The position numbers and the translations under genes are program-made. Below, piece after piece: positions 1 through 64,000 of a stretch of DNA of 64,000 nucleotides (position 1 is its first letter; each line of letters opens with the position of its first letter). The stretch is from an uncultured Pelagibacteraceae bacterium (GTDB taxonomy: Bacteria; Pseudomonadota; Alphaproteobacteria; Pelagibacterales; Pelagibacteraceae): assembly GCA_902612605.1 (NCBI GenBank), contig CACMDY010000001.1, forward strand, positions 372,001 through 436,000. Direction: 5' to 3'. A model generated the notes under the pieces. It was not told where the DNA came from, did not search any database, and worked only from the letters and a program-made list of their open reading frames with translations.

Positions 1-1
1 A

Positions 2-526
2 GGATGGAGACTTGGGTACTTTATAATACCAAAGAAAAAAATTGAATTACTTAAATCTATGAAAGTTTTAGCAAGTGAAACATTTTCCGCAGTAAGTTCA
101 CCAATACAGTTTGCTGCAATATCTGCTTTTAATGCTAACCATGATGAATATATCTTAAAATCAAAAAAAATTCTTAAAGCTGTTGGAGAATACGTATATA
201 GAAATTTAAAATCTAATAATATTATTATGAACAAACCCATGGGTGGCTTTTATTTGATGCCTGAATTTTTGAACAAGAAATTTAATAATTCTTCAATCAT
301 GTGTGATGAAATTTTAACTAATTTAAATATTGCTTTACTTCCAGGAAGTGACTTTGGATTTGATGAAAAAAGGATGATTGTTCGTCTAAGTTTTACAGAT
401 TTTGACGGCGATATATTTATGAAAAATATTAATGAAAAAACTGATATTAATGATGAGTTAATAAAATTGTACGCCCCAAAGGTTGTAGAAGGAGTAAATA
501 AATTAAAATCTTGGGTTGAAAAATAA
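2..526 (+). CDS. PLP-dependent aminotransferase, class I/II (3' part)
   Basis: C-terminal part of a fold-type I aminotransferase, cut by the left edge. The ORF track starts at an internal Met (59), but the frame is open to base 2 and begins with GWRLGYF, the segment that follows the PLP-binding lysine in aspartate/alanine-type aminotransferases; the lysine itself is outside the window. Further family marks are the SAVSSPIQFAA segment after it, GGFYLMP, and a late Arg (VRLSF) that would bind the substrate carboxylate. The family transfers amino groups between an amino acid and a 2-oxo acid; the actual substrate cannot be read here. The downstream TRAP transporter is on the same strand but 108 nt away, so co-regulation is only possible. 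Confidence 0.85.
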   Translation, partial: GWRLGYFIIPKKKIELLKSMKVLASETFSAVSSPIQFAAISAFNANHDEYILKSKKILKAVGEYVYRNLKSNNIIMNKPMGGFYLMPEFLNKKFNNSSIMCDEILTNLNIALLPGSDFGFDEKRMIVRLSFTDFDGDIFMKNINEKTDINDELIKLYAPKVVEGVNKLKSWVEK

Positions 527-634
527 TAATCAGTTAAAAAATTCCTTAATTAACAATACTTATATTAACTGAATTTACTAGACACTCGTAGTAATAAATA
601 GTTAGATTCAATTTTAAAACTTTAGAGAGGGTAT

Positions 635-1642
635 ATGAAAAAAATATTATCAACAATATCAAGCTCTCTGATTATTTTTGTTGCTATATTTTCATTCGGA
701 TCAATAGCAAAATCAGCAGAGTTTTTTACAATAGGCACAGGAGGACCAACTGGAGTTTATTTTCAGACAGGAAACGCTATTTGTAAAATGTTACACAAAT
801 CAGCAATTAGTGCTGAACATGGTAGAAAAAAAGGTATGAAAGATAAAGCTTACAGATGTACCGCTCCTTCAACTGGAGGCTCAAATTATAACATCGGACA
901 AATAAAAGATGGTGAGTTTCAATTTGGTGTAGCACAATCTGACTGGCAATATCATGCTTACAATGGATCAAGCAAATGGGAAGGGAAACAATTCAAAAAT
1001 TTAAGAGCTGTATTCTCAGTACATAATGAGCCATTTCAAATCTGGGCTAGAAAAAAAGCAAAAGTCAAAGATTTTATGGGTCTCAAAGGAAAAGTAGTAA
1101 ACATTGGAAATCCAGGTTCTGGTCAAAGAGGAACTATGGAAGAATTAATGAAAGCTATGGGAGTTGACAACAGCTTCTTTAAATCAGTTACTGAGCTAAC
1201 ATCTTCAGAGCAAGTAAAAGCTCTATGCGATGGTAAAATTGATGCGTTTGGATATTCAGTAGGTTTTCCTAATGGGGCAATGGAACAAGCGGCAACATGT
1301 GCGGCTAAAGCAATGCCAATTAATTTAACAGGAGATGTAATTGATGGAATTATTAGTGGAGCTGATTATTATGCATCTGCAACAATTCCAAAAGGTACTT
1401 ATACTAAACAGAAAAAAGATGTAACTACATTTGGTGTTAAAGCTACTGTAGTAACAAGTATGGATGTTTCTGAGGATTTAGTTTATCAGGTTACAAAAGC
1501 TGTTTTTGAAAATTTTGATGATTTTAGAAAACAACATCCAGCTTTCGCTCCTTTAGAGAAAAAAAATATGATAGCTGATGGTTTATCAGCACCACTTCAT
1601 CCTGGAGCTGTTAAATATTATAAAGAAGCTGGTTTGATGTAA
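635..1642 (+). CDS. TAXI-family TRAP transporter solute-binding protein
   Basis: Periplasmic binding subunit of a TRAP transporter, TAXI subfamily. Residues 1-28 are a Sec signal peptide (Lys-Lys, hydrophobic core, then AKSAEFF). The mature part opens with FFTIGTGGPTGVYFQTG, the family hallmark at the ligand pocket. The 335 aa length is usual. The start is supported by a strong ribosome binding site (AGAGAGGG at 624-631). Two Cys in the central region (CDGKIDAFGYS and AATCAAKA) might form a disulfide. The fused permease follows after a terminator-like hairpin. TAXI systems mostly take up dicarboxylates or glutamate-like acids; I cannot assign the ligand from sequence. Confidence 0.93.
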   Translation: MKKILSTISSSLIIFVAIFSFGSIAKSAEFFTIGTGGPTGVYFQTGNAICKMLHKSAISAEHGRKKGMKDKAYRCTAPSTGGSNYNIGQIKDGEFQFGVAQSDWQYHAYNGSSKWEGKQFKNLRAVFSVHNEPFQIWARKKAKVKDFMGLKGKVVNIGNPGSGQRGTMEELMKAMGVDNSFFKSVTELTSSEQVKALCDGKIDAFGYSVGFPNGAMEQAATCAAKAMPINLTGDVIDGIISGADYYASATIPKGTYTKQKKDVTTFGVKATVVTSMDVSEDLVYQVTKAVFENFDDFRKQHPAFAPLEKKNMIADGLSAPLHPGAVKYYKEAGLM

Positions 1643-1663
1643 TTAAATCTATATAAAAAATTT

Positions 1664-1695
1664 AGGCCCAATATATCTATTGGGCCTGTTTTTTT
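1664..1695 (+). terminator. Intrinsic terminator or attenuator between TRAP binding protein and permease
   Basis: Perfect 10-bp inverted repeat AGGCCCAATA / TATTGGGCCT with a 4-nt loop, followed by G and a run of seven T. It lies 21 nt after the binding-protein stop and before the permease start. It is the clearest rho-independent terminator shape in the window, and its position would favour excess binding protein over permease. The consequence for expression is inferred. Confidence 0.8.
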
Positions 1696-1709
1696 ATATA
1701 TTAAGCTGA

Positions 1710-4031
1710 ATGTCAGCAGACATAGATAAAAAAATTGAAAATAAGATTAAAGAAGATCTTTCTCCTACAAGAAATCTAACAGGTTTTCATTTAAAGTTAG
1801 TTGCTATTATTGCAATAACCTGGTCTTTATTTCAGCTTTGGTATGCTTCTCCATTTCCATTTTGGTTAAATTTTGGAATGTTTAAAGGTTTACCAGCCAG
1901 AGCAATTCATCTTGGCTTTGCACTTTTACTAGCTTTTTTAATATTTCCATATGCAAGGGGTAAAAAAGTAAATTTTATAGATATATTAATTGCAATAACA
2001 GGCGCAATTTGTTGTTTATATATTTATGTTTTTTATGATCAATTAGTAGATAGGGGTGGAATATTACTTAAAATAAATCTTTCCGATAATTTTAATATTC
2101 CAATTGAGTTAATACTCGGAATAATTGGAATATTAATTCTTCTAGAGGCTACACGCAGAGTAATAGGTGTCCCATTAGTTGTTATTGCAGTTTGTTTTTT
2201 GTTATTTTCTTATTTTGGGCAATATGCACCAGACATAATTTCTCATGGTGGATTATCATTAAAAAGGTTAGTTGGTTTTCAATGGTTTGATCAAGAAGCT
2301 ATTTTCGGAATTCCGATAGGTGTTTCTGTAGATTTCATATTTCTCTTTGTACTTTTTGGAGCACTTTTAGAGACTGCTGGAGGGGGTAAATATTTTTTAG
2401 ATTTAGCTTTTGCAATGGTTGGAAAAATGCGAGGTGGTCCTGCCAAAGCAGCTATTCTTGGCTCTGGTATGACAGGATTAATCTCTGGATCATCAATTGC
2501 TAATACGGTTACAACTGGAACATTTACAATTCCAATTATGAAAAAGACTGGTTTTTCCAAAGAAAAAGCGGGTGCAATCGAAGTATCTTCATCAGTTAAT
2601 GGTCAAATAATGCCTCCAGTTATGGGAGCAGCAGCTTTTGTGATGGCAAGTTTTATCGGTGTTACATATTTTGAAGTTGTCAAACATGCTTTTTTACCAG
2701 CTATAATTTCTTACATTGCACTATTTTATATATCTCACCTTGAAGCGCTTAAATTAAATTTAAAAGGTATGGATGAAAACGATATTCCAAAATTGAAAAA
2801 AACATTTTTTGAAGGAATACATTTTTTAGTTCCAATATTTGTTCTTATATATCTACTAGTTTATATGAGGCTTACAGCTTCTTACTCAATTTTTTTTGCA
2901 ACAATAACTTTAATTATAGTTAATTTTTTAAATAAAATTTTTAAAGAAAAGAACTTTAAGAATGCTTTAGTATATTGGTATAACCAAACTGTTGTTGGTT
3001 TCGAAAAGGGCGCCCTGAATATGGTTAGTGTCGGAATAGCAATTGCAACAGCAGGTATTATAGTTGGTGCAGTTGGATCAACAGGTTTGAGCACTAATTT
3101 AATAATTGTAATCGAGTCGATTGCAAAAGATAATGTTATTATTCTTTTATTTTTGACTATTATTTTGTGTTTACTGCTGGGTATGGGTTTACCAACTACG
3201 GCAAACTATGTTGTTGTAGCGTCTCTAATGGCAACTGTTCTTGTTGATGTTGGAAATGCATCAGGATTTATTTTTCCTTTAATTGCGGTTCATTTATTCG
3301 TATTCTATTTTGGTCTAATGGCAGACGTAACACCTCCAGTTGGCTTAGCATCTTACGCAGCTGCTGCTATTTCTGGTGGAGACCCATTAAGAACAGGAGC
3401 CCAGGCATTTTGGTATAGTCTGAGAACAGGAATACTTCCTATTGTATTCTTATTTAACAGCGAGTTATTATTGATTGGTATTGAAAGTATATGGCATGGC
3501 TTAATGGTCATAGCAACTTCATTGATTGGGATTTTAGTATTTACTTCTGCTACTCAGGGATGGTTTATAAATAAACTGAGATGGTATGAGATTATTATTT
3601 TTTTAATAATTTCAATATCATTATTATCTCCAGAATTTATTCTAAATAAATTTTACCCAAAATATAACTATTTAAGTATTGAAGAAATAAACAAAAAACA
3701 GTTTGATTATAATAAAGAGATAAGAATTAAAATTACTAGACTTACAGAGTATGGCGAAAGATATAAATTATTTGTAATTGAAAAAAATAGTTTTGATGAA
3801 AATTTCAGTTTAGATGATTATGGAATGAGCTTAGTTGTAGAAGATAATAAAACCATAATTGATACTTTAAAATGGAATGGAATTGCAAAAAAATCTGGTT
3901 TAGATATGGGAGATATTATTAATGAATTTAAAATTGAAAATCAGAATAGACCAAAAAAAGAAATAATTTATCCTATCGCTCTTATTTTTTTATCTATCTT
4001 TGGTTATTTAAATATAAGAAGAAGAATTTAG
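1710..4031 (+). CDS. TRAP transporter fused permease (DctQM type, 4TM/12TM)
   Basis: Integral inner-membrane permease in which the small (DctQ-like) and large (DctM-like) TRAP subunits are fused, as is usual for TAXI systems; it would use an ion gradient to import solute delivered by the preceding protein. About 16 hydrophobic segments are visible. The conserved large-subunit loops are present (GSGMTGLISGSSIANTVTTG, MGLPTTANY, ADVTPPVGLASYAAAAI). After the last of the main helices there is a soluble stretch (about residues 655-745) resembling the DUF3394 extension, with a PDZ-like KSGLDMGDIINEF, then one final helix. No good ribosome binding site precedes the ATG. It ends convergently, overlapping the thioesterase gene by 4 nt. 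Confidence 0.93.
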   Translation: MSADIDKKIENKIKEDLSPTRNLTGFHLKLVAIIAITWSLFQLWYASPFPFWLNFGMFKGLPARAIHLGFALLLAFLIFPYARGKKVNFIDILIAITGAICCLYIYVFYDQLVDRGGILLKINLSDNFNIPIELILGIIGILILLEATRRVIGVPLVVIAVCFLLFSYFGQYAPDIISHGGLSLKRLVGFQWFDQEAIFGIPIGVSVDFIFLFVLFGALLETAGGGKYFLDLAFAMVGKMRGGPAKAAILGSGMTGLISGSSIANTVTTGTFTIPIMKKTGFSKEKAGAIEVSSSVNGQIMPPVMGAAAFVMASFIGVTYFEVVKHAFLPAIISYIALFYISHLEALKLNLKGMDENDIPKLKKTFFEGIHFLVPIFVLIYLLVYMRLTASYSIFFATITLIIVNFLNKIFKEKNFKNALVYWYNQTVVGFEKGALNMVSVGIAIATAGIIVGAVGSTGLSTNLIIVIESIAKDNVIILLFLTIILCLLLGMGLPTTANYVVVASLMATVLVDVGNASGFIFPLIAVHLFVFYFGLMADVTPPVGLASYAAAAISGGDPLRTGAQAFWYSLRTGILPIVFLFNSELLLIGIESIWHGLMVIATSLIGILVFTSATQGWFINKLRWYEIIIFLIISISLLSPEFILNKFYPKYNYLSIEEINKKQFDYNKEIRIKITRLTEYGERYKLFVIEKNSFDENFSLDDYGMSLVVEDNKTIIDTLKWNGIAKKSGLDMGDIINEFKIENQNRPKKEIIYPIALIFLSIFGYLNIRRRI

Positions 4032-4447
4032 CTTAGACCTGCATGGGGTAACTTACGTTGAAGTATTTTCCAAATACCTGTAGCAGATGCAATTATTTTA
4101 CCTTTACATTCTAAATAGCACTCTAAAAAAACCATGCTTTTTGTTTTTTTTTTAATTTTCACATATCCAAAAATTTCATCACCAATAGTTGAAGGTCCGA
4201 TAAAGTTAATATTAAGTGTTATAGTTACACAAGGCTGATTACCCGAAATTCTATGGGCTCCAGATCCACACCCGGTATCTATGATCGATGCTATATACCC
4301 ACCATGAGTTATGCCAGCTCTGTTAAGATGGTTTTTTTTTATTTTAGTTTTAAATTCATATTTAGTTTTTGAGATATCTCTTAGTAGCAAACCACCATTG
4401 TGTCTCATGAAACCTTTTTTAACGCTAATTTGTTTAAATTTTTTCAT
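4028..4447 (-). CDS. PaaI-type hotdog-fold thioesterase
   Basis: Small acyl-CoA thioesterase of the hotdog fold (139 aa, typical). The active-site segment is visible: Asn42, then ITHGGYIASIID with His48-Gly-Gly and Asp57 in the catalytic Asn/Asp position on the long helix. The rest follows the PaaI pattern (ITLNINFIGPS, then a GKIIASATGIW last strand). Substrate is unknown; family members hydrolyse aromatic or medium-chain acyl-CoA thioesters. tRNA-Arg lies upstream on the same strand. The long plus-strand ORF at 4311-4655 covering the same bases is a shadow. Confidence 0.88.
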   Translation of the reverse strand: MKKFKQISVKKGFMRHNGGLLLRDISKTKYEFKTKIKKNHLNRAGITHGGYIASIIDTGCGSGAHRISGNQPCVTITLNINFIGPSTIGDEIFGYVKIKKKTKSMVFLECYLECKGKIIASATGIWKILQRKLPHAGLS

Positions 4448-4543
4448 TAAATTATTAAAGTTATTAAAAATAATATTATTAACACTATTACAAAAAAATA
4501 AATTACAGATTTTTGTAAAGATATTTTCATTTTTCCTTCTTTT

Positions 4544-4620
4544 TGGTGCGCCTGCTAGGAGTCGAACCCAGAACCTCCTGGTCCGTAGCCAAGCGCTCTA
4601 TCCAATTGAGCTACAGGCGC
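4544..4620 (-). tRNA. tRNA-Arg (anticodon ACG)
   Basis: Reads GCGCCTG at the 5' end, pairing with CAGGCGC before an A discriminator and an encoded CCA. D arm AGCTCAATTGGATAGAGC and T loop GGTTCGACTCC are standard. The anticodon loop CTACGGA gives ACG, which is deaminated to ICG in bacteria and reads CGU/CGC/CGA. Length is 77 nt including CCA. Confidence 0.96.
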
Positions 4621-4731
4621 TAAATTTAATCTATTCTTTTAACATTTATTATTAATTTTACTAAATTTTAATAATGGTCAAAAATATACATCTATTAAAA
4701 GTAAATAATATATATATATACAAATAGCGAA

Positions 4732-7700
4732 ATGAGTGAAAAATTACTAGTTCCAGATATTGGAGATTTTGAAGAAGTAGAAATCATAGAAATTCTTGTA
4801 AAAGAAGGAGATAAAATCTCTAAAAATGACCCTGTAATAACTTTAGAAAGTGATAAATCAAGTGTTGAAGTACCATCTGCTTTTGAGGGTGTTGTAGATA
4901 GTATTAACATAAAGATTGGTGATAAAGTTTCTAAAGGAGATTTGATACTAACATTATCTTCTGAGAATGGAACTCAGCAAAAACAAGAAATTATTGAAAA
5001 GATACCACCTGCAACGGAAAAAATAATTGCCGAAGCGGAAAATTCTAACGGATATAATAATTCTGAATTAGATACGAGTGTACATAAAGAGATCAAAGTA
5101 GAAAATACACAAGTAGAAGAACATAATGAAAGATTAGAAATAGTTGAAAATAATAATGATATTGATCCTCAAGAGACAAAAGAATGGTTAGAATCTTTGT
5201 CTGCTGTAGTACATTCCGAAGGACCTGAGAGAGCTCATTTTTTAATTAAACAATTAATTGATCAGGCATATAAAGAGGGATCAAATATACCCTATACCCA
5301 AAATACACCATACATAAACACTATACCAGCAGATGAAGAGATAAAATCTCCAGGCGATCAAAATATCGAAAGAAAAATCAGAGCACTAATTCGATGGAAT
5401 TCAGCAGTGATGGTTGTCAGAGCAAACATGAGAGATCCTTCATTAGGAGGTCACATTGGGACATTTGCTTCAGCAGCAACTCTTTATGATATAGGAATGA
5501 ATCATTTTTGGAGAGCTAAAAGCAATAAATTTGGTGGAGATTTAATTTATTTCCAAGGACATTCAGCGCCAGGTATTTACGCTAGAGCTTTTTTGGAAGG
5601 AAGACTTGACGAGAAGCAATTAGATAGATTCAGACAGGAAGTTTACCCAGGAGGTTTGTCATCTTATCCTCATCCATGGCTGATGCCTAAGTTTTGGCAG
5701 TTTCCAACTGTTTCCATGGGTCTTGGACCAATGATGGCAACCTATCAGGCAAGATTTATGAAATATCTTATTAATAGAAAATTAATAAAAGATGAGAATA
5801 GAAAAGTTTGGTCTTTCTTAGGAGATGGTGAAATAGATGAGCCAGAAGCTCTAGGATCTATTGGTTTAGCAGCAAGAGAAAAGTTAGATAACTTGATTTA
5901 TGTTGTGAACTGCAATTTACAAAGATTAGATGGTCCAGTAAGAGGCAATGGTAAAATTATTCAAGAATTAGAAGGAATTTTTAGAGGAGCTGGATGGAAT
6001 GTAATAAAAGTTATTTGGGGATCATATTGGGATCCTTTACTCGCAAATGATAAATCAGGTTTACTTGTAAAAAGAATGAACGAAGCAGTTGATGGAGAAT
6101 ACCAAGCCTTTAAAGCAAAAGGCGGCTTATATGTTAGAGATAACTTCTTTGGGAAATACCCTGAACTTAAAAATCTAGTTGCAAGTTATACTGATAGCGA
6201 TATTTGGAAATTAAATAGAGGCGGTCACGACCCGCATAAAGTTTATGCTGCTTATCATAGAGCTATTAACACAAAAGACAGACCAACAGTCATATTAGCT
6301 AAAACAATTAAAGGATACGGTATGGGAAAATCTGGTGAAAGTATAAATACAACCCATCAGCAAAAAAAATTAGGTGTAGATGATTTGCTATATTATAGAG
6401 ATAGATTTGATGTTCCATTAACAGATGAACAAGTCAAAAATATAGAATACTTTAGGCCTGATGAAAATTCAGAGGAAATAAAATACTTAAAAAAAAGAAG
6501 ATTGGCTTTAGGAGGATATATTCCTGAGAGATCGTCTTTTTCGAAACCAATCAAAACACCAAGTAATGATATTTTTGACTTTATGAAAAAATCAACCGGT
6601 GAAAAAGAAATGTCAACTACTATGGCACTTGTTAGGATGTTAACGAATTTGCTAAGAGATAAAAATGTTGCTCCAAGACTTGTTCCAATAATCCCTGATG
6701 AAGCAAGAACATTTGGTATGGAAGGTTTTTTCCAAAAAATAGGTATATATGCGCATGAAGGTCAAAAATATGAGCCAGAGGACTCCGCTCAATTAAGCTC
6801 TTACAAGGAAGAGAAAAGTGGTCAAGTTTTAGAGGAAGGAATAAATGAGGCTGGATCCATGGCATCATGGATAGCAGCAGGAACATCGTATTCAAATCAT
6901 GATATAGAAATGATACCAATTTATCTTTTTTATTCTATGTTTGGTTTTCAAAGAACTGGCGATTTTGCTTGGGCGGCTGGAGATAGTCAAACAAGAGGAT
7001 TTCTAATTGGAGCTACAGCTGGAAGAACAACTTTGGCTGGAGAAGGTCTTCAACACCAAGATGGTCACAGTCATTTATTAGCATCAACAATTCCAAATTG
7101 TGTTTCTTATGATCCAACCTTTCATTATGAATTAGCTACAATTTTTAAAGAAGGTTTAAGAAGAATGCATGAAAAACATGAAAATATTTTTTACTACATT
7201 ACAACAATGAATGAAAATTATTCTCATCCAGAGATGCCCAAAGATTGTGAAGAAGGCATATTAAAAGGGATGTATAAAATAAAAGATTTCAGCAAGAATA
7301 AAAAAAATAAGATTCAATTATTGGGTTCAGGAACAATTTTAAGAGAGATGATTGAAGCAGCAGAAATTTTACAAAATGAATATCAAGTTGATAGTGAAGT
7401 ATGGAGTGTTACCAGTTTTAATGAATTAAGAAGAGATGGACTTGAAACAGAAAGGTATAATTTGCTTAATCCAGGAGGAGAGAAAAAAATCTCTTACGTT
7501 GAAAAATGCCTTGGAAAAACCGAAGGTCCTATTTTAGCAGCTTCAGATTACATGAGAATGAATTCTGACCAAATTAGACCTTATATAAATAAAAGTTTTT
7601 ATTCATTGGGCACAGATGGATTTGGTAGAAGTGATACAAGAAAAAATCTAAGAAAATTTTTTGAAGTCGATAAAGAGCATATAGTTGCATATGGCTTAAG

Positions 7701-7800
7701 TATTTTATCTAATGAACAATTAATTGCTTCTAAACATGCGGTAGATGCAATTAAAAAATATAAAATTGATAAAGATAAGCCTATGCCCACAAAATTATAA
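4732..7800 (+). CDS. aceE: Pyruvate dehydrogenase E1 (homodimeric type) with an N-terminal lipoyl domain
   Basis: Thiamine-diphosphate E1 of the pyruvate dehydrogenase complex, decarboxylating pyruvate and reductively acetylating lipoyl groups. Residues 1-80 are a complete lipoyl domain with the lipoylation lysine K42 in ESDKSS; an acidic, flexible linker (about 81-142) follows, then the full homodimeric E1 (from about residue 145, DPQETKEWLESL). The ThDP motif GDGEIDEPEALG...NCNLQRLDGPV and the substrate loop region RRDGLETERYN are intact. E. coli AceE is about 887 aa and has no lipoyl domain, so the extra length is the fusion. The domain is nearly identical in plan to the start of AceF next door, suggesting a duplication. 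aceF starts inside the stop codon (TAATG). Confidence 0.95.
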   Translation: MSEKLLVPDIGDFEEVEIIEILVKEGDKISKNDPVITLESDKSSVEVPSAFEGVVDSINIKIGDKVSKGDLILTLSSENGTQQKQEIIEKIPPATEKIIAEAENSNGYNNSELDTSVHKEIKVENTQVEEHNERLEIVENNNDIDPQETKEWLESLSAVVHSEGPERAHFLIKQLIDQAYKEGSNIPYTQNTPYINTIPADEEIKSPGDQNIERKIRALIRWNSAVMVVRANMRDPSLGGHIGTFASAATLYDIGMNHFWRAKSNKFGGDLIYFQGHSAPGIYARAFLEGRLDEKQLDRFRQEVYPGGLSSYPHPWLMPKFWQFPTVSMGLGPMMATYQARFMKYLINRKLIKDENRKVWSFLGDGEIDEPEALGSIGLAAREKLDNLIYVVNCNLQRLDGPVRGNGKIIQELEGIFRGAGWNVIKVIWGSYWDPLLANDKSGLLVKRMNEAVDGEYQAFKAKGGLYVRDNFFGKYPELKNLVASYTDSDIWKLNRGGHDPHKVYAAYHRAINTKDRPTVILAKTIKGYGMGKSGESINTTHQQKKLGVDDLLYYRDRFDVPLTDEQVKNIEYFRPDENSEEIKYLKKRRLALGGYIPERSSFSKPIKTPSNDIFDFMKKSTGEKEMSTTMALVRMLTNLLRDKNVAPRLVPIIPDEARTFGMEGFFQKIGIYAHEGQKYEPEDSAQLSSYKEEKSGQVLEEGINEAGSMASWIAAGTSYSNHDIEMIPIYLFYSMFGFQRTGDFAWAAGDSQTRGFLIGATAGRTTLAGEGLQHQDGHSHLLASTIPNCVSYDPTFHYELATIFKEGLRRMHEKHENIFYYITTMNENYSHPEMPKDCEEGILKGMYKIKDFSKNKKNKIQLLGSGTILREMIEAAEILQNEYQVDSEVWSVTSFNELRRDGLETERYNLLNPGGEKKISYVEKCLGKTEGPILAASDYMRMNSDQIRPYINKSFYSLGTDGFGRSDTRKNLRKFFEVDKEHIVAYGLSILSNEQLIASKHAVDAIKKYKIDKDKPMPTKL

Positions 7801-9083
7801 TGAGCGAGAAAGAAGTATTAGTTCCAAACATTGGTGATTTTAAAGATGTTGAAGTAATTGAGGTATTAATAGAGGCAGGATCAAATATTAATAAAGATGA
7901 CCCGATAATTACAATAGAAAGCGATAAATCAAGTGTTGAGATCCCAAGCCCATACTCAGGTAGTGTTAAAAAAGTTAATTTAAAAGTTGGTGATAAGGTT
8001 TCAGAGGGTTCATCAATACTAATAATTGGTTCAGAAGAAGAAAAACCAGATGAGCAAATTGAGGAAGAGGTCAAAGAGATTAAAGAAGAAACTATTATAC
8101 AAAAACCACCCGAAAAAGTAATTTCAAAACCAAAAGAAATAATAAAAAATAATAGAGTTAGTGTATTCAAATCAAGCAAAGCACTTGCTAGTCCAAAAAC
8201 TCGAAAATTTGCAAGAGAACTTGGTGTTGATATTAATAATATTACTGGATCACAAAGATCAGGAAGAATTATAGAGGAGGATATAAAAAAATTCGTATCT
8301 TCTAATTTTAATAAACCTCAAGAAGAAAAGAAGGCTCCATCTATAAAGCCCTCAGAATATGAGCACGCTGATTTTGGAGATGTAGAAATTCAAGATATAC
8401 CAAGAATTAAAAGAATTGCTGCTCCACATTTATCAAATTCTTGGCAAACAATACCGCATGTTACTAGTTGTGATGAAGCAGATATCACTGAGTTAGAAGA
8501 ATTTAGACAAAATTTGACTGATACTTTTACTGGAGAAAAAAAGAAAATTACTCCATTGGCATTTATTATAAAGGCAGTTGTGGAAGCTTTGAAAGTTTTT
8601 CCAAGATTTAATAGTTCTATTGACAATATTGAAAATGGAAAAATAACATTAAAAAAATACTTCCATGTAGGAATTGCAGTTGATACTCCCAATGGTTTAA
8701 TGGTGCCAAAAATAAGAAATGCTAATCAAAAGAATATAGATCAAATAAGCAAGGATCTAAAAAAAGTTAGTGATGATTGCCGAAATTTGAAGATAGATAA
8801 AAAAGAGTTTTATGGAGGATCCATAACTATAACAAGCCTAGGTGGCATTGGAGGAACTTATTTTACTCCTATAATAAATTATCCTGAGGTTGCTATTTTA
8901 GGAATTGGAAGGACTTATATTAAACCTGTTTATATTGATGGACAATTTAAACCTAGAACAATGTTGCCTTTATCACTCTCTTACGATCATAGAATTATTG
9001 ACGGTGCTGAGGGTTCAAGATTTAATAATGAATTAAAAAATAACCTTGGTAAAAACTTTGCCTACAAATTAGCTAAGCAATGA
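7800..9083 (+). CDS. aceF: Pyruvate dehydrogenase E2, dihydrolipoamide acetyltransferase
   Basis: Core E2 of pyruvate dehydrogenase, transferring acetyl from lipoamide to CoA. One lipoyl domain (residues 1-80, lysine K43 in ESDKSS), an acidic Pro/Lys linker, the peripheral subunit-binding domain (about 125-168, ALASPKTRKFARELGVDINNITGS...GRIIEEDI) and the catalytic domain from about 190 to the end, closing with the active-site SYDHRIIDGAEG. It has a single lipoyl domain where E. coli has three, so the E1-borne domain gives the complex a second. It shares one base with aceE and 4 nt (ATGA) with the dioxygenase after it. No E3 (lpd) gene is in the window. Confidence 0.96.
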   Translation: MSEKEVLVPNIGDFKDVEVIEVLIEAGSNINKDDPIITIESDKSSVEIPSPYSGSVKKVNLKVGDKVSEGSSILIIGSEEEKPDEQIEEEVKEIKEETIIQKPPEKVISKPKEIIKNNRVSVFKSSKALASPKTRKFARELGVDINNITGSQRSGRIIEEDIKKFVSSNFNKPQEEKKAPSIKPSEYEHADFGDVEIQDIPRIKRIAAPHLSNSWQTIPHVTSCDEADITELEEFRQNLTDTFTGEKKKITPLAFIIKAVVEALKVFPRFNSSIDNIENGKITLKKYFHVGIAVDTPNGLMVPKIRNANQKNIDQISKDLKKVSDDCRNLKIDKKEFYGGSITITSLGGIGGTYFTPIINYPEVAILGIGRTYIKPVYIDGQFKPRTMLPLSLSYDHRIIDGAEGSRFNNELKNNLGKNFAYKLAKQ

Positions 9084-10177
9084 TTAAAAATTTTAAACTT
9101 TTAAATAATAAAACTGTATTTTACTTTAATGACAATAAGTTTGAAACATTTCCTAACATTTGGTTAAGGGATCATATTAAAAATAAAGAAAACTGGGATT
9201 TTAAAACCAATCAAAGAATAACTTATACCGCTAATTTAGACATTAATATCAAAGTTAAAAAAGCAAAATTATTAAAAAAAGGGAAATTCATTGAAATATT
9301 ATGGTCTGATGAAAATAAACCAACCAAATATTCATATGAATTTTTAAAAAAAAATTCTTTAAAAAAAGAAGAAACTAAAAGTGATACTCAATTTTGGAAA
9401 GATAAAGACATAAAAAATCAAATTTTCATTAATTATAAGCAATTACAAACTAAAGTTGGATTTAAAAATTTATTAAAAAAAATCCACATATATGGTTTTG
9501 CAGTCGTAAGAAATTGTTCAAAGAACTTAAACTCTGTTGAATATATAGCTAAAAAAATTGGTTATGTCAGAAATTCAATTTTTGGAGGATTGTGGACTTT
9601 TGAATCAAATAATAAAAAAGCAGACAGTGCATATTCAAACCAAGAACTGAGACCACATACAGACTCTACATATAGTAATGATGCACCGGGTTTACAATTA
9701 CTGCTTTGTTGTAAGTATGATGCTAAAGGTGGAGATTCTATAATGGTAGATGGATTTAAATTGGCAAATGAAATCAAACAAAAATATAAAAAACATTTTA
9801 AAACTTTAACAAATACAAAAGTTAAAGGTTCTTATATTGGTGATGGTGTTCGCCTTGAAGCAAAAAGACCAATAATAAAATTAAATGAAAAAAATAATTT
9901 TGATCAAATTAGTTTTAATAATTACGATAGAGCACCTTTTAGAGAAAATAATCAGAAAACAATTAATTTTTATAAAGCAATTAAAATATTTGATACGATG
10001 GCAAACCAAAAGCAATATCAGTGGAGGCATATTTTAAAACCTGGTGAATTACTAATTTTTAATAATTGGAGAGTAATGCATGGTAGAGGCGCATTTTCAG
10101 GTATAAGAAAAATGGCTGGTTGCTATATCAATAAAGAAGATTTTGATAGCTGTTGTAGAATGAATAATATTATCTAA
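9080..10177 (+). CDS. Fe(II)/2-oxoglutarate dioxygenase, gamma-butyrobetaine/trimethyllysine hydroxylase-like
   Basis: TauD/TfdA-superfamily oxygenase with the two-domain plan of gamma-butyrobetaine hydroxylase. The N-terminal piece (about 1-95) resembles the family's small domain (NIWLRDHIKNKENW), but without its zinc-binding Cys residues. The catalytic domain has the iron triad His193-x-Asp195 (RPHTDSTYSND) and His334 (VMHGRGAFSG), with a downstream Arg for 2-oxoglutarate. Family members hydroxylate betaines in carnitine synthesis or degradation, consuming 2-oxoglutarate and O2. Translationally coupled to aceF by a 4-nt overlap, which is unusual company. The exact substrate is not determinable. 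Confidence 0.82.
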   Translation: MIKNFKLLNNKTVFYFNDNKFETFPNIWLRDHIKNKENWDFKTNQRITYTANLDINIKVKKAKLLKKGKFIEILWSDENKPTKYSYEFLKKNSLKKEETKSDTQFWKDKDIKNQIFINYKQLQTKVGFKNLLKKIHIYGFAVVRNCSKNLNSVEYIAKKIGYVRNSIFGGLWTFESNNKKADSAYSNQELRPHTDSTYSNDAPGLQLLLCCKYDAKGGDSIMVDGFKLANEIKQKYKKHFKTLTNTKVKGSYIGDGVRLEAKRPIIKLNEKNNFDQISFNNYDRAPFRENNQKTINFYKAIKIFDTMANQKQYQWRHILKPGELLIFNNWRVMHGRGAFSGIRKMAGCYINKEDFDSCCRMNNII

Positions 10178-10191
10178 ATTTAATTAAATTA

Positions 10192-11091
10192 ATGTCCAAA
10201 ACTACATCGCTAATATGCGCTTTGATAACAACATTTATTTGGGGCACTGCTTTCATTGCTCAAGACACAGGCATGGACAATATTGGTCCATTAACGTTCA
10301 ATGCATCTAGATTTTTTGTTGGTTTTCTTACAGTCCTACCCATTGCTTTAATTTTAGAAAGAAAAAAAATTAATTATGAAATCAATTCTAATAAAAAATT
10401 ATTTTTAAAATATTTATTTTTAATGGGCATATCATTATTTTTAGGCACTTACTTGCAGCAAGCCGCATTACAATACACGAATATAGCTAATGCAGCTTTT
10501 TTCACAGTTTTTTATGTTCCATTAGTTCCAATTTTACTATTTTTTATTTATTCTATTAAAGTCCATTGGAGTCTTTGGCCTTCAATAGGTTTATGTATAA
10601 TAGGTGTTTACCTATTAAGTGATTTTTCAAACTCAGAAATTATGATAGGTGATGCTTTAGTTATTCTATGCTCACTATTTTGGGCTTTACATATAATTTT
10701 CGCTGGAAAATTTATGGAGAAATTTAATATACCAATTTTTTATGCAGCATTACAAGCAGCTCTTGTTTTTGGTTTATCTCTTATATTTGCTTTTATTTTA
10801 GAGGAAGTAGTTATTACAAAAATTTTAACTGAGTATAGTTCAATATTATATGCAGGCGTCTTATCTGGAGGAATTGCTTTTACTTTACAAATGTTTGCAC
10901 AAAAAAATATTGAAGAAGCTCCAGCAGCAATAATTTACTCTCTTGAAGGTGTCTTTGCAACAATTGCTGGATGGATTATTTTAAGTCAAGTTCTTAACAT
11001 AAATAATATTATAGGATGTGTATTAATTCTTATTGCTGTAATATTTTCTCAAATTGCTCCAACGTCCAAAAAATCACAAGTAAATAATTGA
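10192..11091 (+). CDS. EamA/DMT-family transporter
   Basis: Inner-membrane protein with ten hydrophobic helices in two five-helix EamA repeats (299 aa, standard). Repeat marks are visible: TTFIWGTAFIAQDTGMDNIGPLTFNASRF in the first half, and LCSLFWALHIIFAGKF and SLEGVFATIAGWIILSQ in the second. DMT proteins mostly export amino acids or other small metabolites; the ligand is unknown. It follows the dioxygenase by 14 nt and probably ends the aceE transcript; its 3' end overlaps the convergent uppP gene by 18 nt. Confidence 0.88.
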   Translation: MSKTTSLICALITTFIWGTAFIAQDTGMDNIGPLTFNASRFFVGFLTVLPIALILERKKINYEINSNKKLFLKYLFLMGISLFLGTYLQQAALQYTNIANAAFFTVFYVPLVPILLFFIYSIKVHWSLWPSIGLCIIGVYLLSDFSNSEIMIGDALVILCSLFWALHIIFAGKFMEKFNIPIFYAALQAALVFGLSLIFAFILEEVVITKILTEYSSILYAGVLSGGIAFTLQMFAQKNIEEAPAAIIYSLEGVFATIAGWIILSQVLNINNIIGCVLILIAVIFSQIAPTSKKSQVNN

Positions 11092-11841
11092 AAAAAGAAT
11101 AATACTTAAAACTATTCTATAAATAACAAAAAAACTCAAACTAAACATTTTAACATAAATAAGAAAATATTTAATTGTAAAATAAGAAAATAAAAATGAA
11201 GCTGAAGTAGAAAAAATAAATATAGCATCAAAATTTATTTGATCATCAATAACATCTTTAAATCCCAAAACACTTGCACCTGCTAAAGCTGGAATAGACA
11301 AATAAAAAGCTATTTTTGATGATTCAACTCTGTCAAATTTTAAAAATCTTGAAGCTGTAATTACTATACCTGATCTACTGACTCCTGGAATAATAGCTAA
11401 AATCTGAAATAACCCTATTATAATAATACTTTTAATATTTAATTCTGAAGAAATTTTATTTTTCAATTCAAACTTATCTGAAAAGTATAATAAAATTCCA
11501 AAAATCATAGTTGTCCAAGCGACAACTTTTAAGTTTCTAAATTGATCAATTAAATTTGTGGAGTAAAAAATATAACCAACAATAACTAATGGTATAGACC
11601 CAAGAATTATTAGTAGAAATATATTTTTATTATTAATGATATTTATTAACTCTTTTCTAAAAAATAAAATAATTGCTAACAAAGAACCTAAATGCAGACT
11701 AATATCTAATTGTAGGTTGTTAACATTGAAGTCACTCAATCTTGATATAATTAAAAGATGTGCAGACGAGCTAACTGGAATAAACTCAGATATTCCTTGA
11801 ATAATTGATAAAATTAGCGTCTCTACATATTTTGAAATCAT
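11074..11841 (-). CDS. uppP: Undecaprenyl-diphosphatase (BacA/UppP)
   Basis: Membrane phosphatase recycling undecaprenyl diphosphate to the monophosphate lipid carrier for peptidoglycan and surface polysaccharides. The two family motifs are present: EFIPVSSSAHL near the N terminus and IPGVSRSG in the middle, with several transmembrane helices between and after. I start at the internal Met (MISKYVETL) at 11841 and not at the ORF-track start 11904, because family proteins begin just before the SIIQGISEFIP segment; this gives 255 aa, close to the usual 260-270. It is divergent from gltD. Confidence 0.92.
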   Translation of the reverse strand: MISKYVETLILSIIQGISEFIPVSSSAHLLIISRLSDFNVNNLQLDISLHLGSLLAIILFFRKELINIINNKNIFLLIILGSIPLVIVGYIFYSTNLIDQFRNLKVVAWTTMIFGILLYFSDKFELKNKISSELNIKSIIIIGLFQILAIIPGVSRSGIVITASRFLKFDRVESSKIAFYLSIPALAGASVLGFKDVIDDQINFDAIFIFSTSASFLFSYFTIKYFLIYVKMFSLSFFVIYRIVLSIILFSIIYL

Positions 11842-11945
11842 TAGATCCAATACTTCATAATGAAATTGTAACCAAATTAAAGCAATTACATATTTGCATA
11901 TCATCTATGCATAATAAGAAAAAACCGCTGATTTATTTAAGTTTT

Positions 11946-11971
11946 GTCAAATATTAGTCAATATTTATGAC
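11946..11971. promoter_or_regulatory. Imperfect dyad in the uppP-gltD intergenic region
   Basis: GTCA-AATATT-AGTC-AATATT-TATGAC forms an inverted repeat (arms GTCAAATATT and AATATTTATGAC, two-base bulge) about 50 nt upstream of the gltD start. It also contains the direct repeat GTCAA(A)TATT. It could be an operator for the nitrogen-assimilation operon or a chance AT-rich dyad; no regulator is assigned. Confidence 0.25.
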
Positions 11972-12019
11972 CTTGTAATTGTTTATTATTAAATTTTTAT
12001 CGTATATACAGCGTCCACC

Positions 12020-13453
12020 ATGTCAGAAAAAATGCTTAAGTTTGTTGATATAGGTCAACAAAATCCACCTAAAAGAGATATATCAGACCGAAAAGAGGAT
12101 TTTGAGGAAATATATCAAGAATTTCTAAAAGATAGAGCTGTTCAGCAGTCAAGCAGATGTTCCCAATGTGGAGTACCATTTTGCCAAGTTCATTGTCCAT
12201 TAAGTAACAATATACCAGATTGGCTTAAACTAACTGCTGAGGGAAGATACGAGGAAGCTTATCAATTATCACAAAGCACAAACAACATGCCAGAAGTTTG
12301 TGGAAGAATTTGCCCCCAGGATAGGCTGTGTGAAGGAAATTGTGTAATAGAGCAATCGGGTCATGGAACAGTAACTATTGGATCAATAGAAAAATATATC
12401 ACAGAGAAAGCTTGGGAAAATGGTTGGGTTAAACCAATAGAAATAAATAGTGAAAAAAACGAGAGTGTAGGAATTATAGGTTCTGGTCCTGCTGGACTTG
12501 CTTGTGGAGAACAACTCAGAAAAAAAGGATACAAGGTAACTATATATGATCGTTACGACAGAGCTGGAGGGCTACTAATATATGGTATCCCAGGATTTAA
12601 ATTAGAAAAGCATGTTGTTCAAAGAAGAATAAAACTTTTGGAAGAAAGCGGAATAAAATTTGTCTTAAACTTTGAAGTTGGAAAAGATTCCAGCTTGATG
12701 GAGTTAAGAGAAAAACATGATGCAATTTTAATAGCTACAGGAGTTTATAAAGCTAGAGAAGTTAATCTACCTGGTAACGATTTGAGTAATATTTTCCCTG
12801 CAATGGAGTTTTTGACAGCATCAAATAAAAAAGGACTAGGTGATAAAGTTGAGTTGTTTGATAACGGAACTTTAAATGCTGAAGGCAAAGATGTTGTAGT
12901 AATTGGAGGTGGCGATACAGCGATGGACTGCTTAAGGACTTCAGTGAGACAGAATGCTAAATCTGTAAAATGTTTGTATAGAAGAGATAGAGAAAATATG
13001 CCAGGATCAGCAAGAGAAGTTGGCAATGCAGAAGAAGAAGGTGTTGAATTTATTTGGTTAACAAGCCCTAAAGAGTTTAAGGGAACAAATAAAATTGAAA
13101 GTGTAGTTGTTAATAAAATGAAATTGGGTGAGCCAGATGATAGCGGTAGAAGAAAACCAGTTGTTGAAGAAAACTCAGATTTTGAAATTAAAGCTGATCT
13201 TGTAATCAAAGCACTTGGATTTGATCCAGAAGATCTTCCAAAATTATTTAATGAAGAAAAATTACAAGTATCAAGATGGGGAACAATAAAAGCAGATTTT
13301 GATACAATGGAAACTAGTATAGAGGGAGTTTTTGCAGCCGGAGATATAGTTCGTGGAGCATCTTTAGTGGTTTGGGGTATCAAAGACGGAAGAGATGCCG
13401 CAACATCAATTGATAATTATTTACAAAGTAAACAAAAACTTAGAGTTGCTTAA
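12020..13453 (+). CDS. gltD: Glutamate synthase (NADPH) small subunit
   Basis: Beta subunit of GOGAT; it passes electrons from NADPH through FAD and low-potential 4Fe-4S clusters to the large subunit. The N-terminal cluster domain shows CSQCGVPFCQVHC and CGRICPQDRLCEGNC. FAD binding is at GIIGSGPAGLACGEQL and NADPH binding at VVIGGGDTAMDCLRT; the C-terminal FAD segment GVFAAGDIVRGASLVVWGI is intact. Length 477 aa is standard. Order is gltD then gltB with a TAATG overlap, so the subunits are translated together. An imperfect dyad lies upstream. Confidence 0.96.
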   Translation: MSEKMLKFVDIGQQNPPKRDISDRKEDFEEIYQEFLKDRAVQQSSRCSQCGVPFCQVHCPLSNNIPDWLKLTAEGRYEEAYQLSQSTNNMPEVCGRICPQDRLCEGNCVIEQSGHGTVTIGSIEKYITEKAWENGWVKPIEINSEKNESVGIIGSGPAGLACGEQLRKKGYKVTIYDRYDRAGGLLIYGIPGFKLEKHVVQRRIKLLEESGIKFVLNFEVGKDSSLMELREKHDAILIATGVYKAREVNLPGNDLSNIFPAMEFLTASNKKGLGDKVELFDNGTLNAEGKDVVVIGGGDTAMDCLRTSVRQNAKSVKCLYRRDRENMPGSAREVGNAEEEGVEFIWLTSPKEFKGTNKIESVVVNKMKLGEPDDSGRRKPVVEENSDFEIKADLVIKALGFDPEDLPKLFNEEKLQVSRWGTIKADFDTMETSIEGVFAAGDIVRGASLVVWGIKDGRDAATSIDNYLQSKQKLRVA

Positions 13454-16400
13454 TGAAGTTAAGAAATAAAAATTTAAAAATTTTAAAAAGTAACCATGTT
13501 TACTCGGAAGAAATGGAACATGATGCATGTGGTGTAGGTTTAGTAGCATCCACCGAAGGCCTAAAATCAAGAAAAGTCGTAGAATATGGAATCGATGCCT
13601 TAAAAGCTGTTTGGCATAGGGGTGCAATCGATGCAGACGGAAAAACTGGAGATGGTGCTGGAATCCATATTGAAATTCCCAAAGATTTCTTTGAGGAAAA
13701 AATTGAAGTCACTGGTCATAAACATGATAATTCTGAACTATGTGTGGGTATGATTTTCTTACCAAGAAATGATTATAGCGCTCAAGAGCAATGTAGAACT
13801 ATTGTTGAAAGTGAACTAACAAAGAGAAATTTTAGTATCTATGGTTGGAGACAAGTTCCTGTTGATCCCTCTGTCTTAGGAGAAAAAGCTGAACAAACAA
13901 GACCTGAAATTACTCAAGTATTGTTCACATACAATGACAAAAAAGTTGTCAATAAATCTCTGGAACAAAAATTGTATGAAACTAGAAGAGTAATTGAAAA
14001 AGAAGCTCTCAATAATCAATTAAATAATTTTTATATATGTTCATTTAGTTCTAAATCTATCATTTACAAAGGAATGTTTTTAGCAGAAGCTTTGTCAGAT
14101 TTTTATACTGACTTGAAAGATGAAAGATTTATATCTAGGTATGCAATATTTCACCAAAGATTTTCAACTAATACTGCGCCAAGTTGGGACTTAGCTCAAC
14201 CATTTAGATCTATAGCGCATAATGGTGAAATAAATACTCTTAAAGGAAATGTTAATTGGATGAAGGTTCACGAAGAAGAGATGTTTAGTCCAGTTTTCGA
14301 AGATATAGAGAATCTTAAGCCTGTAATACCAGCTGGCAATTCTGACTCTGCATCATTAGATAATGTTTTTGAGTTATTAAATATTTCTGGACAGCCTGCT
14401 CCTCTAGCAAAATTAATGTTAATACCAGACGCTTGGTCAAAAAAAAATAAGGTATTAAAAAAAGATCATCAACAACTATTCAATTTTTTAAATAGTACCA
14501 TGGAGCCTTGGGATGGGCCAGCTGCTATAGCTGCAACTGATAATGAATGGGTAATTGTTGCAACTGACAGAAATGGATTAAGACCACTTAGATATACAGT
14601 GACAAGAGACAAACTTCTTTTTGCAGGAAGTGAAACAGGAATGATAGATTTAAATGAGAAAAAAATTGTATCTAAAGGAAGATTAGGACCTGGAGAAATA
14701 TTAGGAGTAAGAATAGAAAAAGGCAAAGTATATTCAAACGATGAAATAAAAAACTACCTTTCAAAAGAATATAAACATTACAACAATCAGATTATTGATC
14801 TTGATAAAAAATTAGAGGCAGAAACTGAAAAAGTAGAGCTGGAAGGCCAAAGTTTGAGGAATTTTCAACATTGTTTTGGATATAGCATAGAAGATTTAGA
14901 ATTAATTCTTCATCCAATGGCAGAAGATGCTAAAGAAGCAACAGGCTCAATGGGTGATGATACGCCTTTAGCAGTTTTATCTGACAAATATAGACCATTA
15001 TATCATTACTTTAGACAAAACTTTAGTCAGGTTACAAATCCACCAATTGACTCTCTAAGAGAAAATAAAGTTATGAGTTTAAAGACAAGATTTGGAAATC
15101 TTGGTAATATTTTAGATTTTAGTAAATTAACTAAAGACAATATTTATGTCTTAAATAGTCCGATATTATCAAATGCACAATTTGAAAAATTTTTAAAATT
15201 CTTTGGAAATAATAATAAAGTTTTAGATTGTACATTCAGCAAAGATGATGATTTAGAGACATCAATAAATTTACTCAAAGTTAAATCTGAACAAGCTGTT
15301 AGAGAGGGAATTAAACAAATAATATTATCAGATAAAAATATTTCAGAAAATATAATGCCAATGCCGATGCTTTTATGTATAGGGGCAATAAATACACATT
15401 TAGTTAAATTAGGTTTGAGAGGTTATGTTTCTATTAATGTTCAAACTGGAGATGCTTTAGATACTCACTCTTTTGCAACATTAATTGGTGTTGGTGCTAC
15501 TACAGTGAACCCTTATTTAGCTTTTGATAGCTTATATCAAAGACATTCTAAGAAATTATTTGGAAATTTCACTTTTGATGAATGTGTTTCAAGATATATT
15601 AAATCAGTCAATCTCGGTCTTCTTAAAATAATGTCTAAAATGGGAATTTCTGTTTTAAGTTCTTATAGAGGCGGATGTAATTTTGAAACTGTGGGACTAA
15701 GCAGAACAATTGTGAAAGATTACTTTCCTGGGATGTTATCAAAGATTTCTGGAATTGGTTTAAAAGGAATAGAAAAGAAAATCAGAACTATACACAAAGA
15801 AGCATTTTTCAATAATTCAAATATTTTACCTATTGGAGGTATTTACAGATATAGAAAAAATGGTGAAACACATCAGTATCAAGGCAAACTTATTCATTTA
15901 CTGCAAACTGCGGTTGGACAAGGATCTTATGAAATATATAAAAAATACATTAAAGGTATTTATAATCTAAATCCAATAAGTTTAAGAGATTTAGTAGATT
16001 TTAAATCTAAAAATCCCATCGATATATCTAATGTTGAGCCTGCATCTAATATATTAAAAAGATTTGGAAGTGGAAGTATGTCTCATGGAGCTTTATCTAA
16101 AGAAGCACATGAAACTCTTGCTGTTGGTATGAACAGAATTAAAGGCGCATCTTGTAGTGGTGAAGGTGGAGAAGATGAAAATAGATTTAAGATTATGGAG
16201 AATGGAGATAGTGCAAATTCAAGGGTTAAACAAATTGCATCAGCTAGATTTGGAGTAACCATTAATTATTTAAATAATTGTAATGAGATTGAAATCAAAA
16301 TTGCACAGGGTGCTAAACCAGGTGAAGGTGGACAATTACCAGGTTTTAAAGTTACGGATGAAATTGCGAGATTGAGACACTCAACGCCAGGAGTTACTTT

Positions 16401-17949
16401 AATATCCCCTCCACCACATCACGATATTTACTCAATAGAAGATCTAGCTCAATTAATTTATGATTTAAAACAAATAAATCCTAAGGCTAGGGTTGGAGTT
16501 AAATTAGTTGCTTCATCAGGAATTGGAACGATAGCTGCTGGAGTTGCAAAAGCTAAAGCAGACATAATTTTAATCTCGGGGCACTCAGGAGGTACAGGAG
16601 CTACTCCACAGACAAGCGTTAAATATGTTGGAGTTCCTTGGGAGATGGGATTAACAGAAGCAAATCAGGTATTGACATTAAATAACTTGAGACATCAAGT
16701 GACGCTTAGAACTGACGGTGGAATAAAAACAGGAAGAGATGTTGTAATTGCAGCCATGATGGGAGCAGAAGAATTTGGCGTAGCAACAACTGCTTTAGTC
16801 GCAATGGGATGTATAATGGTCAGACAATGTCATTCAAATACATGTCCAGTGGGTGTTTGCACACAAGATGATAAATTAAGAGAGAAATTTACAGGAACTC
16901 CTGAAAAAGTAGTGAACCTTTTTACATTTATAGCAGAGGAAGTAAGAGAAATACTTGCTGATCTTGGTTTCAAATCTTTAAATGAAGTAATTGGAAGAAC
17001 TGACTTACTAAGGCAAGTAAGCAAAGGATCACCAAACTTGGATGATCTAGACTTAAATCCTCTTTTTGTTCAGGCAGATCCTGGAAAAAATAAAAGATAT
17101 TGTGAGAAACCTGAAATTAATTCTGTTCCAGATACTTTAGATCAAAAATTATGGCCAGAAATAGAAGATAAAATAGATAAAAAAGAAAAAATAAATCAAG
17201 AATTTGAAATTCAAAATACCGATAGAGCAGTTGGTACTAGAATTTCTTATCATTTGTACAAAAAATTTGGAAATAACAATCTTGATGAAAATTCGATCGA
17301 ATTAAATTTTAAAGGTTCAGCAGGCCAATCCTTTGGTGCTTTTGCTATTAAAGGATTAAAACTAATTTTAAAAGGGGATGCAAATGATTATGTTGCTAAA
17401 GGACTATCAGGCGGAACTATTGTGATTAAATTACAAGATGAAAGCAACCTTGTTTCAAATGAAAATACTATTATTGGAAATACTGTTTTGTATGGAGCTA
17501 CTTCAGGAAAATTATTAGCTGCAGGACAAGCAGGAGAGAGATTTGCTGTTAGAAATTCAGGTGCAACTGCAGTAGTAGAAGGTTGTGATTCAAATGGTTG
17601 TGAATATATGACGGGCGGAAACATTATCATATTAGGAGATATTGGCGATAATTTTGGGGCTGGCATGACAGGAGGTATGGCATTTATTTATGACCCTGAA
17701 AATCAATTTGATAAAAAAGTAAATCCTGAAAGTGTAGTTTGGCAAACTCCAGAAACTAAATTTTGGATTGAGCATCTAAGGAAATTAATTAAAGAGCATG
17801 CGATAGAAACAAATTCAACAATCTCGAAAAAAATTGTCGAGAATTTTGAAAATGAAATAAATAATTTCGTCCAAGTTTGTCCAAAAGAAATGTTAGATAA
17901 GTTAGAAAATCCTATATCAAATAAAAAATTAGTCGGTCAAGCTAGTTAG
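13453..17949 (+). CDS. gltB: Glutamate synthase large subunit
   Basis: Alpha subunit of GOGAT, producing two glutamates from glutamine and 2-oxoglutarate. A 25-residue propeptide precedes the amidotransferase nucleophile Cys26 (HDACGVG). The Ntn amidotransferase domain (to about 430) has RYAIFHQRFSTNT and HNGEINT; the central domain follows; the FMN synthase domain has KPGEGGQLPG, the SGHSGGTGATP loop and the 3Fe-4S cysteines in CIMVRQCHSNTCPVGVC. The C-terminal GXGXG beta-helix domain (from about 1270) has repeated Gly-rich turns. Full length at 1498 aa. Its end overlaps the convergent hydrolase gene by 8 nt. Confidence 0.97.
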   Translation: MKLRNKNLKILKSNHVYSEEMEHDACGVGLVASTEGLKSRKVVEYGIDALKAVWHRGAIDADGKTGDGAGIHIEIPKDFFEEKIEVTGHKHDNSELCVGMIFLPRNDYSAQEQCRTIVESELTKRNFSIYGWRQVPVDPSVLGEKAEQTRPEITQVLFTYNDKKVVNKSLEQKLYETRRVIEKEALNNQLNNFYICSFSSKSIIYKGMFLAEALSDFYTDLKDERFISRYAIFHQRFSTNTAPSWDLAQPFRSIAHNGEINTLKGNVNWMKVHEEEMFSPVFEDIENLKPVIPAGNSDSASLDNVFELLNISGQPAPLAKLMLIPDAWSKKNKVLKKDHQQLFNFLNSTMEPWDGPAAIAATDNEWVIVATDRNGLRPLRYTVTRDKLLFAGSETGMIDLNEKKIVSKGRLGPGEILGVRIEKGKVYSNDEIKNYLSKEYKHYNNQIIDLDKKLEAETEKVELEGQSLRNFQHCFGYSIEDLELILHPMAEDAKEATGSMGDDTPLAVLSDKYRPLYHYFRQNFSQVTNPPIDSLRENKVMSLKTRFGNLGNILDFSKLTKDNIYVLNSPILSNAQFEKFLKFFGNNNKVLDCTFSKDDDLETSINLLKVKSEQAVREGIKQIILSDKNISENIMPMPMLLCIGAINTHLVKLGLRGYVSINVQTGDALDTHSFATLIGVGATTVNPYLAFDSLYQRHSKKLFGNFTFDECVSRYIKSVNLGLLKIMSKMGISVLSSYRGGCNFETVGLSRTIVKDYFPGMLSKISGIGLKGIEKKIRTIHKEAFFNNSNILPIGGIYRYRKNGETHQYQGKLIHLLQTAVGQGSYEIYKKYIKGIYNLNPISLRDLVDFKSKNPIDISNVEPASNILKRFGSGSMSHGALSKEAHETLAVGMNRIKGASCSGEGGEDENRFKIMENGDSANSRVKQIASARFGVTINYLNNCNEIEIKIAQGAKPGEGGQLPGFKVTDEIARLRHSTPGVTLISPPPHHDIYSIEDLAQLIYDLKQINPKARVGVKLVASSGIGTIAAGVAKAKADIILISGHSGGTGATPQTSVKYVGVPWEMGLTEANQVLTLNNLRHQVTLRTDGGIKTGRDVVIAAMMGAEEFGVATTALVAMGCIMVRQCHSNTCPVGVCTQDDKLREKFTGTPEKVVNLFTFIAEEVREILADLGFKSLNEVIGRTDLLRQVSKGSPNLDDLDLNPLFVQADPGKNKRYCEKPEINSVPDTLDQKLWPEIEDKIDKKEKINQEFEIQNTDRAVGTRISYHLYKKFGNNNLDENSIELNFKGSAGQSFGAFAIKGLKLILKGDANDYVAKGLSGGTIVIKLQDESNLVSNENTIIGNTVLYGATSGKLLAAGQAGERFAVRNSGATAVVEGCDSNGCEYMTGGNIIILGDIGDNFGAGMTGGMAFIYDPENQFDKKVNPESVVWQTPETKFWIEHLRKLIKEHAIETNSTISKKIVENFENEINNFVQVCPKEMLDKLENPISNKKLVGQAS

Positions 17950-18703
17950 TATTTTTAATAATATTATCTAACTCTTTACAAATAATATTTAGATTTTTTT
18001 TTGAAGAGAGACTATGGTCACCCTTCTTAATTATATTTAATTTTTTTTTTGCTTTGCTGAAGATTTTTAAAACTTCTCTTGAGTATTTAATTGGTACAAC
18101 TTCATCTTTTTGACCATGGACCATAGTAACAGATATTTTCATTGGAATTTTAACATTCAAAACTTTATTTTGTTTTTTTCTTCCATCTTTAATTAATTGA
18201 TTAGTTATGAGATACTCATAACCACCATTTTTAATTTTGCTAATACCTTTTTTGATAATTTCACTCTTCGTCTTTTTTGAAAATTTTTTCCACATTATTC
18301 TTGTTAAAAATTCTGGAGCAGAGCCAATTCCCATAAAGCCTTTAATCTGTTTCTTAATTGATTTAAATAATAATAAAGAAATCCAAGCACCCATACTAGA
18401 ACCTATTAAAATTATATCATTTTTTTTAACTATATTCTTAATAGTCTGTTTTGCATCATTTGCCCAAGTGGAAATATTCCCTTTTGTAAATTCACCTGAA
18501 GATTTTCCGTATCCAGAATATTCTAGTGCCAAAAAACCCAATTTATTTTTTTTAGCATAGTTTAAAAATCTTTTAGGTTTATCTCCTTCTATATCGGATG
18601 CAAAACCTGGTAAAAATATAATATAAAGATTTTTCTTATAATAATTGCTTATATATCTTAGTTTTTTTGTTTTAGAAATTTTTAGAAATTTAAATTTTTT
18701 CAT
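17942..18703 (-). CDS. Alpha/beta hydrolase (serine)
   Basis: Cytoplasmic serine hydrolase of the alpha/beta fold, 253 aa. Nucleophile elbow GSSMGAW (Ser about 103), an acid candidate in VHGQKDEVVP and a C-terminal His in KKGDHSLSS complete a plausible triad; LPGFASDIEGDKP and LEYSGYGKSSGEF give the oxyanion/early-strand pattern. This resembles the ABHD10/BEM46-type group found in alphaproteobacteria. The substrate is unknown. It has no signal peptide. It is convergent with gltB and divergent from the glycosyltransferase, with 42 nt between starts. Confidence 0.8.
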   Translation of the reverse strand: MKKFKFLKISKTKKLRYISNYYKKNLYIIFLPGFASDIEGDKPKRFLNYAKKNKLGFLALEYSGYGKSSGEFTKGNISTWANDAKQTIKNIVKKNDIILIGSSMGAWISLLLFKSIKKQIKGFMGIGSAPEFLTRIMWKKFSKKTKSEIIKKGISKIKNGGYEYLITNQLIKDGRKKQNKVLNVKIPMKISVTMVHGQKDEVVPIKYSREVLKIFSKAKKKLNIIKKGDHSLSSKKNLNIICKELDNIIKNTN

Positions 18704-18745
18704 ATAAAGTATTAAAATTGATTTGAAATATTATAACTCTACCAT

Positions 18746-19900
18746 ATGCATCCAAAATTGAAAGTTCTGCAAGTTATACCAAAACTTGGATACGGTGGCG
18801 CAGAAACAGGTTGTTATGATATCGCACACTATCTACATGAAAATGATTGTAAATCTTTTTTAATTTGCAACGGTGGTGAATTAACAAAGTTTATAGATAA
18901 AAAAAAAGTTAAATATATATGGTTACCTGTTAATTCCAAAAACCCCATTTTGGTTTTTTTTAATTCAATAATTATTTCTTTAATAATTTTATTTTATGGA
19001 ATTAATATTGTCCACGCGAGAAGTAGAGCACCTGCATGGTCTTGTTTGCTAGCTACCAAAATTACACGACGTAAATTTGTAACTACATTTCATGGAACAT
19101 ATAATTTTAAAAGTAAATTAAAAAAATTATATAATTCTGTAATGTTGAAATCAGATTTAATTATTGCTGGGTCTAATTTTATATTTTCACATATTAAAGA
19201 AAACTACTCTGAATACCTGAATGATAAAAAAAAATTCTTGGTGATATTTAGAGGTATTAATACTGACTATTTTGATCCATCAACTACTATAGAAACAGAG
19301 GAAGATGAATTATTTAAATCATGGGAACTTAAAATTGAGAGAAAAACTGTTCTATTGCCTGGAAGATTAACAGAATGGAAAGGCCAAGAAATGTTTTTAG
19401 ATGCTATTAATAAAGTAAATATTAATTTAGGACACGAGGTATTTAATGTAATTATTCTTGGGAGCGATCAAGGAAGAGAACTTTACAAAAAGAAACTTAT
19501 TAGGTTAGTTGAACAGTATAGATTAACTAACCAAGTAAAATTTATAGATCATTGTAAAAATATGCCTCTAGCTTACAAAGTTTCAGACATCATAGTTTCT
19601 TCATCTATAGAACCAGAAGCCTTTGGAAGAATTTCTGTTGAGGCTCAGGCAATGAAAAAACCAATTGTTGCAAGTAACATTGGGGGATCAAAAGAGACTA
19701 TAAATGAAAATAAAACAGGATTTTTATTTGAAGCAAATAACTCTGACGATCTTTCAAAAAAATTAATAGAAATTATTAATTTAGATGAACAGACTATCAA
19801 TCAAATGGGCATAGAAGGTAGAAAAAATGTCGTTTCAAAATTTAATGTTGAAAAAATGTGTTTTTCTACTTATTCAGAGTATAAAAAATTAATAAATTAA
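18746..19900 (+). CDS. Glycosyltransferase family 4
   Basis: GT-B fold retaining glycosyltransferase, probably for lipopolysaccharide or another surface glycan. N-terminal Rossmann start QVIPKLGYGGAETGCYDIA; nucleotide-sugar domain begins at LLPGRLTEWKGQEMFLDAI and carries the E-x7-E-like motif EPEAFGRISVEAQAMKKPIVAS. 384 aa, standard. It has no signal peptide; one hydrophobic stretch (about 68-88) may associate with the membrane. It is coupled to thrS by a TAATG overlap, so it heads the translation-gene transcript although functionally unrelated. Donor and acceptor sugars cannot be read. Confidence 0.88.
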   Translation: MHPKLKVLQVIPKLGYGGAETGCYDIAHYLHENDCKSFLICNGGELTKFIDKKKVKYIWLPVNSKNPILVFFNSIIISLIILFYGINIVHARSRAPAWSCLLATKITRRKFVTTFHGTYNFKSKLKKLYNSVMLKSDLIIAGSNFIFSHIKENYSEYLNDKKKFLVIFRGINTDYFDPSTTIETEEDELFKSWELKIERKTVLLPGRLTEWKGQEMFLDAINKVNINLGHEVFNVIILGSDQGRELYKKKLIRLVEQYRLTNQVKFIDHCKNMPLAYKVSDIIVSSSIEPEAFGRISVEAQAMKKPIVASNIGGSKETINENKTGFLFEANNSDDLSKKLIEIINLDEQTINQMGIEGRKNVVSKFNVEKMCFSTYSEYKKLIN

Positions 19901-21819
19901 TGCCAAATATTACATTACCTGATGGAAAAAAATTAAACTTTGAAAAAAGTATAACAGGCACAGAGGTTGCTGAAAAAATTAGCAAGTCTTTAGGTAAGCA
20001 AGCATTGGTGATAAGCATAAACGGCGAACTTAAAGATTTATACACTGTTATTGATCAAGATTGTTCTATTGAAATATTTACAGCTAAAGATCCTGAGGGT
20101 TTAGAAGTCATTAGACATGACACTGCACATATAATGGCTATGGCCGTTCAAGAACTATACCCAGGCACACAGGTAACAATTGGGCCAGTTATAGAAAATG
20201 GATTTTACTATGATTTTGCAAGAAAAGAGCCTTTTACTAGCGATGATCTAAAAAAGATTGAAAAAAAAATGTCAGAGATAATAGATAAAGATGTAAAAAC
20301 AAGAAAAGAAGTTTGGGAGAGAGATAAAGCAATAAGTCATTTTAAAAAAATTGGAGAAAAATACAAAGCTGAGATAATTGAGAGCATTCCTAAAAACGAA
20401 GAACTTACGGTTTATTATCATGGCGAAACATGGCATGATTTATGTAGAGGTCCTCACTTAGTATCTTCTGGTAAAATAGGTAAAGCTTTTAAACTGACAA
20501 AAGTATCTGGAGCTTATTGGCGTGGTGACTCTAATAATGAAATGCTTCAAAGAATATATGGTACTGGTTGGGCAACTCAAAAAGAATTAGACCTTTATCT
20601 TCAGAGAATTGAGGAAGCAGAAAAAAGAGATCATAGAAAAATTGGAAAAGAGATGGATTTATTTCATTTTAGAGAAGAAAGTCCTGGATCTGTGTTTTGG
20701 CATCAGAAAGGATGGAATTTGTTCCAAAAATTAGTTTCATATATGAGAATGAAACAAGATCACGATGGTTACAAAGAGATAAATACGCCAGAAATACTTG
20801 ATAGATCTTTATGGGAAAAATCTGGCCACTGGGAAAAATTTGGAGCTAATATGTATACTTCAACTACACCAGATGAAAAAGTATTTGCAATCAAACCCAT
20901 GAATTGTCCTGGGTGTGTTCAAGTATTTAATCAAGGACTTAAAAGTTATAGAGACTTACCTTTAAAGATGTCAGAATTTGGAAAAGTTCATAGATATGAA
21001 CCTTCAGGTGCATTGCATGGATTATTACGTGTAAGAGCCTTTACTCAAGATGATGCTCATATTTTTTGTACAGAAGAACAAATTACCGAAGAATGTTTGA
21101 GTGTTACAAATTTAATTTTAGAAATTTATAAAGATCTTGGTTTTGAAGATGTTATTTTAAAATATTCAGATAGACCAGATTTAAGAGTTGGTGACGATAA
21201 AGTTTGGGATAAATCAGAGGCTGCGTTGTTAGAGGCAATTAAAGCGACAAACCTAGAGTATTCAATTAATAAAGGTGAGGGCGCATTTTATGGACCAAAA
21301 ATTGAATTTGTTTTAAGAGATGCAATCGGTAGAGATTGGCAGTGTGGAACCTTGCAAGTAGATTTAAATTTACCAGGTAGATTAGGAGCTTCTTTTGTTG
21401 ATAAAGATGGAACTAAAAAAGTACCTGTGATGTTACACAGAGCATTATTTGGATCTTTAGAAAGGTTCATAGGTATCCTTATAGAGAATTATGCAGGCAA
21501 GCTACCATTTTGGATATCACCTTTACAGGCAGTAGTTATTCCAATCTCTAGTGATTTTGATGAATATGCTAAAAGTGTAGCTAAGGAATTAAAACGGGTT
21601 GGTTTGATTGTCGAGGTGGATCTTAAAAATCACAATTTAAATTATAAAATAAGAGATCATTCTTTAACAAAAGTACCAATGTTATTGATTTGTGGAAAAA
21701 AAGAAGTTGACTCCAACAGTGTAACTATTAGAAGATTGGATTCTAATAAACAAGAAAATATGGCTTTGAAAGAATTTATAAAAAAATACTCCGATCTAAA
21801 TAAAGCCCCTTCAATTTAA
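19900..21819 (+). CDS. thrS: Threonyl-tRNA synthetase
   Basis: Class II aminoacyl-tRNA synthetase charging tRNA-Thr. Domains in order: TGS (1-60), the editing domain (about 65-225, with HDTAHIMAMAVQELYPGTQVTIGP), the catalytic core (about 240-535) with the zinc-site region KPMNCPGC and motif 2 RYEPSGALHGLLRVRAFTQDD, and the anticodon-binding domain to the end. Length 639 aa is normal. Its stop directly abuts the infC GTG start, reproducing the thrS-infC-rpmI-rplT-pheST order known in many bacteria. E. coli-style operator control upstream is unlikely because its start overlaps the glycosyltransferase. Confidence 0.97.
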   Translation: MPNITLPDGKKLNFEKSITGTEVAEKISKSLGKQALVISINGELKDLYTVIDQDCSIEIFTAKDPEGLEVIRHDTAHIMAMAVQELYPGTQVTIGPVIENGFYYDFARKEPFTSDDLKKIEKKMSEIIDKDVKTRKEVWERDKAISHFKKIGEKYKAEIIESIPKNEELTVYYHGETWHDLCRGPHLVSSGKIGKAFKLTKVSGAYWRGDSNNEMLQRIYGTGWATQKELDLYLQRIEEAEKRDHRKIGKEMDLFHFREESPGSVFWHQKGWNLFQKLVSYMRMKQDHDGYKEINTPEILDRSLWEKSGHWEKFGANMYTSTTPDEKVFAIKPMNCPGCVQVFNQGLKSYRDLPLKMSEFGKVHRYEPSGALHGLLRVRAFTQDDAHIFCTEEQITEECLSVTNLILEIYKDLGFEDVILKYSDRPDLRVGDDKVWDKSEAALLEAIKATNLEYSINKGEGAFYGPKIEFVLRDAIGRDWQCGTLQVDLNLPGRLGASFVDKDGTKKVPVMLHRALFGSLERFIGILIENYAGKLPFWISPLQAVVIPISSDFDEYAKSVAKELKRVGLIVEVDLKNHNLNYKIRDHSLTKVPMLLICGKKEVDSNSVTIRRLDSNKQENMALKEFIKKYSDLNKAPSI

Positions 21820-22365
21820 GTGGCAGATTTTAAACAAAATTATTTTCAAAAAAGAACTAAAGCAAGAGGCCCAAGGTCTAACAACAGGATTACATCAAAT
21901 GAAGTTCAAGTTATTGCAAGTGATGGAGAAAATTTAGGAATTTTAAATTTAAATGAAGCTATCAATAAAGCAAAAAATGAAGGTTTAGATTTAATTGAAA
22001 TTGCTCCGAATACAAAACCCCCTGTCTGTAAAATTATGGACATGGGTAAATATAAATACGATGCACAAAAAAAAGCTAACAAAGCAAAAAAAAAACAAAA
22101 GAAAATTGAATTAAAAGAAATAAAATTAAGGCCAGTTACAGAAGTTCATGACTACACTTTCAAAATTAAAAATGCTCAGAAATTTTTGGCAAAAGGTGAT
22201 AAAGTCAAATTTACAATAAGGTTCAAAGGGAGAGAGTTACAACATTCAAACCTTGGCAATGAATTAATGGATAAAATTAAGGCAGATATGGAGACTATTG
22301 GGAGAGTAGAGCTTCAGCCAAAATTTGATGGAAAGCAAATGATTATGGTAATCCAGCCTTTATAA
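21820..22365 (+). CDS. infC: Translation initiation factor IF-3 (GTG start)
   Basis: IF-3 binds the 30S subunit, blocks premature 50S joining and proofreads start codons. Both domains are intact: N-terminal NRITSNEVQVIASDGENLG...EAINKAKNEGLDLIEIAPN, with PPVCKIMDMGKYKY, a lysine-rich linker, and the C-terminal domain ending RQMIMV-like (GKQMIMVIQPL). The reading frame starts at GTG directly after the thrS stop; the 181 aa product matches family length, and no ATG lies before the N-terminal domain. infC commonly uses a non-ATG start because IF-3 discriminates against such codons, giving autoregulation in E. coli; whether it applies here is inferred. Confidence 0.95.
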   Translation: MADFKQNYFQKRTKARGPRSNNRITSNEVQVIASDGENLGILNLNEAINKAKNEGLDLIEIAPNTKPPVCKIMDMGKYKYDAQKKANKAKKKQKKIELKEIKLRPVTEVHDYTFKIKNAQKFLAKGDKVKFTIRFKGRELQHSNLGNELMDKIKADMETIGRVELQPKFDGKQMIMVIQPL

Positions 22366-22417
22366 GCCATATTTCTAGTTGTAAATTTAATTTAATATTT
22401 GTATAACCCCGAAAATT

Positions 22418-22624
22418 ATGCCCAAGTTAAAAACAAAAAGTTCAGCTAAAAAAAGATTTAAAATCTCAGCTAAAGGTAAGGTTATTACCCCACAGGCAGG
22501 AAAAAGACACGGCATGATTAAAAGAACGAATTCACAAATTAGAAAACAAAGAGGCACAACTGTTTTATCCAAACAAGATGGTAAGATAGTAAAATCTTAT
22601 ATGCCTTACAGCTTAAGAGGATAA
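22418..22624 (+). CDS. rpmI: 50S ribosomal protein L35
   Basis: Small basic large-subunit protein (68 aa) with the family signature [22 protein letters not shown] and GKRHGMIKR. Located between infC and rplT as in most bacteria; the gap to rplT is 1 nt, so the two are translated together. Confidence 0.97.
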
Positions 22625-22625
22625 A

Positions 22626-22982
22626 ATGGCAAGAGTTAAAAGAGGAGTTACAAGCAGAGCTAAACATAAAAAAGTTTTAAAAGCTGTTAAAGGTCAGTGG
22701 GGAAGAAGAAAAAATACAATAAGAGTTGCAAGACAAGCAATGGAAAAAGCCATGCAGTATGCTTATAGAGATAGAAGAAATAAAAAAAGGGATTTTAAAT
22801 CACTGTGGATACAAAGAATTAATGCTGGTGTCAGATCCGAAGGCATAACCTATTCAAAGTTTATTAATGGTTTAAGCAAATCAGGAATTAAATTAGATAG
22901 AAAAATTCTTGCAGAAATTGCTTACGACAACCCCGAAGCATTCAAAACTATAGTTAAAAGGGCTCAAGCAGCATTAAATTAA
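22626..22982 (+). CDS. rplT: 50S ribosomal protein L20
   Basis: Early 23S rRNA assembly protein, 118 aa, full length. Signature [22 protein letters not shown] at the N terminus, long basic helix with [20 protein letters not shown], and globular C-terminal part with [20 protein letters not shown]. In E. coli L20 represses its own operon by binding mRNA; no matching structure was identified here. pheS follows after 43 nt. Confidence 0.98.
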
Positions 22983-23025
22983 TCAAGACTATTGTTTTTC
23001 TTCCTTTAACAAATATTCTATTAAA

Positions 23026-24093
23026 ATGTCTGATATTAAAAAAATAAAAGATGATTATATCGATAAGCTTAACACAGAAAATAATATTGAAAAAGTAAAT
23101 AACATCAAATCCGAACTATTCGGAAAAAACGGAATTATATCGAACGAATTTAAAAAATTAGGTTCTATTACTGTAGAGGAAAGAAAAAAATTAGCCTCAG
23201 ATTTAAATAATATTAAAGATGAACTTCAAAATAAAATATCAATCAAAATTCAAGAAATTGAAACTAAAGAAATTAATTTAAAGCTTGAGAAAGAAAAAAT
23301 TGATGTAACTCTTCCAGAAAGAAATATTGAAATTGGTAAAATTCATCCAGTCTCCCAAGTAATAGATGAAATTTCATCTATATTTTCTGAAATAGGATTT
23401 AGTGTTGAGGAAGGCCCAGATGTAGAAAATGAATATAATAATTTTACAGCATTAAATACGCCGGATAACCATCCAGCTAGAGATATGCATGATACTTTTT
23501 ACCTTGATAATAATAAGGAATTACTTTTAAGAACTCACACATCTCCAGTTCAGGTAAGAACTATGCTAAAAGGTAAACCTCCTTTTAAAATTATTGCTCC
23601 GGGAAGAACTTACAGATCAGATAGTGATCAAACACATGCCCCAATGTTTCATCAAGTTGAAGGGCTTCATATAGATAAGAATATAAATATGGGACATTTA
23701 AAAGGATGTTTAAATTATTTTATTAAGGAGTTTTTTGAAGTTGATAAAATTAAAATGAGATTTAGACCAAGTCATTTTCCTTTTACGGAACCTTCAGCAG
23801 AAGTAGATATAGGATATGAAATTAAAAATGGAAAGATAGTAATTGGTGAAGGCAATAAATGGTTAGAAATTTTAGGCTGTGGAATGGTTCATCCAAATGT
23901 TTTAAAAAATGTAAAAGTTAATCCAAGCAAATATCAAGGATATGCCTTTGGAATTGGCATAGACAGACTTGGAATGTTAAAATATGGAATTAATGATTTA
24001 AGAGCCTTTTTTGAGACTGATTATAGATGGTTAAGTCACTTTGGTTTTGATCCATTAGATGTCCCTTCAAATTATAGAGGACTGAGTAGATGA
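23026..24093 (+). CDS. pheS: Phenylalanyl-tRNA synthetase alpha subunit
   Basis: Catalytic subunit of the alpha2beta2 PheRS. N-terminal coiled-coil arm (about 1-95) that contacts tRNA, then the class II core with [46 protein letters not shown] (motif 2), [14 protein letters not shown] and the motif 3 segment [14 protein letters not shown]. 355 aa, typical. Overlaps pheT by 4 nt (ATGA). A five-codon Phe-rich stretch (TTG TTT TTC TTC CTT TAA, 22992-23009) lies just upstream, at the position of E. coli pheM; see findings. Confidence 0.97.
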
Positions 24094-26498
24094 AGTTCAC
24101 AGTTGACTGGTTAAAAAACCATCTTGATACAAAGTTTAATAATAATCAAATAATAGATAAATTAACTAATATTGGTCTTGAAGTAGAAAGTTTTGAGAGT
24201 TCTACATCTGAATTAGATACTTTTATTGTTGCAAAAATTACAAATGCCAAAACCCATCCAAATGCAGACAGATTGAAGTTATGTGATGTTGATATAGGTG
24301 GTGACAAAACAATAGAAGTAGTATGTGGAGCCCCAAATGCAAAAAATGGTCTTTTGACAGTTTATGCACCTCCAGGATCTATTATTCCTAAAAATCAGAT
24401 GAAATTATCTGTAAGCAAAATAAGAGGTGTAACATCATATGGAATGCTCTGTTCTGAATCAGAATTGCAATTATCCAATGAAAGCGATGGAATAATGGAA
24501 TTAAAACATAATAAATATGCAAATAAAATTGGAGAAAAATATTTTAAAAACACTTCTGAAAAAGTTATAGATTTGTCAATTACGCCCAATAGACCAGATT
24601 GTTTAGGGGTAAGAGGAATTGCTAGAGATTTATCTGCTGCTGGTGCTGGTAAATTAAAAATTAATAAAAAATCCAATTTAAAATATAGAGGTAATCAAAA
24701 TATAAACGTAACAATAAAAAAAGAAAAAGCTCAAGGATGCACAATATTTGGAAGTTGTTTAATAAAAGGTGTAACAAATAAAGAGAGTCCAAAATGGCTA
24801 AAAGATAAAATTAAATCATTAGGCCAAAAACCAATATCTGCCATAGTCGATATTACTAATTATGTAATGTTTGATTTAAATAGACCATTACACGCTTATG
24901 ATGCAGATAAAATAGATAATGAAATTATTGTTAGAAGTTCATCTAAAGGAGAAAGCTTCGAAGCCTTAGATAACAAAAAATATATTTTAGAAAATGATAT
25001 GTGCGTTATTTCTGATAGATCCGGAGTCCTCGGTCTTGGTGGCATAATTGGTGGAACAAGATCCGGTACAGAATATTCGACTAAAAATATATTATTAGAA
25101 TCGGCTTACTTTTTACCGCGTTCAATAAGAAAAACCTCTAAACAATTAAATATAGATACAGATGCAAAATTTAGATTCGAAAGAGGCATAGATCCTTTAT
25201 CAATTGAAGAAGGATTAATAAAAGCTTCTGAACTAATAAAACAAATTTGCGGAGGTGAAATAAGCAATTTAGATGTAAAAAAAATCGAAAATTATAAAAA
25301 AACAATAATAAATTTTGACCCATTTCTTTTTGAAAAAACAACTGGATTTAATATTGAAAATAAAGAATTAATCAAAATATTAGAAAAGTTAGGTTTTAAT
25401 GTATCTAAGAATAAAAAAATTTTAAAGTTAGTAGTACCTTCTTGGAGACCAGATATAACTCAATCAATTGATATTGTCGAAGAAATAGTAAGAATAAAAG
25501 GCTACGAACATATTAATACTTCAGAACCTGTTAAGACAAGATTAAAGCCTACACTTAATTATTATCAGAAATTATTTCATTTTTTACAAAGATCCGTGGC
25601 ATCAAAAGGTTATTTAGAAACTGTGACTTGGTCGTTTACGGACTCTAAAATTAATCAATTATTTAAAGAAAATGATCAAGAAATACCAATTGTAAATCCA
25701 ATTAGTTCAGATCTAAATGTTTTAAGAAATTCTATTTTCCCAAATTTGATATTTTATTTAAAAAAAAATTTAGATAGAGGATTTAAAGATATTTCTTTAT
25801 TTGAAATTGGTCCGGCGTTTAAAGGAAAAAATCCTGGAGATCAACTGACTGTTATAGGCGCTGTGAAGGCAGGTAAGGTTTCAAGATTATCTTGGAATGA
25901 TAAAGAAAGAAATGTAGACACATTCGATGTAAAAAAAGATGTGATACAAAGTCTTTGTGAAGCAGGAATTTATAAAGATGATATTGTTATAGATGATAAA
26001 ACTCCTTCTTACTATCATCCAGGAAAATCTGGAGGGGTGTACCAAAATAAAAACGAAAAAAATGCTTTAGCATATTTTGGTGAGATACATCCAAACATAA
26101 TAAAAAAATTAGATATAAAAACGGAAAGTTTAGTAATATTTGAAATTTGCCTTGATTACATAAAGGAGTCAAAACAAAAGATAAAAGATTTAAAATCTGA
26201 ATATAAATTTTCTGATTTCCAAAAATCAGATAGAGATTTTGCATTTATAATTAATAAAAATTTTAAATCTCAAGAATTAGTCAATATAATTAAATCTGTT
26301 GATAACAAATTAATTAAGTCAGTAAGAGTATTTGATGTATTTGAAGGAGAAAATATACCAGAGGGAAAAAAATCTATAGCTGTTAATGTAACTATTCAGT
26401 CAGAAGAAAAAACATTAAATGAAAATGACCTGGACAATATTAATAAACTAATTATCTCTTCCGTTGAGTCAAAGTCTGGCGCAAAAATTAGATCCTAA
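24090..26498 (+). CDS. pheT: Phenylalanyl-tRNA synthetase beta subunit
   Basis: Non-catalytic subunit carrying editing and anticodon recognition. N-terminal EMAP/tRNA-binding domain (about 40-150, [17 protein letters not shown]...VVCGAPNA), B3/B4 editing domain with the [23 protein letters not shown] opening and the YDADKI segment, B5 domain, the degenerate class II core, and the C-terminal ferredoxin-like anticodon-binding domain (about 710-802, [14 protein letters not shown]...[19 protein letters not shown]). 802 aa, full length. lepA starts 2 nt after the stop. Confidence 0.97.
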
Positions 26499-26500
26499 AA

Positions 26501-28309
26501 ATGGGTGATAGAATAGACAACATTAGGAATTTTGCAATTATAGCTCATATAGATCATGGGAAATCAACTATAGCTGACAGAATAATTCATAAATGCGGAG
26601 GTTTGAGTGATAGAGAAATGAAATCTCAAGTGCTCGACTCTATGGATATAGAAAGAGAGAGAGGTATAACAATTAAAGCACAAACAGTTAAATTAAATTA
26701 TAAAGCTAAAAATGGGAAAAATTATATTTTAAATATTATAGATACCCCTGGACATGTAGATTTTAGTTACGAAGTTAGTAGAAGCCTTTATGCGTGCGAA
26801 GGTTCAATATTAATTGTAGATAGCACTCAAGGGGTTGAAGCTCAAACACTGGCAAATGTATACCAAGCACTTGATATAAATCATGAGATTATTCCAGTAT
26901 TAAATAAAATTGATCTACCAGCATCTGATCTTGAGAGAACAAATAATCAAATTGAGGATGTTATTGGGATAGATACATCTAATTCTGTTCCTTGTTCTGG
27001 AAAAACTGGACAAGGAATAGATGAAATTCTTGAGCAAATTATTAACTCTTTGCCTGGACCTAAAGGTGAAAAAAATAGCAAATTAAAATGTTTATTAGTT
27101 GATAGCTGGTATGACACGTATCTTGGAGTAGTTATATTAGTGAGAATTATAGATGGAAAACTAAAAAAAAATATGAAAATAAAAATGATGTCTACAAATC
27201 AAGAATATATTGTAGAAAAAGTTGGCGTGTTTACTCCTAAGGCAAAAGATGTGAGTGAACTTAACGCTGGAGAAATAGGTTTTATTACAACTGGTATTAA
27301 AATTTTATCAGAAACTAAAGTTGGAGACACTATATGCGATGCAGAAAATCCTCTCAATGATGCATTACCAGGTTTCAAACCTAGTAAACCAGTAGTTTTT
27401 TGTGGTTTATTTCCTGTAGATAGTTCCGAATATCAAAAATTAAAAGATGGACTTGCTAAATTACAATTAAATGATGCAAGTTTTTCTTACGAAGCAGAAT
27501 CATCTTCTGCCTTAGGACTAGGTTTTAGATGTGGATTTTTAGGTCTTTTGCACCTTGAAATAATCACAGAAAGACTTGAGAGAGAATTTGATATAAATTT
27601 ATTAACTACAACACCTGGTGTTGTTTATAAAGTTCACTTAAATAATGGTGAAATTATCGAACTTCAAAATCCATCAAATTTACCAGATCCTACTTACATA
27701 AAATTTATTGAAGAACCATGGATTAAAGCCACAATTATCACTCCAGACCAATATTTGGGATCGATTATTAAGTTATGTCAAAATAAAAGAGGTATTCAAA
27801 CTAATTTAAGTTATTCAGGAAATCGTGCTGTAATTAATTATGAGATACCTTTAAATGAAGTCGTATTTGATTTTAATGACCGTCTTAAATCTATGACTAG
27901 TGGATATGCTAGTTTTGATTATGAAATTATTGATCACAAAGAAGGAGATCTAGTAAAAATGAATATACTTGTAAACTCAGAACCTGTTGACGCTCTTGCA
28001 ATGATGATACATAAAGATTTTGCTCAAACCACAGGTAGAGAAGTCTGTGAAAAATTAAAAGATTTAATCCCAAGACACAACTTTATGATACCGATTCAAG
28101 CAGCTATTGGTGGTAAAATTATTGCTAGAGAAACTATTAAGGGTTTTAAAAAAGATGTTTTAACAAAAATCCATGGAGGTGGAGCAACAGATAGAAAAAG
28201 AAAGCTGCTAGAAAAGCAGAAAAAAGGTAAAGCTAGAGCCAAGCAATTTGGAAAAGTTGAGATTCCTCAAGAAGCATTCATAGGTGTTTTAAGAATTAAT
28301 AAAGAATGA
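26501..28309 (+). CDS. lepA: Elongation factor 4 (LepA) GTPase
   Basis: Ribosome-associated translational GTPase. G1 [10 protein letters not shown]2 region [10 protein letters not shown]3 DTPGHVDF, G4 NKIDLP and G5 SGKTG are all present, followed by EF-G-like domains II, III and V and the LepA-specific C-terminal domain ([27 protein letters not shown]). Length 602 aa is normal. Last member of the translation cluster; the following methyltransferase overlaps by 4 nt (ATGA), so they share a transcript. Confidence 0.97.
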
Positions 28310-29094
28310 CAAAAGAAATTATAATCTTAATTTTATTTTTAACAATTTTGTTTCTAACATATAAAATAAATAAAAAAAAAGTCAGAAATTTATTTTATAA
28401 AAGTAAAATAAAACAAATAGATATATCTGAGCTAGACAAAGTTTTTGATGAGAAATTGATAAGTAAAAATTTAAAAGGCCCAAAAGAAGACACTATAATT
28501 AAAAGTTTTATTATTTCTCCACAAAACAAAATTGTAGGAATGACCTCTGATTATGAAGCATGGATAATATCTGTGTTAAGTAAAAAAAGTAATAATATAT
28601 TTGAATTCGGTACTTGTAGTGGAAAAACTACTTATTTGATGGCACTTAATTCAAATAAAGATGCTAAAATTACATCTTTAACTCTTGGGCCAGACCAAGT
28701 AAAAAATTTAAGTAAAAAAAATATAGATAATAAGATTTCATTTAGAAATATATTAAATGAGAGCATATATGAAAAATTTCTATTTTCTGGAACCGATGTT
28801 GAAAATAAAATTAACATTATTTTTGAAGACTCAACAAAGTTTGATGAGAGTAAATATATAAATAAATTTGATTTAATATTCATAGATGGAGGTCATACTT
28901 ATTCAGTTGTAAAAAATGATACGGAGAAATCATTCAAAATGCTCAACAAAAACGGAATAATTTTATGGCATGATTACGTTCCCGGTAAACAGTCTGCTAA
29001 AAATGTTGTGAATTACTTAAATGAAATTTCCAAAGAGAAAAACATCTTAAATATCAGAAATACATCATTATGTGTATTTAGAAATAGTGATTAA
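28306..29094 (+). CDS. Class I SAM-dependent methyltransferase, membrane-anchored
   Basis: 262 aa with a single N-terminal helix (residues 4-22) followed by a positively charged KINKKKV segment, so the catalytic part is probably cytoplasmic and tethered. The Rossmann methyltransferase pattern is visible: [17 protein letters not shown] (motif I), [25 protein letters not shown] (motif IV) and [11 protein letters not shown], as in the Methyltransf_24 group that includes glycan and small-molecule O-methyltransferases. The substrate is unknown. Translationally coupled to lepA, with tRNA-Ser starting 1 nt after its stop. Confidence 0.78.
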
Positions 29095-29095
29095 A

Positions 29096-29185
29096 GGAGA
29101 GGTGGCCGAGTGGTTGAAGGCGCACGCTTGGAAAGCGTGTATAGGGGAAACTCTATCATGGGTTCGAATCCCATTCTCTCCGCCA
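29096..29185 (+). tRNA. tRNA-Ser (anticodon GGA)
   Basis: Starts GGAGAGG and ends TCTCTCC-G-CCA. The D arm is GTGGCCGAGTGGTTGAAGG, the anticodon stem-loop reads ACGCTTGGAAAGCGT with GGA as anticodon, a long class II variable arm (TATAGGGGAAACTCTATC) is present, and the T arm is GGGTTCGAATCCC. 90 nt including the encoded CCA. Reads UCU/UCC. The following 170 nt to gyrB contain only a 25-codon frame that looks accidental and a small inverted repeat GTTGT-TAT-ACAAC (29262-29274). Confidence 0.97.
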
Positions 29186-29331
29186 TATTTTTGTTAGAAA
29201 AATGATCTTTTTAACGGGTTTTGTAGAAATAGAAAAAAAATCTAAAAAACATCAAAAAAACGTTGTTATACAACACTAATTTAAGCATTTGCGTCTCTAG
29301 CATTTTTAAATTTTTTGTAAAAATGTTATAA

Positions 29332-31413
<2,082 letters not shown>

Positions 31414-32694
31414 ATGGATTTAAAACAATCTGTCAAGGCAGCATCATTAAATAAGTCAACATATATCAATTTACGATGGATTGGGATTTTAGGTCAATTT
31501 ATAACTATAAACACAGTCAAATTTATTTTTGGTTTTGAGTTCAACTTTATTTTATCTAATCTAATAATTTTTATTGGAGCTTTAAGCAACTTCTACTTAA
31601 TGTTTTTTTATAAAAAACCAGTGCTTTCAAACTCGACTTCTTTTAATTTTTTATCTTTAGATATACTTCAATTGAGTTCTTTACTTTACTTATCTGGGGG
31701 TATTTTAAATCCATTTTCAATATTCCTTTTGATACCAAGTGTATTTGCTGCATCCAATTTAAATATTAAAACAAATATTGCTTTAATTTTAATTACTCTA
31801 GCATCGATTATAATTTTAACTTTTTATCATTATGAATTGCCAAAACCATTGGATGAATATAGTATTAGTTTGTATTATTACTATGCAATTCCTCTTGCAT
31901 TGATAATTGCGTTATTTTTTTTAAATTATTTTGCATTTATTTTTGGACAAGAAACAAATCTTAGGAAAGACGCATTAGATAAAATCCAAGAAGTAATTTC
32001 CAAAGAACACGAACTTGTCTCCCTTGGGGGACAGGCTGCAGCTGCAGCTCATTCATTTGGTACTCCTTTGTCTACAATTAAAATTATTTCCCACGATTTA
32101 TTTGATCAATTTAAAGATAATAATGATGTTAAAAAAGATCTCGAACTATTGATTAGCCAGGTTAATAGGTGTAATGAGATTTTAAAAAAATTAACATTAA
32201 ATCCTACGATAGAAGATGATTTTATTGACAAAAATAAAACGCTTTACGATTATATTAATGAGATAGTTAACTCATTTAAGGAAATTTCTAATAAGAATTT
32301 CAATATTGATAAAGAGCAAGATTCTAACTCATTTGAAATACTAAAATCTGTTGAAATTGTTTATGGTTTGAGGAATTTTATTGGAAATGCAAACAAATTT
32401 TCAAGTGCAAATATCTATATTGCTATCAAAAGCGACAGTCAAAAGACTGAAATAACAATAGAGGATGATGGCCCTGGTATACCAAAAGATATACTTAATA
32501 AGATTGGAGAGCCCTATATTAAGGCACTTAAACCCAAAGATAACAAAAAAACTGGACTAGGTTTAGGGATTTTTATAGGCAAAACATTGTTAGAAAAAAA
32601 TTTTGCCAGAATAACAATTAGAAATTCTGAAACTAGAGGTGGAGCTGAAGTAAATATAGAATGGGAAAATAAAAATTTAAAAAAATTAGTGTAA
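31414..32694 (+). CDS. RegB/PrrB-type redox sensor histidine kinase
   Basis: Membrane sensor kinase of the RegB/PrrB/ActS family, which in alphaproteobacteria senses quinone-pool redox state and phosphorylates RegA. Six helices fill residues about 22-177. The family's quinone-site motif GGxxNPF is present as GGILNPF (95-101). The H box has the typical [15 protein letters not shown] with His213, and Cys253 (NRCNEIL) sits where the family has its redox-active cysteine. The ATPase domain has the N box (NFIGNANKF), DDGPGI and GLGLGIFI. 426 aa. No response regulator is adjacent, so its RegA partner must be elsewhere. It abuts gyrB and overlaps cobT convergently by 9 nt. Confidence 0.88.
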
Positions 32695-34476
32695 TTTTTT
32701 ATTATTTTCAAACAATCCACTAAGCTGATCAATCATTACATCACCTAATTCTTGAACATCAGCAATTTTTATAGCTTTTTTGTAATATCTCGAAACATCG
32801 TGGCCTATACCTATAGCAAGAATTTCGATATCACTTTTGTTTTCAATCGATTTTACAGTTTGCTTTAGATGTTTTTCTAAAAAATCACCCGAGTTAACAG
32901 ATAATGTTGAATCATCAACTGGAGCTCCATCGGAAATAACCATAAGAATTTTTCTTTCTTCTTTTCTTTTCTTAAGTCTATTGAAAGCCCAAGTAATAGC
33001 TTCACCATCAATATTTTCTTTAAGCAGACCTTCTTTAAGCATTAGGCCTAAATTTTTTTTTGATTGTCTCCAGTGAGTATCTGCAGATTTATAAATTATA
33101 TGTCTTAAATCATTCAAACGTCCTGGATTTTTTAATTTTCCAAGTTTATTCCACTTTTCTCTGCTCTTACCGCCCTTCCAATTTTTTGTTGTAAAACCAA
33201 GAATTTCTACTTTGACTGAACATCTTTCTAGTGTTCTAGACAATATATCAGCACAAAGGGCTGCAATAGTAATTGGCCTCCCTCTCATTGATCCAGAATT
33301 ATCTATAAGTAAAGTCACAACTGTATCTTTAAATTCTAAATCTTTCTCTTTTTTAAAAGAAAGAGAATTATATGGATCAATAATTATTCTTGGTAATTTT
33401 GAACTATCTAATAAACCCTCTTCAAGATCAAATTCCCAAGACCTATTTTGTTTTGCAAGTAACTGTCTTTGTAATTTATTTGCAAGTTTTGTAATTATGT
33501 CTTGGAAACTAGTTAGCTGTTGGTCTAAATTTTTTCTTAATTTAGAAATTTCCTCTGAGTTTTCCAATGTTTCTGCTTTTGCTGTCTCATCAAATTCTGA
33601 AGTATATATTTTATATTCTTTATTACTTATTCCTAAATTTTTTTTCTGAACAATATTTTCTATCTCATTATTTTCAGCATCATCATTTCCCAGTTGTTCA
33701 TCAAGTCTAAATTCATTCATTTCGTCAGAACTATCAACACCTTCATTTATACTGTCTTCCTCTTCTCTTTCCTGAGATTCTCCACTATCTGTTTTTTGGT
33801 CATCTTTTGAATTATTATTATCTTGCTCATCTTCTTTCTGCTCTTCTTTTTTATTTTCTTCTTCGGATTCGAAAATTTCCATGTTCTGAAGAATTTCTGA
33901 TATTTTAGAATTATATATTTCTTGATTCTCTGCATTTTCTTTTAAAAAGTTTATGTGTTTATCTAAAGATTTTTCAAAATCATCTTTCCAGTATGATAAA
34001 ATTTTTTTAGCACTTTCAGATAAACTTACGTTCATTAGTTTATTAAGCATGTAATATTCAAAAGCTTCAGAAACGTTAGATTCTTCTTTCTTTTTTATAT
34101 TTTCAGATTTTGCCGTACTTATCTTATTGTTGTATTTGGTCATTAAATTTTTAGAAATTCCCTTCATCATTTGTGACCCTAAAAGTTCATATCTTATTTT
34201 TTCAGAAATTTTATACAGTGTATGGCAAGTAGTTGTTTTTGGGATATTTTGTTCCAAAGTGGAATTATCAGAAAATTTTCTTTTTAATGCCTCTGAATCT
34301 GCCTCGGCTCTTAATTTAATAAAGTTTTCTTTATCTTTTAAATTATCAAATTTAGAAATATTAAATTCTTTTAAATTTTTTTTGTCTTTTAATTGATATG
34401 TTTCACCTGAAATGGCTTTAATTGTTGAGTTTAAAGCTTGTTTAAATTGCTCTTTTATAAGATCATCTTTGTTCAT
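32686..34476 (-). CDS. cobT: CobT-like VWA protein (cobaltochelatase subunit family)
   Basis: 596 aa protein of the CobT family, the VWA-domain subunit that in aerobic B12 synthesis works with AAA+ CobS and chelatase CobN. The N-terminal helical part (1-200) is followed by a highly acidic Glu/Asp/Gln stretch (about 205-270) and a C-terminal VWA domain with an intact MIDAS, D392-N-S-G-S-M, and the expected second-half ISDGAP. cobS precedes it, sharing one base. No cobN or other cobalamin gene is in the window, so the classical function is uncertain; a chaperone-like AAA+/VWA remodelling role is an inference. Confidence 0.9.
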
Positions 34477-35450
34477 TAAACCTGAATATTTATCATCGAC
34501 TCTGGCAATTCTTCACCAAAACATCTTTGATAGTATTCTGCGATTGTATTCTTTTCTACATCATCACATTTATTTAAAAAAGTTACTCTGAACGCATAGC
34601 CCACATCTTTAAATATTTCAGAATTTTCTGCCCAATGTAGTACTGTTCTAGGGCTCATAACCGTTGAAATATCTCCAGCCATAAAGCCTTTTCTTGTAAG
34701 TGTTGCAACTTTTATCATGTTTGCAACTCTCTCTTTACCTTTATTATTATCTAGAGATTTATTTTTTCCTAAAATAATTTCCATTTCTTTTTCCAAAGCT
34801 AAATAATTTAAGGTTGTTACAATGTTCCATCTATCCATTTGTCCCTGGTTTATTTGTTGTGTTCCATGATAGAGTCCAGTCGTATCTCCTAAACCAACAG
34901 TATTTGAAGTTGCAAATAATCTGAAATATTTATTTTGTTTAATGACCTTATTCTTATCTAATAAAGTAAAATTTCCTTCAGCTTCCAAAACTCTTTGAAT
35001 TACAAACATAACATCTGGTCTACCGGCATCATATTCATCAAATACTAAAGCAACTGGATTTTGTATTGACCAAGGAAGAATTCCCTCCTTGAATTCTGTA
35101 ACTTGTTTTCCATCTTTGATTACAATTGAGTCTTTACCAATTAAATCTATTCTACTAACATGACTATCTAAGTTAATTCTAATACAAGGCCAGTTTAATC
35201 TAGCTGCAATTTGTTCTATATGTGTGGATTTACCTGTTCCATGATAACCTTGTACAAGAACTCTTTTATTAAAAGAAAATCCAGAGAGAATTGCTAAAGT
35301 TGTGTCTTTATCAAATTTATAAGTTTTATCTATATCTGGCACATAATCAGTTTTTTTGGAAAATGCGTCCACTTCCATATCAGAATCAATACCGAATGTT
35401 TGTTTAATCGATAATTTAATATCTGGGGTCTGTTCAATATTTGTTGTCAA
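34476..35450 (-). CDS. cobS: CobS-like AAA+ ATPase (cobaltochelatase subunit family)
   Basis: MoxR/CobS-type AAA+ ATPase, 324 aa, full length. N-terminal [21 protein letters not shown] is the CobS signature region; Walker [10 protein letters not shown] (G68-S75), Walker [12 protein letters not shown] (D138, E139) and the sensor-1-like [11 protein letters not shown] are intact. CobS hexamers couple ATP hydrolysis to the CobT VWA subunit. The start codon lies inside the end of the J-domain gene (17-nt overlap), so the three genes form one minus-strand operon. Confidence 0.93.
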
Positions 35451-35967
35451 TTTTATCCTTATAAGTATTTTTTAATTGGGTATAAGCTAAAGTTATCACT
35501 TTAAGCTTATCTTCAAATTTTTTATTGCCAGCATTCATATCAGGGTGAAATTTTTTCACAAGTCTTTTGAATTTTTCTTGAATTTTGGCCCATTTTAAAC
35601 CAACTCCAACACCCAAAATTTCAAAGGCTTTAAGATCATTACTATTAAACTTAAACTTATTCATATGATTCAAGCTACTAAAATCTTCAAATTTTCCATT
35701 TTCATCTTTTAAAGTATTGTTCCACAATATTTTGAAAAAATTGTCTGAAGAGCCGAAACTCTGTGTTGGCTTATGCCACGTCATATCAGATTTTAAAAAG
35801 TTGATTACTTGTTCGTCACTCATACCTGAAAAATAATTCCAGCTTTTATTAAACTCTTTTACATGCTTAAGACAGAGAAGCCTATATTCTTTGCTGTTAT
35901 CCTTTTCTTTTGGAGCTTTGTAAAGTCCTTCTTCGTTACAATTATTCCATTCACAAATATTTTTCAT
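35434..35967 (-). CDS. J-domain protein with N-terminal Cys-rich motif, CobS/CobT partner
   Basis: 177 aa. The C terminus (about 112-177) is a J domain with the HPD tripeptide (H141-P-D143 in [11 protein letters not shown]), which stimulates DnaK ATPase. The N terminus has CEWNNC and [25 protein letters not shown], a probable metal-binding or structural motif also seen in other alphaproteobacterial J-proteins encoded next to cobS. I start at MKNICEW (35967) and not at the track's TTG at 35982, since this is an ATG and the motif begins directly after it. Only 20 nt separate it from the divergent bolA start. Confidence 0.88.
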
Positions 35968-35977
35968 ATTATATAAT
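35968..35977 (+). promoter_or_regulatory. Palindromic -10-like element between J-protein and bolA
   Basis: ATTATATAAT is a perfect palindrome in the 20-nt gap between two divergent start codons. On the plus strand it contains TATAAT at 35972-35977, which would place a transcript start about 4 nt before the bolA ATG. The minus-strand copy would start inside the J-protein start codon, so it cannot serve that gene. No clear -35 was assigned. Confidence 0.35.
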
Positions 35978-35987
35978 ATCAAGTTTA

Positions 35988-36248
35988 ATGGATATTAATC
36001 AACTTTCAAAAAAAATTGAAAATAAACTTTTGAAAGACACTTCCATAAAAGATGTAAAGATAATTGACAACACTTATAAGCACTTAAAACACAATTCACA
36101 TCAGAAAGGCAAATTTCATATTAAATTAGAAATAAATTCTGACATATTAAAAAAAATGAATAGAATTCAATCTAATAAAGTTATTTACAAAATTTTAAGC
36201 GAAGAATTGAAAACTGATATTCATTCTTTACAAATAAGCTTTATTTAA
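35988..36248 (+). CDS. BolA family protein
   Basis: 86 aa BolA-fold protein. BolA proteins bind Fe-S clusters together with monothiol glutaredoxins. The invariant His and the loop NSHQKGKFHIKLEI fit the family, as does the final LKTDIHSLQISF. The ORF track extends 26 codons further upstream into the J-protein gene; the ATG at 35988 (MDINQLSKKIE) is chosen because the fold begins there. The 3' end overlaps the convergent aroB gene by 21 nt. Confidence 0.88.
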   Translation: MDINQLSKKIENKLLKDTSIKDVKIIDNTYKHLKHNSHQKGKFHIKLEINSDILKKMNRIQSNKVIYKILSEELKTDIHSLQISFI

Positions 36249-37343
36249 TTCTTTTAATAAAAACTTGTTCAATTCTCCAGATTTTGCCTGATAATTTAGG
36301 TTTAATTTTCCAAAATTCCTTATTAATATTAAGTTTATACTGTCTGATTTATTTTTTTTATCACTTTTCATAAAATTTAGAATTGATGTAATTTTCCTTT
36401 TATTAAAAAGATCTATATATTTATTTTTAATTTCTATCCTTTTAATATGATTATTTATTAATTCTGAATTCGAATCTGAAATAATTTTTTTTTCTTTACT
36501 TAAATTTACAGCATTCATTAAACCAAATATAACAGCTTCTCCGTGATTTAATTTTTTTGAATAACAAAGAGTAGCCTCATATGCGTGAGCAAAAGTATGC
36601 CCAAGATTTAAAGATTTTCTTAAATTTTTTTCTTTTTCATCTTTTTCAATAATTTTTTTTTTTAATAAACAGCTATTTAAAATTGCGTTAATTATAAAAT
36701 TTCCTTTTAGGTTTAAAATCTTATTAAAATTTTTGTCTAAAAAAACAAAATTTTTTTTGCTATCAATTAAACTACTTTTTAATATTTCAGCATATCCACA
36801 TATAATTTCTCTTTTGGGGAGAGTATGTAGTAAATTAATATCTGAAATTACTAAATCTGGCTGATAAAAACTTCCTACTAGATTTTTTCCAAATTTATTG
36901 TTAATCCCTGTTTTTCCCCCTATAGAAGAGTCGACTTGAGCTAATAAAGTGGAAGGTATATTAATAAATTTTATTCCTCTTTTATAAGTGCTGGCTGCAT
37001 ATCCAACTACATCACCTGTAATTCCTCCACCAAATGCAATTATACAGTCTTCTCTGTAAAAATTATTTTTAAATAAAACATTGTGTATTTTATCGATACT
37101 TAAGTAACTTTTATTTTTTTCATTTGCATTAAAATTTAAAGTAAAAATTATTTGATCTTTTAAATTTCTTAAGAGTAATGTTTTAAATTTTTTTGGTATC
37201 TTACTGTCAATTACAATCAAACATTTTGAAAATAATAATTTATTTTTTTTTAAAATTTTTTTCAATTTTGGAATTAGATTGGTACCAATATGAACTTCGT
37301 AATTTTTACTCTTTGTTTTAACCTTTATTATTTTTTGTTTCAT
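36228..37343 (-). CDS. aroB: 3-dehydroquinate synthase
   Basis: Second shikimate-pathway enzyme, converting DAHP to 3-dehydroquinate with NAD and a divalent metal. Motifs: FGGGITGDVVGYAASTYKRGIKFINIPSTLLAQVDSSIGGKTGIN, metal ligands in CGYAEILKSSLI, LNLGHTFAHAYEA and LNHGEAVIFG. 371 aa, normal. Its start overlaps the end of aroK by 26 nt, so aroK-aroB are coupled as in most proteobacteria. Confidence 0.95.
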   Translation of the reverse strand: MKQKIIKVKTKSKNYEVHIGTNLIPKLKKILKKNKLLFSKCLIVIDSKIPKKFKTLLLRNLKDQIIFTLNFNANEKNKSYLSIDKIHNVLFKNNFYREDCIIAFGGGITGDVVGYAASTYKRGIKFINIPSTLLAQVDSSIGGKTGINNKFGKNLVGSFYQPDLVISDINLLHTLPKREIICGYAEILKSSLIDSKKNFVFLDKNFNKILNLKGNFIINAILNSCLLKKKIIEKDEKEKNLRKSLNLGHTFAHAYEATLCYSKKLNHGEAVIFGLMNAVNLSKEKKIISDSNSELINNHIKRIEIKNKYIDLFNKRKITSILNFMKSDKKNKSDSINLILIRNFGKLNLNYQAKSGELNKFLLKELNKAYL

Positions 37344-37842
37344 ATTTTTTTATAATTTTATTTGCTATTTCATTTTTATTTAGCTGATCACAATTAATTG
37401 TGAAATCTGCTAAACTATATATTATTGCTCTTTCATTTATTAGTTTTTCTAGATCTACTTCACTTAATGCTACAGCTAGAGGTCTTTTTTTGCTACCATT
37501 TATTCTTTTAATTATTATATCTTTTTTCCAATTCAACCAAAAACTAAAAGAACTCCTCTTACATTCCTTCCTAATATTAGCATTAATATATGCACCTCCA
37601 CCTAGTGATAAAATTTGTTTCTCACCTTTTAAACATGATAATGTTATTTCTTCTTCACACTCACGGAAGTATTTTTCTCCCTTTTTTTTGAAAATTTCTG
37701 CAATTTTCATTTTTTCTTTTTCTTCAATTTTATCGTCTATATCAATAAATTTAAGTTTGGTTTGTTTAGAAATCAATTTTCCGATTAATGTCTTTCCCGA
37801 ACCCATCATACCCACTAAAACTAGATTTTTATTTGATTCCAT
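37318..37842 (-). CDS. aroK: Shikimate kinase
   Basis: Phosphorylates shikimate with ATP. Walker A GMMGSGKTLIG (residues 11-21), the Asp pair FIDIDDKIEEKEKMKIAEIF that binds shikimate and Mg, REREE-like FRECEEEI, LSLGGGAYIN and the lid region RPLAVALSE. 174 aa. First gene of the aroK-aroB pair; divergent from the small membrane protein gene at 37939. Confidence 0.95.
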   Translation of the reverse strand: MESNKNLVLVGMMGSGKTLIGKLISKQTKLKFIDIDDKIEEKEKMKIAEIFKKKGEKYFRECEEEITLSCLKGEKQILSLGGGAYINANIRKECKRSSFSFWLNWKKDIIIKRINGSKKRPLAVALSEVDLEKLINERAIIYSLADFTINCDQLNKNEIANKIIKKYETKNNKG

Positions 37843-37938
37843 ATATTTCTAAGTTGAAAAAACACAAATATGTCTTATTTTGATTTTACAAAATTATATG
37901 CTTTTAAAACATTATACTACAAAGGAATATAACATAAT

Positions 37939-38079
37939 ATGAAATTTGCAATTAAAGCTGGAATTATTTTTTTTATATTAATTTTGTCTATTGTTGTTTT
38001 AAGTCAGATTGATTTCCCATCTCCCAACAAAAAAATTGAAGTGATTTTGCCTAATGAAAATTTTAAAACAATTAAGTAA
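37939..38079 (+). CDS. Small single-helix membrane protein, 46 aa (unknown)
   Basis: Below the ORF-track cutoff. The product starts MKFAIKAGIIFF, has one hydrophobic helix (about 6-22), then a short hydrophilic tail rich in Pro/Asn/Lys: probably an inner-membrane protein with a periplasmic tail. Supported by an AAGGA site 13 nt upstream, a TATACT -10-like hexamer at 37913, and a 26-nt overlap with the following gene, which suggests coupled translation. I do not recognise it. An accidental frame is possible but the context argues for a gene. Confidence 0.55.
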   Translation: MKFAIKAGIIFFILILSIVVLSQIDFPSPNKKIEVILPNENFKTIK

Positions 38080-39793
38080 AATAATTTTCAAAATAACCTT
38101 AATTTTATTTTTTTATAATTTTTCTTTTGCAAATGAACCAATCGATATCTGGAAAATTGAAAAAAAAGACATCATTAACAAAGAAAATTCTACTTCAAAT
38201 ATAAATGCAAGTAATAATCTAAATACTAATACAACATTATCAGTTCAATCTAGTTCTGAGATAGTGATAAATAAAGAAATTGAGTCATCCACCATTAAAT
38301 TAGCAGGATTATATGACCCTGCACAGAATGGCCTAAAAATTGATATGTGGTCGAACAGTGATGGTGAGTTAATTAAAAGTATATTAAATAAAAATTTAAA
38401 TAGAAACCTATCTGAATTTTCAAAAAAAATATTAGATATAGCTTTACTAACAAACTCATATATTCCTACAAATAATATTACTGAAGAAGAATTTTTAGAG
38501 TTTAAATTTAATCATTTAATAAATAAAAAAGATTTTGAATTAATTAAAGAATTTTTAATTAATAATTCTGAAGTTTCTAATAAAAATAAATTGATTAAAT
38601 TTTACTCAGAATATTTTCTTTCAAACTCTGAGGTAAAAAAAGCATGTGAGATATTTAATATTAGCGGCGCTATTACTGATAAGTATTTAAATAATTTTAA
38701 AATTTATTGTTTAATTCTAGAAGATAAAAAAGAACAAGCTCAACTACTTTTCGATTTATCAAAAGAGTTGGATGAGATTGACATTTTTTTTGAAAATAAA
38801 TTTAATATATTAATGGGTTACGCAAGCAAAGATGAAATAATTTCGGACGAAAATATTTTATATTTTCACTTATCTCATAAAACAAATAATGATTTTAATT
38901 ATGAGCCAAAAATGGACTCACCTAGATTTATCTGGAGTTATTTGTCATCATCAAATATTCTTAAAAATGCAAATTCCTTTGATATTGAAAATCCAGAAGA
39001 TTTAAGATTATTAGAAAGGGCAACTCATGAAAATGTCTTTGAAGAAAGAGAACTATTAGATACATATAAAAAATTTCAATTTAACATAACACAGCTATTA
39101 AATGCCAAAGATGCTTATAAGCTTCTTCCAGATTATGAGGGCAGAGCTTTGTTATATCAAAGATTACTTTTATCTGTTGATGTTGAGCAAAGATTAAGTA
39201 TGGCTTCTGAATTATATAAATCTTTCCAAAAAAAAAAAATAGATAATGCATTTGATAATGAAATCAAAGTAATTTTAAAAAAAATAAAAAAAGATGACGT
39301 TCCCTCAAATTTTACTACCTTTTATGAAACTCATACCGACAATAAATTAAAAAAAGAGAGAAAGATAAAATTTAATAATAAAAAAATACATCAATCAAAA
39401 TTATTAAATTACTTTTTAAATAAAACTAGTTTGCCTAAAGCTGAAAAGGAAACAAATGATATTTTAAAAAAAATTAAAAGAAACAAAAAATATGTTTTTT
39501 CAACAAAAGATATGATTCTTATTGAATCGCTTAAATCAGATGGCGTAAAAATAGATAAAAAATACGCAAACCTTTATGAATACAACTATCAATTTTCCTC
39601 TGATATAAAACAAATGCTATCGAATGGAGAGTTAGGCTTATTATTAATTAAAATAGTAGATATTGTTGGTGAAAGTAATCTTGAAGATCTTGATATAAAC
39701 ACTGTGAATTTACTAGTTTCAACTATGAATGAGCTAAAAAATGTAGATTTAAGGAACGAAATTCTAATAGAAGTCTTGCCTTTGAAAGTCTAA
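38054..39793 (+). CDS. Secreted/periplasmic protein of unknown function, helical
   Basis: 579 aa, not recognised. Residues 1-26 form a signal peptide (KILKQLSKIIFKITLILFFYNFSFA-NEP). A low-complexity Asn/Ser/Thr region (about 40-75) follows, then a mostly alpha-helical body with spaced Leu/Ile/Tyr patterns suggestive of TPR- or Sel1-like solenoid repeats but with no repeat I can define. There are only a few Cys and no catalytic motif visible. It sits between the 46-aa membrane protein (overlap 26 nt) and def (14 nt), so it may be in one transcript with def-fmt-truA. A role in the envelope is inferred only from the signal peptide. Confidence 0.75.
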   Translation: MKILKQLSKIIFKITLILFFYNFSFANEPIDIWKIEKKDIINKENSTSNINASNNLNTNTTLSVQSSSEIVINKEIESSTIKLAGLYDPAQNGLKIDMWSNSDGELIKSILNKNLNRNLSEFSKKILDIALLTNSYIPTNNITEEEFLEFKFNHLINKKDFELIKEFLINNSEVSNKNKLIKFYSEYFLSNSEVKKACEIFNISGAITDKYLNNFKIYCLILEDKKEQAQLLFDLSKELDEIDIFFENKFNILMGYASKDEIISDENILYFHLSHKTNNDFNYEPKMDSPRFIWSYLSSSNILKNANSFDIENPEDLRLLERATHENVFEERELLDTYKKFQFNITQLLNAKDAYKLLPDYEGRALLYQRLLLSVDVEQRLSMASELYKSFQKKKIDNAFDNEIKVILKKIKKDDVPSNFTTFYETHTDNKLKKERKIKFNNKKIHQSKLLNYFLNKTSLPKAEKETNDILKKIKRNKKYVFSTKDMILIESLKSDGVKIDKKYANLYEYNYQFSSDIKQMLSNGELGLLLIKIVDIVGESNLEDLDINTVNLLVSTMNELKNVDLRNEILIEVLPLKV

Positions 39794-39807
39794 ACAATAA
39801 ATAAACT

Positions 39808-40329
39808 ATGTCGGTAAAAGAACTAATCACAGTCCCAGATGATATTCTTAGAAAAAAATCTGAGCCTTTAAATAAAGTTGATGTTAATGAAAAAAAACTC
39901 ATAAAAGATTTATTTGAAACTATGTACCATCACAATGGTATAGGTTTAGCAGCTGTTCAAGTTGGAATCCTTAAAAGAGTAATTGTTTTAGATGTCTCAA
40001 AAAATGAAAATGAAAAAAAACCTTTATGCTTTATTAATCCACAAATAAAAACTTTAAGTGAAAAAATGTCTACATATGAGGAAGGTTGTTTATCAATACC
40101 TAATACCTTTATTGAGATAGAGAGACCAGAAATTTGTACCGTATCTTATATAGATGAAAATGGTGACAAGAAAGAAATGGAATGCGATGGATTACTCTCA
40201 ACATGTTTACAACATGAAATAAATCACTTAGATGGAAAACTAATAATTGATTATTTATCTAAAATCAAAAAAGATTTAATAATAAAAAAATTGTCTAAAC
40301 AAAAAACTTCTAATAGAGTTGTTGTTTAA
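39808..40329 (+). CDS. def: Peptide deformylase
   Basis: Metalloenzyme removing the formyl group from nascent N-terminal Met. The three family motifs are intact: HNGIGLAAVQVG (motif 1), EEGCLSIP (motif 2, metal Cys) and QHEINHLDGKL (motif 3, HExxH). 173 aa, usual. fmt starts on the next base, so formylation and deformylation are coupled in expression. Confidence 0.97.
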   Translation: MSVKELITVPDDILRKKSEPLNKVDVNEKKLIKDLFETMYHHNGIGLAAVQVGILKRVIVLDVSKNENEKKPLCFINPQIKTLSEKMSTYEEGCLSIPNTFIEIERPEICTVSYIDENGDKKEMECDGLLSTCLQHEINHLDGKLIIDYLSKIKKDLIIKKLSKQKTSNRVVV

Positions 40330-41244
40330 ATGTCAAATATTGTATTCATGGGCACTCCACAATTTGCAGTGCCTATCCTAAAAAAAATTAATCAAAAATA
40401 TAAAATTAACTGTGTATTTACTCAGCCTCCCAATAAATCAAATAGAGGCCAAAAGTTTACGAAAACATCAATTCATATATGTGCAGAGGAACTTAATCTA
40501 GAAGTTAAAACTCCAAAAAAAATTGATGAGGAATTTGAATATCTTAAAGAATTAAATTTAGATCTTGTAATTGTTGTTGCATACGGACAGTTAATTTCAA
40601 AAAAAATTCTTGATTTGAGTAAAAAAGGTTTTTTGAATATTCATGCTTCATTATTACCAAAATGGAGAGGGGCGGCACCAATCCAAAGATCGATTTTAAA
40701 CAATGAAAAAAAAACTGGTATATCATTTATGAAAATTAATGAAAAATTAGATTCTGGACCAGTATGTAATAAATATTCAATAGATATTCTTGATCAAGAT
40801 AACGCAGAAATTTTATCAGAAAAATTATCTAATTTGAGTACAGAAAAAATTTTAGAAAATATGCAAAAAGTTTTAGATGAAGAAGCAATATTTAAAGAGC
40901 AAGATCATGCAAAAGCTACATACGCAAAGAAAATTCAAAAAATAGAGGGAAAGATAGATTGGAATAATAGTGCTCGTAAAATAATTGCTCAAATAAATGG
41001 ATTATATCCAAAACCTGGTGCATGGTTTGAGCTTAACAACAAAAGACACAAAATATTAAAAGCTAAAATAAACAAGCAGTCAGCAACAATTGGTGAAGTA
41101 ATTGACGAACAAATGACAATAGCATGCGGGGAAAATTCAATAAATATCATTGAGATACAAAAAGAGGGAAAGAATCCACAATTAATCAATGAATTTTTAT
41201 TAGGGAATAAGGTTAGAAAAGGAACAATAATTTCAAGTGAATAG
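40330..41244 (+). CDS. fmt: Methionyl-tRNA formyltransferase
   Basis: Formylates Met-tRNAi using 10-formyl-THF. N-terminal catalytic domain has MGTPQFAVPIL, VVAYGQLISKKILDL, NIHASLLPKWRGAAPIQRSILNNEKKTGISFMKI; the C-terminal OB-like domain has KIQKIEGKIDWNN and INGLYPKPGAWF. 304 aa, normal. Abuts def and overlaps truA by 8 nt. Confidence 0.97.
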   Translation: MSNIVFMGTPQFAVPILKKINQKYKINCVFTQPPNKSNRGQKFTKTSIHICAEELNLEVKTPKKIDEEFEYLKELNLDLVIVVAYGQLISKKILDLSKKGFLNIHASLLPKWRGAAPIQRSILNNEKKTGISFMKINEKLDSGPVCNKYSIDILDQDNAEILSEKLSNLSTEKILENMQKVLDEEAIFKEQDHAKATYAKKIQKIEGKIDWNNSARKIIAQINGLYPKPGAWFELNNKRHKILKAKINKQSATIGEVIDEQMTIACGENSINIIEIQKEGKNPQLINEFLLGNKVRKGTIISSE

Positions 41245-41977
41245 ATATCAGATTTTAGTAGAATACGAAGGTACTTTATACAATGGTTGGCAAATTCAAA
41301 ACAAAGGTAAGTCAATCCAGGAAAATATTGAGATTGTCTTATCTAAATTACTTAAAGAAAAAATAAAAATTTACGGGTCTGGACGAACAGATACAGGAGT
41401 TCATGCCAAAGAGCAATCGGCACACTTTGATACTAAAAATAAAATTATTCAAAAAGATAAACTAATAAATTCACTAAACTTCTTTTTAAATAAAAAAAAA
41501 ATATCTATTTTGAAAATAAAGAAAAAAAATAAACTTTTTCATTCAAGATATTCTGCAAAAGAAAGAAGGTATATGTATTTAATAAGAAATGATGCCTCTC
41601 CTTCTGTTATTAATTTTAACAGAGAGTGGCATATTAAAAAAAAAATTGATGTTGAATTGATGAAAAAGGGGGCAAAAAAATTAATTGGAACTCATGATTT
41701 TTCAACGTTTAGAGCATCTAATTGTGCCGCAAAAAGTCCAGTAAGAACAATGAAGAAGATAAAAATAATCAAAGTTAAAAATGTTATAAAAATTCAATTT
41801 GTGTCAAAATCATTTCTTAAGAGTCAAGTTAGATCCATAGTTGGTTCACTCAAATACCTTGGTGAAAATAAATGGAACTTAAAAAAATTTACCAGTATAT
41901 TTAAATCAAAATCTAGAAAAAATTGTGCACCTATTGCGCCTGCACATGGTTTATATCTTGAGAAAATTATTTATTAG
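41237..41977 (+). CDS. truA: tRNA pseudouridine(38-40) synthase
   Basis: Modifies U38-40 in tRNA anticodon arms. Typical opening YQILVEYEGTLYNGWQIQ, catalytic Asp in GSGRTDTGVHAKEQ, later RYMYLIRN and the closing FLKSQVRSIVGSLKYLG. 246 aa. The start is GTG at 41237, inside the end of fmt; no nearby ATG would keep the first strand. The 3' end overlaps the SET gene convergently by 11 nt. Confidence 0.94.
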   Translation: MNRYQILVEYEGTLYNGWQIQNKGKSIQENIEIVLSKLLKEKIKIYGSGRTDTGVHAKEQSAHFDTKNKIIQKDKLINSLNFFLNKKKISILKIKKKNKLFHSRYSAKERRYMYLIRNDASPSVINFNREWHIKKKIDVELMKKGAKKLIGTHDFSTFRASNCAAKSPVRTMKKIKIIKVKNVIKIQFVSKSFLKSQVRSIVGSLKYLGENKWNLKKFTSIFKSKSRKNCAPIAPAHGLYLEKIIY

Positions 41978-42428
41978 ATCTTTTTTTTTTCTTTTTTATT
42001 CTCCATCTTGATCCTTCTCTGACTATATAACCACAACAATTTTTGGAGCCACACTTACAAGGAAAATCCTTATAGTTTTCATCAAAACTAAACCCATAAT
42101 CATAAGTTAGTTCCTCATTTTTATTTATATCTTTAATAGAACTAATCCATAATTTTAAACCTTTGCCTTCAACTTCGCAGTTTGGATCACAAGAGTGATT
42201 AATAAGTCTTGCAGTATTGTAAGTAAAATCACCGTCTAAATCATATCTATTATTTAAGTTAAAAAGATAAATCGCTTTATCATTGTCAAATTTTGGATTA
42301 TTTTCAGTTTGTTTTTTTGTAATTATTTTACCTGTGTAGTAAATAATCTTAGTTCCTTTTCTTATATTTTTAGATGCAAACAGTCCCCTGTTATCAATAT
42401 TTGACGATTTTTGTTTATATAGTTTCAT
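41967..42428 (-). CDS. SET-domain protein (lysine methyltransferase-like) with post-SET cysteines
   Basis: 153 aa, nearly all SET domain, a fold mainly known from eukaryotic histone methyltransferases. Motifs: NRGLFASKNIRKGTKIIYYTG, the SAM/active-site knot RLINHSCDPNC (74-84), ELTYDYGF (106-113, catalytic Tyr) and a post-SET-like CKCGSKNCCGYI (C124, C126, C131, C132). A Lys/Arg-rich tail follows and may bind nucleic acid. It lies 2 nt downstream of the deacetylase-like gene, so both probably act in one operon. The protein substrate is unknown. Confidence 0.86.
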   Translation of the reverse strand: MKLYKQKSSNIDNRGLFASKNIRKGTKIIYYTGKIITKKQTENNPKFDNDKAIYLFNLNNRYDLDGDFTYNTARLINHSCDPNCEVEGKGLKLWISSIKDINKNEELTYDYGFSFDENYKDFPCKCGSKNCCGYIVREGSRWRIKKKKKRSNK

Positions 42429-42430
42429 GA

Positions 42431-43360
42431 TTATTTATTTTCCGACTCGATTAATGCATTTACATGGTAATTAGCACTTTCAGCAAGTGCTTTTAGGTCG
42501 TATCCACCTTCTAATAAAGATACTACTTTCCCGTTAGTAAATTTATTAGTGGCTTTTAGTGTTCTTCTTGTTATTTCATAAAAATCTTTGGATGAAAGTT
42601 CAAATTGAGCTAATGGATCGTTCTTGTGAGCATCAAAGCCAGCAGAAAAGATTAGGTAATCAGGCTTATATTCAATTAACCTATCTAAAACTCTATCATA
42701 AGCATTAAAATACTCTTCAGAATTTGTGCCAGCAGGAAGAGGTATATTAAGAGAATTATTATACTTTCCCTTGTCTTTTTCTGAGCCACCACCTGGATAA
42801 AATGGATATTGATGTGTTGATATATAAAGTGAATTTTTGTTGTCATACATTACATCATAATTTCCATTTCCCCAATGAACATCAAAATCTACACATGCAA
42901 TTCTTTTATAATTATATTTTTTTATTAAATAATTAACAGCAACACCTGCATTAGAAATACAGCAAAAGCCCATTGATTTGTTTTTTTCAGCATGATGTCC
43001 TGGTGGTCGTACTACACAAAATGCATTTTTATATTTTTTATTCTCAATCCCATCTATTGCACTTATAGCTGATCCTGCAGCTTGAAACACTGCATCCTTA
43101 CTTCCAGGCGATACAACAGTATCACCATCTAAAAAATTTAAGCCACTTTTAGGAAATGAATCTTTTAAATTATTAATATAATCTTCAGCATGTGTCATAT
43201 TAAGAATATCATTAGGAACAACATCTGGCTTATCCCAAAGCAGTCCTTTATTCTTTTTTAAAGTATCAATTATTGAAACTACTCTCTTCGGTTGCTCTGG
43301 ATGACCATCGCCTGTTATATGTTTTTCTGAAGATTCAGATGTTATAATTGCAGTTTTCAA
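42431..43360 (-). CDS. Histone-deacetylase-family amidohydrolase
   Basis: 309 aa zinc hydrolase of the arginase/deacetylase fold. Active-site His pair in RPPGHHAEK (H122, H123), zinc ligands in CVDFDVHWGNG (D160, H162) and SAGFDAHKNDPL (D243), and the closing LLEGGYDL with its glycine-rich turn. Bacterial relatives are annotated as acetoin-utilisation proteins, acetylpolyamine amidohydrolases or class II deacetylases; the HPEQPKR opening fits the last group. Overlaps dapE by 4 nt and is followed 2 nt later by the SET gene. Substrate may be acetyl-lysine in proteins or a small acetylated amine. Confidence 0.88.
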   Translation of the reverse strand: MKTAIITSESSEKHITGDGHPEQPKRVVSIIDTLKKNKGLLWDKPDVVPNDILNMTHAEDYINNLKDSFPKSGLNFLDGDTVVSPGSKDAVFQAAGSAISAIDGIENKKYKNAFCVVRPPGHHAEKNKSMGFCCISNAGVAVNYLIKKYNYKRIACVDFDVHWGNGNYDVMYDNKNSLYISTHQYPFYPGGGSEKDKGKYNNSLNIPLPAGTNSEEYFNAYDRVLDRLIEYKPDYLIFSAGFDAHKNDPLAQFELSSKDFYEITRRTLKATNKFTNGKVVSLLEGGYDLKALAESANYHVNALIESENK

Positions 43361-44499
43361 GCGAAATAATTATGTAAAATGTTCTTATAAATCTTAGTTA
43401 ACTTTTTTAAATCTGAGATCGATGTTCTTTCATTAACCATATGAATAGTATTATTTCTTAACCCAAGCTCAAGACGTGGTATTGAACCTAAAAATCTGCT
43501 GTCACTTGTGCCACCTCTACAATTTAATTTTGCATTGTTACCTGTAACTTTTTTTACAACTTTTTTTACCATATAAATTTCTTTATTTGGCTCTGTGTAG
43601 AATGCTTCTCCACTTACTTTAAAATCTATTTTGGTTTTGCAATTTTCTTTTTTTGCAACTGCATTAATAATTTTACTAAGTTTTTTTTTCAAAGATGTTG
43701 ATTTATAAGTTGAATTAAACCTAACATTAAATTTAGCACTTGCAGACTGTGGGACTACATTTTCAGATATATTATCCACATTCATTTTTGTAAATTCCAA
43801 ATTTGATGGTGGCATATACTTTGTTCCTTTGTCCAGCGTAACACTTTTTAGTTTAGATATTATTTTAGCAAGAGCAGTACATGGATTTATATATGTACCA
43901 TAAAATGCAGAGTGTCCACTTTTTCCATATACTGTTACTGTTCCATTCATAGAACCTCTTCTTCCAATTCTAATTTCATCCCCAACTGATTTATTTGATG
44001 ACGGTTCGCCTACTACCGAAAAATCAATTTTTTCTTTTTTTTTCTTTAAATATTTGATAACGGCTGGACAACCATGACCTGTAGTTTCTTCATCTGCCGT
44101 AATTATTATTGATATAGAACCTTTAAATTTTTTATTTTTAATAAAATTACTTACAGCACTTATCCAACATGCCACACTACCTTTCATGTCCTGGGATCCT
44201 CTTCCATATAAATATCCTTTTTTTACTACTGCTTTAAATGGCGGAAACTCCCAATTATTCAGGTTAGCAACAACATCTGTGTGACCCAAATAATTAATGT
44301 TAGGTTTTGATTTACCAAATTTTGCATATAAATTTAATGCGGGTTTATCACCTGTGCCTTTTGATTTTATTATATGACATTTAAAACCTATTGATGAGAG
44401 TTTCCTTGAAAGGAAATTCATAATACCCTTATCTTCTGTTTTAATTGTTTGAAATTTTATTAGCTCCTGAGCTAACTTTAATTCATTATAAGTTTTCAT
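43357..44499 (-). CDS. dapE: Succinyl-diaminopimelate desuccinylase
   Basis: Binuclear zinc peptidase-family M20 enzyme of lysine/meso-DAP synthesis. Metal-site motifs: YLGHTDVV, GRGSQDMKGSVACWI, ADEETTGHG, VVGEPSS; dimerisation domain with RIGRRGSMNGTVTVYGKSGHSAF; closing RGGTSDSRF and GLRNNTIHMVNE. 380 aa. Follows dapD by 4 nt, giving adjacent steps of the succinylase branch. Confidence 0.95.
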   Translation of the reverse strand: MKTYNELKLAQELIKFQTIKTEDKGIMNFLSRKLSSIGFKCHIIKSKGTGDKPALNLYAKFGKSKPNINYLGHTDVVANLNNWEFPPFKAVVKKGYLYGRGSQDMKGSVACWISAVSNFIKNKKFKGSISIIITADEETTGHGCPAVIKYLKKKKEKIDFSVVGEPSSNKSVGDEIRIGRRGSMNGTVTVYGKSGHSAFYGTYINPCTALAKIISKLKSVTLDKGTKYMPPSNLEFTKMNVDNISENVVPQSASAKFNVRFNSTYKSTSLKKKLSKIINAVAKKENCKTKIDFKVSGEAFYTEPNKEIYMVKKVVKKVTGNNAKLNCRGGTSDSRFLGSIPRLELGLRNNTIHMVNERTSISDLKKLTKIYKNILHNYFA

Positions 44500-44503
44500 T
44501 AGT

Positions 44504-45331
44504 TTATTCTCTTAAAAGATCGTTAACAGATGTCTTTGATCTAGTTTTTTCATCAACTTGTTTAATTATTACTGCACAATATAAAGATGGTACTTGTGGA
44601 TTGTTTTTATCTGGTAAGGATCCTGGAACTACCACTGAGTAAGGTGGAATTTTTCCATAAGTTATTTCACCAGTTTTTCTATTAACAATTTTTGTTGATT
44701 GTCCAATATACATTCCCATACTTAGAACAGAGCCTTCTCCAACTATTACACCTTCTACTACCTCTGACATTGCTCCTAAGAAAACATTATCTTCAATAAT
44801 TGTTGGTAATGCTTGGGCTGGTTCTAATACTCCACCTACCCCAGTCCCGGCCGAGATATGACAATTTTTTCCAATCTGACAACAACTTCCTGCACGACTG
44901 AATGTATCCATCATAGTACCTTCGTCTATGTACGCTCCAATATTTACATAACATGGCATAAGAACAGCATTTTTTGCAACAAAGGAACCACGTCTTGCTG
45001 CTGTGTTGGGGACCATTCTGAAACCAGCTTTTTTAAAATCTTCATTCGTCCAGCCAGCAGTTTTACCTTTTAATAAGTGACTCTTATCTCTCCATGTTGA
45101 ATATGGCCCCGCCATGATATCCATTCCATGCATTCGAAAACTTAACATGATAGCTTTTTTTAGATGTTGATGAGTAACCCATTCACCATTGATCTTTTCA
45201 GCTACTCTTGCTTTTCCACTGTCTAGATCATCAATAATTTGATTAACAGCATCCTTTAAAGATTTATCTGAACTTTGGTTTACTTGGTCTTTATTTTCCC
45301 AAGCTTCATTTATAATTTTTTCAATACTCAT
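44504..45331 (-). CDS. dapD: Tetrahydrodipicolinate N-succinyltransferase
   Basis: Left-handed beta-helix acyltransferase using succinyl-CoA in the lysine/DAP pathway. 275 aa, with DLDSGKARVAEKINGEWVTHQHLKKAI at the N-terminal domain, RMVPNTAARRGSFVAKNAVLMPCYVNIGAYIDEGTMMDTFSR entering the hexapeptide coils, and EPAQALPTIIEDNVFLGAMSEVVEGVIVGEGSVLSMG. Trimeric in the family. Located 3 nt after the HAD gene and before dapE. Confidence 0.97.
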   Translation of the reverse strand: MSIEKIINEAWENKDQVNQSSDKSLKDAVNQIIDDLDSGKARVAEKINGEWVTHQHLKKAIMLSFRMHGMDIMAGPYSTWRDKSHLLKGKTAGWTNEDFKKAGFRMVPNTAARRGSFVAKNAVLMPCYVNIGAYIDEGTMMDTFSRAGSCCQIGKNCHISAGTGVGGVLEPAQALPTIIEDNVFLGAMSEVVEGVIVGEGSVLSMGMYIGQSTKIVNRKTGEITYGKIPPYSVVVPGSLPDKNNPQVPSLYCAVIIKQVDEKTRSKTSVNDLLRE

Positions 45332-45334
45332 AAT

Positions 45335-46006
45335 TTATGAGTTTTTTAATAACCTTATTTCTTTTAAAAATAAAGAGAGATTTTCGATTTTATAGTCGAT
45401 GTAATCTTTATCAGACTCTTTTTTACCCCAGTATTCATTATTGATAAGCCAAGCTGTTATAGTTCCCCGCTCTTTACCTATTGATAAATTTTTAGCTATA
45501 TCCTCAATATAAAGAGTTTCTTTTGGATTAATCTTAAATTTATCAACCATAAGATCAAAAGCTTTGGCTTCAGGTTTTGGGTGATATTTTGCGTCTACGA
45601 TATCAAATATATCTTTAAATTGGTCTTCAATACCAAGAGTTTTAACTATATTTTTTACGTGCGCTCTACTTCCGTTTGTAAATACGAATTTATTTAAATT
45701 TATGTTTTCAAGCTCATTTCTTAAAACAAGATCTTTTTCCATAAATGAAAGATCAATATCATGAACATACTCCAAAAATTCTTCCGGTGGTATATCATGA
45801 TGTATCATCAATCCATTTAAACTTGTGTTGTATTTGTGAAAATAATCTCTTTGTAATTCTTTGGCTCTTGTAAGGTCTAAGTTAAGTTTATCCGAAATAT
45901 ATTTTGTCATTCTCTTACTAACTTGGCCAAAAACTGCCTCTAAATCGTTATATAAAACACCATCACAGTCGAACAATATATTCTTTATATTTTTTAGATT
46001 ATTCAT
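45335..46006 (-). CDS. HAD-superfamily hydrolase, pyrimidine 5'-nucleotidase type
   Basis: 223 aa phosphatase with HAD motif I FDCDGVLYND (nucleophile Asp), motif II FTNGS, a conserved Lys in YHPKPEAKAFDLM, and motif III YIEDIAKNLSIGKERGTITAWL. The segment order and the LDLTRAKELQRDYFHKYNTSLNGLM cap match the pyrimidine 5'-nucleotidase (SDT1-like) group that sits between argB and dapD in many alphaproteobacteria. Substrate may be UMP/CMP or another phosphate ester. Overlaps argB by 4 nt. Confidence 0.87.
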   Translation of the reverse strand: MNNLKNIKNILFDCDGVLYNDLEAVFGQVSKRMTKYISDKLNLDLTRAKELQRDYFHKYNTSLNGLMIHHDIPPEEFLEYVHDIDLSFMEKDLVLRNELENINLNKFVFTNGSRAHVKNIVKTLGIEDQFKDIFDIVDAKYHPKPEAKAFDLMVDKFKINPKETLYIEDIAKNLSIGKERGTITAWLINNEYWGKKESDKDYIDYKIENLSLFLKEIRLLKNS

Positions 46007-46854
46007 TTTCTTATTAATGTTCCTGCACCATTATCAGAAAATAACTCAAATAGTATTGAATGTGGTTTTCTCCCATCAACAATAACAACGCCTCTAACAC
46101 CATTAGATATTGCATCTAAACAAGTATTTATTTTTGGTATCATGCCTCCAGATATAATATTATTTTTTAACATCTCGTTAGCTCTGTTGAGATTAATTTC
46201 AGATATTAGTTTTTGATTTTCATCAAGAACTCCTTCAACATCTGTCATTAAAAGAAGTCGCCTAGCATTGATCTCTTTTGCGATTGAACCTGCCGCGACA
46301 TCTGCATTAATATTGTAAATTCTACCATCATCACCCACTCCTAAAGGGACAACAATAGGAATTAGTTTATTACTAATAAAATTTAATATTTTATCTTTAT
46401 TAATTTTTTTTGGTGTGCCGACATATCCCAATTCTTTACTTTCAGGAATAATATTAATTACATTATTTTCTTTAGGTGATATTGAACAAACATTAGTGTT
46501 TTTAGATTTTAATTCATGTAAAATCTCTAAATTAAGCTCTAGTAAAGCTTCTTCTATATATCTTATTGTTTTTTCGTCTGAAACCCTAAGTCCTTTGATA
46601 AATCTTGTTTCAATATTATTTTCATCTAATTTTTTTTTAATATTTTTACCTCCACCATGAACAACTATTGCTGATAAACCAATTTTGTTTATTACTGAAA
46701 TATCTTCTATGAACTGATTAAATAGTTTTTTATCTAATAAAACAGATCCACCACATTTAATTACTATTACCTCAGACTGATATTTGTTTATATATTTTTC
46801 AACCTCATTAATATTCGGCCCATCTGCTGGAATAATCTTATCTAATTCCATCAA
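46003..46854 (-). CDS. argB: Acetylglutamate kinase
   Basis: Second step of arginine synthesis: phosphorylates N-acetylglutamate. Amino-acid kinase fold: VIVIKCGGSVLLDKKL, VVHGGGKNIKKKLDEN, FIKGLRVSDEKTI, INADVAAGSIAKEINARRLLLMTDVEGVLD, and SGGMIPKINTCLDAISNGVRGVVIVDG. 283 aa; the N-terminal helix (about 1-25) is the extension seen in arginine-sensitive hexameric enzymes, so feedback inhibition is plausible. Lies directly after yidC. The usual alphaproteobacterial engB (yihA) gene between yidC and argB is absent. Confidence 0.96.
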   Translation of the reverse strand: MMELDKIIPADGPNINEVEKYINKYQSEVIVIKCGGSVLLDKKLFNQFIEDISVINKIGLSAIVVHGGGKNIKKKLDENNIETRFIKGLRVSDEKTIRYIEEALLELNLEILHELKSKNTNVCSISPKENNVINIIPESKELGYVGTPKKINKDKILNFISNKLIPIVVPLGVGDDGRIYNINADVAAGSIAKEINARRLLLMTDVEGVLDENQKLISEINLNRANEMLKNNIISGGMIPKINTCLDAISNGVRGVVIVDGRKPHSILFELFSDNGAGTLIRK

Positions 46855-48537
46855 TTAAACTGTTTTAACTGAAGTTCTCTTCATAATTACATATTGTTGT
46901 GCCATTGTAAGCACGTTATTAATTGTCCAATATATAACTAATCCTGATGGAAAAGGTGCCAGTATTACTGTTAAGAATACTGGAAAAAACATAAATATTT
47001 TTTGCTGAATTGGATCTGGTGGTGTTGGATTAAGTTTTTGTTGCATCCACATTGTTACACCCATTGCTACCGGCCAAGCGCCAATAATTAAAAATGATGG
47101 TACATCATATGGCAACAAACCAAATAGATTAAATAAACTTGTAGGATCTCTTTCACTTAGATCATGTATCCAACCAAAAAAAGGCTGATGTCTCATTTCA
47201 ATTGTAACAAACAACATTTTGTAAATTGCAAAAAAGAATGGTATTTGAATTAAAATAGGCAAACATCCACTTACAGGATTCACCTTCTCTCTTTTGTAAA
47301 GAGCCATCATTTCTTGCTGTAGCTTCATTTTATCTTCCTTATGAAGCTCTTTAAGCCTTACCATTTCGGGTTGAAGAACTTTCATTTTTGCCATTGATCT
47401 AAATGAGTAATTAGCGAGAGGAAAAAATAAAATTCTTATACAAGCAGTAATTAATATAATTGCAATTCCATAGTTACCAGTTAATTTGAAGAAATAATCT
47501 GATATTAAAAATATTGGTTTAGTTAAAAAATATAGGAAACCCCAATCAATTGCTAAATCAAACTTATTAATATTTAGTTTTTCAGCATAACCATCAACAA
47601 CATCCACTTCTTTTGCTGCAATAATCACTTTTACCTGATTAGTTTTACTTTCATTAGCTCTGACTTCTGTTGCAGTAGTCTCTATGAAGTTAGCTTTAAA
47701 TTTATTTTTATAATCAAAATCTGATCTAAAACTTTTATTACTTTCTGGGATTAAACTTGTTATCCAATATTTATCTGTAATACCCATCCATCCTTTGTTA
47801 GCATTTACAGAGTACTTCTTGTCTTTAATGTCATCGTAATCTTCTTCAACAAGATTATCATCAAAAACACCTAATAAACCTTCATGTAATATATAAAAAT
47901 CAGTTACATCAGGAGCCAGATTTCTAATAATCTGTCCGTAGGGATAAAAGTTATAAGTATTTTGAGTATTATTCGTAATTTTTTGATTAACAGTAAATAA
48001 AAATTTATCATCTATACTAATTTCTTTCTCAAAAGTCATATTCTGTCCATTATCCCATACTAATTTAATTGGATTTTTTGGTGTTAGTAATTTATTGCCG
48101 ATAATTTCCCATTTTGTTTTTGAATTAGGAACTTCAATATTTTTATTATTTATAGCCCAACCTGTTTCTATATAATAACCATTTTCAGATTCTTTAGGAT
48201 TAAGCAAAACTACATTTTCATCAGAGTCTAAAGTTTCAGTATATTTCTTAAAAATCAGGTCATCGATTAATGATCCTTCTAGAGAAATAGAACCTTTAAT
48301 ATTTTCATTTTCAAAAAGTATCCTTTCAACTTTGTTAATTGCATCCGATCTAGAGATTTTATTATTTTCAATATTTTGCTCTATTTTTGGTGCTTCGTTT
48401 AGTTGAAGATTGTTCTTATTTTGATCATTATTAGTTACCTGCTTTGGATCAGGACTTGGTGGAGCAAAAAATAATCCATAGAGAATTATTACTGCTGCGC
48501 TTAATGAAATTGCTGCTATTACGTTTCTTGTGTCCAT
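46855..48537 (-). CDS. yidC: Membrane protein insertase YidC
   Basis: Inserts and folds inner-membrane proteins, alone or with SecYEG. 560 aa: N-terminal signal-anchor helix (residues 5-25, AAISLSAAVIILYGLFFAPP), a large periplasmic beta domain (about 60-335), then the conserved five-helix core with NYGIAIILITACIRILFFPLANYSFRSMAKMK, LKELHKEDKMKLQQEMMALYKREKVNPVSGCLPILIQIPFFFAIY and the final YWTINNVLTMAQQYVIMKR. The hydrophilic-groove Arg (ACIRILFFPL) is kept. One-base overlap with yidD. Confidence 0.97.
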   Translation of the reverse strand: MDTRNVIAAISLSAAVIILYGLFFAPPSPDPKQVTNNDQNKNNLQLNEAPKIEQNIENNKISRSDAINKVERILFENENIKGSISLEGSLIDDLIFKKYTETLDSDENVVLLNPKESENGYYIETGWAINNKNIEVPNSKTKWEIIGNKLLTPKNPIKLVWDNGQNMTFEKEISIDDKFLFTVNQKITNNTQNTYNFYPYGQIIRNLAPDVTDFYILHEGLLGVFDDNLVEEDYDDIKDKKYSVNANKGWMGITDKYWITSLIPESNKSFRSDFDYKNKFKANFIETTATEVRANESKTNQVKVIIAAKEVDVVDGYAEKLNINKFDLAIDWGFLYFLTKPIFLISDYFFKLTGNYGIAIILITACIRILFFPLANYSFRSMAKMKVLQPEMVRLKELHKEDKMKLQQEMMALYKREKVNPVSGCLPILIQIPFFFAIYKMLFVTIEMRHQPFFGWIHDLSERDPTSLFNLFGLLPYDVPSFLIIGAWPVAMGVTMWMQQKLNPTPPDPIQQKIFMFFPVFLTVILAPFPSGLVIYWTINNVLTMAQQYVIMKRTSVKTV

Positions 48538-48776
48538 TATTTTATATTCTTTTTCTTTACCGGATCATACCCATGTCCTCCTCCCAAAATTCTTATAGGA
48601 TGACAAGTTAAAATTCTTTTAGTGCCTTTGTAACAACCTTTCAAAACGCCATATTCATTTAAACTATCAATAAAATATTCTGAACAGGTTGGAAGATATC
48701 TACAATTATTACCTAGAACAGGTGAAATGAAATATTTATAAAATTTAATTAAATATATTAGTCCTTTTTTAATCAT
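48537..48776 (-). CDS. yidD: Membrane protein insertion efficiency factor YidD
   Basis: Small membrane-associated protein (79 aa) that assists YidC-dependent insertion. Family pattern: LIKFYKYFISPVLGNNCRYLPTCSEYFIDSL with the conserved CRYxPTCSxY, then KRILTCHPIRILGGGHGYDPV. Sits between rnpA (2 nt) and yidC (overlap 1 nt), the standard arrangement. Confidence 0.96.
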   Translation of the reverse strand: MIKKGLIYLIKFYKYFISPVLGNNCRYLPTCSEYFIDSLNEYGVLKGCYKGTKRILTCHPIRILGGGHGYDPVKKKNIK

Positions 48777-48778
48777 AA

Positions 48779-49120
48779 CTATCTAATTTTTTTTAACTCA
48801 CTAAAAAGTTTTATCTTAATAAAATTATACTCATCTTCTAAAACAGATTTTCTAGCAATTAATAAGTAACTATAGTTAAGATTAATTTTAACTTTTTTTA
48901 AAGCTTCATTCATCATATTTCTTAATCTTCTTTTAATTTTATTTCTTATAACAGCTGTACCAATCTTTTTTTTTGTAATAAAACTTATATTAAAATATCT
49001 ATTACTTTTATTTTCTAATCTCCTGTAAAAAATTGTTGAATATCTATTTGAAATTTTTTTACCATTTAAAATAAATTTAAAATCTTCATTTTTGGATAAA
49101 CTTTTTAATTTAACCTGCAT
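48779..49120 (-). CDS. rnpA: Ribonuclease P protein component
   Basis: Protein cofactor of RNase P, maturing tRNA 5' ends. 113 aa, basic, with the family signature as AVIRNKIKRRLRNMMNEAL preceded by ITKKKIGTA. N-terminal LSKNEDFKFILNGKK matches the first helix. Begins in a TAATG overlap with the rpmH stop, so it is translated from the rpmH message. Confidence 0.95.
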   Translation of the reverse strand: MQVKLKSLSKNEDFKFILNGKKISNRYSTIFYRRLENKSNRYFNISFITKKKIGTAVIRNKIKRRLRNMMNEALKKVKINLNYSYLLIARKSVLEDEYNFIKIKLFSELKKIR

Positions 49121-49254
49121 TAAACAGTGAGTTTTTTTCTACCCTTACTTCTTCTTCTTCTAATTAGTTTTCTTCCACCTTTGGTCTTCATTTTAGACCT
49201 AAAACCATGCCTTCTTTTTCTCACTTTTTTACTAGGTTGATATGTACGTTTCAT
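49120..49254 (-). CDS. rpmH: 50S ribosomal protein L34
   Basis: 44 aa, too short for the ORF track. Product starts [18 protein letters not shown] and continues [24 protein letters not shown], which is unmistakable L34. First gene of the long minus-strand operon running to the SET gene; overlaps rnpA by one base. Divergent from the VTT-domain gene with 84 nt between starts, where the operon promoter probably lies. Confidence 0.98.
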
Positions 49255-49338
49255 ATTAAGGCTTCTTTTTTGTTAAATTTCGGTAGTTATACAATTTAAT
49301 GTATATAAGTACAGCGATTTTTAATAAATTAGAACAAA

Positions 49339-50052
49339 ATGGAAAATGAAAATAAATTAAAAATTATTCTCGGTATTATATATCTTTCGATAGTTACTGG
49401 CTTTTTGTTGCTTTTTTTTAGCTATTTCTCATTTGACGACTTTTCAAGTTTTGAACTTATAAAAAATAATAGAAACAAATTAAATGATATCAAAAATTCC
49501 AATCTTTTAATTGCTGGTATATTATTTTTTATTGGAGTGATTATTTGGGTTATGCTCTTAGGATTTGGTTCACCAGTTTTTTTAGTTGGAGGATTTGTAT
49601 TTGGGAAATGGATTGGAACAATTCTTATTGTGTTTGGTTTGTCAATTGGAGCAACTCTTTTATACATCAGCGCAAATTATTTTTTTAAAGATTTAATTAA
49701 AAAAAAATTTTCATCTAAGTTTTCTAATCTTACTGAAAAATTTAAAGAGAATGAATTTACTTTTTTCCTGATATATAGATTTGTTGGTGGAATACCTTTC
49801 TTTATCTCAAACATTTTGCCAACATTATTTAATGTTAGAATTAAAAATTTCTTTTTAGGATCTGTTATTGGAATGACCCCCCAGTTATTTGTTGGAGCCT
49901 CACTTGGTGCAGGCCTAAACAAAGTTATTGAAAACAATCAAGAACTTCCAAGTATATTTGATATAATTTTAACTCCAGACATTTATGTACCTGTAATTGG
50001 CATGATAATCTTACTTATAACTGGATTTATAATTAAAAAAAAATTCTACTAA
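49339..50052 (+). CDS. TVP38/TMEM64 (VTT-domain) family membrane protein
   Basis: 237 aa inner-membrane protein with about five to six helices. The VTT/DedA-like core is visible: LGFGSPVFLVGGFVFGKWIGTILIVFGLSIGATLLYISANYFF, then FLIYRFVGGIPFFISNILPTLFNVRIKNFFLGSVIGMTPQLFVGASLGAGL with the re-entrant Gly-rich loop and conserved Arg. The family is related to DedA, some members of which flip polyprenyl phosphates or phospholipids; function here is unassigned. tRNA-Thr ends 4 nt beyond its stop on the other strand. Confidence 0.88.
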   Translation: MENENKLKIILGIIYLSIVTGFLLLFFSYFSFDDFSSFELIKNNRNKLNDIKNSNLLIAGILFFIGVIIWVMLLGFGSPVFLVGGFVFGKWIGTILIVFGLSIGATLLYISANYFFKDLIKKKFSSKFSNLTEKFKENEFTFFLIYRFVGGIPFFISNILPTLFNVRIKNFFLGSVIGMTPQLFVGASLGAGLNKVIENNQELPSIFDIILTPDIYVPVIGMIILLITGFIIKKKFY

Positions 50053-50056
50053 TAAC

Positions 50057-50130
50057 TGGTGCCCTCACCCAGAATTGAACTGGAAACTCATCCTTACCAT
50101 GGATGTGTTATACCATTTAACTATAAGGGC
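50057..50130 (-). tRNA. tRNA-Thr (anticodon GGT)
   Basis: Acceptor GCCCTTA pairs with TGAGGGC (one G-U), A discriminator, encoded CCA. D arm TAGTTAAATGGTATAAC; anticodon stem CATCC/GGATG with loop ATGGTAA, so GGT reads ACU/ACC. T arm reads CCAGTTCAATTCTGG. 74 nt including CCA. Position 32 is A, less common than a pyrimidine. Confidence 0.92.
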
Positions 50131-50224
50131 AATTTTTAGTTAAATTAGTGTATAAAATTGTTTTTTTCAAATAATTGCCTTAATTTTTTACGAAAATCGG
50201 TTATATCTAAATTAGGTTAATGAT

Positions 50225-50422
50225 ATGGGAATTCACTACGATTATAAATCGACAAGAGGAGCTAAGGCTATGGAGAAACAGGCTAAAAGAGAAAAAAAGC
50301 TTGCTGAAAAAAGAGCAAAAAAAATAGCCAAACAAGGTGAACCCAAAACTCCAGAGGATAAAACAATACCGATCGATCAAATAATAACTTTGGATCATCT
50401 TACCAATCCAGACAAAAAGTAA
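50225..50422 (+). CDS. Small basic protein, 65 aa (unknown)
   Basis: Begins MGIHYDYKSTRGAKAMEKQAKREKK and continues as a charged, probably helical Lys/Glu/Ala stretch, then a Pro-rich tail ending with DHLTNPDKK. No membrane segment, no Cys. First of a tight run (65 aa, 33 aa, dcd, murA), with 5 nt to the next frame. The opening looks like a conserved sequence and not a random frame, but I cannot name a function. RNA or ribosome association would be a guess from charge alone. Confidence 0.75.
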   Translation: MGIHYDYKSTRGAKAMEKQAKREKKLAEKRAKKIAKQGEPKTPEDKTIPIDQIITLDHLTNPDKK

Positions 50423-50427
50423 TCAAG

Positions 50428-50529
50428 ATGGACAGGAAGAAGGATAAAAAAGCTAAACTCGAAGAAGCTTTGCGTAAAAACTTAAGAAAAAGAAAAATTT
50501 TTCAAAGAAAAAATAAAAAAACTAAATAA
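50428..50529 (+). CDS. Very small basic protein, 33 aa (unknown)
   Basis: ATG to TAA frame below the track cutoff. The product MDRKKDKKAKLEEALRKNLRKRK then IFQRKNKKTK is almost wholly charged. The middle KLEEALRKNLRKRK resembles short alphaproteobacterial ORFs in similar positions, from memory. It fills the gap exactly: 5 nt after the 65-aa gene and its stop abuts the dcd ATG. That precise packing is the main support. Function unknown. Confidence 0.6.
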   Translation: MDRKKDKKAKLEEALRKNLRKRKIFQRKNKKTK

Positions 50530-51084
50530 ATGTCAGTGCAATCAGATAACTGGATAATCAAAATGGCGAAAGAACAAGCAATGATTTCACCATTTGAAGA
50601 TAAACAAATAAGGGAAGGAAAAATTTCATTTGGTGTTTCTTCATACGGGTATGATGCAAGAGTATCTAATGAGTTTAAAATATTTACTAATGTTAACTCT
50701 GAAATTGTAGATCCAAAAAATTTTAAACCAACAAATTTTGTAACAAAAGAGTCTGATGAATGTATTATTCCACCAAATTCGTTTGTTTTAGCAAGAACAG
50801 TAGAATATTTTAAAATCCCTAGTGATGTTTTGGTTATTTGCTTAGGAAAGTCTACTTATGCTAGATGTGGAATTATTGTTAATGTAACACCTTTAGAACC
50901 AGGATGGGAAGGTCATGTAACCCTTGAATTTTCTAATACAACTCCATTGCCAGCCAAAATATATGCAAATGAAGGTGTGGCTCAATTTATATTTTTAAAA
51001 GGGAATGAGGAACCTAATGTTTCATATGCTGACAGAAATGGAAAATATATGGGTCAAAAAGGGGTAACGCTTCCCAAAATTTAA
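50530..51084 (+). CDS. dcd: dCTP deaminase
   Basis: Converts dCTP to dUTP for thymidylate synthesis; trimeric dUTPase-like fold. 184 aa: [91 protein letters not shown] (catalytic Glu in HVTLEFSN). The [18 protein letters not shown] wording fits dCTP deaminase rather than dUTPase. murA starts 1 nt after the stop. Confidence 0.95.
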
Positions 51085-51085
51085 A

Positions 51086-52348
51086 ATGGACAAATTTAAA
51101 ATTAATGGCCCCTCCAAGATCAGAGGAGAGGTCTCAATTTCTGGAAGTAAAAATGCTGCTCTCCCAATACTTGCTGCAACTTTATTATTTGATAAAAATG
51201 TAACAATTAAAAATCTTCCACGAGTTAAAGACATAGATACAATGCTTAATTTGCTAAAATCACTTGGAAGAAAAATTAGCTTTAAAAATAATAAAAAAAT
51301 GGCGACAATCTCAAAAGGAAAAAAAAATAATTTTTTTGCACCTTATTCTTTAGTTAAAACAATGAGAGCAGGTATTTTAGTTCTTGGTCCTTTATTGGCA
51401 AAAAATAAAAAAGCAAAAGTAAGTAGCCCAGGTGGTTGCAGTATAGGAGTAAGACCAATAGATATACATTTAAAAGCCATATCAAAATTAGGTGTTAAAA
51501 TACAAATTGAAAAAGGATATGTTAATGCAAAAGCTCAAAAAGGATTATTTGGTTCAGAAATAAGATTTTCAAAAATATCTGTTGGAGCGACCGAAAATTT
51601 AATTCTTGCTGCTTGTCTTGCAAAAGGAATAACAACAATAAAGAATTGTGCAATTGAGCCTGAGATTAAGGATCTGACTAATTTTTTGAAAACAGCGGGA
51701 GCTAAAATTAAATGGATCGGTAAAAGAACTTTAAAAATACAGGGTGTCAAAACATTAAAAAGTATAACTTACTCAATCATGAATGATAGAATTGAAGCAG
51801 GCACATTTTGTGTTGCTGCATGTTTAAATGGTGGAAACTTAAAAATTAAAAACTTTGAGCCTAAAATTATTAATACCGAGATAAATTTACTTAAGAAAAT
51901 TGGTGCTAAAATAAAAACCACAAAAAATACAATTCAAATTAAGGGACCAAAAAAAATTAGAAGTTTGGATTTTTTAAAAACTGGAGAATATCCAAACTTC
52001 CCCACTGATTTGCAAGCTCAAATTATGGTATTATTAACTAGAGCAAATGGAAAAAGCACAATTGAAGAAAATATATTTGAAAACAGATTTATGCATGTTC
52101 CAGAATTAAAAAGATTAGGTGCAAAAATAAATATTAAAGGTAACAAGGCAATTATTGAAGGAACTAATAATCTAGAGGGAGCTGAGTTAATGTCTAGTGA
52201 TTTAAGGGCATCAGTAGCTTTAGTTTTGGCAGCTTTTATTTCACGAGGAACATCTATTATAAATAGAGTATATCATTTAGATCGAGGTTATGAAAAAATT
52301 GAAAATAAATTAAAAAAAATTGGAGTAAAAATTAAAAGAATATCTTAG
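51086..52348 (+). CDS. murA: UDP-N-acetylglucosamine 1-carboxyvinyltransferase
   Basis: First committed peptidoglycan step: transfers enolpyruvyl from PEP to UDP-GlcNAc. Opening GPSKIRGEVSISGSKNAALPILAATLL, Arg in KTMRAGILVLGPLLA, catalytic Cys loop SSPGGCSIGVRPIDIHL (fosfomycin-target Cys kept), and DLRASVALVLAAF near the end. 420 aa, normal. Overlaps the DUF2948 gene by one base. Confidence 0.97.
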   Translation: MDKFKINGPSKIRGEVSISGSKNAALPILAATLLFDKNVTIKNLPRVKDIDTMLNLLKSLGRKISFKNNKKMATISKGKKNNFFAPYSLVKTMRAGILVLGPLLAKNKKAKVSSPGGCSIGVRPIDIHLKAISKLGVKIQIEKGYVNAKAQKGLFGSEIRFSKISVGATENLILAACLAKGITTIKNCAIEPEIKDLTNFLKTAGAKIKWIGKRTLKIQGVKTLKSITYSIMNDRIEAGTFCVAACLNGGNLKIKNFEPKIINTEINLLKKIGAKIKTTKNTIQIKGPKKIRSLDFLKTGEYPNFPTDLQAQIMVLLTRANGKSTIEENIFENRFMHVPELKRLGAKINIKGNKAIIEGTNNLEGAELMSSDLRASVALVLAAFISRGTSIINRVYHLDRGYEKIENKLKKIGVKIKRIS

Positions 52349-52749
52349 TGAATAATTTTTTAAAGAAAGTAATCGCTCAATCTCCAGACGACTTACAAAT
52401 TATATCAGCGATATGTGCAGAGTCTAAAGTTAAAATTTCTGATATAAAATATTTGCCATCTACGAAAATTTTTTTACTTTCTGTTTTAAGAATAGATAAG
52501 GAAACAGATAGTAGCAAACCTATTAATAGTGTTATAAAATTTGAATTTATTGAAAGTTCCAAGTCTAAAAACATTAACCAGTCCAATGCAGATTTAACTT
52601 TAGAGTTATTTGCAATAGATATTTTTAAAAAAAAAGAAAATTTTGAAATAGTTCTGTTATTTTCAAAAAATGGAATTATAACACTGTCCACAGAAGTTAT
52701 TGATGTAACGTTAGAAGACCAAAAAATTGAAAATGATAAAAGTAATTAA
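52348..52749 (+). CDS. DUF2948 family protein
   Basis: 133 aa protein without known function, from a family found between murA and hisD in alphaproteobacteria. Recognised by SPDDLQIISAICAESKVKISDIKYLPSTKIFLL and the mixed alpha/beta pattern, together with its position. Start is GTG at 52348, sharing a base with the murA stop. No catalytic motif or membrane segment seen. The end overlaps hisD by 17 nt. Confidence 0.8.
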   Translation: MNNFLKKVIAQSPDDLQIISAICAESKVKISDIKYLPSTKIFLLSVLRIDKETDSSKPINSVIKFEFIESSKSKNINQSNADLTLELFAIDIFKKKENFEIVLLFSKNGIITLSTEVIDVTLEDQKIENDKSN

Positions 52750-53995
52750 TTGTAAGAAGAAAAACTACAAAAGAGAATTAGTATTTTTTTTGGATAAAAG
52801 GAGATCTGGAAAAGCAGTTGACACTTCGATAGTTCCAAAAATTTTAAAAGACATAAAAATTAACGGAAGTAAAGCACTTTTAAAGTATGAGAAAAAATTT
52901 AGTAAAAATACAGTAATAGTTCCTTCAAAAGATAAAATAAACAAAGCAATTAATTCATTAGAACACAAGATTAAAAAAAGTATCGATTTAGCTTATAATA
53001 GAATTTTTAAGTTTCATTCACTACAAAAACCAAAAAATATTAAGTATGTAGATAACTTTAAAAATAAACTTGAATATAAGCATGTGCCACTACAGTCCGT
53101 AGGTATTTATGTACCGGCTAATTTACCATCCACATTATTAATGAATGCAGTGCCTGCAAAAATTTCTGGTGTAAAAAGAATTGTTTTGGCCAATCCAAAA
53201 CTAAATGGAAAACTAAATCCTGCTGTTCTTTATGCAGCTAAAAAAGTTGGAATTAAGGAAATTTACTCAATGGGTGGTGCCCAAGCTATAGCAAGTTTAG
53301 CATATATTCAAAAAGTGAATAAAATTGTTGGGCCTGGAAATATTTATGTTGCAAGAAGCAAACGTGAAGTCTTTGGTGATGTTGGGACAGAAGGAATGGT
53401 CGCTGGGCCTAGTGAAATTTGTGTTTTAGCAGATAGTAAAACTGATCTAAATCAAATTATAACATCTATGATTGGACAAGCAGAACATGATGTAAATTCT
53501 CAGTGTATTTTAATTACGAAAGATAAAAAATTAGCAAATAAATTTAATATAGGAATAAAAGAAAGTATCAAAAAAGTTCAAAGGAAAAGAGTTGTTTTAA
53601 AAAGTTTAAAAAATAATGGATTAATTGTGTTAGCCCAAAGTGATAAGCAAATAATAGAGGTAATTAATGAAGTTGCTCCAGAGCACTTAGAAATTAATGT
53701 GTCTAATTATAAAAAGTATTTAAATCAAATTCATAATGCAGGAAGTATTATGATTGGAAAGTATTCTCCAATGGCTGTCTCAGATTATAATGTTGGCTCA
53801 AACCATGTATTACCAACTTTAGGTTCTGCAAAATTTTCATCTGGACTAAATCTTAGTGAATTTTATAAAAAAATTAGCCATATAACTCTTACAAAAAAAG
53901 GTATTGAGAAATTAGGAGAATCCGCTACACATCTCGCTGAGTATGAAGAACTAGATAATCATGCTCAAAGTATTAAATCTAGAATGAGGAGATAA
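52733..53995 (+). CDS. hisD: Histidinol dehydrogenase
   Basis: Last two steps of histidine synthesis, histidinol to histidine with two NAD and zinc. Motifs: [108 protein letters not shown] and [11 protein letters not shown] use the ATG at 52733 (MIKVINCKK), not the TTG at 52727 used in the track. 420 aa. It precedes infA by 4 nt; the other his genes here are in the hisS-hisZ-hisG group. Confidence 0.96.
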
Positions 53996-53999
53996 TAAT

Positions 54000-54215
54000 T
54001 TGAGTAAACAGGATACGTTGGAGTTTGAAGGTGTTGTAACAGATCTTCTTCCTAATGCTATGTTTAGAGTTAAACTAGACAATGGTCATAACGTTACAGC
54101 TCACACTGCAGGAAAACTTAGAAAAAATCGTATTCGTGTTTTACAAGGTGATAGAGTGAAATTAGAAGTATCTCCATACGATTTATCAAAGGGTCGTATA
54201 ATTTTTAGATCTTAA
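54000..54215 (+). CDS. infA: Translation initiation factor IF-1 (TTG start)
   Basis: 71 aa S1/OB-fold factor binding the 30S A site. Sequence [66 protein letters not shown] matches IF-1 over its entire length. The start is TTG at 54000, since the next in-frame ATG falls inside the first strands. Ends 3 nt before tRNA-Phe, with which it may be co-transcribed. Confidence 0.97.
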
Positions 54216-54218
54216 TAT

Positions 54219-54294
54219 GGCTTCGTAGCTCAGTTGGTAGAGCAGAGCCCTGAAAAGGCTTGTGTCGCTGGTTCGAGTCCCGCCGAAGCCACCA
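54219..54294 (+). tRNA. tRNA-Phe (anticodon GAA)
   Basis: Acceptor GGCTTCG pairs with CGAAGCC, discriminator A, encoded CCA. D arm TAGCTCAGTTGGTAGAGC, anticodon loop CTGAAAA giving GAA, T loop GGTTCGAGTCC. 76 nt. A short inverted repeat ACCAC/GTGGT (54291-54306) overlaps its 3' end; it has no T run and may be accidental. Confidence 0.97.
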
Positions 54295-54361
54295 CTCCCA
54301 TGTGGTATTAATATCCATCATTATGCTTGCATTCAAAATTAAAATCTAATACCTATCCATC

Positions 54362-54386
54362 AGCTATTTATAGCTAATTATATAAT
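54362..54386 (+). promoter_or_regulatory. Candidate cspA-family promoter with upstream palindrome
   Basis: TATAAT at 54381-54386 lies about 24 nt before the cold-shock gene start and would give a very short leader. Immediately upstream AGCTAT-TT-ATAGCT (54362-54375) is a perfect inverted repeat between the -10 and the -35 region, compatible with an operator. The long cold-responsive leader known from E. coli cspA is therefore not evident here. Confidence 0.4.
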
Positions 54387-54409
54387 AACAAAGAAAGAGT
54401 AACTAAAGT

Positions 54410-54622
54410 ATGAGTACATTAAAAGGCAAAGTAAAGTGGTTCAACGGAAAGAAGGGCTACGGTTTTATTGAAAGAGAAGACGGAGAAAAAGATTGTTTCG
54501 TTCATGCAAGCGCAGTTAGAGAAGCTGGGCTAAGATTTTTGAATGAAAACGATGCTATAGAATTCGAAATTCAAGATGGCGAAAAAGGTCCAAGCGCTGT
54601 AAATTTGAAAAAATTAGGTTAA
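54410..54622 (+). CDS. Cold-shock domain protein (CspA family)
   Basis: 70 aa single OB-fold RNA/ssDNA-binding protein. [33 protein letters not shown] contains RNP1 (KGYGFI) and RNP2 (CFVHAS), and the tail [20 protein letters not shown] is typical. Acts as an RNA chaperone; whether it is cold-induced or constitutive cannot be told. Stands alone between tRNA-Phe and the tRNA-His region. Confidence 0.96.
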
Positions 54623-54652
54623 TAAAATTTAATTCATCAAAAATATTTGTAT

Positions 54653-54687
54653 AGGAATAGGATATGTTAAAAAACATAGCTATTCCT
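54653..54687. repeat. Hairpin downstream of the cold-shock gene
   Basis: Two-part inverted repeat: outer arms AGGAATAG and CTATTCCT (8 bp) and inner arms ATGTT/AACAT around an AAAA loop, separated by a small internal loop. No T run follows directly, so it is not a standard terminator; it could protect the csp transcript 3' end or be part of a structured RNA leading into the His-leader region. Confidence 0.5.
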
Positions 54688-54741
54688 GTGCAAAGCCTTT
54701 TCTTGCTTGCATTTAAAAAAAAAAATGCTATTTACACCGCA

Positions 54742-54816
54742 ATGAATAAATTAGTTATTATTAACAAAGAAACTCACAGACATCATTTTCATGCTGGCTG
54801 CAAGCTAGCTATTTAA
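54742..54816 (+). CDS. Candidate histidine leader peptide, 24 aa
   Basis: Short ATG-TAA frame encoding MNKLVIINKETHRHHFHAG followed by CKLAI: four His in six codons (CAC AGA CAT CAT TTT CAT). It is 50 nt upstream of tRNA-His, which is followed by hisS, hisZ and hisG. The last His codon is directly followed by the 5' arm of a hairpin, so a ribosome paused for lack of charged tRNA-His would cover that arm. This is the arrangement expected of a his attenuator. There is no clear ribosome binding site; a possible extended -10 (TGCTATTTA, 54726-54734) with TTGCAT upstream would make it almost leaderless. The reading is inference. Confidence 0.5.
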   Translation: MNKLVIINKETHRHHFHAGCKLAI

Positions 54817-54820
54817 TTAT
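54793..54820 (+). terminator. Candidate attenuator hairpin after the His codons
   Basis: GCTGGCT-GCA-AGCTAGC forms a 7-bp stem with one G-U pair and a 3-nt loop, followed by TATTTAATTATTT, which is T-rich but interrupted. The 7-mer TGCAAGC within it is also complementary to GCTTGCA at 54705-54711, giving a possible alternative pairing. The weak T tract makes strong termination uncertain. Confidence 0.4.
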
Positions 54821-54866
54821 TTATAAATTTAATTTTATCCACATTTAGTATAAAACAGTAGAAGGA

Positions 54867-54943
54867 GCACGGGTAGCTCAGTTGGTTAGAGCAGCGGTTT
54901 GTGGAACCGAAGGTCGACAGTTCGAATCTGTCCCCGTGTACCA
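54867..54943 (+). tRNA. tRNA-His (anticodon GTG), lacking encoded G-1, with A73
   Basis: Acceptor GCACGGG pairs with CCCGTGT, so the first pair is G1-U72; discriminator is A73 and CCA is encoded. Position -1 is A, so there is no G-1 opposite C73 as in most bacteria. Anticodon loop TTGTGGA gives GTG, T arm GACAGTTCGAATCTGTC. This noncanonical form is known for tRNA-His of many alphaproteobacteria, which have a matching HisRS. A TATAAA at 54849-54854 could serve as its own -10. hisS begins 4 nt after the CCA. Confidence 0.96.
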
Positions 54944-54947
54944 AAAA

Positions 54948-56378
54948 ATGAATAAAGAAAAAAAATTATCAGCCAATAACCCTTCAGGTTTTGTTGATAG
55001 ATACGGTAACGAATTAGCATTAAAAGAAAACTTAATAGCTAAAATTGAAGAAAATTTTTTAAAATTTGGTTTTTCTAAGCTAGAAACTCCAAGTTTTGAA
55101 ATATCAGAAAATATAGGAAAATTTTTACCAGATGAAGATAGACCAAGCTCAGGTGTATTTGGTTTTCAAGAGGAAAATGATAGTTGGATATCATTGCGTT
55201 ATGATTTAACTGCACCATTAGCAAGATACGTGTCTCAAAATTATTTAAATATCTCAAATCCTTTTAAAAGATACCAAATCGGTAATGTATGGCGAAATGA
55301 GAAACCTGGACCTGGAAGATTTAGAGAGTTTACCCAAGCTGATTGTGATATTGTTGGATCTAATAACCCTTTAGCAGATGCTGAAATGTGCAATCTTTTA
55401 GCTGACACTTTATATTTCTGTGGCTTAGAAAAAAACCAATATCAAATTAAGTTGAGTAATAGGAAATTAATACAGGGTCTTATTGAAAATTTAAAAATTT
55501 CAGAAAGCAAACAACAACTTACAGTTTTAAGAGCTATTGATAAACTTGATAGAGTTGGAACTGATGGTGTTAAACAATTGCTTACAACTGGACGTGAAGA
55601 CAAATCTGGTGATAAAACTATTGGAGCAAACCTCTCTGATAATCAAGCTGATGAAATAGTTAGTTTTATAAATATGAAATCTCTAGATGAAATTAAGTCA
55701 GCCATACCCAATAAATTAGTTGAGGATGGTTTTGATGAATTAAATAAAGTATTAGATGGATTAAATTATTCATCTAATTTTGATCAAATAATTTTTTCTC
55801 CTGAAGTTATTAGAGGACTTGAATATTATGATGGCGCAATATTTGAGGCAAATTTAACATTTAAAGTCAAAAATCAAAAAAACCAAGAGGTGGAGTTTGG
55901 CTCAGTTGGCGGAGGTGGAAGATACAATTCTTTAGTTTCAAGATTTAAAAAAGTAGACTTATCTGCAACAGGAGTTTCCATAGGCCTTGATCGTTTGTTA
56001 TACGCATTAGTTCAGTTAAATAAAATCGAGGTAAAAAATAATTCACCAATAATTATATGTGTTTTAGATCAAAAATATCTCTCTAATTACTATGAATTGT
56101 TATCACAACTTAGAAATCAAAACATAAGATCCGAAGTTTATCTGGGAGACTCTGGTTTGAAATCTCAATTAAAATATGCAGATAAAAGGAGCTCACCAGC
56201 CGTAATTCTTTGTGGAGATGATGAATTTAAAAATAATAAAATTACTATAAAAAAATTAGTCCCAAATTTAGAAGAAACATCAAGAAATTTATCTAGAGAA
56301 GAATGGAAAAAATCTGAAAATACTCAAATTACACTTGATAAGGAGAACCTGATTGATGAAATCAAAAAACTTATCTGA
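54948..56378 (+). CDS. hisS: Histidyl-tRNA synthetase
   Basis: Class II synthetase charging tRNA-His. 476 aa from the ATG at 54948; the track's earlier start at 54882 reads through the tRNA-His gene and is not real. Visible: SGFVDRYGNELALKENL, motif 2 RYQIGNVWRNEKPGPGRFREFTQADCDIVG, the histidine-specific RGLEYYDGAIFEA, SVGGGGRYNSLVSRF and motif 3 ATGVSIGLDRLLYAL, then the anticodon-binding domain. With only 4 nt after tRNA-His there is no room for a separate leader, so the message must come from a tRNA-hisS co-transcript or be leaderless. Overlaps hisZ by 23 nt. Confidence 0.96.
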   Translation: MNKEKKLSANNPSGFVDRYGNELALKENLIAKIEENFLKFGFSKLETPSFEISENIGKFLPDEDRPSSGVFGFQEENDSWISLRYDLTAPLARYVSQNYLNISNPFKRYQIGNVWRNEKPGPGRFREFTQADCDIVGSNNPLADAEMCNLLADTLYFCGLEKNQYQIKLSNRKLIQGLIENLKISESKQQLTVLRAIDKLDRVGTDGVKQLLTTGREDKSGDKTIGANLSDNQADEIVSFINMKSLDEIKSAIPNKLVEDGFDELNKVLDGLNYSSNFDQIIFSPEVIRGLEYYDGAIFEANLTFKVKNQKNQEVEFGSVGGGGRYNSLVSRFKKVDLSATGVSIGLDRLLYALVQLNKIEVKNNSPIIICVLDQKYLSNYYELLSQLRNQNIRSEVYLGDSGLKSQLKYADKRSSPAVILCGDDEFKNNKITIKKLVPNLEETSRNLSREEWKKSENTQITLDKENLIDEIKKLI

Positions 56379-57408
56379 AAATATTTTAAAAGTAATTAAG
56401 TCAAACGGATATAAATATATTGATCTTGATACAGTTATTGACACCAATTTAATATTGGAAAGGTCGGGAGAAAATTTCAAAAGATTTATATTTTCTTTTA
56501 ATGATCAATTGGGAAATGAAATTTGTTTAAGACCTGATTTAACTATTGCATCTTGTGTGAGATATTTGAATCAAAATAAGAAAACTAGTGAAAAAATTTT
56601 TTATAGTGGTCAAGCATTTAGGAAAGGATTAAATAAAAAAGACTCTGTTATCAGAAATCAAATTGGATTTGAAATATTTGGATCTTTTGCTGAAAAAAAA
56701 GATGATAAAAAAATAATAGAAACTTCACTTAAAGCATTATCAAAAGTTAAATATAAAAGTGGAAATTTAGTAATAGGTAACATAGAAATTTTTAGGCTTT
56801 TGTTAGATAAATTGGATTGCCCATTAAGATGGAAATTAAGATTACAACGTCATTTTTGGAGAGAAAAATATTTTAATGATTTATTAAAAAGATTGGAGAC
56901 CAACTCTGATATCGACCCAACAATTGTCGAAATAGATAAAAAAAAATATTCTAAAATGATTAATGAAACTCAAAAAAAAGAAGTTGCTGGAAGATCAATA
57001 GAAGAAATATTATCAAGATTTGATAGTAAAATTAAAGATCCAAGAAGAACAAAAAAAGGTAGTAATGTTGTAAAAATTTTAAAAGAGTACTTAAAAATTG
57101 AATGTCCTATTAATCAAGCATCAAAAAAGTTAAATTTATTTTTTAAAAAAAATAAAATTAATCTTAGAGTTCAGGATGATTATTTCCCAATAACTAAAAA
57201 TAAAATTAATAAATTAAATGTTAGATTTAATTCTTCTTTTGGAAGACATCTCGAATATTATACTGGTTTGGTATTCAAGATCGATATTAAATCAAAGTCT
57301 GAGAAGTTAAATATTAGAGGTGGTAGATACGATTCTTTAATTAAAGATCTTGGCTTTAAAAAAAATATACCAGCTGTTGGAGCAGCTATTAACTTAGAGA
57401 AATTATGA
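56356..57408 (+). CDS. hisZ: ATP phosphoribosyltransferase regulatory subunit
   Basis: HisRS paralogue lacking aminoacylation ability; it forms a hetero-octamer with short-form HisG and is needed for activity and histidine feedback. 350 aa from the ATG at 56356, with AGGAG about 10 nt upstream (the track's TTG at 56353 is one codon earlier). The class II fold is visible in LRPDLTIASCVRYL, KIFYSGQAFRKG, QIGFEIFGS, GRHLEYYTGLVFKID and RGGRYDSLIKDLG. Lies between hisS and hisG with overlaps at both ends. Confidence 0.92.
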   Translation: MKSKNLSENILKVIKSNGYKYIDLDTVIDTNLILERSGENFKRFIFSFNDQLGNEICLRPDLTIASCVRYLNQNKKTSEKIFYSGQAFRKGLNKKDSVIRNQIGFEIFGSFAEKKDDKKIIETSLKALSKVKYKSGNLVIGNIEIFRLLLDKLDCPLRWKLRLQRHFWREKYFNDLLKRLETNSDIDPTIVEIDKKKYSKMINETQKKEVAGRSIEEILSRFDSKIKDPRRTKKGSNVVKILKEYLKIECPINQASKKLNLFFKKNKINLRVQDDYFPITKNKINKLNVRFNSSFGRHLEYYTGLVFKIDIKSKSEKLNIRGGRYDSLIKDLGFKKNIPAVGAAINLEKL

Positions 57409-58088
57409 GTGATGGTATCTTAAAAATTGGAATTCCAAGTAAGGGACGTTTACGATCGGGAGTTTTAAATATTTTTAAAAGAAAAAAATTAAAAATTCTT
57501 TCTGAAAGAGGTGAGAGAGACTTATTTGGATTTATTAGAGGAGAAAAAAATATTATTATTAATTATCTGCATGCTAGAGAAATAATAGAACGTCTTGCGG
57601 ATGGATCTTTAGATATTGGCTTTTCTGGATATGATTTATTAATGGAAAGCGAAATTAACATTCAAAAAAAAGTGATTGTAAAAAAAAAGTACGATTTTGG
57701 AGAAGCTACATTAGTAGTTGCAATCCCGGATGATTGGATAGATGTACAGACAATGCCTGATCTTGAAGAAATAGCTTTTGAATTTAAAGAAAAAAAAAGA
57801 AATAGATTACGTATAGCTACAAAATACCCAAATTTAACAAGAGATTTTATGTTCTCCAGAGGAGTTACTCAATTTAAATTGGTGAAGAGCCTTGGTGCAA
57901 CAGAAATATATCCATTTACTGGATCATCTGAGATAATAACAGATATAACTTCAACCGGAGCAACTTTAAAAGCTAATAAATTAAGGATATTAAAAGATGG
58001 AATGATTCTTAATTCTCAGGCTTGTTTAATGACATCAAAAAAAAGTAGAGAGATAAAAAATCTTAAAAGAGTTTTAAATAAACTTTAA
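57405..58088 (+). CDS. hisG: ATP phosphoribosyltransferase, short form
   Basis: First step of histidine synthesis. 227 aa, the short HisGs type without the C-terminal regulatory domain, consistent with hisZ next to it. Motifs: LKIGIPSKGRLRSG, DLFGFIRGEKNIIINYLHAREIIERLADGSLDIGFSGYDLL, RIATKYPNLTRDF and ATEIYPFTGSSEIITDITSTGATLKANKL (PRPP loop). ATGA overlap with hisZ. Control by leader-peptide attenuation is possible if it is read from the hisS promoter. Confidence 0.95.
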   Translation: MSDGILKIGIPSKGRLRSGVLNIFKRKKLKILSERGERDLFGFIRGEKNIIINYLHAREIIERLADGSLDIGFSGYDLLMESEINIQKKVIVKKKYDFGEATLVVAIPDDWIDVQTMPDLEEIAFEFKEKKRNRLRIATKYPNLTRDFMFSRGVTQFKLVKSLGATEIYPFTGSSEIITDITSTGATLKANKLRILKDGMILNSQACLMTSKKSREIKNLKRVLNKL

Positions 58089-58118
58089 ATATCATTAAGT
58101 AAGTGTAACATACGAATC

Positions 58119-59216
58119 ATGGATACAATTTTAGTTATTATTTTAGCTTTAATATTGATTGCTACTTCGGCTATCCTTTATTTAAATATTAAGTCGAATG
58201 TAATAAAAGAAGATACAAATAAAGAAGCTGACGAAATTGCAAAATTAAACGCAGAAATAGTTAAATTAAAAGATAGTTTAAATACTACTATTAATTCTTC
58301 TTTAAATTCCATGTCTACGTCATTTAATAATCTTTCAACTGGCGTTACAAAAGACATGACAGCAGCTCTGACAAAAGTTGATGAAAAAGTTGCAGCTTTT
58401 AATTCCCAAGTTGAAAATTTAAACGAAAGTCAAAAAGGTATTAATAAAATCTTAGCTGGAGTTAAAAAGTATGGAACTTTAGCAGAGTTCAGTCTGGGCT
58501 CGCTCATTAAGGATTTGCTGCCTTCTTCGCAATACCTTTCAAATGTTAAAATGAAGGAGGAAACTAGTGAAAACGTTGAATTTGCAATTAAACTCCAAGA
58601 AGGTGTATTGGTTCCGGTTGATAGCCATTTTCCTGTTGAGAGATTTAAAGCTATTCAAGATGCTCATCAAGAGGACGATAAAAAAGCTATTGCGGATGCA
58701 AGAACTAAACTTGCAAAAGCCTTCAAAGAAAAAGCCAAGAGTGTAAATGAAAAATATATTGTTCCACCTAAAACTACTGATTTTGCAATTGTATATGCGC
58801 CAACTGAGAGTTTGTTTTTAGAGATAGCTAATTACCAAGACCCAAATACTAAAGAATTATTGAGCCAAGAATTAATGAAAAAATATAAAGTAACTGTTAT
58901 GGGACCAAATAATTTATCTGGGTATTTACAATCATTACACATGGGTTTTCAAACTTTAAAAGTTCAAAAACATGCAACAGAAATTTACGATCATTTAAAA
59001 ACAATAAGCACAAGATTTACAAAACATTTTGATGGAATTGTTAATCTCAGAAAAAAATTAGAAGAGGCAATGACAGCTGTTGATAAATTTGGAACGGATG
59101 CAAGATCTATTAAAAGAACATTAGAAAATATAAAAGATCCAGAGCAAATTGAAAAGGCTATTGAAACAGAAAATGTCAAAAAATTTGAAGATATTCCAAG
59201 ACAAGTAAAAAATTAA
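58119..59216 (+). CDS. rmuC: RmuC-like DNA recombination protein
   Basis: 365 aa. N-terminal helix (3-23) anchors the protein, followed by a coiled coil (about 35-110) and an RmuC domain: LAEFSLGSLIKDLLPSSQYLSNV, VEFAIKLQEGVLVPVDSHFPVERF and VNEKYIVPPKTTDFAIVYAPTESLFLEIA. RmuC proteins are predicted PD-(D/E)XK-fold nuclease-related factors limiting inversions. Starts 30 nt after hisG. Followed by two further exonuclease-type genes on the same strand, suggesting a DNA-processing group. Confidence 0.88.
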   Translation: MDTILVIILALILIATSAILYLNIKSNVIKEDTNKEADEIAKLNAEIVKLKDSLNTTINSSLNSMSTSFNNLSTGVTKDMTAALTKVDEKVAAFNSQVENLNESQKGINKILAGVKKYGTLAEFSLGSLIKDLLPSSQYLSNVKMKEETSENVEFAIKLQEGVLVPVDSHFPVERFKAIQDAHQEDDKKAIADARTKLAKAFKEKAKSVNEKYIVPPKTTDFAIVYAPTESLFLEIANYQDPNTKELLSQELMKKYKVTVMGPNNLSGYLQSLHMGFQTLKVQKHATEIYDHLKTISTRFTKHFDGIVNLRKKLEEAMTAVDKFGTDARSIKRTLENIKDPEQIEKAIETENVKKFEDIPRQVKN

Positions 59217-59237
59217 TTTAATTCTAAAAAAAAAATA

Positions 59238-59924
59238 ATGAAGTGGAATAATAAATTTAATTATCCCAAGTCTTCAAGATCAATTGAAGATGGATACAGA
59301 AAATATTTATTAGGGGAGAACAAACTACCAAGTGTCACTACAATTCTAGGCGCCACAAAATCAGAAGAAGAGAAGGCTGCTCTTGCAAATTGGAAAGAGA
59401 GAGTAGGAATTAAGGAAGCAAATAGAATTAAAACTGAAGCTTCATCAAGGGGTACTTCTATGCACTCTTATATTGAGGACTACTTAAGAGGGAGAATTAA
59501 TGAGAGTTTTTTTGAGAGTAATGAGCAATACAAAAATATGGCTAAAGAAATTATTCAAAAAGGAATTATTGGAAGACTTAATGAAGTATATGGCATGGAA
59601 GAAACATTATACTATCCAGATCAATATGCCGGTACAGCTGATATGATAGCAGTTTATGAAGGTAGAGATGTTATTGTGGATTTTAAACAAGCTAATAAAC
59701 CAAAAAAAATAGATTATATACAAGACTACTTTTTACAATTAGGAGCTTATACTTTAGCTCATGATGTTGTTCACAGAACTAAGATGAAAGCAGGAATAAT
59801 ATTATTATGCACTAAAGACATTTTATTCCAAGAATTTAAAATTGAGGGAGCTGAATTAGAAATGTATCAAAATTTATTTTTAGGAAGGGTTAAAAAGTTT
59901 TACGAGTTGAATAATATATCTTGA
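59238..59924 (+). CDS. PD-(D/E)XK exonuclease, MGME1-like
   Basis: 228 aa nuclease of the RecB-like PD-(D/E)XK superfamily. Catalytic residues are evident: GTAD (D135), IVDFK (D148, K150), a Gln-Tyr helix QLGAYTLA and a preceding GTSMHSYIEDYL (H76). Region 31-57, PSVTTILGATKSEEEKAALANWKERVG, closely recalls the start of human mitochondrial MGME1 (PSVTRILQQT and a following ERWKQRM), and the order of motifs is the same; similar nucleases occur in phages. Likely acts on single-stranded DNA ends. 21 nt after rmuC and 123 nt before exonuclease I. Origin by phage transfer is an alternative explanation. Confidence 0.8.
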   Translation: MKWNNKFNYPKSSRSIEDGYRKYLLGENKLPSVTTILGATKSEEEKAALANWKERVGIKEANRIKTEASSRGTSMHSYIEDYLRGRINESFFESNEQYKNMAKEIIQKGIIGRLNEVYGMEETLYYPDQYAGTADMIAVYEGRDVIVDFKQANKPKKIDYIQDYFLQLGAYTLAHDVVHRTKMKAGIILLCTKDILFQEFKIEGAELEMYQNLFLGRVKKFYELNNIS

Positions 59925-60047
59925 CTTTACTTAGCCTATCCATAAAAGAGTTACTAACACCGGAGCTAATCGTTTATATGCTAATGGTTAAGTCTTTAAA
60001 AAACTTTCCAAAAATCCATTAAATATTAGCTAGTTTGAGAATAAATT

Positions 60048-61481
60048 ATGAATTTAGCAATTTGGGATATAGAATCATCTAGTGCAAGCACAGATTTTGG
60101 AAGTATTATTGAAATAGGCGGTATTTTAGTTGACGAGAATTTTAAAGAAAAAGACAGATTTAATTTAAGGTGTAGTTTACCTGAAGGGGAGGTCTTTCAG
60201 GCTATGGCACTTATTGTAAATAAGACATCAATAAAACAATTAACTCAAACTAATCTTTCTCATTATCAAATGTTAGGAGAAGTTGAGAAAATATTTAAAA
60301 AGTGGAGTCCAGCAGTGTTTCTTGGTTGGTCTAATATTGGATTTGATGATGAAATGATAAGAAAAGAGTTTTTTAAAGGGATTAGATATCCATATTTAAC
60401 GAACTCTGCTCCAAATAAAAGACATGATGGTATTAATATTGCTCGTGCAGCTTATGCAATTGATCCCTCAATTTTAGAAGTAGAATTTAATGAAAAAAAT
60501 AATGCAGTGTTTAAATTAGAGTCATTAGCAAGAATGCAAGGTATTGACTCAACAGATGCCCATAGTGCTTTAAGTGATAGTATTATGACTGCTAAAGTTT
60601 TAAATATTGTCAAAAAAAAACAGCCAGAGACTTGGGAGTCTTTTTTTAAAACTGCAAATAAATCAGATACTGAAACTATAATTAAAAAAGGGGAAATTAT
60701 TACCTTAAATGAATATTATTATGGTAAATCTAGACTTCATCTAGTTGCTCCTCTTCATCAAAAATATTGTATGCATCCAATATATGCGGGTTGGTATTAT
60801 GCATTCGACTTAAGGATTGATATAGAACCTTTATTAAATTTATCGATAAATGAGCTTAAAGTTGAAATGAAAAAGTCTCCTAAATTTTTAAGAACTATTA
60901 GATCTAACAAGGCTCCAATTATTGTAGATGCAAAGTTTGGTATGCAAGCAGAACCTTATAGCGCCATGGATAAGTCTTTAATTAATAAACGGGCAGGTAT
61001 TGTTAAAAATAATGAGAAATTTTCTCAAAATATACTTCATGCATTAAGAGAAGTGGCTGAAGAAAAAGAACAGTCTAAAACACAAGAAGATATATATGCT
61101 GAAGAAAGTATTTATACTAAATTTACATCAAATAAAGATACTGCATTATTTCCTGCTTGGCATGCAGCATCGTGGAAAGATAAACTTAAGTTATTAGATA
61201 AATTTGATGATGATCGTTTAGTAGGTTTTGGAAAAAAAATCATATATCAAGAGGCACCCGAAGTTCTACCCGAGAGCATGCTTAAAACAATAGAACGAGA
61301 AATTGCAAAGCGAATTTTGAGTGAAAAGAAAGAAAAATGGTGGACAATTCCAACGCTCTACACAGAAATTGATACTCTGAGAGAAAAATATACTAATGAG
61401 AATGATAACGAAAAACTATCACTACTAGACGAGTTTAATGAATATGCAATGTCAATACAGAAAAAGTATGAAAATGTTTAA
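60048..61481 (+). CDS. sbcB: Exodeoxyribonuclease I
   Basis: 3'-5' single-strand DNA exonuclease of the DEDDh group. Catalytic residues: D7 and E9 in WDIESSSAS, D100/D101 in NIGFDDEMIRKEF, H172 and D177 in DAHSALSD, spaced as in E. coli ExoI. The SH3-like and C-terminal helical domains follow (LHLVAPLHQKYCMHPIYAGWYYAFDL and LFPAWHAASWKDKLKLLDKFDDDRL). 477 aa, full length. Stands after rmuC and the MGME1-like nuclease. Confidence 0.93.
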   Translation: MNLAIWDIESSSASTDFGSIIEIGGILVDENFKEKDRFNLRCSLPEGEVFQAMALIVNKTSIKQLTQTNLSHYQMLGEVEKIFKKWSPAVFLGWSNIGFDDEMIRKEFFKGIRYPYLTNSAPNKRHDGINIARAAYAIDPSILEVEFNEKNNAVFKLESLARMQGIDSTDAHSALSDSIMTAKVLNIVKKKQPETWESFFKTANKSDTETIIKKGEIITLNEYYYGKSRLHLVAPLHQKYCMHPIYAGWYYAFDLRIDIEPLLNLSINELKVEMKKSPKFLRTIRSNKAPIIVDAKFGMQAEPYSAMDKSLINKRAGIVKNNEKFSQNILHALREVAEEKEQSKTQEDIYAEESIYTKFTSNKDTALFPAWHAASWKDKLKLLDKFDDDRLVGFGKKIIYQEAPEVLPESMLKTIEREIAKRILSEKKEKWWTIPTLYTEIDTLREKYTNENDNEKLSLLDEFNEYAMSIQKKYENV

Positions 61482-61547
61482 TGTGGATAATTTTAACATT
61501 TCTCTTTTAACTATTGATAAAAAAATTTTTATTTATATATAAAGCTA

Positions 61548-61868
61548 ATGGCAACATTAAAAGTTACAGACGAAATATTTGAAGAACAAGTTTTAAAAAA
61601 CGATAAACCTGTTTTAGTAGATTTTTGGGCCGAATGGTGTGGGCCATGTAAAATGGTTGGACCAATTTTAGAGGAAATTTCAGAGGAGATGGCAAATGAT
61701 ATTGTCATCGCAAAACATGACATAGACTCAGAGCCTAACATGCCTACTAAGTATGGTGTTCGTGGAATTCCTACAATGCTTTTATTTAAAGGTGGTGAAT
61801 TAAAAGCAACCAAAGTTGGAGCCACTCCAAAGAGTGACATTGTGGCTTTTATAAAAGAAAATATTTAA
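61548..61868 (+). CDS. trxA: Thioredoxin
   Basis: 106 aa cytoplasmic disulfide reductase. VDFWAEWCGPCKMVGPILEEI contains the WCGPC active site, and RGIPTMLLFKGGELKATKVG the cis-Pro loop. Monocistronic by appearance; overlaps the convergent folC gene by 4 nt. Confidence 0.97.
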   Translation: MATLKVTDEIFEEQVLKNDKPVLVDFWAEWCGPCKMVGPILEEISEEMANDIVIAKHDIDSEPNMPTKYGVRGIPTMLLFKGGELKATKVGATPKSDIVAFIKENI

Positions 61869-63130
61869 TTCTTATTAAGTAATTCTCCAGCAAGATATAA
61901 AGACCCAGTTATTATTATCAAATCATCTTTTTCTGGATTTAGGGACAAAAGAGCTTCTTCAATAGATTTTTTGTAAGTAACATTAGGATATTTATTTAAT
62001 TTTTCCTTTAATTCTATCCCTTTCATAGCATTCGGTTGGTTAGGAATATCAATTGTTATTATGGAAGATATATTTTTAAAATTGTCTAAATATTTTTTAT
62101 GATCTTTATTAGACATCATTCCAAGAATTAAATGTTTTTTACAGTCAAGGGTGTTTAAAAATTCATTTAGAGCTTTTGCACCTAAAGGATTATGTGAGCC
62201 ATCTAAATATATTCTATTATACTTACAAATATTTTTAAGCTTTCCAGATTTAATTTCTTGAAGTCTTGCAATACTTTTAATCTTAGTAATACCTTCTTTA
62301 ATATTTTCATCTTTTACTTCTAGTTGTAAATTTCTTACTGTAGCAATAGCTGTCGCACAATTGTCAATTTGAAAATTACCTAGTAGATTTGGTTTTGGTA
62401 ATTTTAAACCACCATATTCATCCTCATAATAAATAAAACCATTCTCACTTAATGAGTAATTAAAATCATCTTTATAAATGATTTTTTTTGATTGATTATT
62501 ATTAATTGTTTTTTTTATTAAATTTATGGTTTCATCCGAGCTTTGTTTGCTAACTACGATACTAGAATTTAATAAGGATGAGGTTTTTTCATAAACAATT
62601 TTTTCAATATTTTGCTCATTTTTTGGTAACCAGTCTAAATGATCTAAACCTATTGAAGTAACAATACTAGATAAATTATTATCAATAATATTTGTTGCAT
62701 CAAATCTATGAAATAGACCACTTTCTATAATATTTATTTTGTCTTTGAATTTACTTGCACGATAAAAATATGCTGCAGTTAATATTTCGAAGTAAGTTAT
62801 TTGTTCTCCATTATTAACATTTTCTACTTCTATTAATAACTTAGACAAGTTATCATCAGATATTTCTTCGTCATTAAAAATAAATCTCTCATTAATTTTT
62901 TGTATATGTGGACTAGTATAAATATTACAATCTATATTAGCTGTTTTTAAAATTGATCTTACTGCCTGTATAGTTGAATACTTTCCATTTGTTCCAACTA
63001 CAGATATGTATTTTAATTTTTTTTGAGGATCACCTAATTTTTTACAAAGATTTTTAACTCTATCTAGACTGAGATCAATTTCTTTAGGATGCAGCTTTTG
63101 CAAGCGGTTCAATATTGTCTGAAGTTTCAT
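61865..63130 (-). CDS. folC: Folylpolyglutamate synthase / dihydrofolate synthase
   Basis: Mur-ligase family enzyme adding glutamate to folates. 421 aa with LHPKEIDLSLDRVKNLCKKLGDPQKKL, ATP loop VVGTNGKYST, YTSPHIQKINERFIFN, SIGLDHLDWL, and YLDGSHNPLGAKAL. The P-loop normally reads GTNGKGS; here the Gly after Lys is Tyr51. Start at 63130 lies 47 nt inside the end of accD; it matches the family N terminus, so the long overlap is probably genuine. accD-folC adjacency is usual in alphaproteobacteria. Confidence 0.92.
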   Translation of the reverse strand: MKLQTILNRLQKLHPKEIDLSLDRVKNLCKKLGDPQKKLKYISVVGTNGKYSTIQAVRSILKTANIDCNIYTSPHIQKINERFIFNDEEISDDNLSKLLIEVENVNNGEQITYFEILTAAYFYRASKFKDKINIIESGLFHRFDATNIIDNNLSSIVTSIGLDHLDWLPKNEQNIEKIVYEKTSSLLNSSIVVSKQSSDETINLIKKTINNNQSKKIIYKDDFNYSLSENGFIYYEDEYGGLKLPKPNLLGNFQIDNCATAIATVRNLQLEVKDENIKEGITKIKSIARLQEIKSGKLKNICKYNRIYLDGSHNPLGAKALNEFLNTLDCKKHLILGMMSNKDHKKYLDNFKNISSIITIDIPNQPNAMKGIELKEKLNKYPNVTYKKSIEEALLSLNPEKDDLIIITGSLYLAGELLNKN

Positions 63131-64000
63131 TTATTTGCTTTTCATTTACCGCGTTATCTTTTTTTAACAATATTGATAATAGTAAGCTTATTTCAGTTTT
63201 TAAATCTTTTCGCTCAACTATTCTGTCGACAAATCCATGCTTTTCAACGAACTCAGAGGTTTGAAAGTCTGAACTAAGTTCTTCCTTAACTGTAGCTTGT
63301 ATAACTCTTTTTCCAGCAAAGGCTATCAAACAACCTGGTTCAGCAAAATGAATATCTCCTAACATTGCAAATGATGCTGTAATACCACCAGCGGTAGGAT
63401 CAGTAAAACAAACTAAATAAGGAAGATTATTTTTTTTAAGTTCATTAACAGCAAGTGTAGTTCTTGTCATATTTGCAAGTGCAATAGGAGATTCAAACAT
63501 TCTTTGTCCACCACCACAAGGAAAGAAAACATATGGTGTTTGATTATCAATTGCGTGTTGAATACCGTAAATAATTGCTTCACCTTCTGCAGCTCCAACA
63601 GAACCACCAATAAACTCAAAATTTATAGCTCCTGCTGTCACCTCGATTCCATTTATTTTTCCTTTGGCAATCATTACAGCTGAATTTTGTTTAGTTTTCT
63701 TTCGTGCAGAATTTAATCTATCTTTATAAGATTTGGTATCTACCCATCCAAGCGGATCTTCTGCAGGAATTGGTGTATCAAGTATTTCGTAAGCATTTCT
63801 TCCAAAAATTATATCAAACCTTTGACGACAATTAATTCTATGATGTTTTCCACATGAGTTGCAAACCCATAAATTTTCTTCAAGATCCTTTTTTAATATC
63901 GGGCCTTTGCAACAACTAGTCCAGTCCGAGTTTGCTATGTCCTCTTTTGATGGTCTTTTTTTTAAAACTCTTTTAATTTTTTCACCAAAACTTAAAGCTT
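63084..64000 (-). CDS. accD: Acetyl-CoA carboxylase carboxyltransferase beta subunit (partial, 5' end outside window)
   Basis: Transfers carboxyl from biotin to acetyl-CoA to form malonyl-CoA. The track begins at an internal Met (63674), but the frame is open to the window edge. Upstream residues form a zinc-ribbon-like part, SCCKGPILKKDLEENLWVCNSCGKHHRI, with CC in place of the usual first CxxC. The crotonase-fold core has IGGSVGAAEGEAI, PCGGGQRMFESPIALANM, TDPTAGGITASFAMLGDIHFAEPG and IAFAGKRVIQATV. The N-terminal few residues are missing from the window. Confidence 0.94.
   Translation of the reverse strand, partial: ALSFGEKIKRVLKKRPSKEDIANSDWTSCCKGPILKKDLEENLWVCNSCGKHHRINCRQRFDIIFGRNAYEILDTPIPAEDPLGWVDTKSYKDRLNSARKKTKQNSAVMIAKGKINGIEVTAGAINFEFIGGSVGAAEGEAIIYGIQHAIDNQTPYVFFPCGGGQRMFESPIALANMTRTTLAVNELKKNNLPYLVCFTDPTAGGITASFAMLGDIHFAEPGCLIAFAGKRVIQATVKEELSSDFQTSEFVEKHGFVDRIVERKDLKTEISLLLSILLKKDNAVNEKQINETSDNIEPLAKAAS

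Follow-up and report, generated by a model that had tools for sequence, protein, structure and literature searches.

A histidine-codon leader with an adjoining hairpin conserved upstream of hisS in Pelagibacterales: a candidate attenuator of histidine supply

Introduction

The leader of the enterobacterial his operon (hisL) contains, ahead of the histidine genes, a short ORF in which His codons follow one another, and charged tRNA-His is sensed there via ribosome stalling. The pheM-pheST attenuator of E. coli places a tRNA synthetase operon under ribosome-mediated attenuation, in which Phe is sensed and a terminator/antiterminator pair is used. SAR11 bacteria rank among the most numerous cells of the ocean and are believed to possess few regulators. 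His leader peptides have been described in Bacillus upstream of hisZ and hisS* (Naville and Gautheret 2010, PMC2965389), and the uORFC-8-2 motif, whose consensus always ends in a U run, is located upstream of cysS in Rhodobacterales (PMC8632094). A survey of structured RNAs in P. ubique does not mention hisS; tRNA-containing intergenic regions (IGRs) had been removed from its table of candidate IGRs (PMC2704228), and the survey may therefore have missed the region described below.

In the window, that is, the whole 64-kb stretch of DNA analysed here, an initial annotation had proposed a histidine leader peptide and attenuator in front of tRNA-His-hisS-hisZ-hisG. The observation is confirmed and is much stronger than this first reading, made from the sequence alone, had suggested, and the interpretation offered with it is partly supported. 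The leader is absent from Rfam 15, and no paper on it was found in literature searches. A search of the locus against Rfam gave no match above threshold except the tRNA; His_leader (RF00514) did not match at its gathering score or at E values up to 5, and no T-box was matched.

Results

Leader ORF and gene organization

The locus is arranged in the order tRNA-Phe (54219-54294), a cold-shock-type gene (54410-54622), a strong hairpin (54646-54694; TTTGTATAGGAATAG...CTATTCCTGTGCAAA), the leader, tRNA-His, hisS, hisZ, and hisG. The leader ORF, MNKLVIINKETHRHHFHAGCKLAI*, occupies positions 54742-54816 of the plus strand, on which all of the features described below are located. It starts at the ATG at 54742, consists of 24 codons, and ends with TAA at 54814-54816. 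Its four His codons (54775, 54781, 54784, and 54790) fall within six codons. An RNA hairpin (GCUGGCU-GCA-AGCUAGC, 54793-54809; 7 bp including one G-U pair, −8.2 kcal/mol) begins at the base after the last His codon and is followed by an AU-rich spacer (54810-54866) that extends to tRNA-His (GTG; 54867-54943). The frame, the His codons, the hairpin, and tRNA-His all lie exactly where the initial annotation had placed them. The start codon of hisS (histidyl-tRNA synthetase, 54948-56378) is located 4 nt past the tRNA CCA. The end of hisS is overlapped by hisZ (56353-57408; start codon uncertain), a putative ATP phosphoribosyltransferase regulatory subunit gene, which is followed by hisG (57405-58088), the putative catalytic subunit gene; both names were taken from the initial annotation, that of hisZ also from its position after hisS. 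The hisS-hisZ-hisG order is kept in the family to which the window belongs.

There is no Shine-Dalgarno sequence before hisS (54940-54950), and the short spacing to the tRNA is frequent in relatives; with a gap of only 4 nt, tRNA processing would thus leave a leaderless hisS mRNA. Stems similar to the strong hairpin upstream of the leader (GTATAGGGA...TCCCTATAC) also occur in relatives. The hisS frames of L021 and of genomes G053 and G090 contain one in-frame stop codon, which may reflect sequencing error or decay.

When both strands of the window were scanned for TTG-N16/17-TA located 5-9 nt before the ATG of a short ORF that ends in a hairpin, this leader was the single match. Another short frame with clustered His codons (MLLNLHHMHHVPF...) is present at 13549 on the minus strand, and it has neither the promoter boxes of the leader type nor the hairpin. 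No second copy of the leader was found before the hisB-hisH-hisA cluster in the locus examined.

Conservation of the His codons and the hairpin

We compared the regions upstream of hisS in 79 genomes from the window's family, which span HisS identities of 42-98%. In all 79, which represent many genera, a short ORF runs into a hairpin approximately 45-62 nt before tRNA-His, the last His codon (CAT or CAC) touches this hairpin of 6-9 bp, and the pairs of the hairpin are unbroken. The invariant His codon is therefore the one adjoining the hairpin (65 CAT, 13 CAC, and L036 as the 79th), and the leader of L039 retains just this one. Among the 17 closest genomes, the His codons switch only between CAT and CAC, whereas codons −15 to −7, in the N-terminal half, change amino acids freely. 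The stop codon lies in the loop, in the 3' arm, or at most 9 nt behind the hairpin. Together with the sister family described below, a leader ORF with cognate codons, as is typical of ribosome-mediated attenuators, is thus predicted to be translated in 79 of 79 and 11 of 11 relatives. The alignment across relatives that the initial annotation had recommended shows the His codons to be conserved across the order, and the loss of His codons and stem that would have spoken against it did not occur.

These data bear on two other readings of the ORF. AT-rich DNA often yields short matches like this one, and 0.4 terminator-like sites are expected in the 800-nt stretch, so that a His-rich frame might lie beside a random stem by chance. 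However, the arrangement is unique in the window, recurs in 90 of 90 relatives, and shows only synonymous changes of its His codons; a chance origin, to which we assign a negligible probability, can be regarded as already refuted by this conservation. The ORF might instead encode a His-rich peptide that is functional in itself, for example by binding metal or by acting in trans, as has been reported for peTrpL, a leader peptide in Sinorhizobium (PMC7298713), and a short conserved peptide with His clusters would fit this idea. We consider it highly improbable: leader length varies from 15 to 33 codons, residues other than His are not conserved between genera (the family includes ETHRHHFHAGCKLAI, STHRHHPHAEHALS, HTHHHTHAKHGLGN, NAKHHFAHARLLLSY, STLRKALKGTSRVAHSHFHAG, and STHRLCFHSL), one genome has a single His, and the codons go together with the RNA hairpin and hisS.

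In addition, the leaders of the ATAGCC type (L033, L037, L041, L046, L048, L050, and L148) and L039 have one or two His codons and a replaced stem; this lineage possibly represents a decaying sensor.

Variation of the stem

Stems with different sequences occupy the same site in the family: GCUGGC/GCUAGC, GCUAGGC/GCUUAGC, GCAAGC/GCUUGC, AUAGCC/GGCUAU, and ACGGCU/AGCCGU. The last three show that the whole stem has been swapped in different lineages. Among hairpins that share one stem class in the window's family, there is little covariation, and the changes are mainly between G-U and A-U. Clear compensatory changes, which the initial annotation had named as a check, were found in the sister family. 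A DNA operator in place of an RNA hairpin was considered and rejected; the arms often pair via G-U, which is possible on the sense strand only and favours an RNA hairpin.

In three genera (L018, L019, L023, L052-L062, and L068-L070), the earlier His codons are located in the loop of a second hairpin. This extra hairpin ends 2-4 nt before the main one and shows compensatory changes (CACTCT/AGAGTG, CATTCT/AGAATG, GCAAAA/TTTTGC, and CGCAAA/TTTGCG).

Sister family and exchange of tRNA-His

In a second family of Pelagibacterales, a His-rich leader (M....HHHYHI* or similar) and a covarying hairpin were found directly before hisS in 11 of 11 genomes. The hairpin is approximately 9 bp long; four of its nine pairs are changed on both sides, and its covariation score exceeds those of all 500 shuffles. 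No tRNA-His lies between leader and hisS in this family, and in the one genome that was checked, tRNA-His is in tandem with tRNA-Phe approximately 1.4 kb upstream. The leader therefore goes with hisS, and tRNA-His is under the leader only in the window's family; the view of the tRNA as the ancestral target is thus not supported. Among 26 hisS upstream regions from other alphaproteobacterial orders, neither the leader with its hairpin nor, at matches to the same type of HisRS, an adjacent tRNA-His was found.

Two very different kinds of tRNA-His, of 77 nt (GCACGGGTAGCTC...) and 75 nt (GCCYKGGTGGTG...), occur in the window's genus (L031-L050 and L140-L147, compared with 54867-54943), where some tRNA-His genes were missed by ARAGORN. 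HisRS is only 50-55% identical between lineages with nearly equal leaders (e.g., L042). It appears as if tRNA-His-hisS had been exchanged beneath a retained leader.

Promoters

Upstream of the leader, a putative promoter, P1, is formed by a −35 box, TTGCAT (54707-54712), and a −10 box, TATTTA (54729-54734), at a position shared with relatives. Of 73 distinct upstream sequences, 63 carry TTG-N16/17-TA at a distance of 5-9 nt from the leader ATG, compared with 2.3% of shuffles; this excess is inflated by relatedness, yet the sequences between the boxes differ among genera. An upstream promoter, as attenuators have, is thus predicted. Only this position-fixed pattern stands out; overall σ70 scoring of the leader promoter was no better than that of shuffles in AT-rich DNA. 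At the corresponding place in the sister family, TTGAC(A/T)-N17-CA(A/T)TTC was recognized by eye. The transcript would be expected to start at approximately 54741-54742, on or beside the leader ATG, and the leader mRNA is probably leaderless.

The initial annotation had also pointed out a 7-nt alternative pairing between 54705-54711 and 54799-54805. The 7 nt are indeed complementary, but an antiterminator-like role is not supported: the upstream half overlaps the −35 box and consequently lies upstream of the probable transcript start, and it changes in relatives. This pairing was therefore rejected as an unconserved feature of the promoter region.

A TATAAA sequence (54849-54854) in the spacer may be the −10 box belonging to a second tRNA-His promoter, P2, or may represent some other conserved element. 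A possible tRNA promoter downstream had been acknowledged as a weak point of the attenuator. If this box were the true promoter of tRNA-His-hisS, the leader would be minor or a separate unit. A P2-like sequence, [TG]ATA[AT]N, lies 14-22 nt before tRNA-His in 59 of 62 distinct spacers (25% in shuffles), with a conserved [TG]ATAAA box 16-20 nt ahead of the tRNA, and similar boxes often precede other tRNA genes of the genome. However, no TTG was detected 15-19 nt upstream of the box in any of the 59 spacers, compared with 63 of 73 upstream sequences with P1, and neither the His codon touching the hairpin in every genome nor the sister-family leader that has no adjacent tRNA would be explained. 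We regard it as improbable that P2 is the true promoter. P2 may give a basal level of tRNA-His supply, and the two promoters can coexist.

Folding with modelled ribosomes

RNA folding was calculated with a ribosome footprint covering positions −17 to +12 relative to the A site. The probability of the hairpin was 0.97 both with no ribosome and with one at the first His codon; for stalling at the second, third, and last His codons, it was 0.76, 0.04, and 0.00, respectively. Only stalling at the last two His codons opens the hairpin. The idea, already put forward in the initial annotation, that a stalled ribosome would cover the 5' arm is thus upheld by the model. The invariant His codon is the last one and fits a sensor in which stalling opens the hairpin; the hairpin would therefore be expected to act negatively, and starvation to switch expression on. 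In the model, the hairpin is also blocked when a ribosome sits at the stop codon, which means that the high-histidine state needs prompt release.

Once the 5' arm was covered, no strong other partner emerged in the folding, and no conserved competing structure was found among relatives; a mutually exclusive antiterminator is accordingly lacking. Pairing of the 3' arm with the tRNA D arm (AGCUA/UAGCU) was dismissed because the partner is missing in the tRNAs of other lineages. The drawn tRNA fold was unaffected by the modelled ribosome position.

It is very probable that the leader senses charged tRNA-His. The control of hisS and, in the window's family, of the tRNA-His gene by charged tRNA-His, as first suggested in the initial annotation, is the best reading because the His codons and the hairpin are conserved across the order.

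The hairpin tail and the output of the sensor

The tail behind the hairpin in the window, UAUUUAAU, has U at only five of eight positions. Counted over distinct tails, the 8 nt that follow the hairpin contain on average 4.3 T in the window's genus, compared with 3.0 in other genera, whereas the upstream terminators at the same loci (L031, L038, L047, and L049) have six to seven U in eight. The stem of an intrinsic terminator is thus present, albeit at only about −8 kcal/mol, and the U run is missing in most relatives; the poor T tract had been conceded from the start, and the classical terminator that was proposed nevertheless is not borne out. In the sister family (L129-L139), a conserved ACCCC(C) segment lies approximately 5 nt behind the leader hairpin, and only some members have U5 approximately 10 nt later.

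The hairpins either terminate transcription without a U tract or act otherwise (pausing, Rho, or cleavage). If the same sensor had another output, it would act by pausing, Rho-dependent termination, or cleavage or stability of the leader-tRNA-hisS transcript and not by termination at the hairpin. The missing U tract in most relatives, and in the sister family the ACCCC segment with U5 following later in some members only, are in line with such an output, and the AU-rich spacer would suit cleavage of the RNase E type. However, the spacer is C-poor and short for Rho loading, and excision of the tRNA would part the leader from the hisS mRNA, leaving little scope for control after processing in the window's family. 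Because the hisS mRNA would then start 4 nt before its ATG, the leader is likely to act on hisS mainly at transcription. We therefore consider another output rather unlikely, and favour ribosome-mediated transcription attenuation by direct occlusion of the hairpin by the ribosome, which is the probable output.

Discussion

Occlusion of the hairpin by the ribosome would work as follows. Transcription would begin from P1, at or adjacent to the leader AUG, and on this leaderless message a ribosome would follow RNA polymerase at once. When charged tRNA-His is plentiful, the ribosome would pass the His codons, terminate in or just behind the hairpin, and depart; the hairpin would then form, and transcription into tRNA-His-hisS-hisZ-hisG would be stopped or reduced. 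When charged tRNA-His is scarce, the ribosome would stall with one of the last His codons in the A site, its footprint over the 5' arm would prevent the hairpin, and tRNA-His, HisRS, and the first-step enzyme would be made.

More tentatively, at a little less than an even chance, we propose a minimal class of attenuator in Pelagibacterales, in which the leader ORF is leaderless, its final cognate codon abuts the only hairpin, and this hairpin acts with neither a U tract nor an antiterminator, so that the ribosome would be the sole antiterminator; in one family, a version of it would have come to control tRNA-His together with the synthetase. The leader would in any case provide a protein-free switch for histidine supply, conserved through Pelagibacterales, and would be a compact and new form of ribosome-mediated attenuation. 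Two questions are raised: can a hairpin of this kind serve as an attenuator, and can a tRNA gene be controlled by its own charging?

The SAR11 leader resembles hisL (RF00514) in its short ORF, in the His codons before histidine genes, and in the predicted sensing of charged tRNA-His. It differs in having no mutually exclusive hairpins and no GC-rich terminator with a U run, in usually carrying two to six His codons instead of the seven of hisL, in its target (tRNA-His-hisS-hisZ-hisG), and in the position of the stop codon, which in the window's family is in or behind the hairpin. pheM-pheST is similar as a case of ribosome-mediated attenuation of a tRNA synthetase operon; however, it relies on a classical terminator/antiterminator pair, senses Phe, and controls no tRNA gene. 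The Bacillus leaders (PMC2965389), compared here by their description, place a series of His codons ahead of hisZ and a hisS paralogue and hence have similar target genes, but they belong to Firmicutes, were found via Rho-independent terminators, and are described with no mention of tRNA-His in the unit. uORFC-8-2 (PMC8632094) likewise comes from Alphaproteobacteria and has a leader ORF whose cognate codons precede a synthetase gene, and its codons lie within the first stem, as they do in three SAR11 genera; on the other hand, it always has a U run, senses Cys, and has no tRNA gene in its unit. In SAR11, a layout like that of uORFC-8-2 comprises a first stem in these three genera only and a second stem in all, and the U run is absent there. 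The Bacillus His leaders and the Rhodobacterales Cys leader are thus the nearest in logic to the SAR11 leader, and both rest on terminators.

Follow-up and report, generated by a model that had tools for sequence, protein, structure and literature searches.

A phage-type nuclease with MGME1 affinity between rmuC and the exonuclease I gene of Pelagibacter

Introduction

What kind of nuclease is encoded between rmuC and the exonuclease I gene of a SAR11 chromosome, and where did it come from? The question is raised by an open reading frame, termed nuc throughout, in the window studied here, i.e. a stretch of 64,000 nucleotides from an uncultured Pelagibacteraceae bacterium. An earlier note on this DNA had likened the gene product to MGME1, the human mitochondrial exonuclease, and had considered the three neighbouring genes as a set retained during genome reduction. 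Exonuclease I (ExoI), the product of sbcB, is a 3′-5′ single-strand exonuclease. SAR11 bacteria are reported to be devoid of RecBCD as well as of RecF (PMC12374537).

Results

The nuc gene and its neighbours

The nuc gene (59238..59924, + strand) is a real open reading frame with an ATG start that encodes an MGME1/PHROG_298-type PD-(D/E)XK exonuclease of 228 amino acids, and close homologues with 97-99% identity, labelled uncultured Pelagibacteraceae, assign the window to SAR11. Upstream lies rmuC of type A (58119..59216, +; 365 amino acids; PF02646, 1e-46), the product of which has a hydrophobic N-terminus reading as a membrane anchor, and downstream sbcB (60048..61481, +; 477 amino acids; PF08411 2.9e-18, RNase_T, PRK11779 1e-41). 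Thus, the same-strand trio was described correctly, and both neighbours are confirmed by Pfam and NCBIfam. The gene starts 21 bases behind the 3′-end of rmuC and is followed by 123 bases up to the sbcB start; in a comparison with shuffled sequences, neither promoter nor terminator signals stood out. The trio is located in a variable interval bordered by the open reading frames of hisG on the left (57405..58088, +) and of the thioredoxin gene trxA, with its WCGPCK motif, on the right (61548..61868, +).

Nuc belongs to a phage nuclease family with MGME1 as the nearest solved relative

Searching the PHROGs yielded a nearly full-length match of Nuc to phrog_298, annotated as ‘exonuclease’ (1.5e-49). 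Human MGME1 is likewise assigned to PHROG_298 (1.8e-23), a link already noted by one phage annotator (Stenotrophomonas phage Moby). Human MGME1 was the only significant solved family among 177,635 PDB sequences (single-sequence E 3e-10, profile E 1e-29); AddA-like helicases reached 0.3 in the PDB sequence search, and RecE was matched neither by the single-sequence nor by the profile search. Pfam returned at threshold the generic PDDEXK_1 alone, and the NCBIfam search assigned no family.

The AlphaFold2 model of Nuc (pLDDT 94.6) points in the same direction. The top nine PDB fold matches of this predicted model are all MGME1 (TMq 0.68-0.75, TMt 0.67-0.85, E 1e-11 to 1e-13), followed by DinG and RecE (E ~1e-5, TM 0.40-0.48); SSO0001, AdnA, the Cas4-like ACE1, AddA and lambda exonuclease likewise range far below MGME1. 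PHROG_298-family phage proteins also match the model structurally. Nuc is therefore predicted to have the MGME1 fold.

Other members of the superfamily were rejected as the identity of Nuc. Cas4 shares the PD-(D/E)XK core, but its matches are weak (0.038 in NCBIfam; Cas4_II at 3.6e-5 in PADLOC, the sole hit of Nuc to any nuclease-specific defence family model), with 13.8 bits compared to the 65-bit cut-off of the cas4 equivalog, TM values of 0.33-0.38 and no CRISPR genes among the ORFs neighbouring nuc. RecE (E 1.9e-5, TM 0.48) and lambda exonuclease (TM 0.31-0.35) were dismissed as well. The nuclease domains of AddA, RecB and AdnA have the RecB-type motifs Ia to IV in common with Nuc, whereas their HMM scores do not exceed 26 bits as compared to 105 for MGME1, the TM values are 0.38-0.45, and AddA/RecB nuclease domains are fused to a UvrD-like helicase in proteins of ~1100 amino acids, in contrast to the stand-alone Nuc without a helicase. 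Taken together, the profile search, a test set beforehand, bears out the suggested MGME1 affinity, with Cas4, RecE and AddA far weaker by sequence and fold: the affinity is genuine, the parent family is the phage family PHROG_298, and MGME1 is its nearest solved relative.

The catalytic residues of Nuc are invariant

The opening PSVTTIL...NWKERV and the PD-(D/E)XK residues pointed out in the earlier note are present and match human MGME1 position by position in the alignment, P31-S32-V33-T34 of Nuc corresponding to the human P-S-V-T. We followed the MGME1 motifs Ia (His), I (Glu), II (Asp), III (D-x-K) and IV (QhxxY), as defined in PMC6237815, in a residue conservation alignment of 329 copies (150 from SAR11 and 179 from phages); one alignment was too diverse to serve for pattern scans. 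H76 (motif Ia, codon 59463..59465, +; human H180) and E121 (motif I, 59598..59600, +; human E223) are invariant in 150/150 SAR11 copies, and D135 (motif II, 59640..59642, +; human D238) in addition in 179/179 phage copies. Moreover, D and K of D148-F-K150 (motif III, 59679..59687, +; human D251-W-K253) as well as Q and Y of Q167-L-G-A-Y171 (motif IV, 59736..59750, +) are invariant in all 329 copies. Judged by these residues, the catalytic site of Nuc is intact.

The likeness to human MGME1 (5ZYT-5ZYW, 8XA9), which comprises the fold, PSVT and motifs Ia to IV, extends to the first half of the duplex-opening pin, where W52 of Nuc, corresponding to human W152, is invariant. In contrast, the second half, human F173, is replaced by S69 in Nuc and by Ser, Thr or Ala across SAR11 and phages, suggesting that substrate handling by Nuc may differ from that of MGME1. 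In addition, the two proteins are only ~22% identical, Nuc lacks a mitochondrial targeting sequence and has different host partners, the human arch contains insertions, and the C-terminal E344 of MGME1 lies outside the part aligned with Nuc.

The gene is under strong purifying selection, with a median dN/dS of 0.043 and a maximum of 0.086 in 40 comparisons with dS < 1.5. Hence, the notion that Nuc is an inactive or regulatory PD-(D/E)XK relative, for which we found no support, is very hard to reconcile with a full set of invariant catalytic residues and a dN/dS of 0.04, and we regard it as highly improbable.

Occurrence in Pelagibacter and in phages

Among the 113 good Pelagibacter genomes, 104 possess a single copy of nuc. 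Five of the nine exceptions are probably assembly gaps, since hisG and rmuC are missing there as well and sbcB is missing or incomplete; the other four (G022, G671, G685, G723) carry a diverged sbcB. The gene was found neither in the sister genus (G143) nor in the sister family (24 genomes). In the alphaproteobacterial class sample the remaining matches are low-scoring AddA-type domains, and in the Pseudomonadota sample only the window's own genome passed 1e-15, with no other chromosomal member in the remaining 298 of the 299 genomes. The best 80 matches in the scan of genome contigs are all from Pelagibacteraceae, cells outside the Pseudomonadota being thinly sampled, and plasmid matches in Thermus and cyanobacteria are weak.

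The family is abundant in phages: 982 records match, led by those of pelagiphages and of an Agrobacterium jumbo phage, and on viral contigs at least 594 stretches were confirmed. It extends to jumbo phages and cyanomyoviruses. The phage exonucleases are full-length homologues with motifs identical to those of Nuc, and the pelagiphage copies (HTVC023P gp85, HTVC027P gp27, 023Pt_psg01) show 39-45% identity. However, they are located in replication/recombination neighbourhoods, among genes for DNA polymerase A, UvsY, a UvsW-like helicase, gp33/gp59 and RNase H, and not near rmuC or sbcB (0/80 viral contigs, 70 of which carry pelagiphage markers). Two matches in an alphaproteobacterial assembly (G333) were rejected as cellular copies, as they lie on a contig of phage origin that encodes Mtd and ribonucleotide reductase; this nuclease-bearing contig appears twice in the assembly (L272, L273).

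Linkage to sbcB and rmuC

The clustering is conserved as well, even where rmuC has been exchanged or lost: in 149/149 loci sbcB adjoins nuc or is separated from it by one rmuC, within 300 bp in 139 and about one gene apart in 10, and on the same strand in 146. The type A rmuC of the window is adjacent in 123 of these loci, another type is found in 17, and none was seen in 9. We observed the orders rmuC-nuc-sbcB, nuc-rmuC-sbcB, nuc-sbcB-rmuC and nuc-sbcB without rmuC, as well as convergent nuc and sbcB; apparent oddities in order at two loci (L007, L025) are explained by a second RmuC type between nuc and sbcB. In the sister genus (G143), G037, the sister family f2 and the Pelagibacter genome G685, rmuC is located beside sbcB without nuc. 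The presence of the pair without nuc in G143, f2 and G685 indicates that it is older than nuc. Linkage alone is no proof of joint work.

Several further genes were noticed around the cluster. In diverged genomes a protein of ~1120 amino acids with RNase_H_2 and AAA_12 helicase domains adjoins rmuC or lies within two genes of it (L408:6820-10179 in G667; L404/L263 in G719, contig 10494-13856; L410:1501-4905 in G723), the domains being assigned by Pfam in G667 and G723 and by a look-alike N-terminus in G719. This protein could supply the motor that the cluster lacks, or it could be a further defence protein. A protein of 380-494 amino acids precedes the diverged sbcB at L262:1111-2595, L264:1803-2945 and L297:6154-7494, and two of the three have an S24 peptidase-like, LexA/repressor-like C-terminal part. 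Finally, two adjacent genes encoding 172-182 amino acids precede rmuC-sbcB in G143 (L301:2532-3582) and nuc-rmuC-sbcB in G012 (L266:6265-7312); the two that were tested gave no Pfam match.

Origin of nuc

The SAR11 copies form one clade (100/99), which groups with viral copies of the pelagiphage type (99/99; 100/98 after removal of long branches) with the other phages outside, and the deeper branches of the tree are all phages or plasmids. Nuc is thus probably a domesticated phage nuclease and not an inherited alphaproteobacterial gene, a reading that is preferred because of the taxonomic distribution and not because of a settled tree node. Within the joint clade, SAR11 may be nested in the viral copies or sister to them, since a tree with the viral copies as one clade excluding SAR11 was not rejected (AU p = 0.38). 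This leaves room for the reverse course, capture of an old cellular Pelagibacter gene by pelagiphages. Yet the deep phage and plasmid branches, the lack of a second chromosomal holder among the 299 Pseudomonadota as well as of nuc in the sister genus and family, and the phage nature of the G333 contig argue against this course, rendering it quite improbable.

Given that the sister genus and family possess rmuC next to sbcB but no nuc, and that the family is otherwise nearly all phage, nuc looks like a phage addition to an older pair. Consequently, whereas the MGME1 affinity and the clustering with the exonuclease I and rmuC genes hold, the proposal of a retained ancestral set is not supported. 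The locus had also been expected to bear on the source of MGME1. It does so in that a gene apparently added from phages gives no support to an alphaproteobacterial, i.e. endosymbiont, origin. MGME1 itself could not be placed: it was the single eukaryotic sequence in the tree and formed a long branch, and a clade of SAR11 and MGME1 was neither recovered nor rejected (AU p = 0.23).

Islands in the hisG-trxA interval

In most genomes the hisG-trxA interval (window 57405-61868) contains the trio alone. Islands of 10-34 kb with restriction and anti-phage genes insert in this interval (L262-L268, L400-L411, L419), and five of the enlarged intervals were inspected. These contain Dnd/Pbe (G012), a methyl-directed REase with DrmB and a Dcm methylase (G719), a Z1 helicase with DUF4420 and a Dcm methylase (G709), MzaB/MzaC with a Dcm methylase (G661), and an insert with a cytosine methyltransferase (G686). 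In each of these genomes nuc and sbcB, or the whole trio, remain inside the interval; clusters in G012, G709, G719 and G661 that had appeared relocated are accounted for by island insertion and not by moves elsewhere. On the basis of these five intervals, we take a defence-island hotspot between hisG and trxA as a lead.

The islands raise the possibility that Nuc, ExoI and RmuC mainly act against foreign DNA, degrading, within a defence region, the single-stranded or broken phage and plasmid DNA that results from restriction and from the action of other cutters. The persistence of nuc and sbcB in all five inspected intervals would fit such a role, as would the RmuC-domain protein ShdA of the Pseudomonas Shield system, an experimentally shown anti-phage DNase (PMC10270631). 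Like the neighbouring rmuC product, ShdA has its RmuC domain behind a membrane-like N-terminus; the gene partners differ, however. The ExoI of the window also matches the PADLOC model RTasSbcB (4e-63), although any ExoI is expected to do so. Moreover, the trio mostly stands without an adjoining defence gene, a near-universal single copy under strong purifying selection suits a housekeeping function better, and co-residence in the hotspot may reflect tolerance to insertions beside the cluster. We therefore consider a mainly defensive role unlikely, while a contribution of Nuc to defence is possible.

Discussion

Neither an AddA match above the cut-off nor a match of AddA or RecB size was found in 19 Pelagibacterales genomes, where the matches were confined to proteins of UvrD size. 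With moderate confidence, we favour the reading that nuc derives from a phage nuclease of replication/recombination, that it is now a cellular gene maintained by vertical descent, and that its product functions in end-processing alongside ExoI and RmuC. An ancestor of the genus would have acquired the gene from a pelagiphage-like virus, and the newcomer would have been placed beside the older rmuC-sbcB pair. Single-stranded DNA ends or flaps may be threaded through an MGME1-like helical arch of Nuc and cut at the two-metal PD-(D/E)XK site, with degradation probably starting from either end. Nuc, ExoI and RmuC would jointly trim single-stranded tails, flaps and intermediates of broken ends and would thereby take over some of the end-processing for which AddAB/RecBCD is missing. 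The most likely role of Nuc is the trimming of single-stranded ends, alongside ExoI and RmuC, as a substitute for AddAB/RecBCD. The three proteins could accomplish much of this trimming, but full replacement of these enzymes also needs a motor, which Nuc lacks.

A more far-reaching proposal is that the domesticated phage MGME1-type nuclease, ExoI and RmuC constitute a streamlined module for both end-processing and clearing of foreign DNA, which replaces AddAB/RecBCD as well as RecF and resides at the defence-island hotspot of the genus. We advance this proposal as a speculation that is doubtful at present.

The phage affiliation of nuc weighs against taking the SAR11 copy as a sign that MGME1 arrived with the mitochondrial ancestor. 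At the same time, the gene provides a cultured bacterial host for a nuclease family whose known members are mostly from phages and mitochondria.
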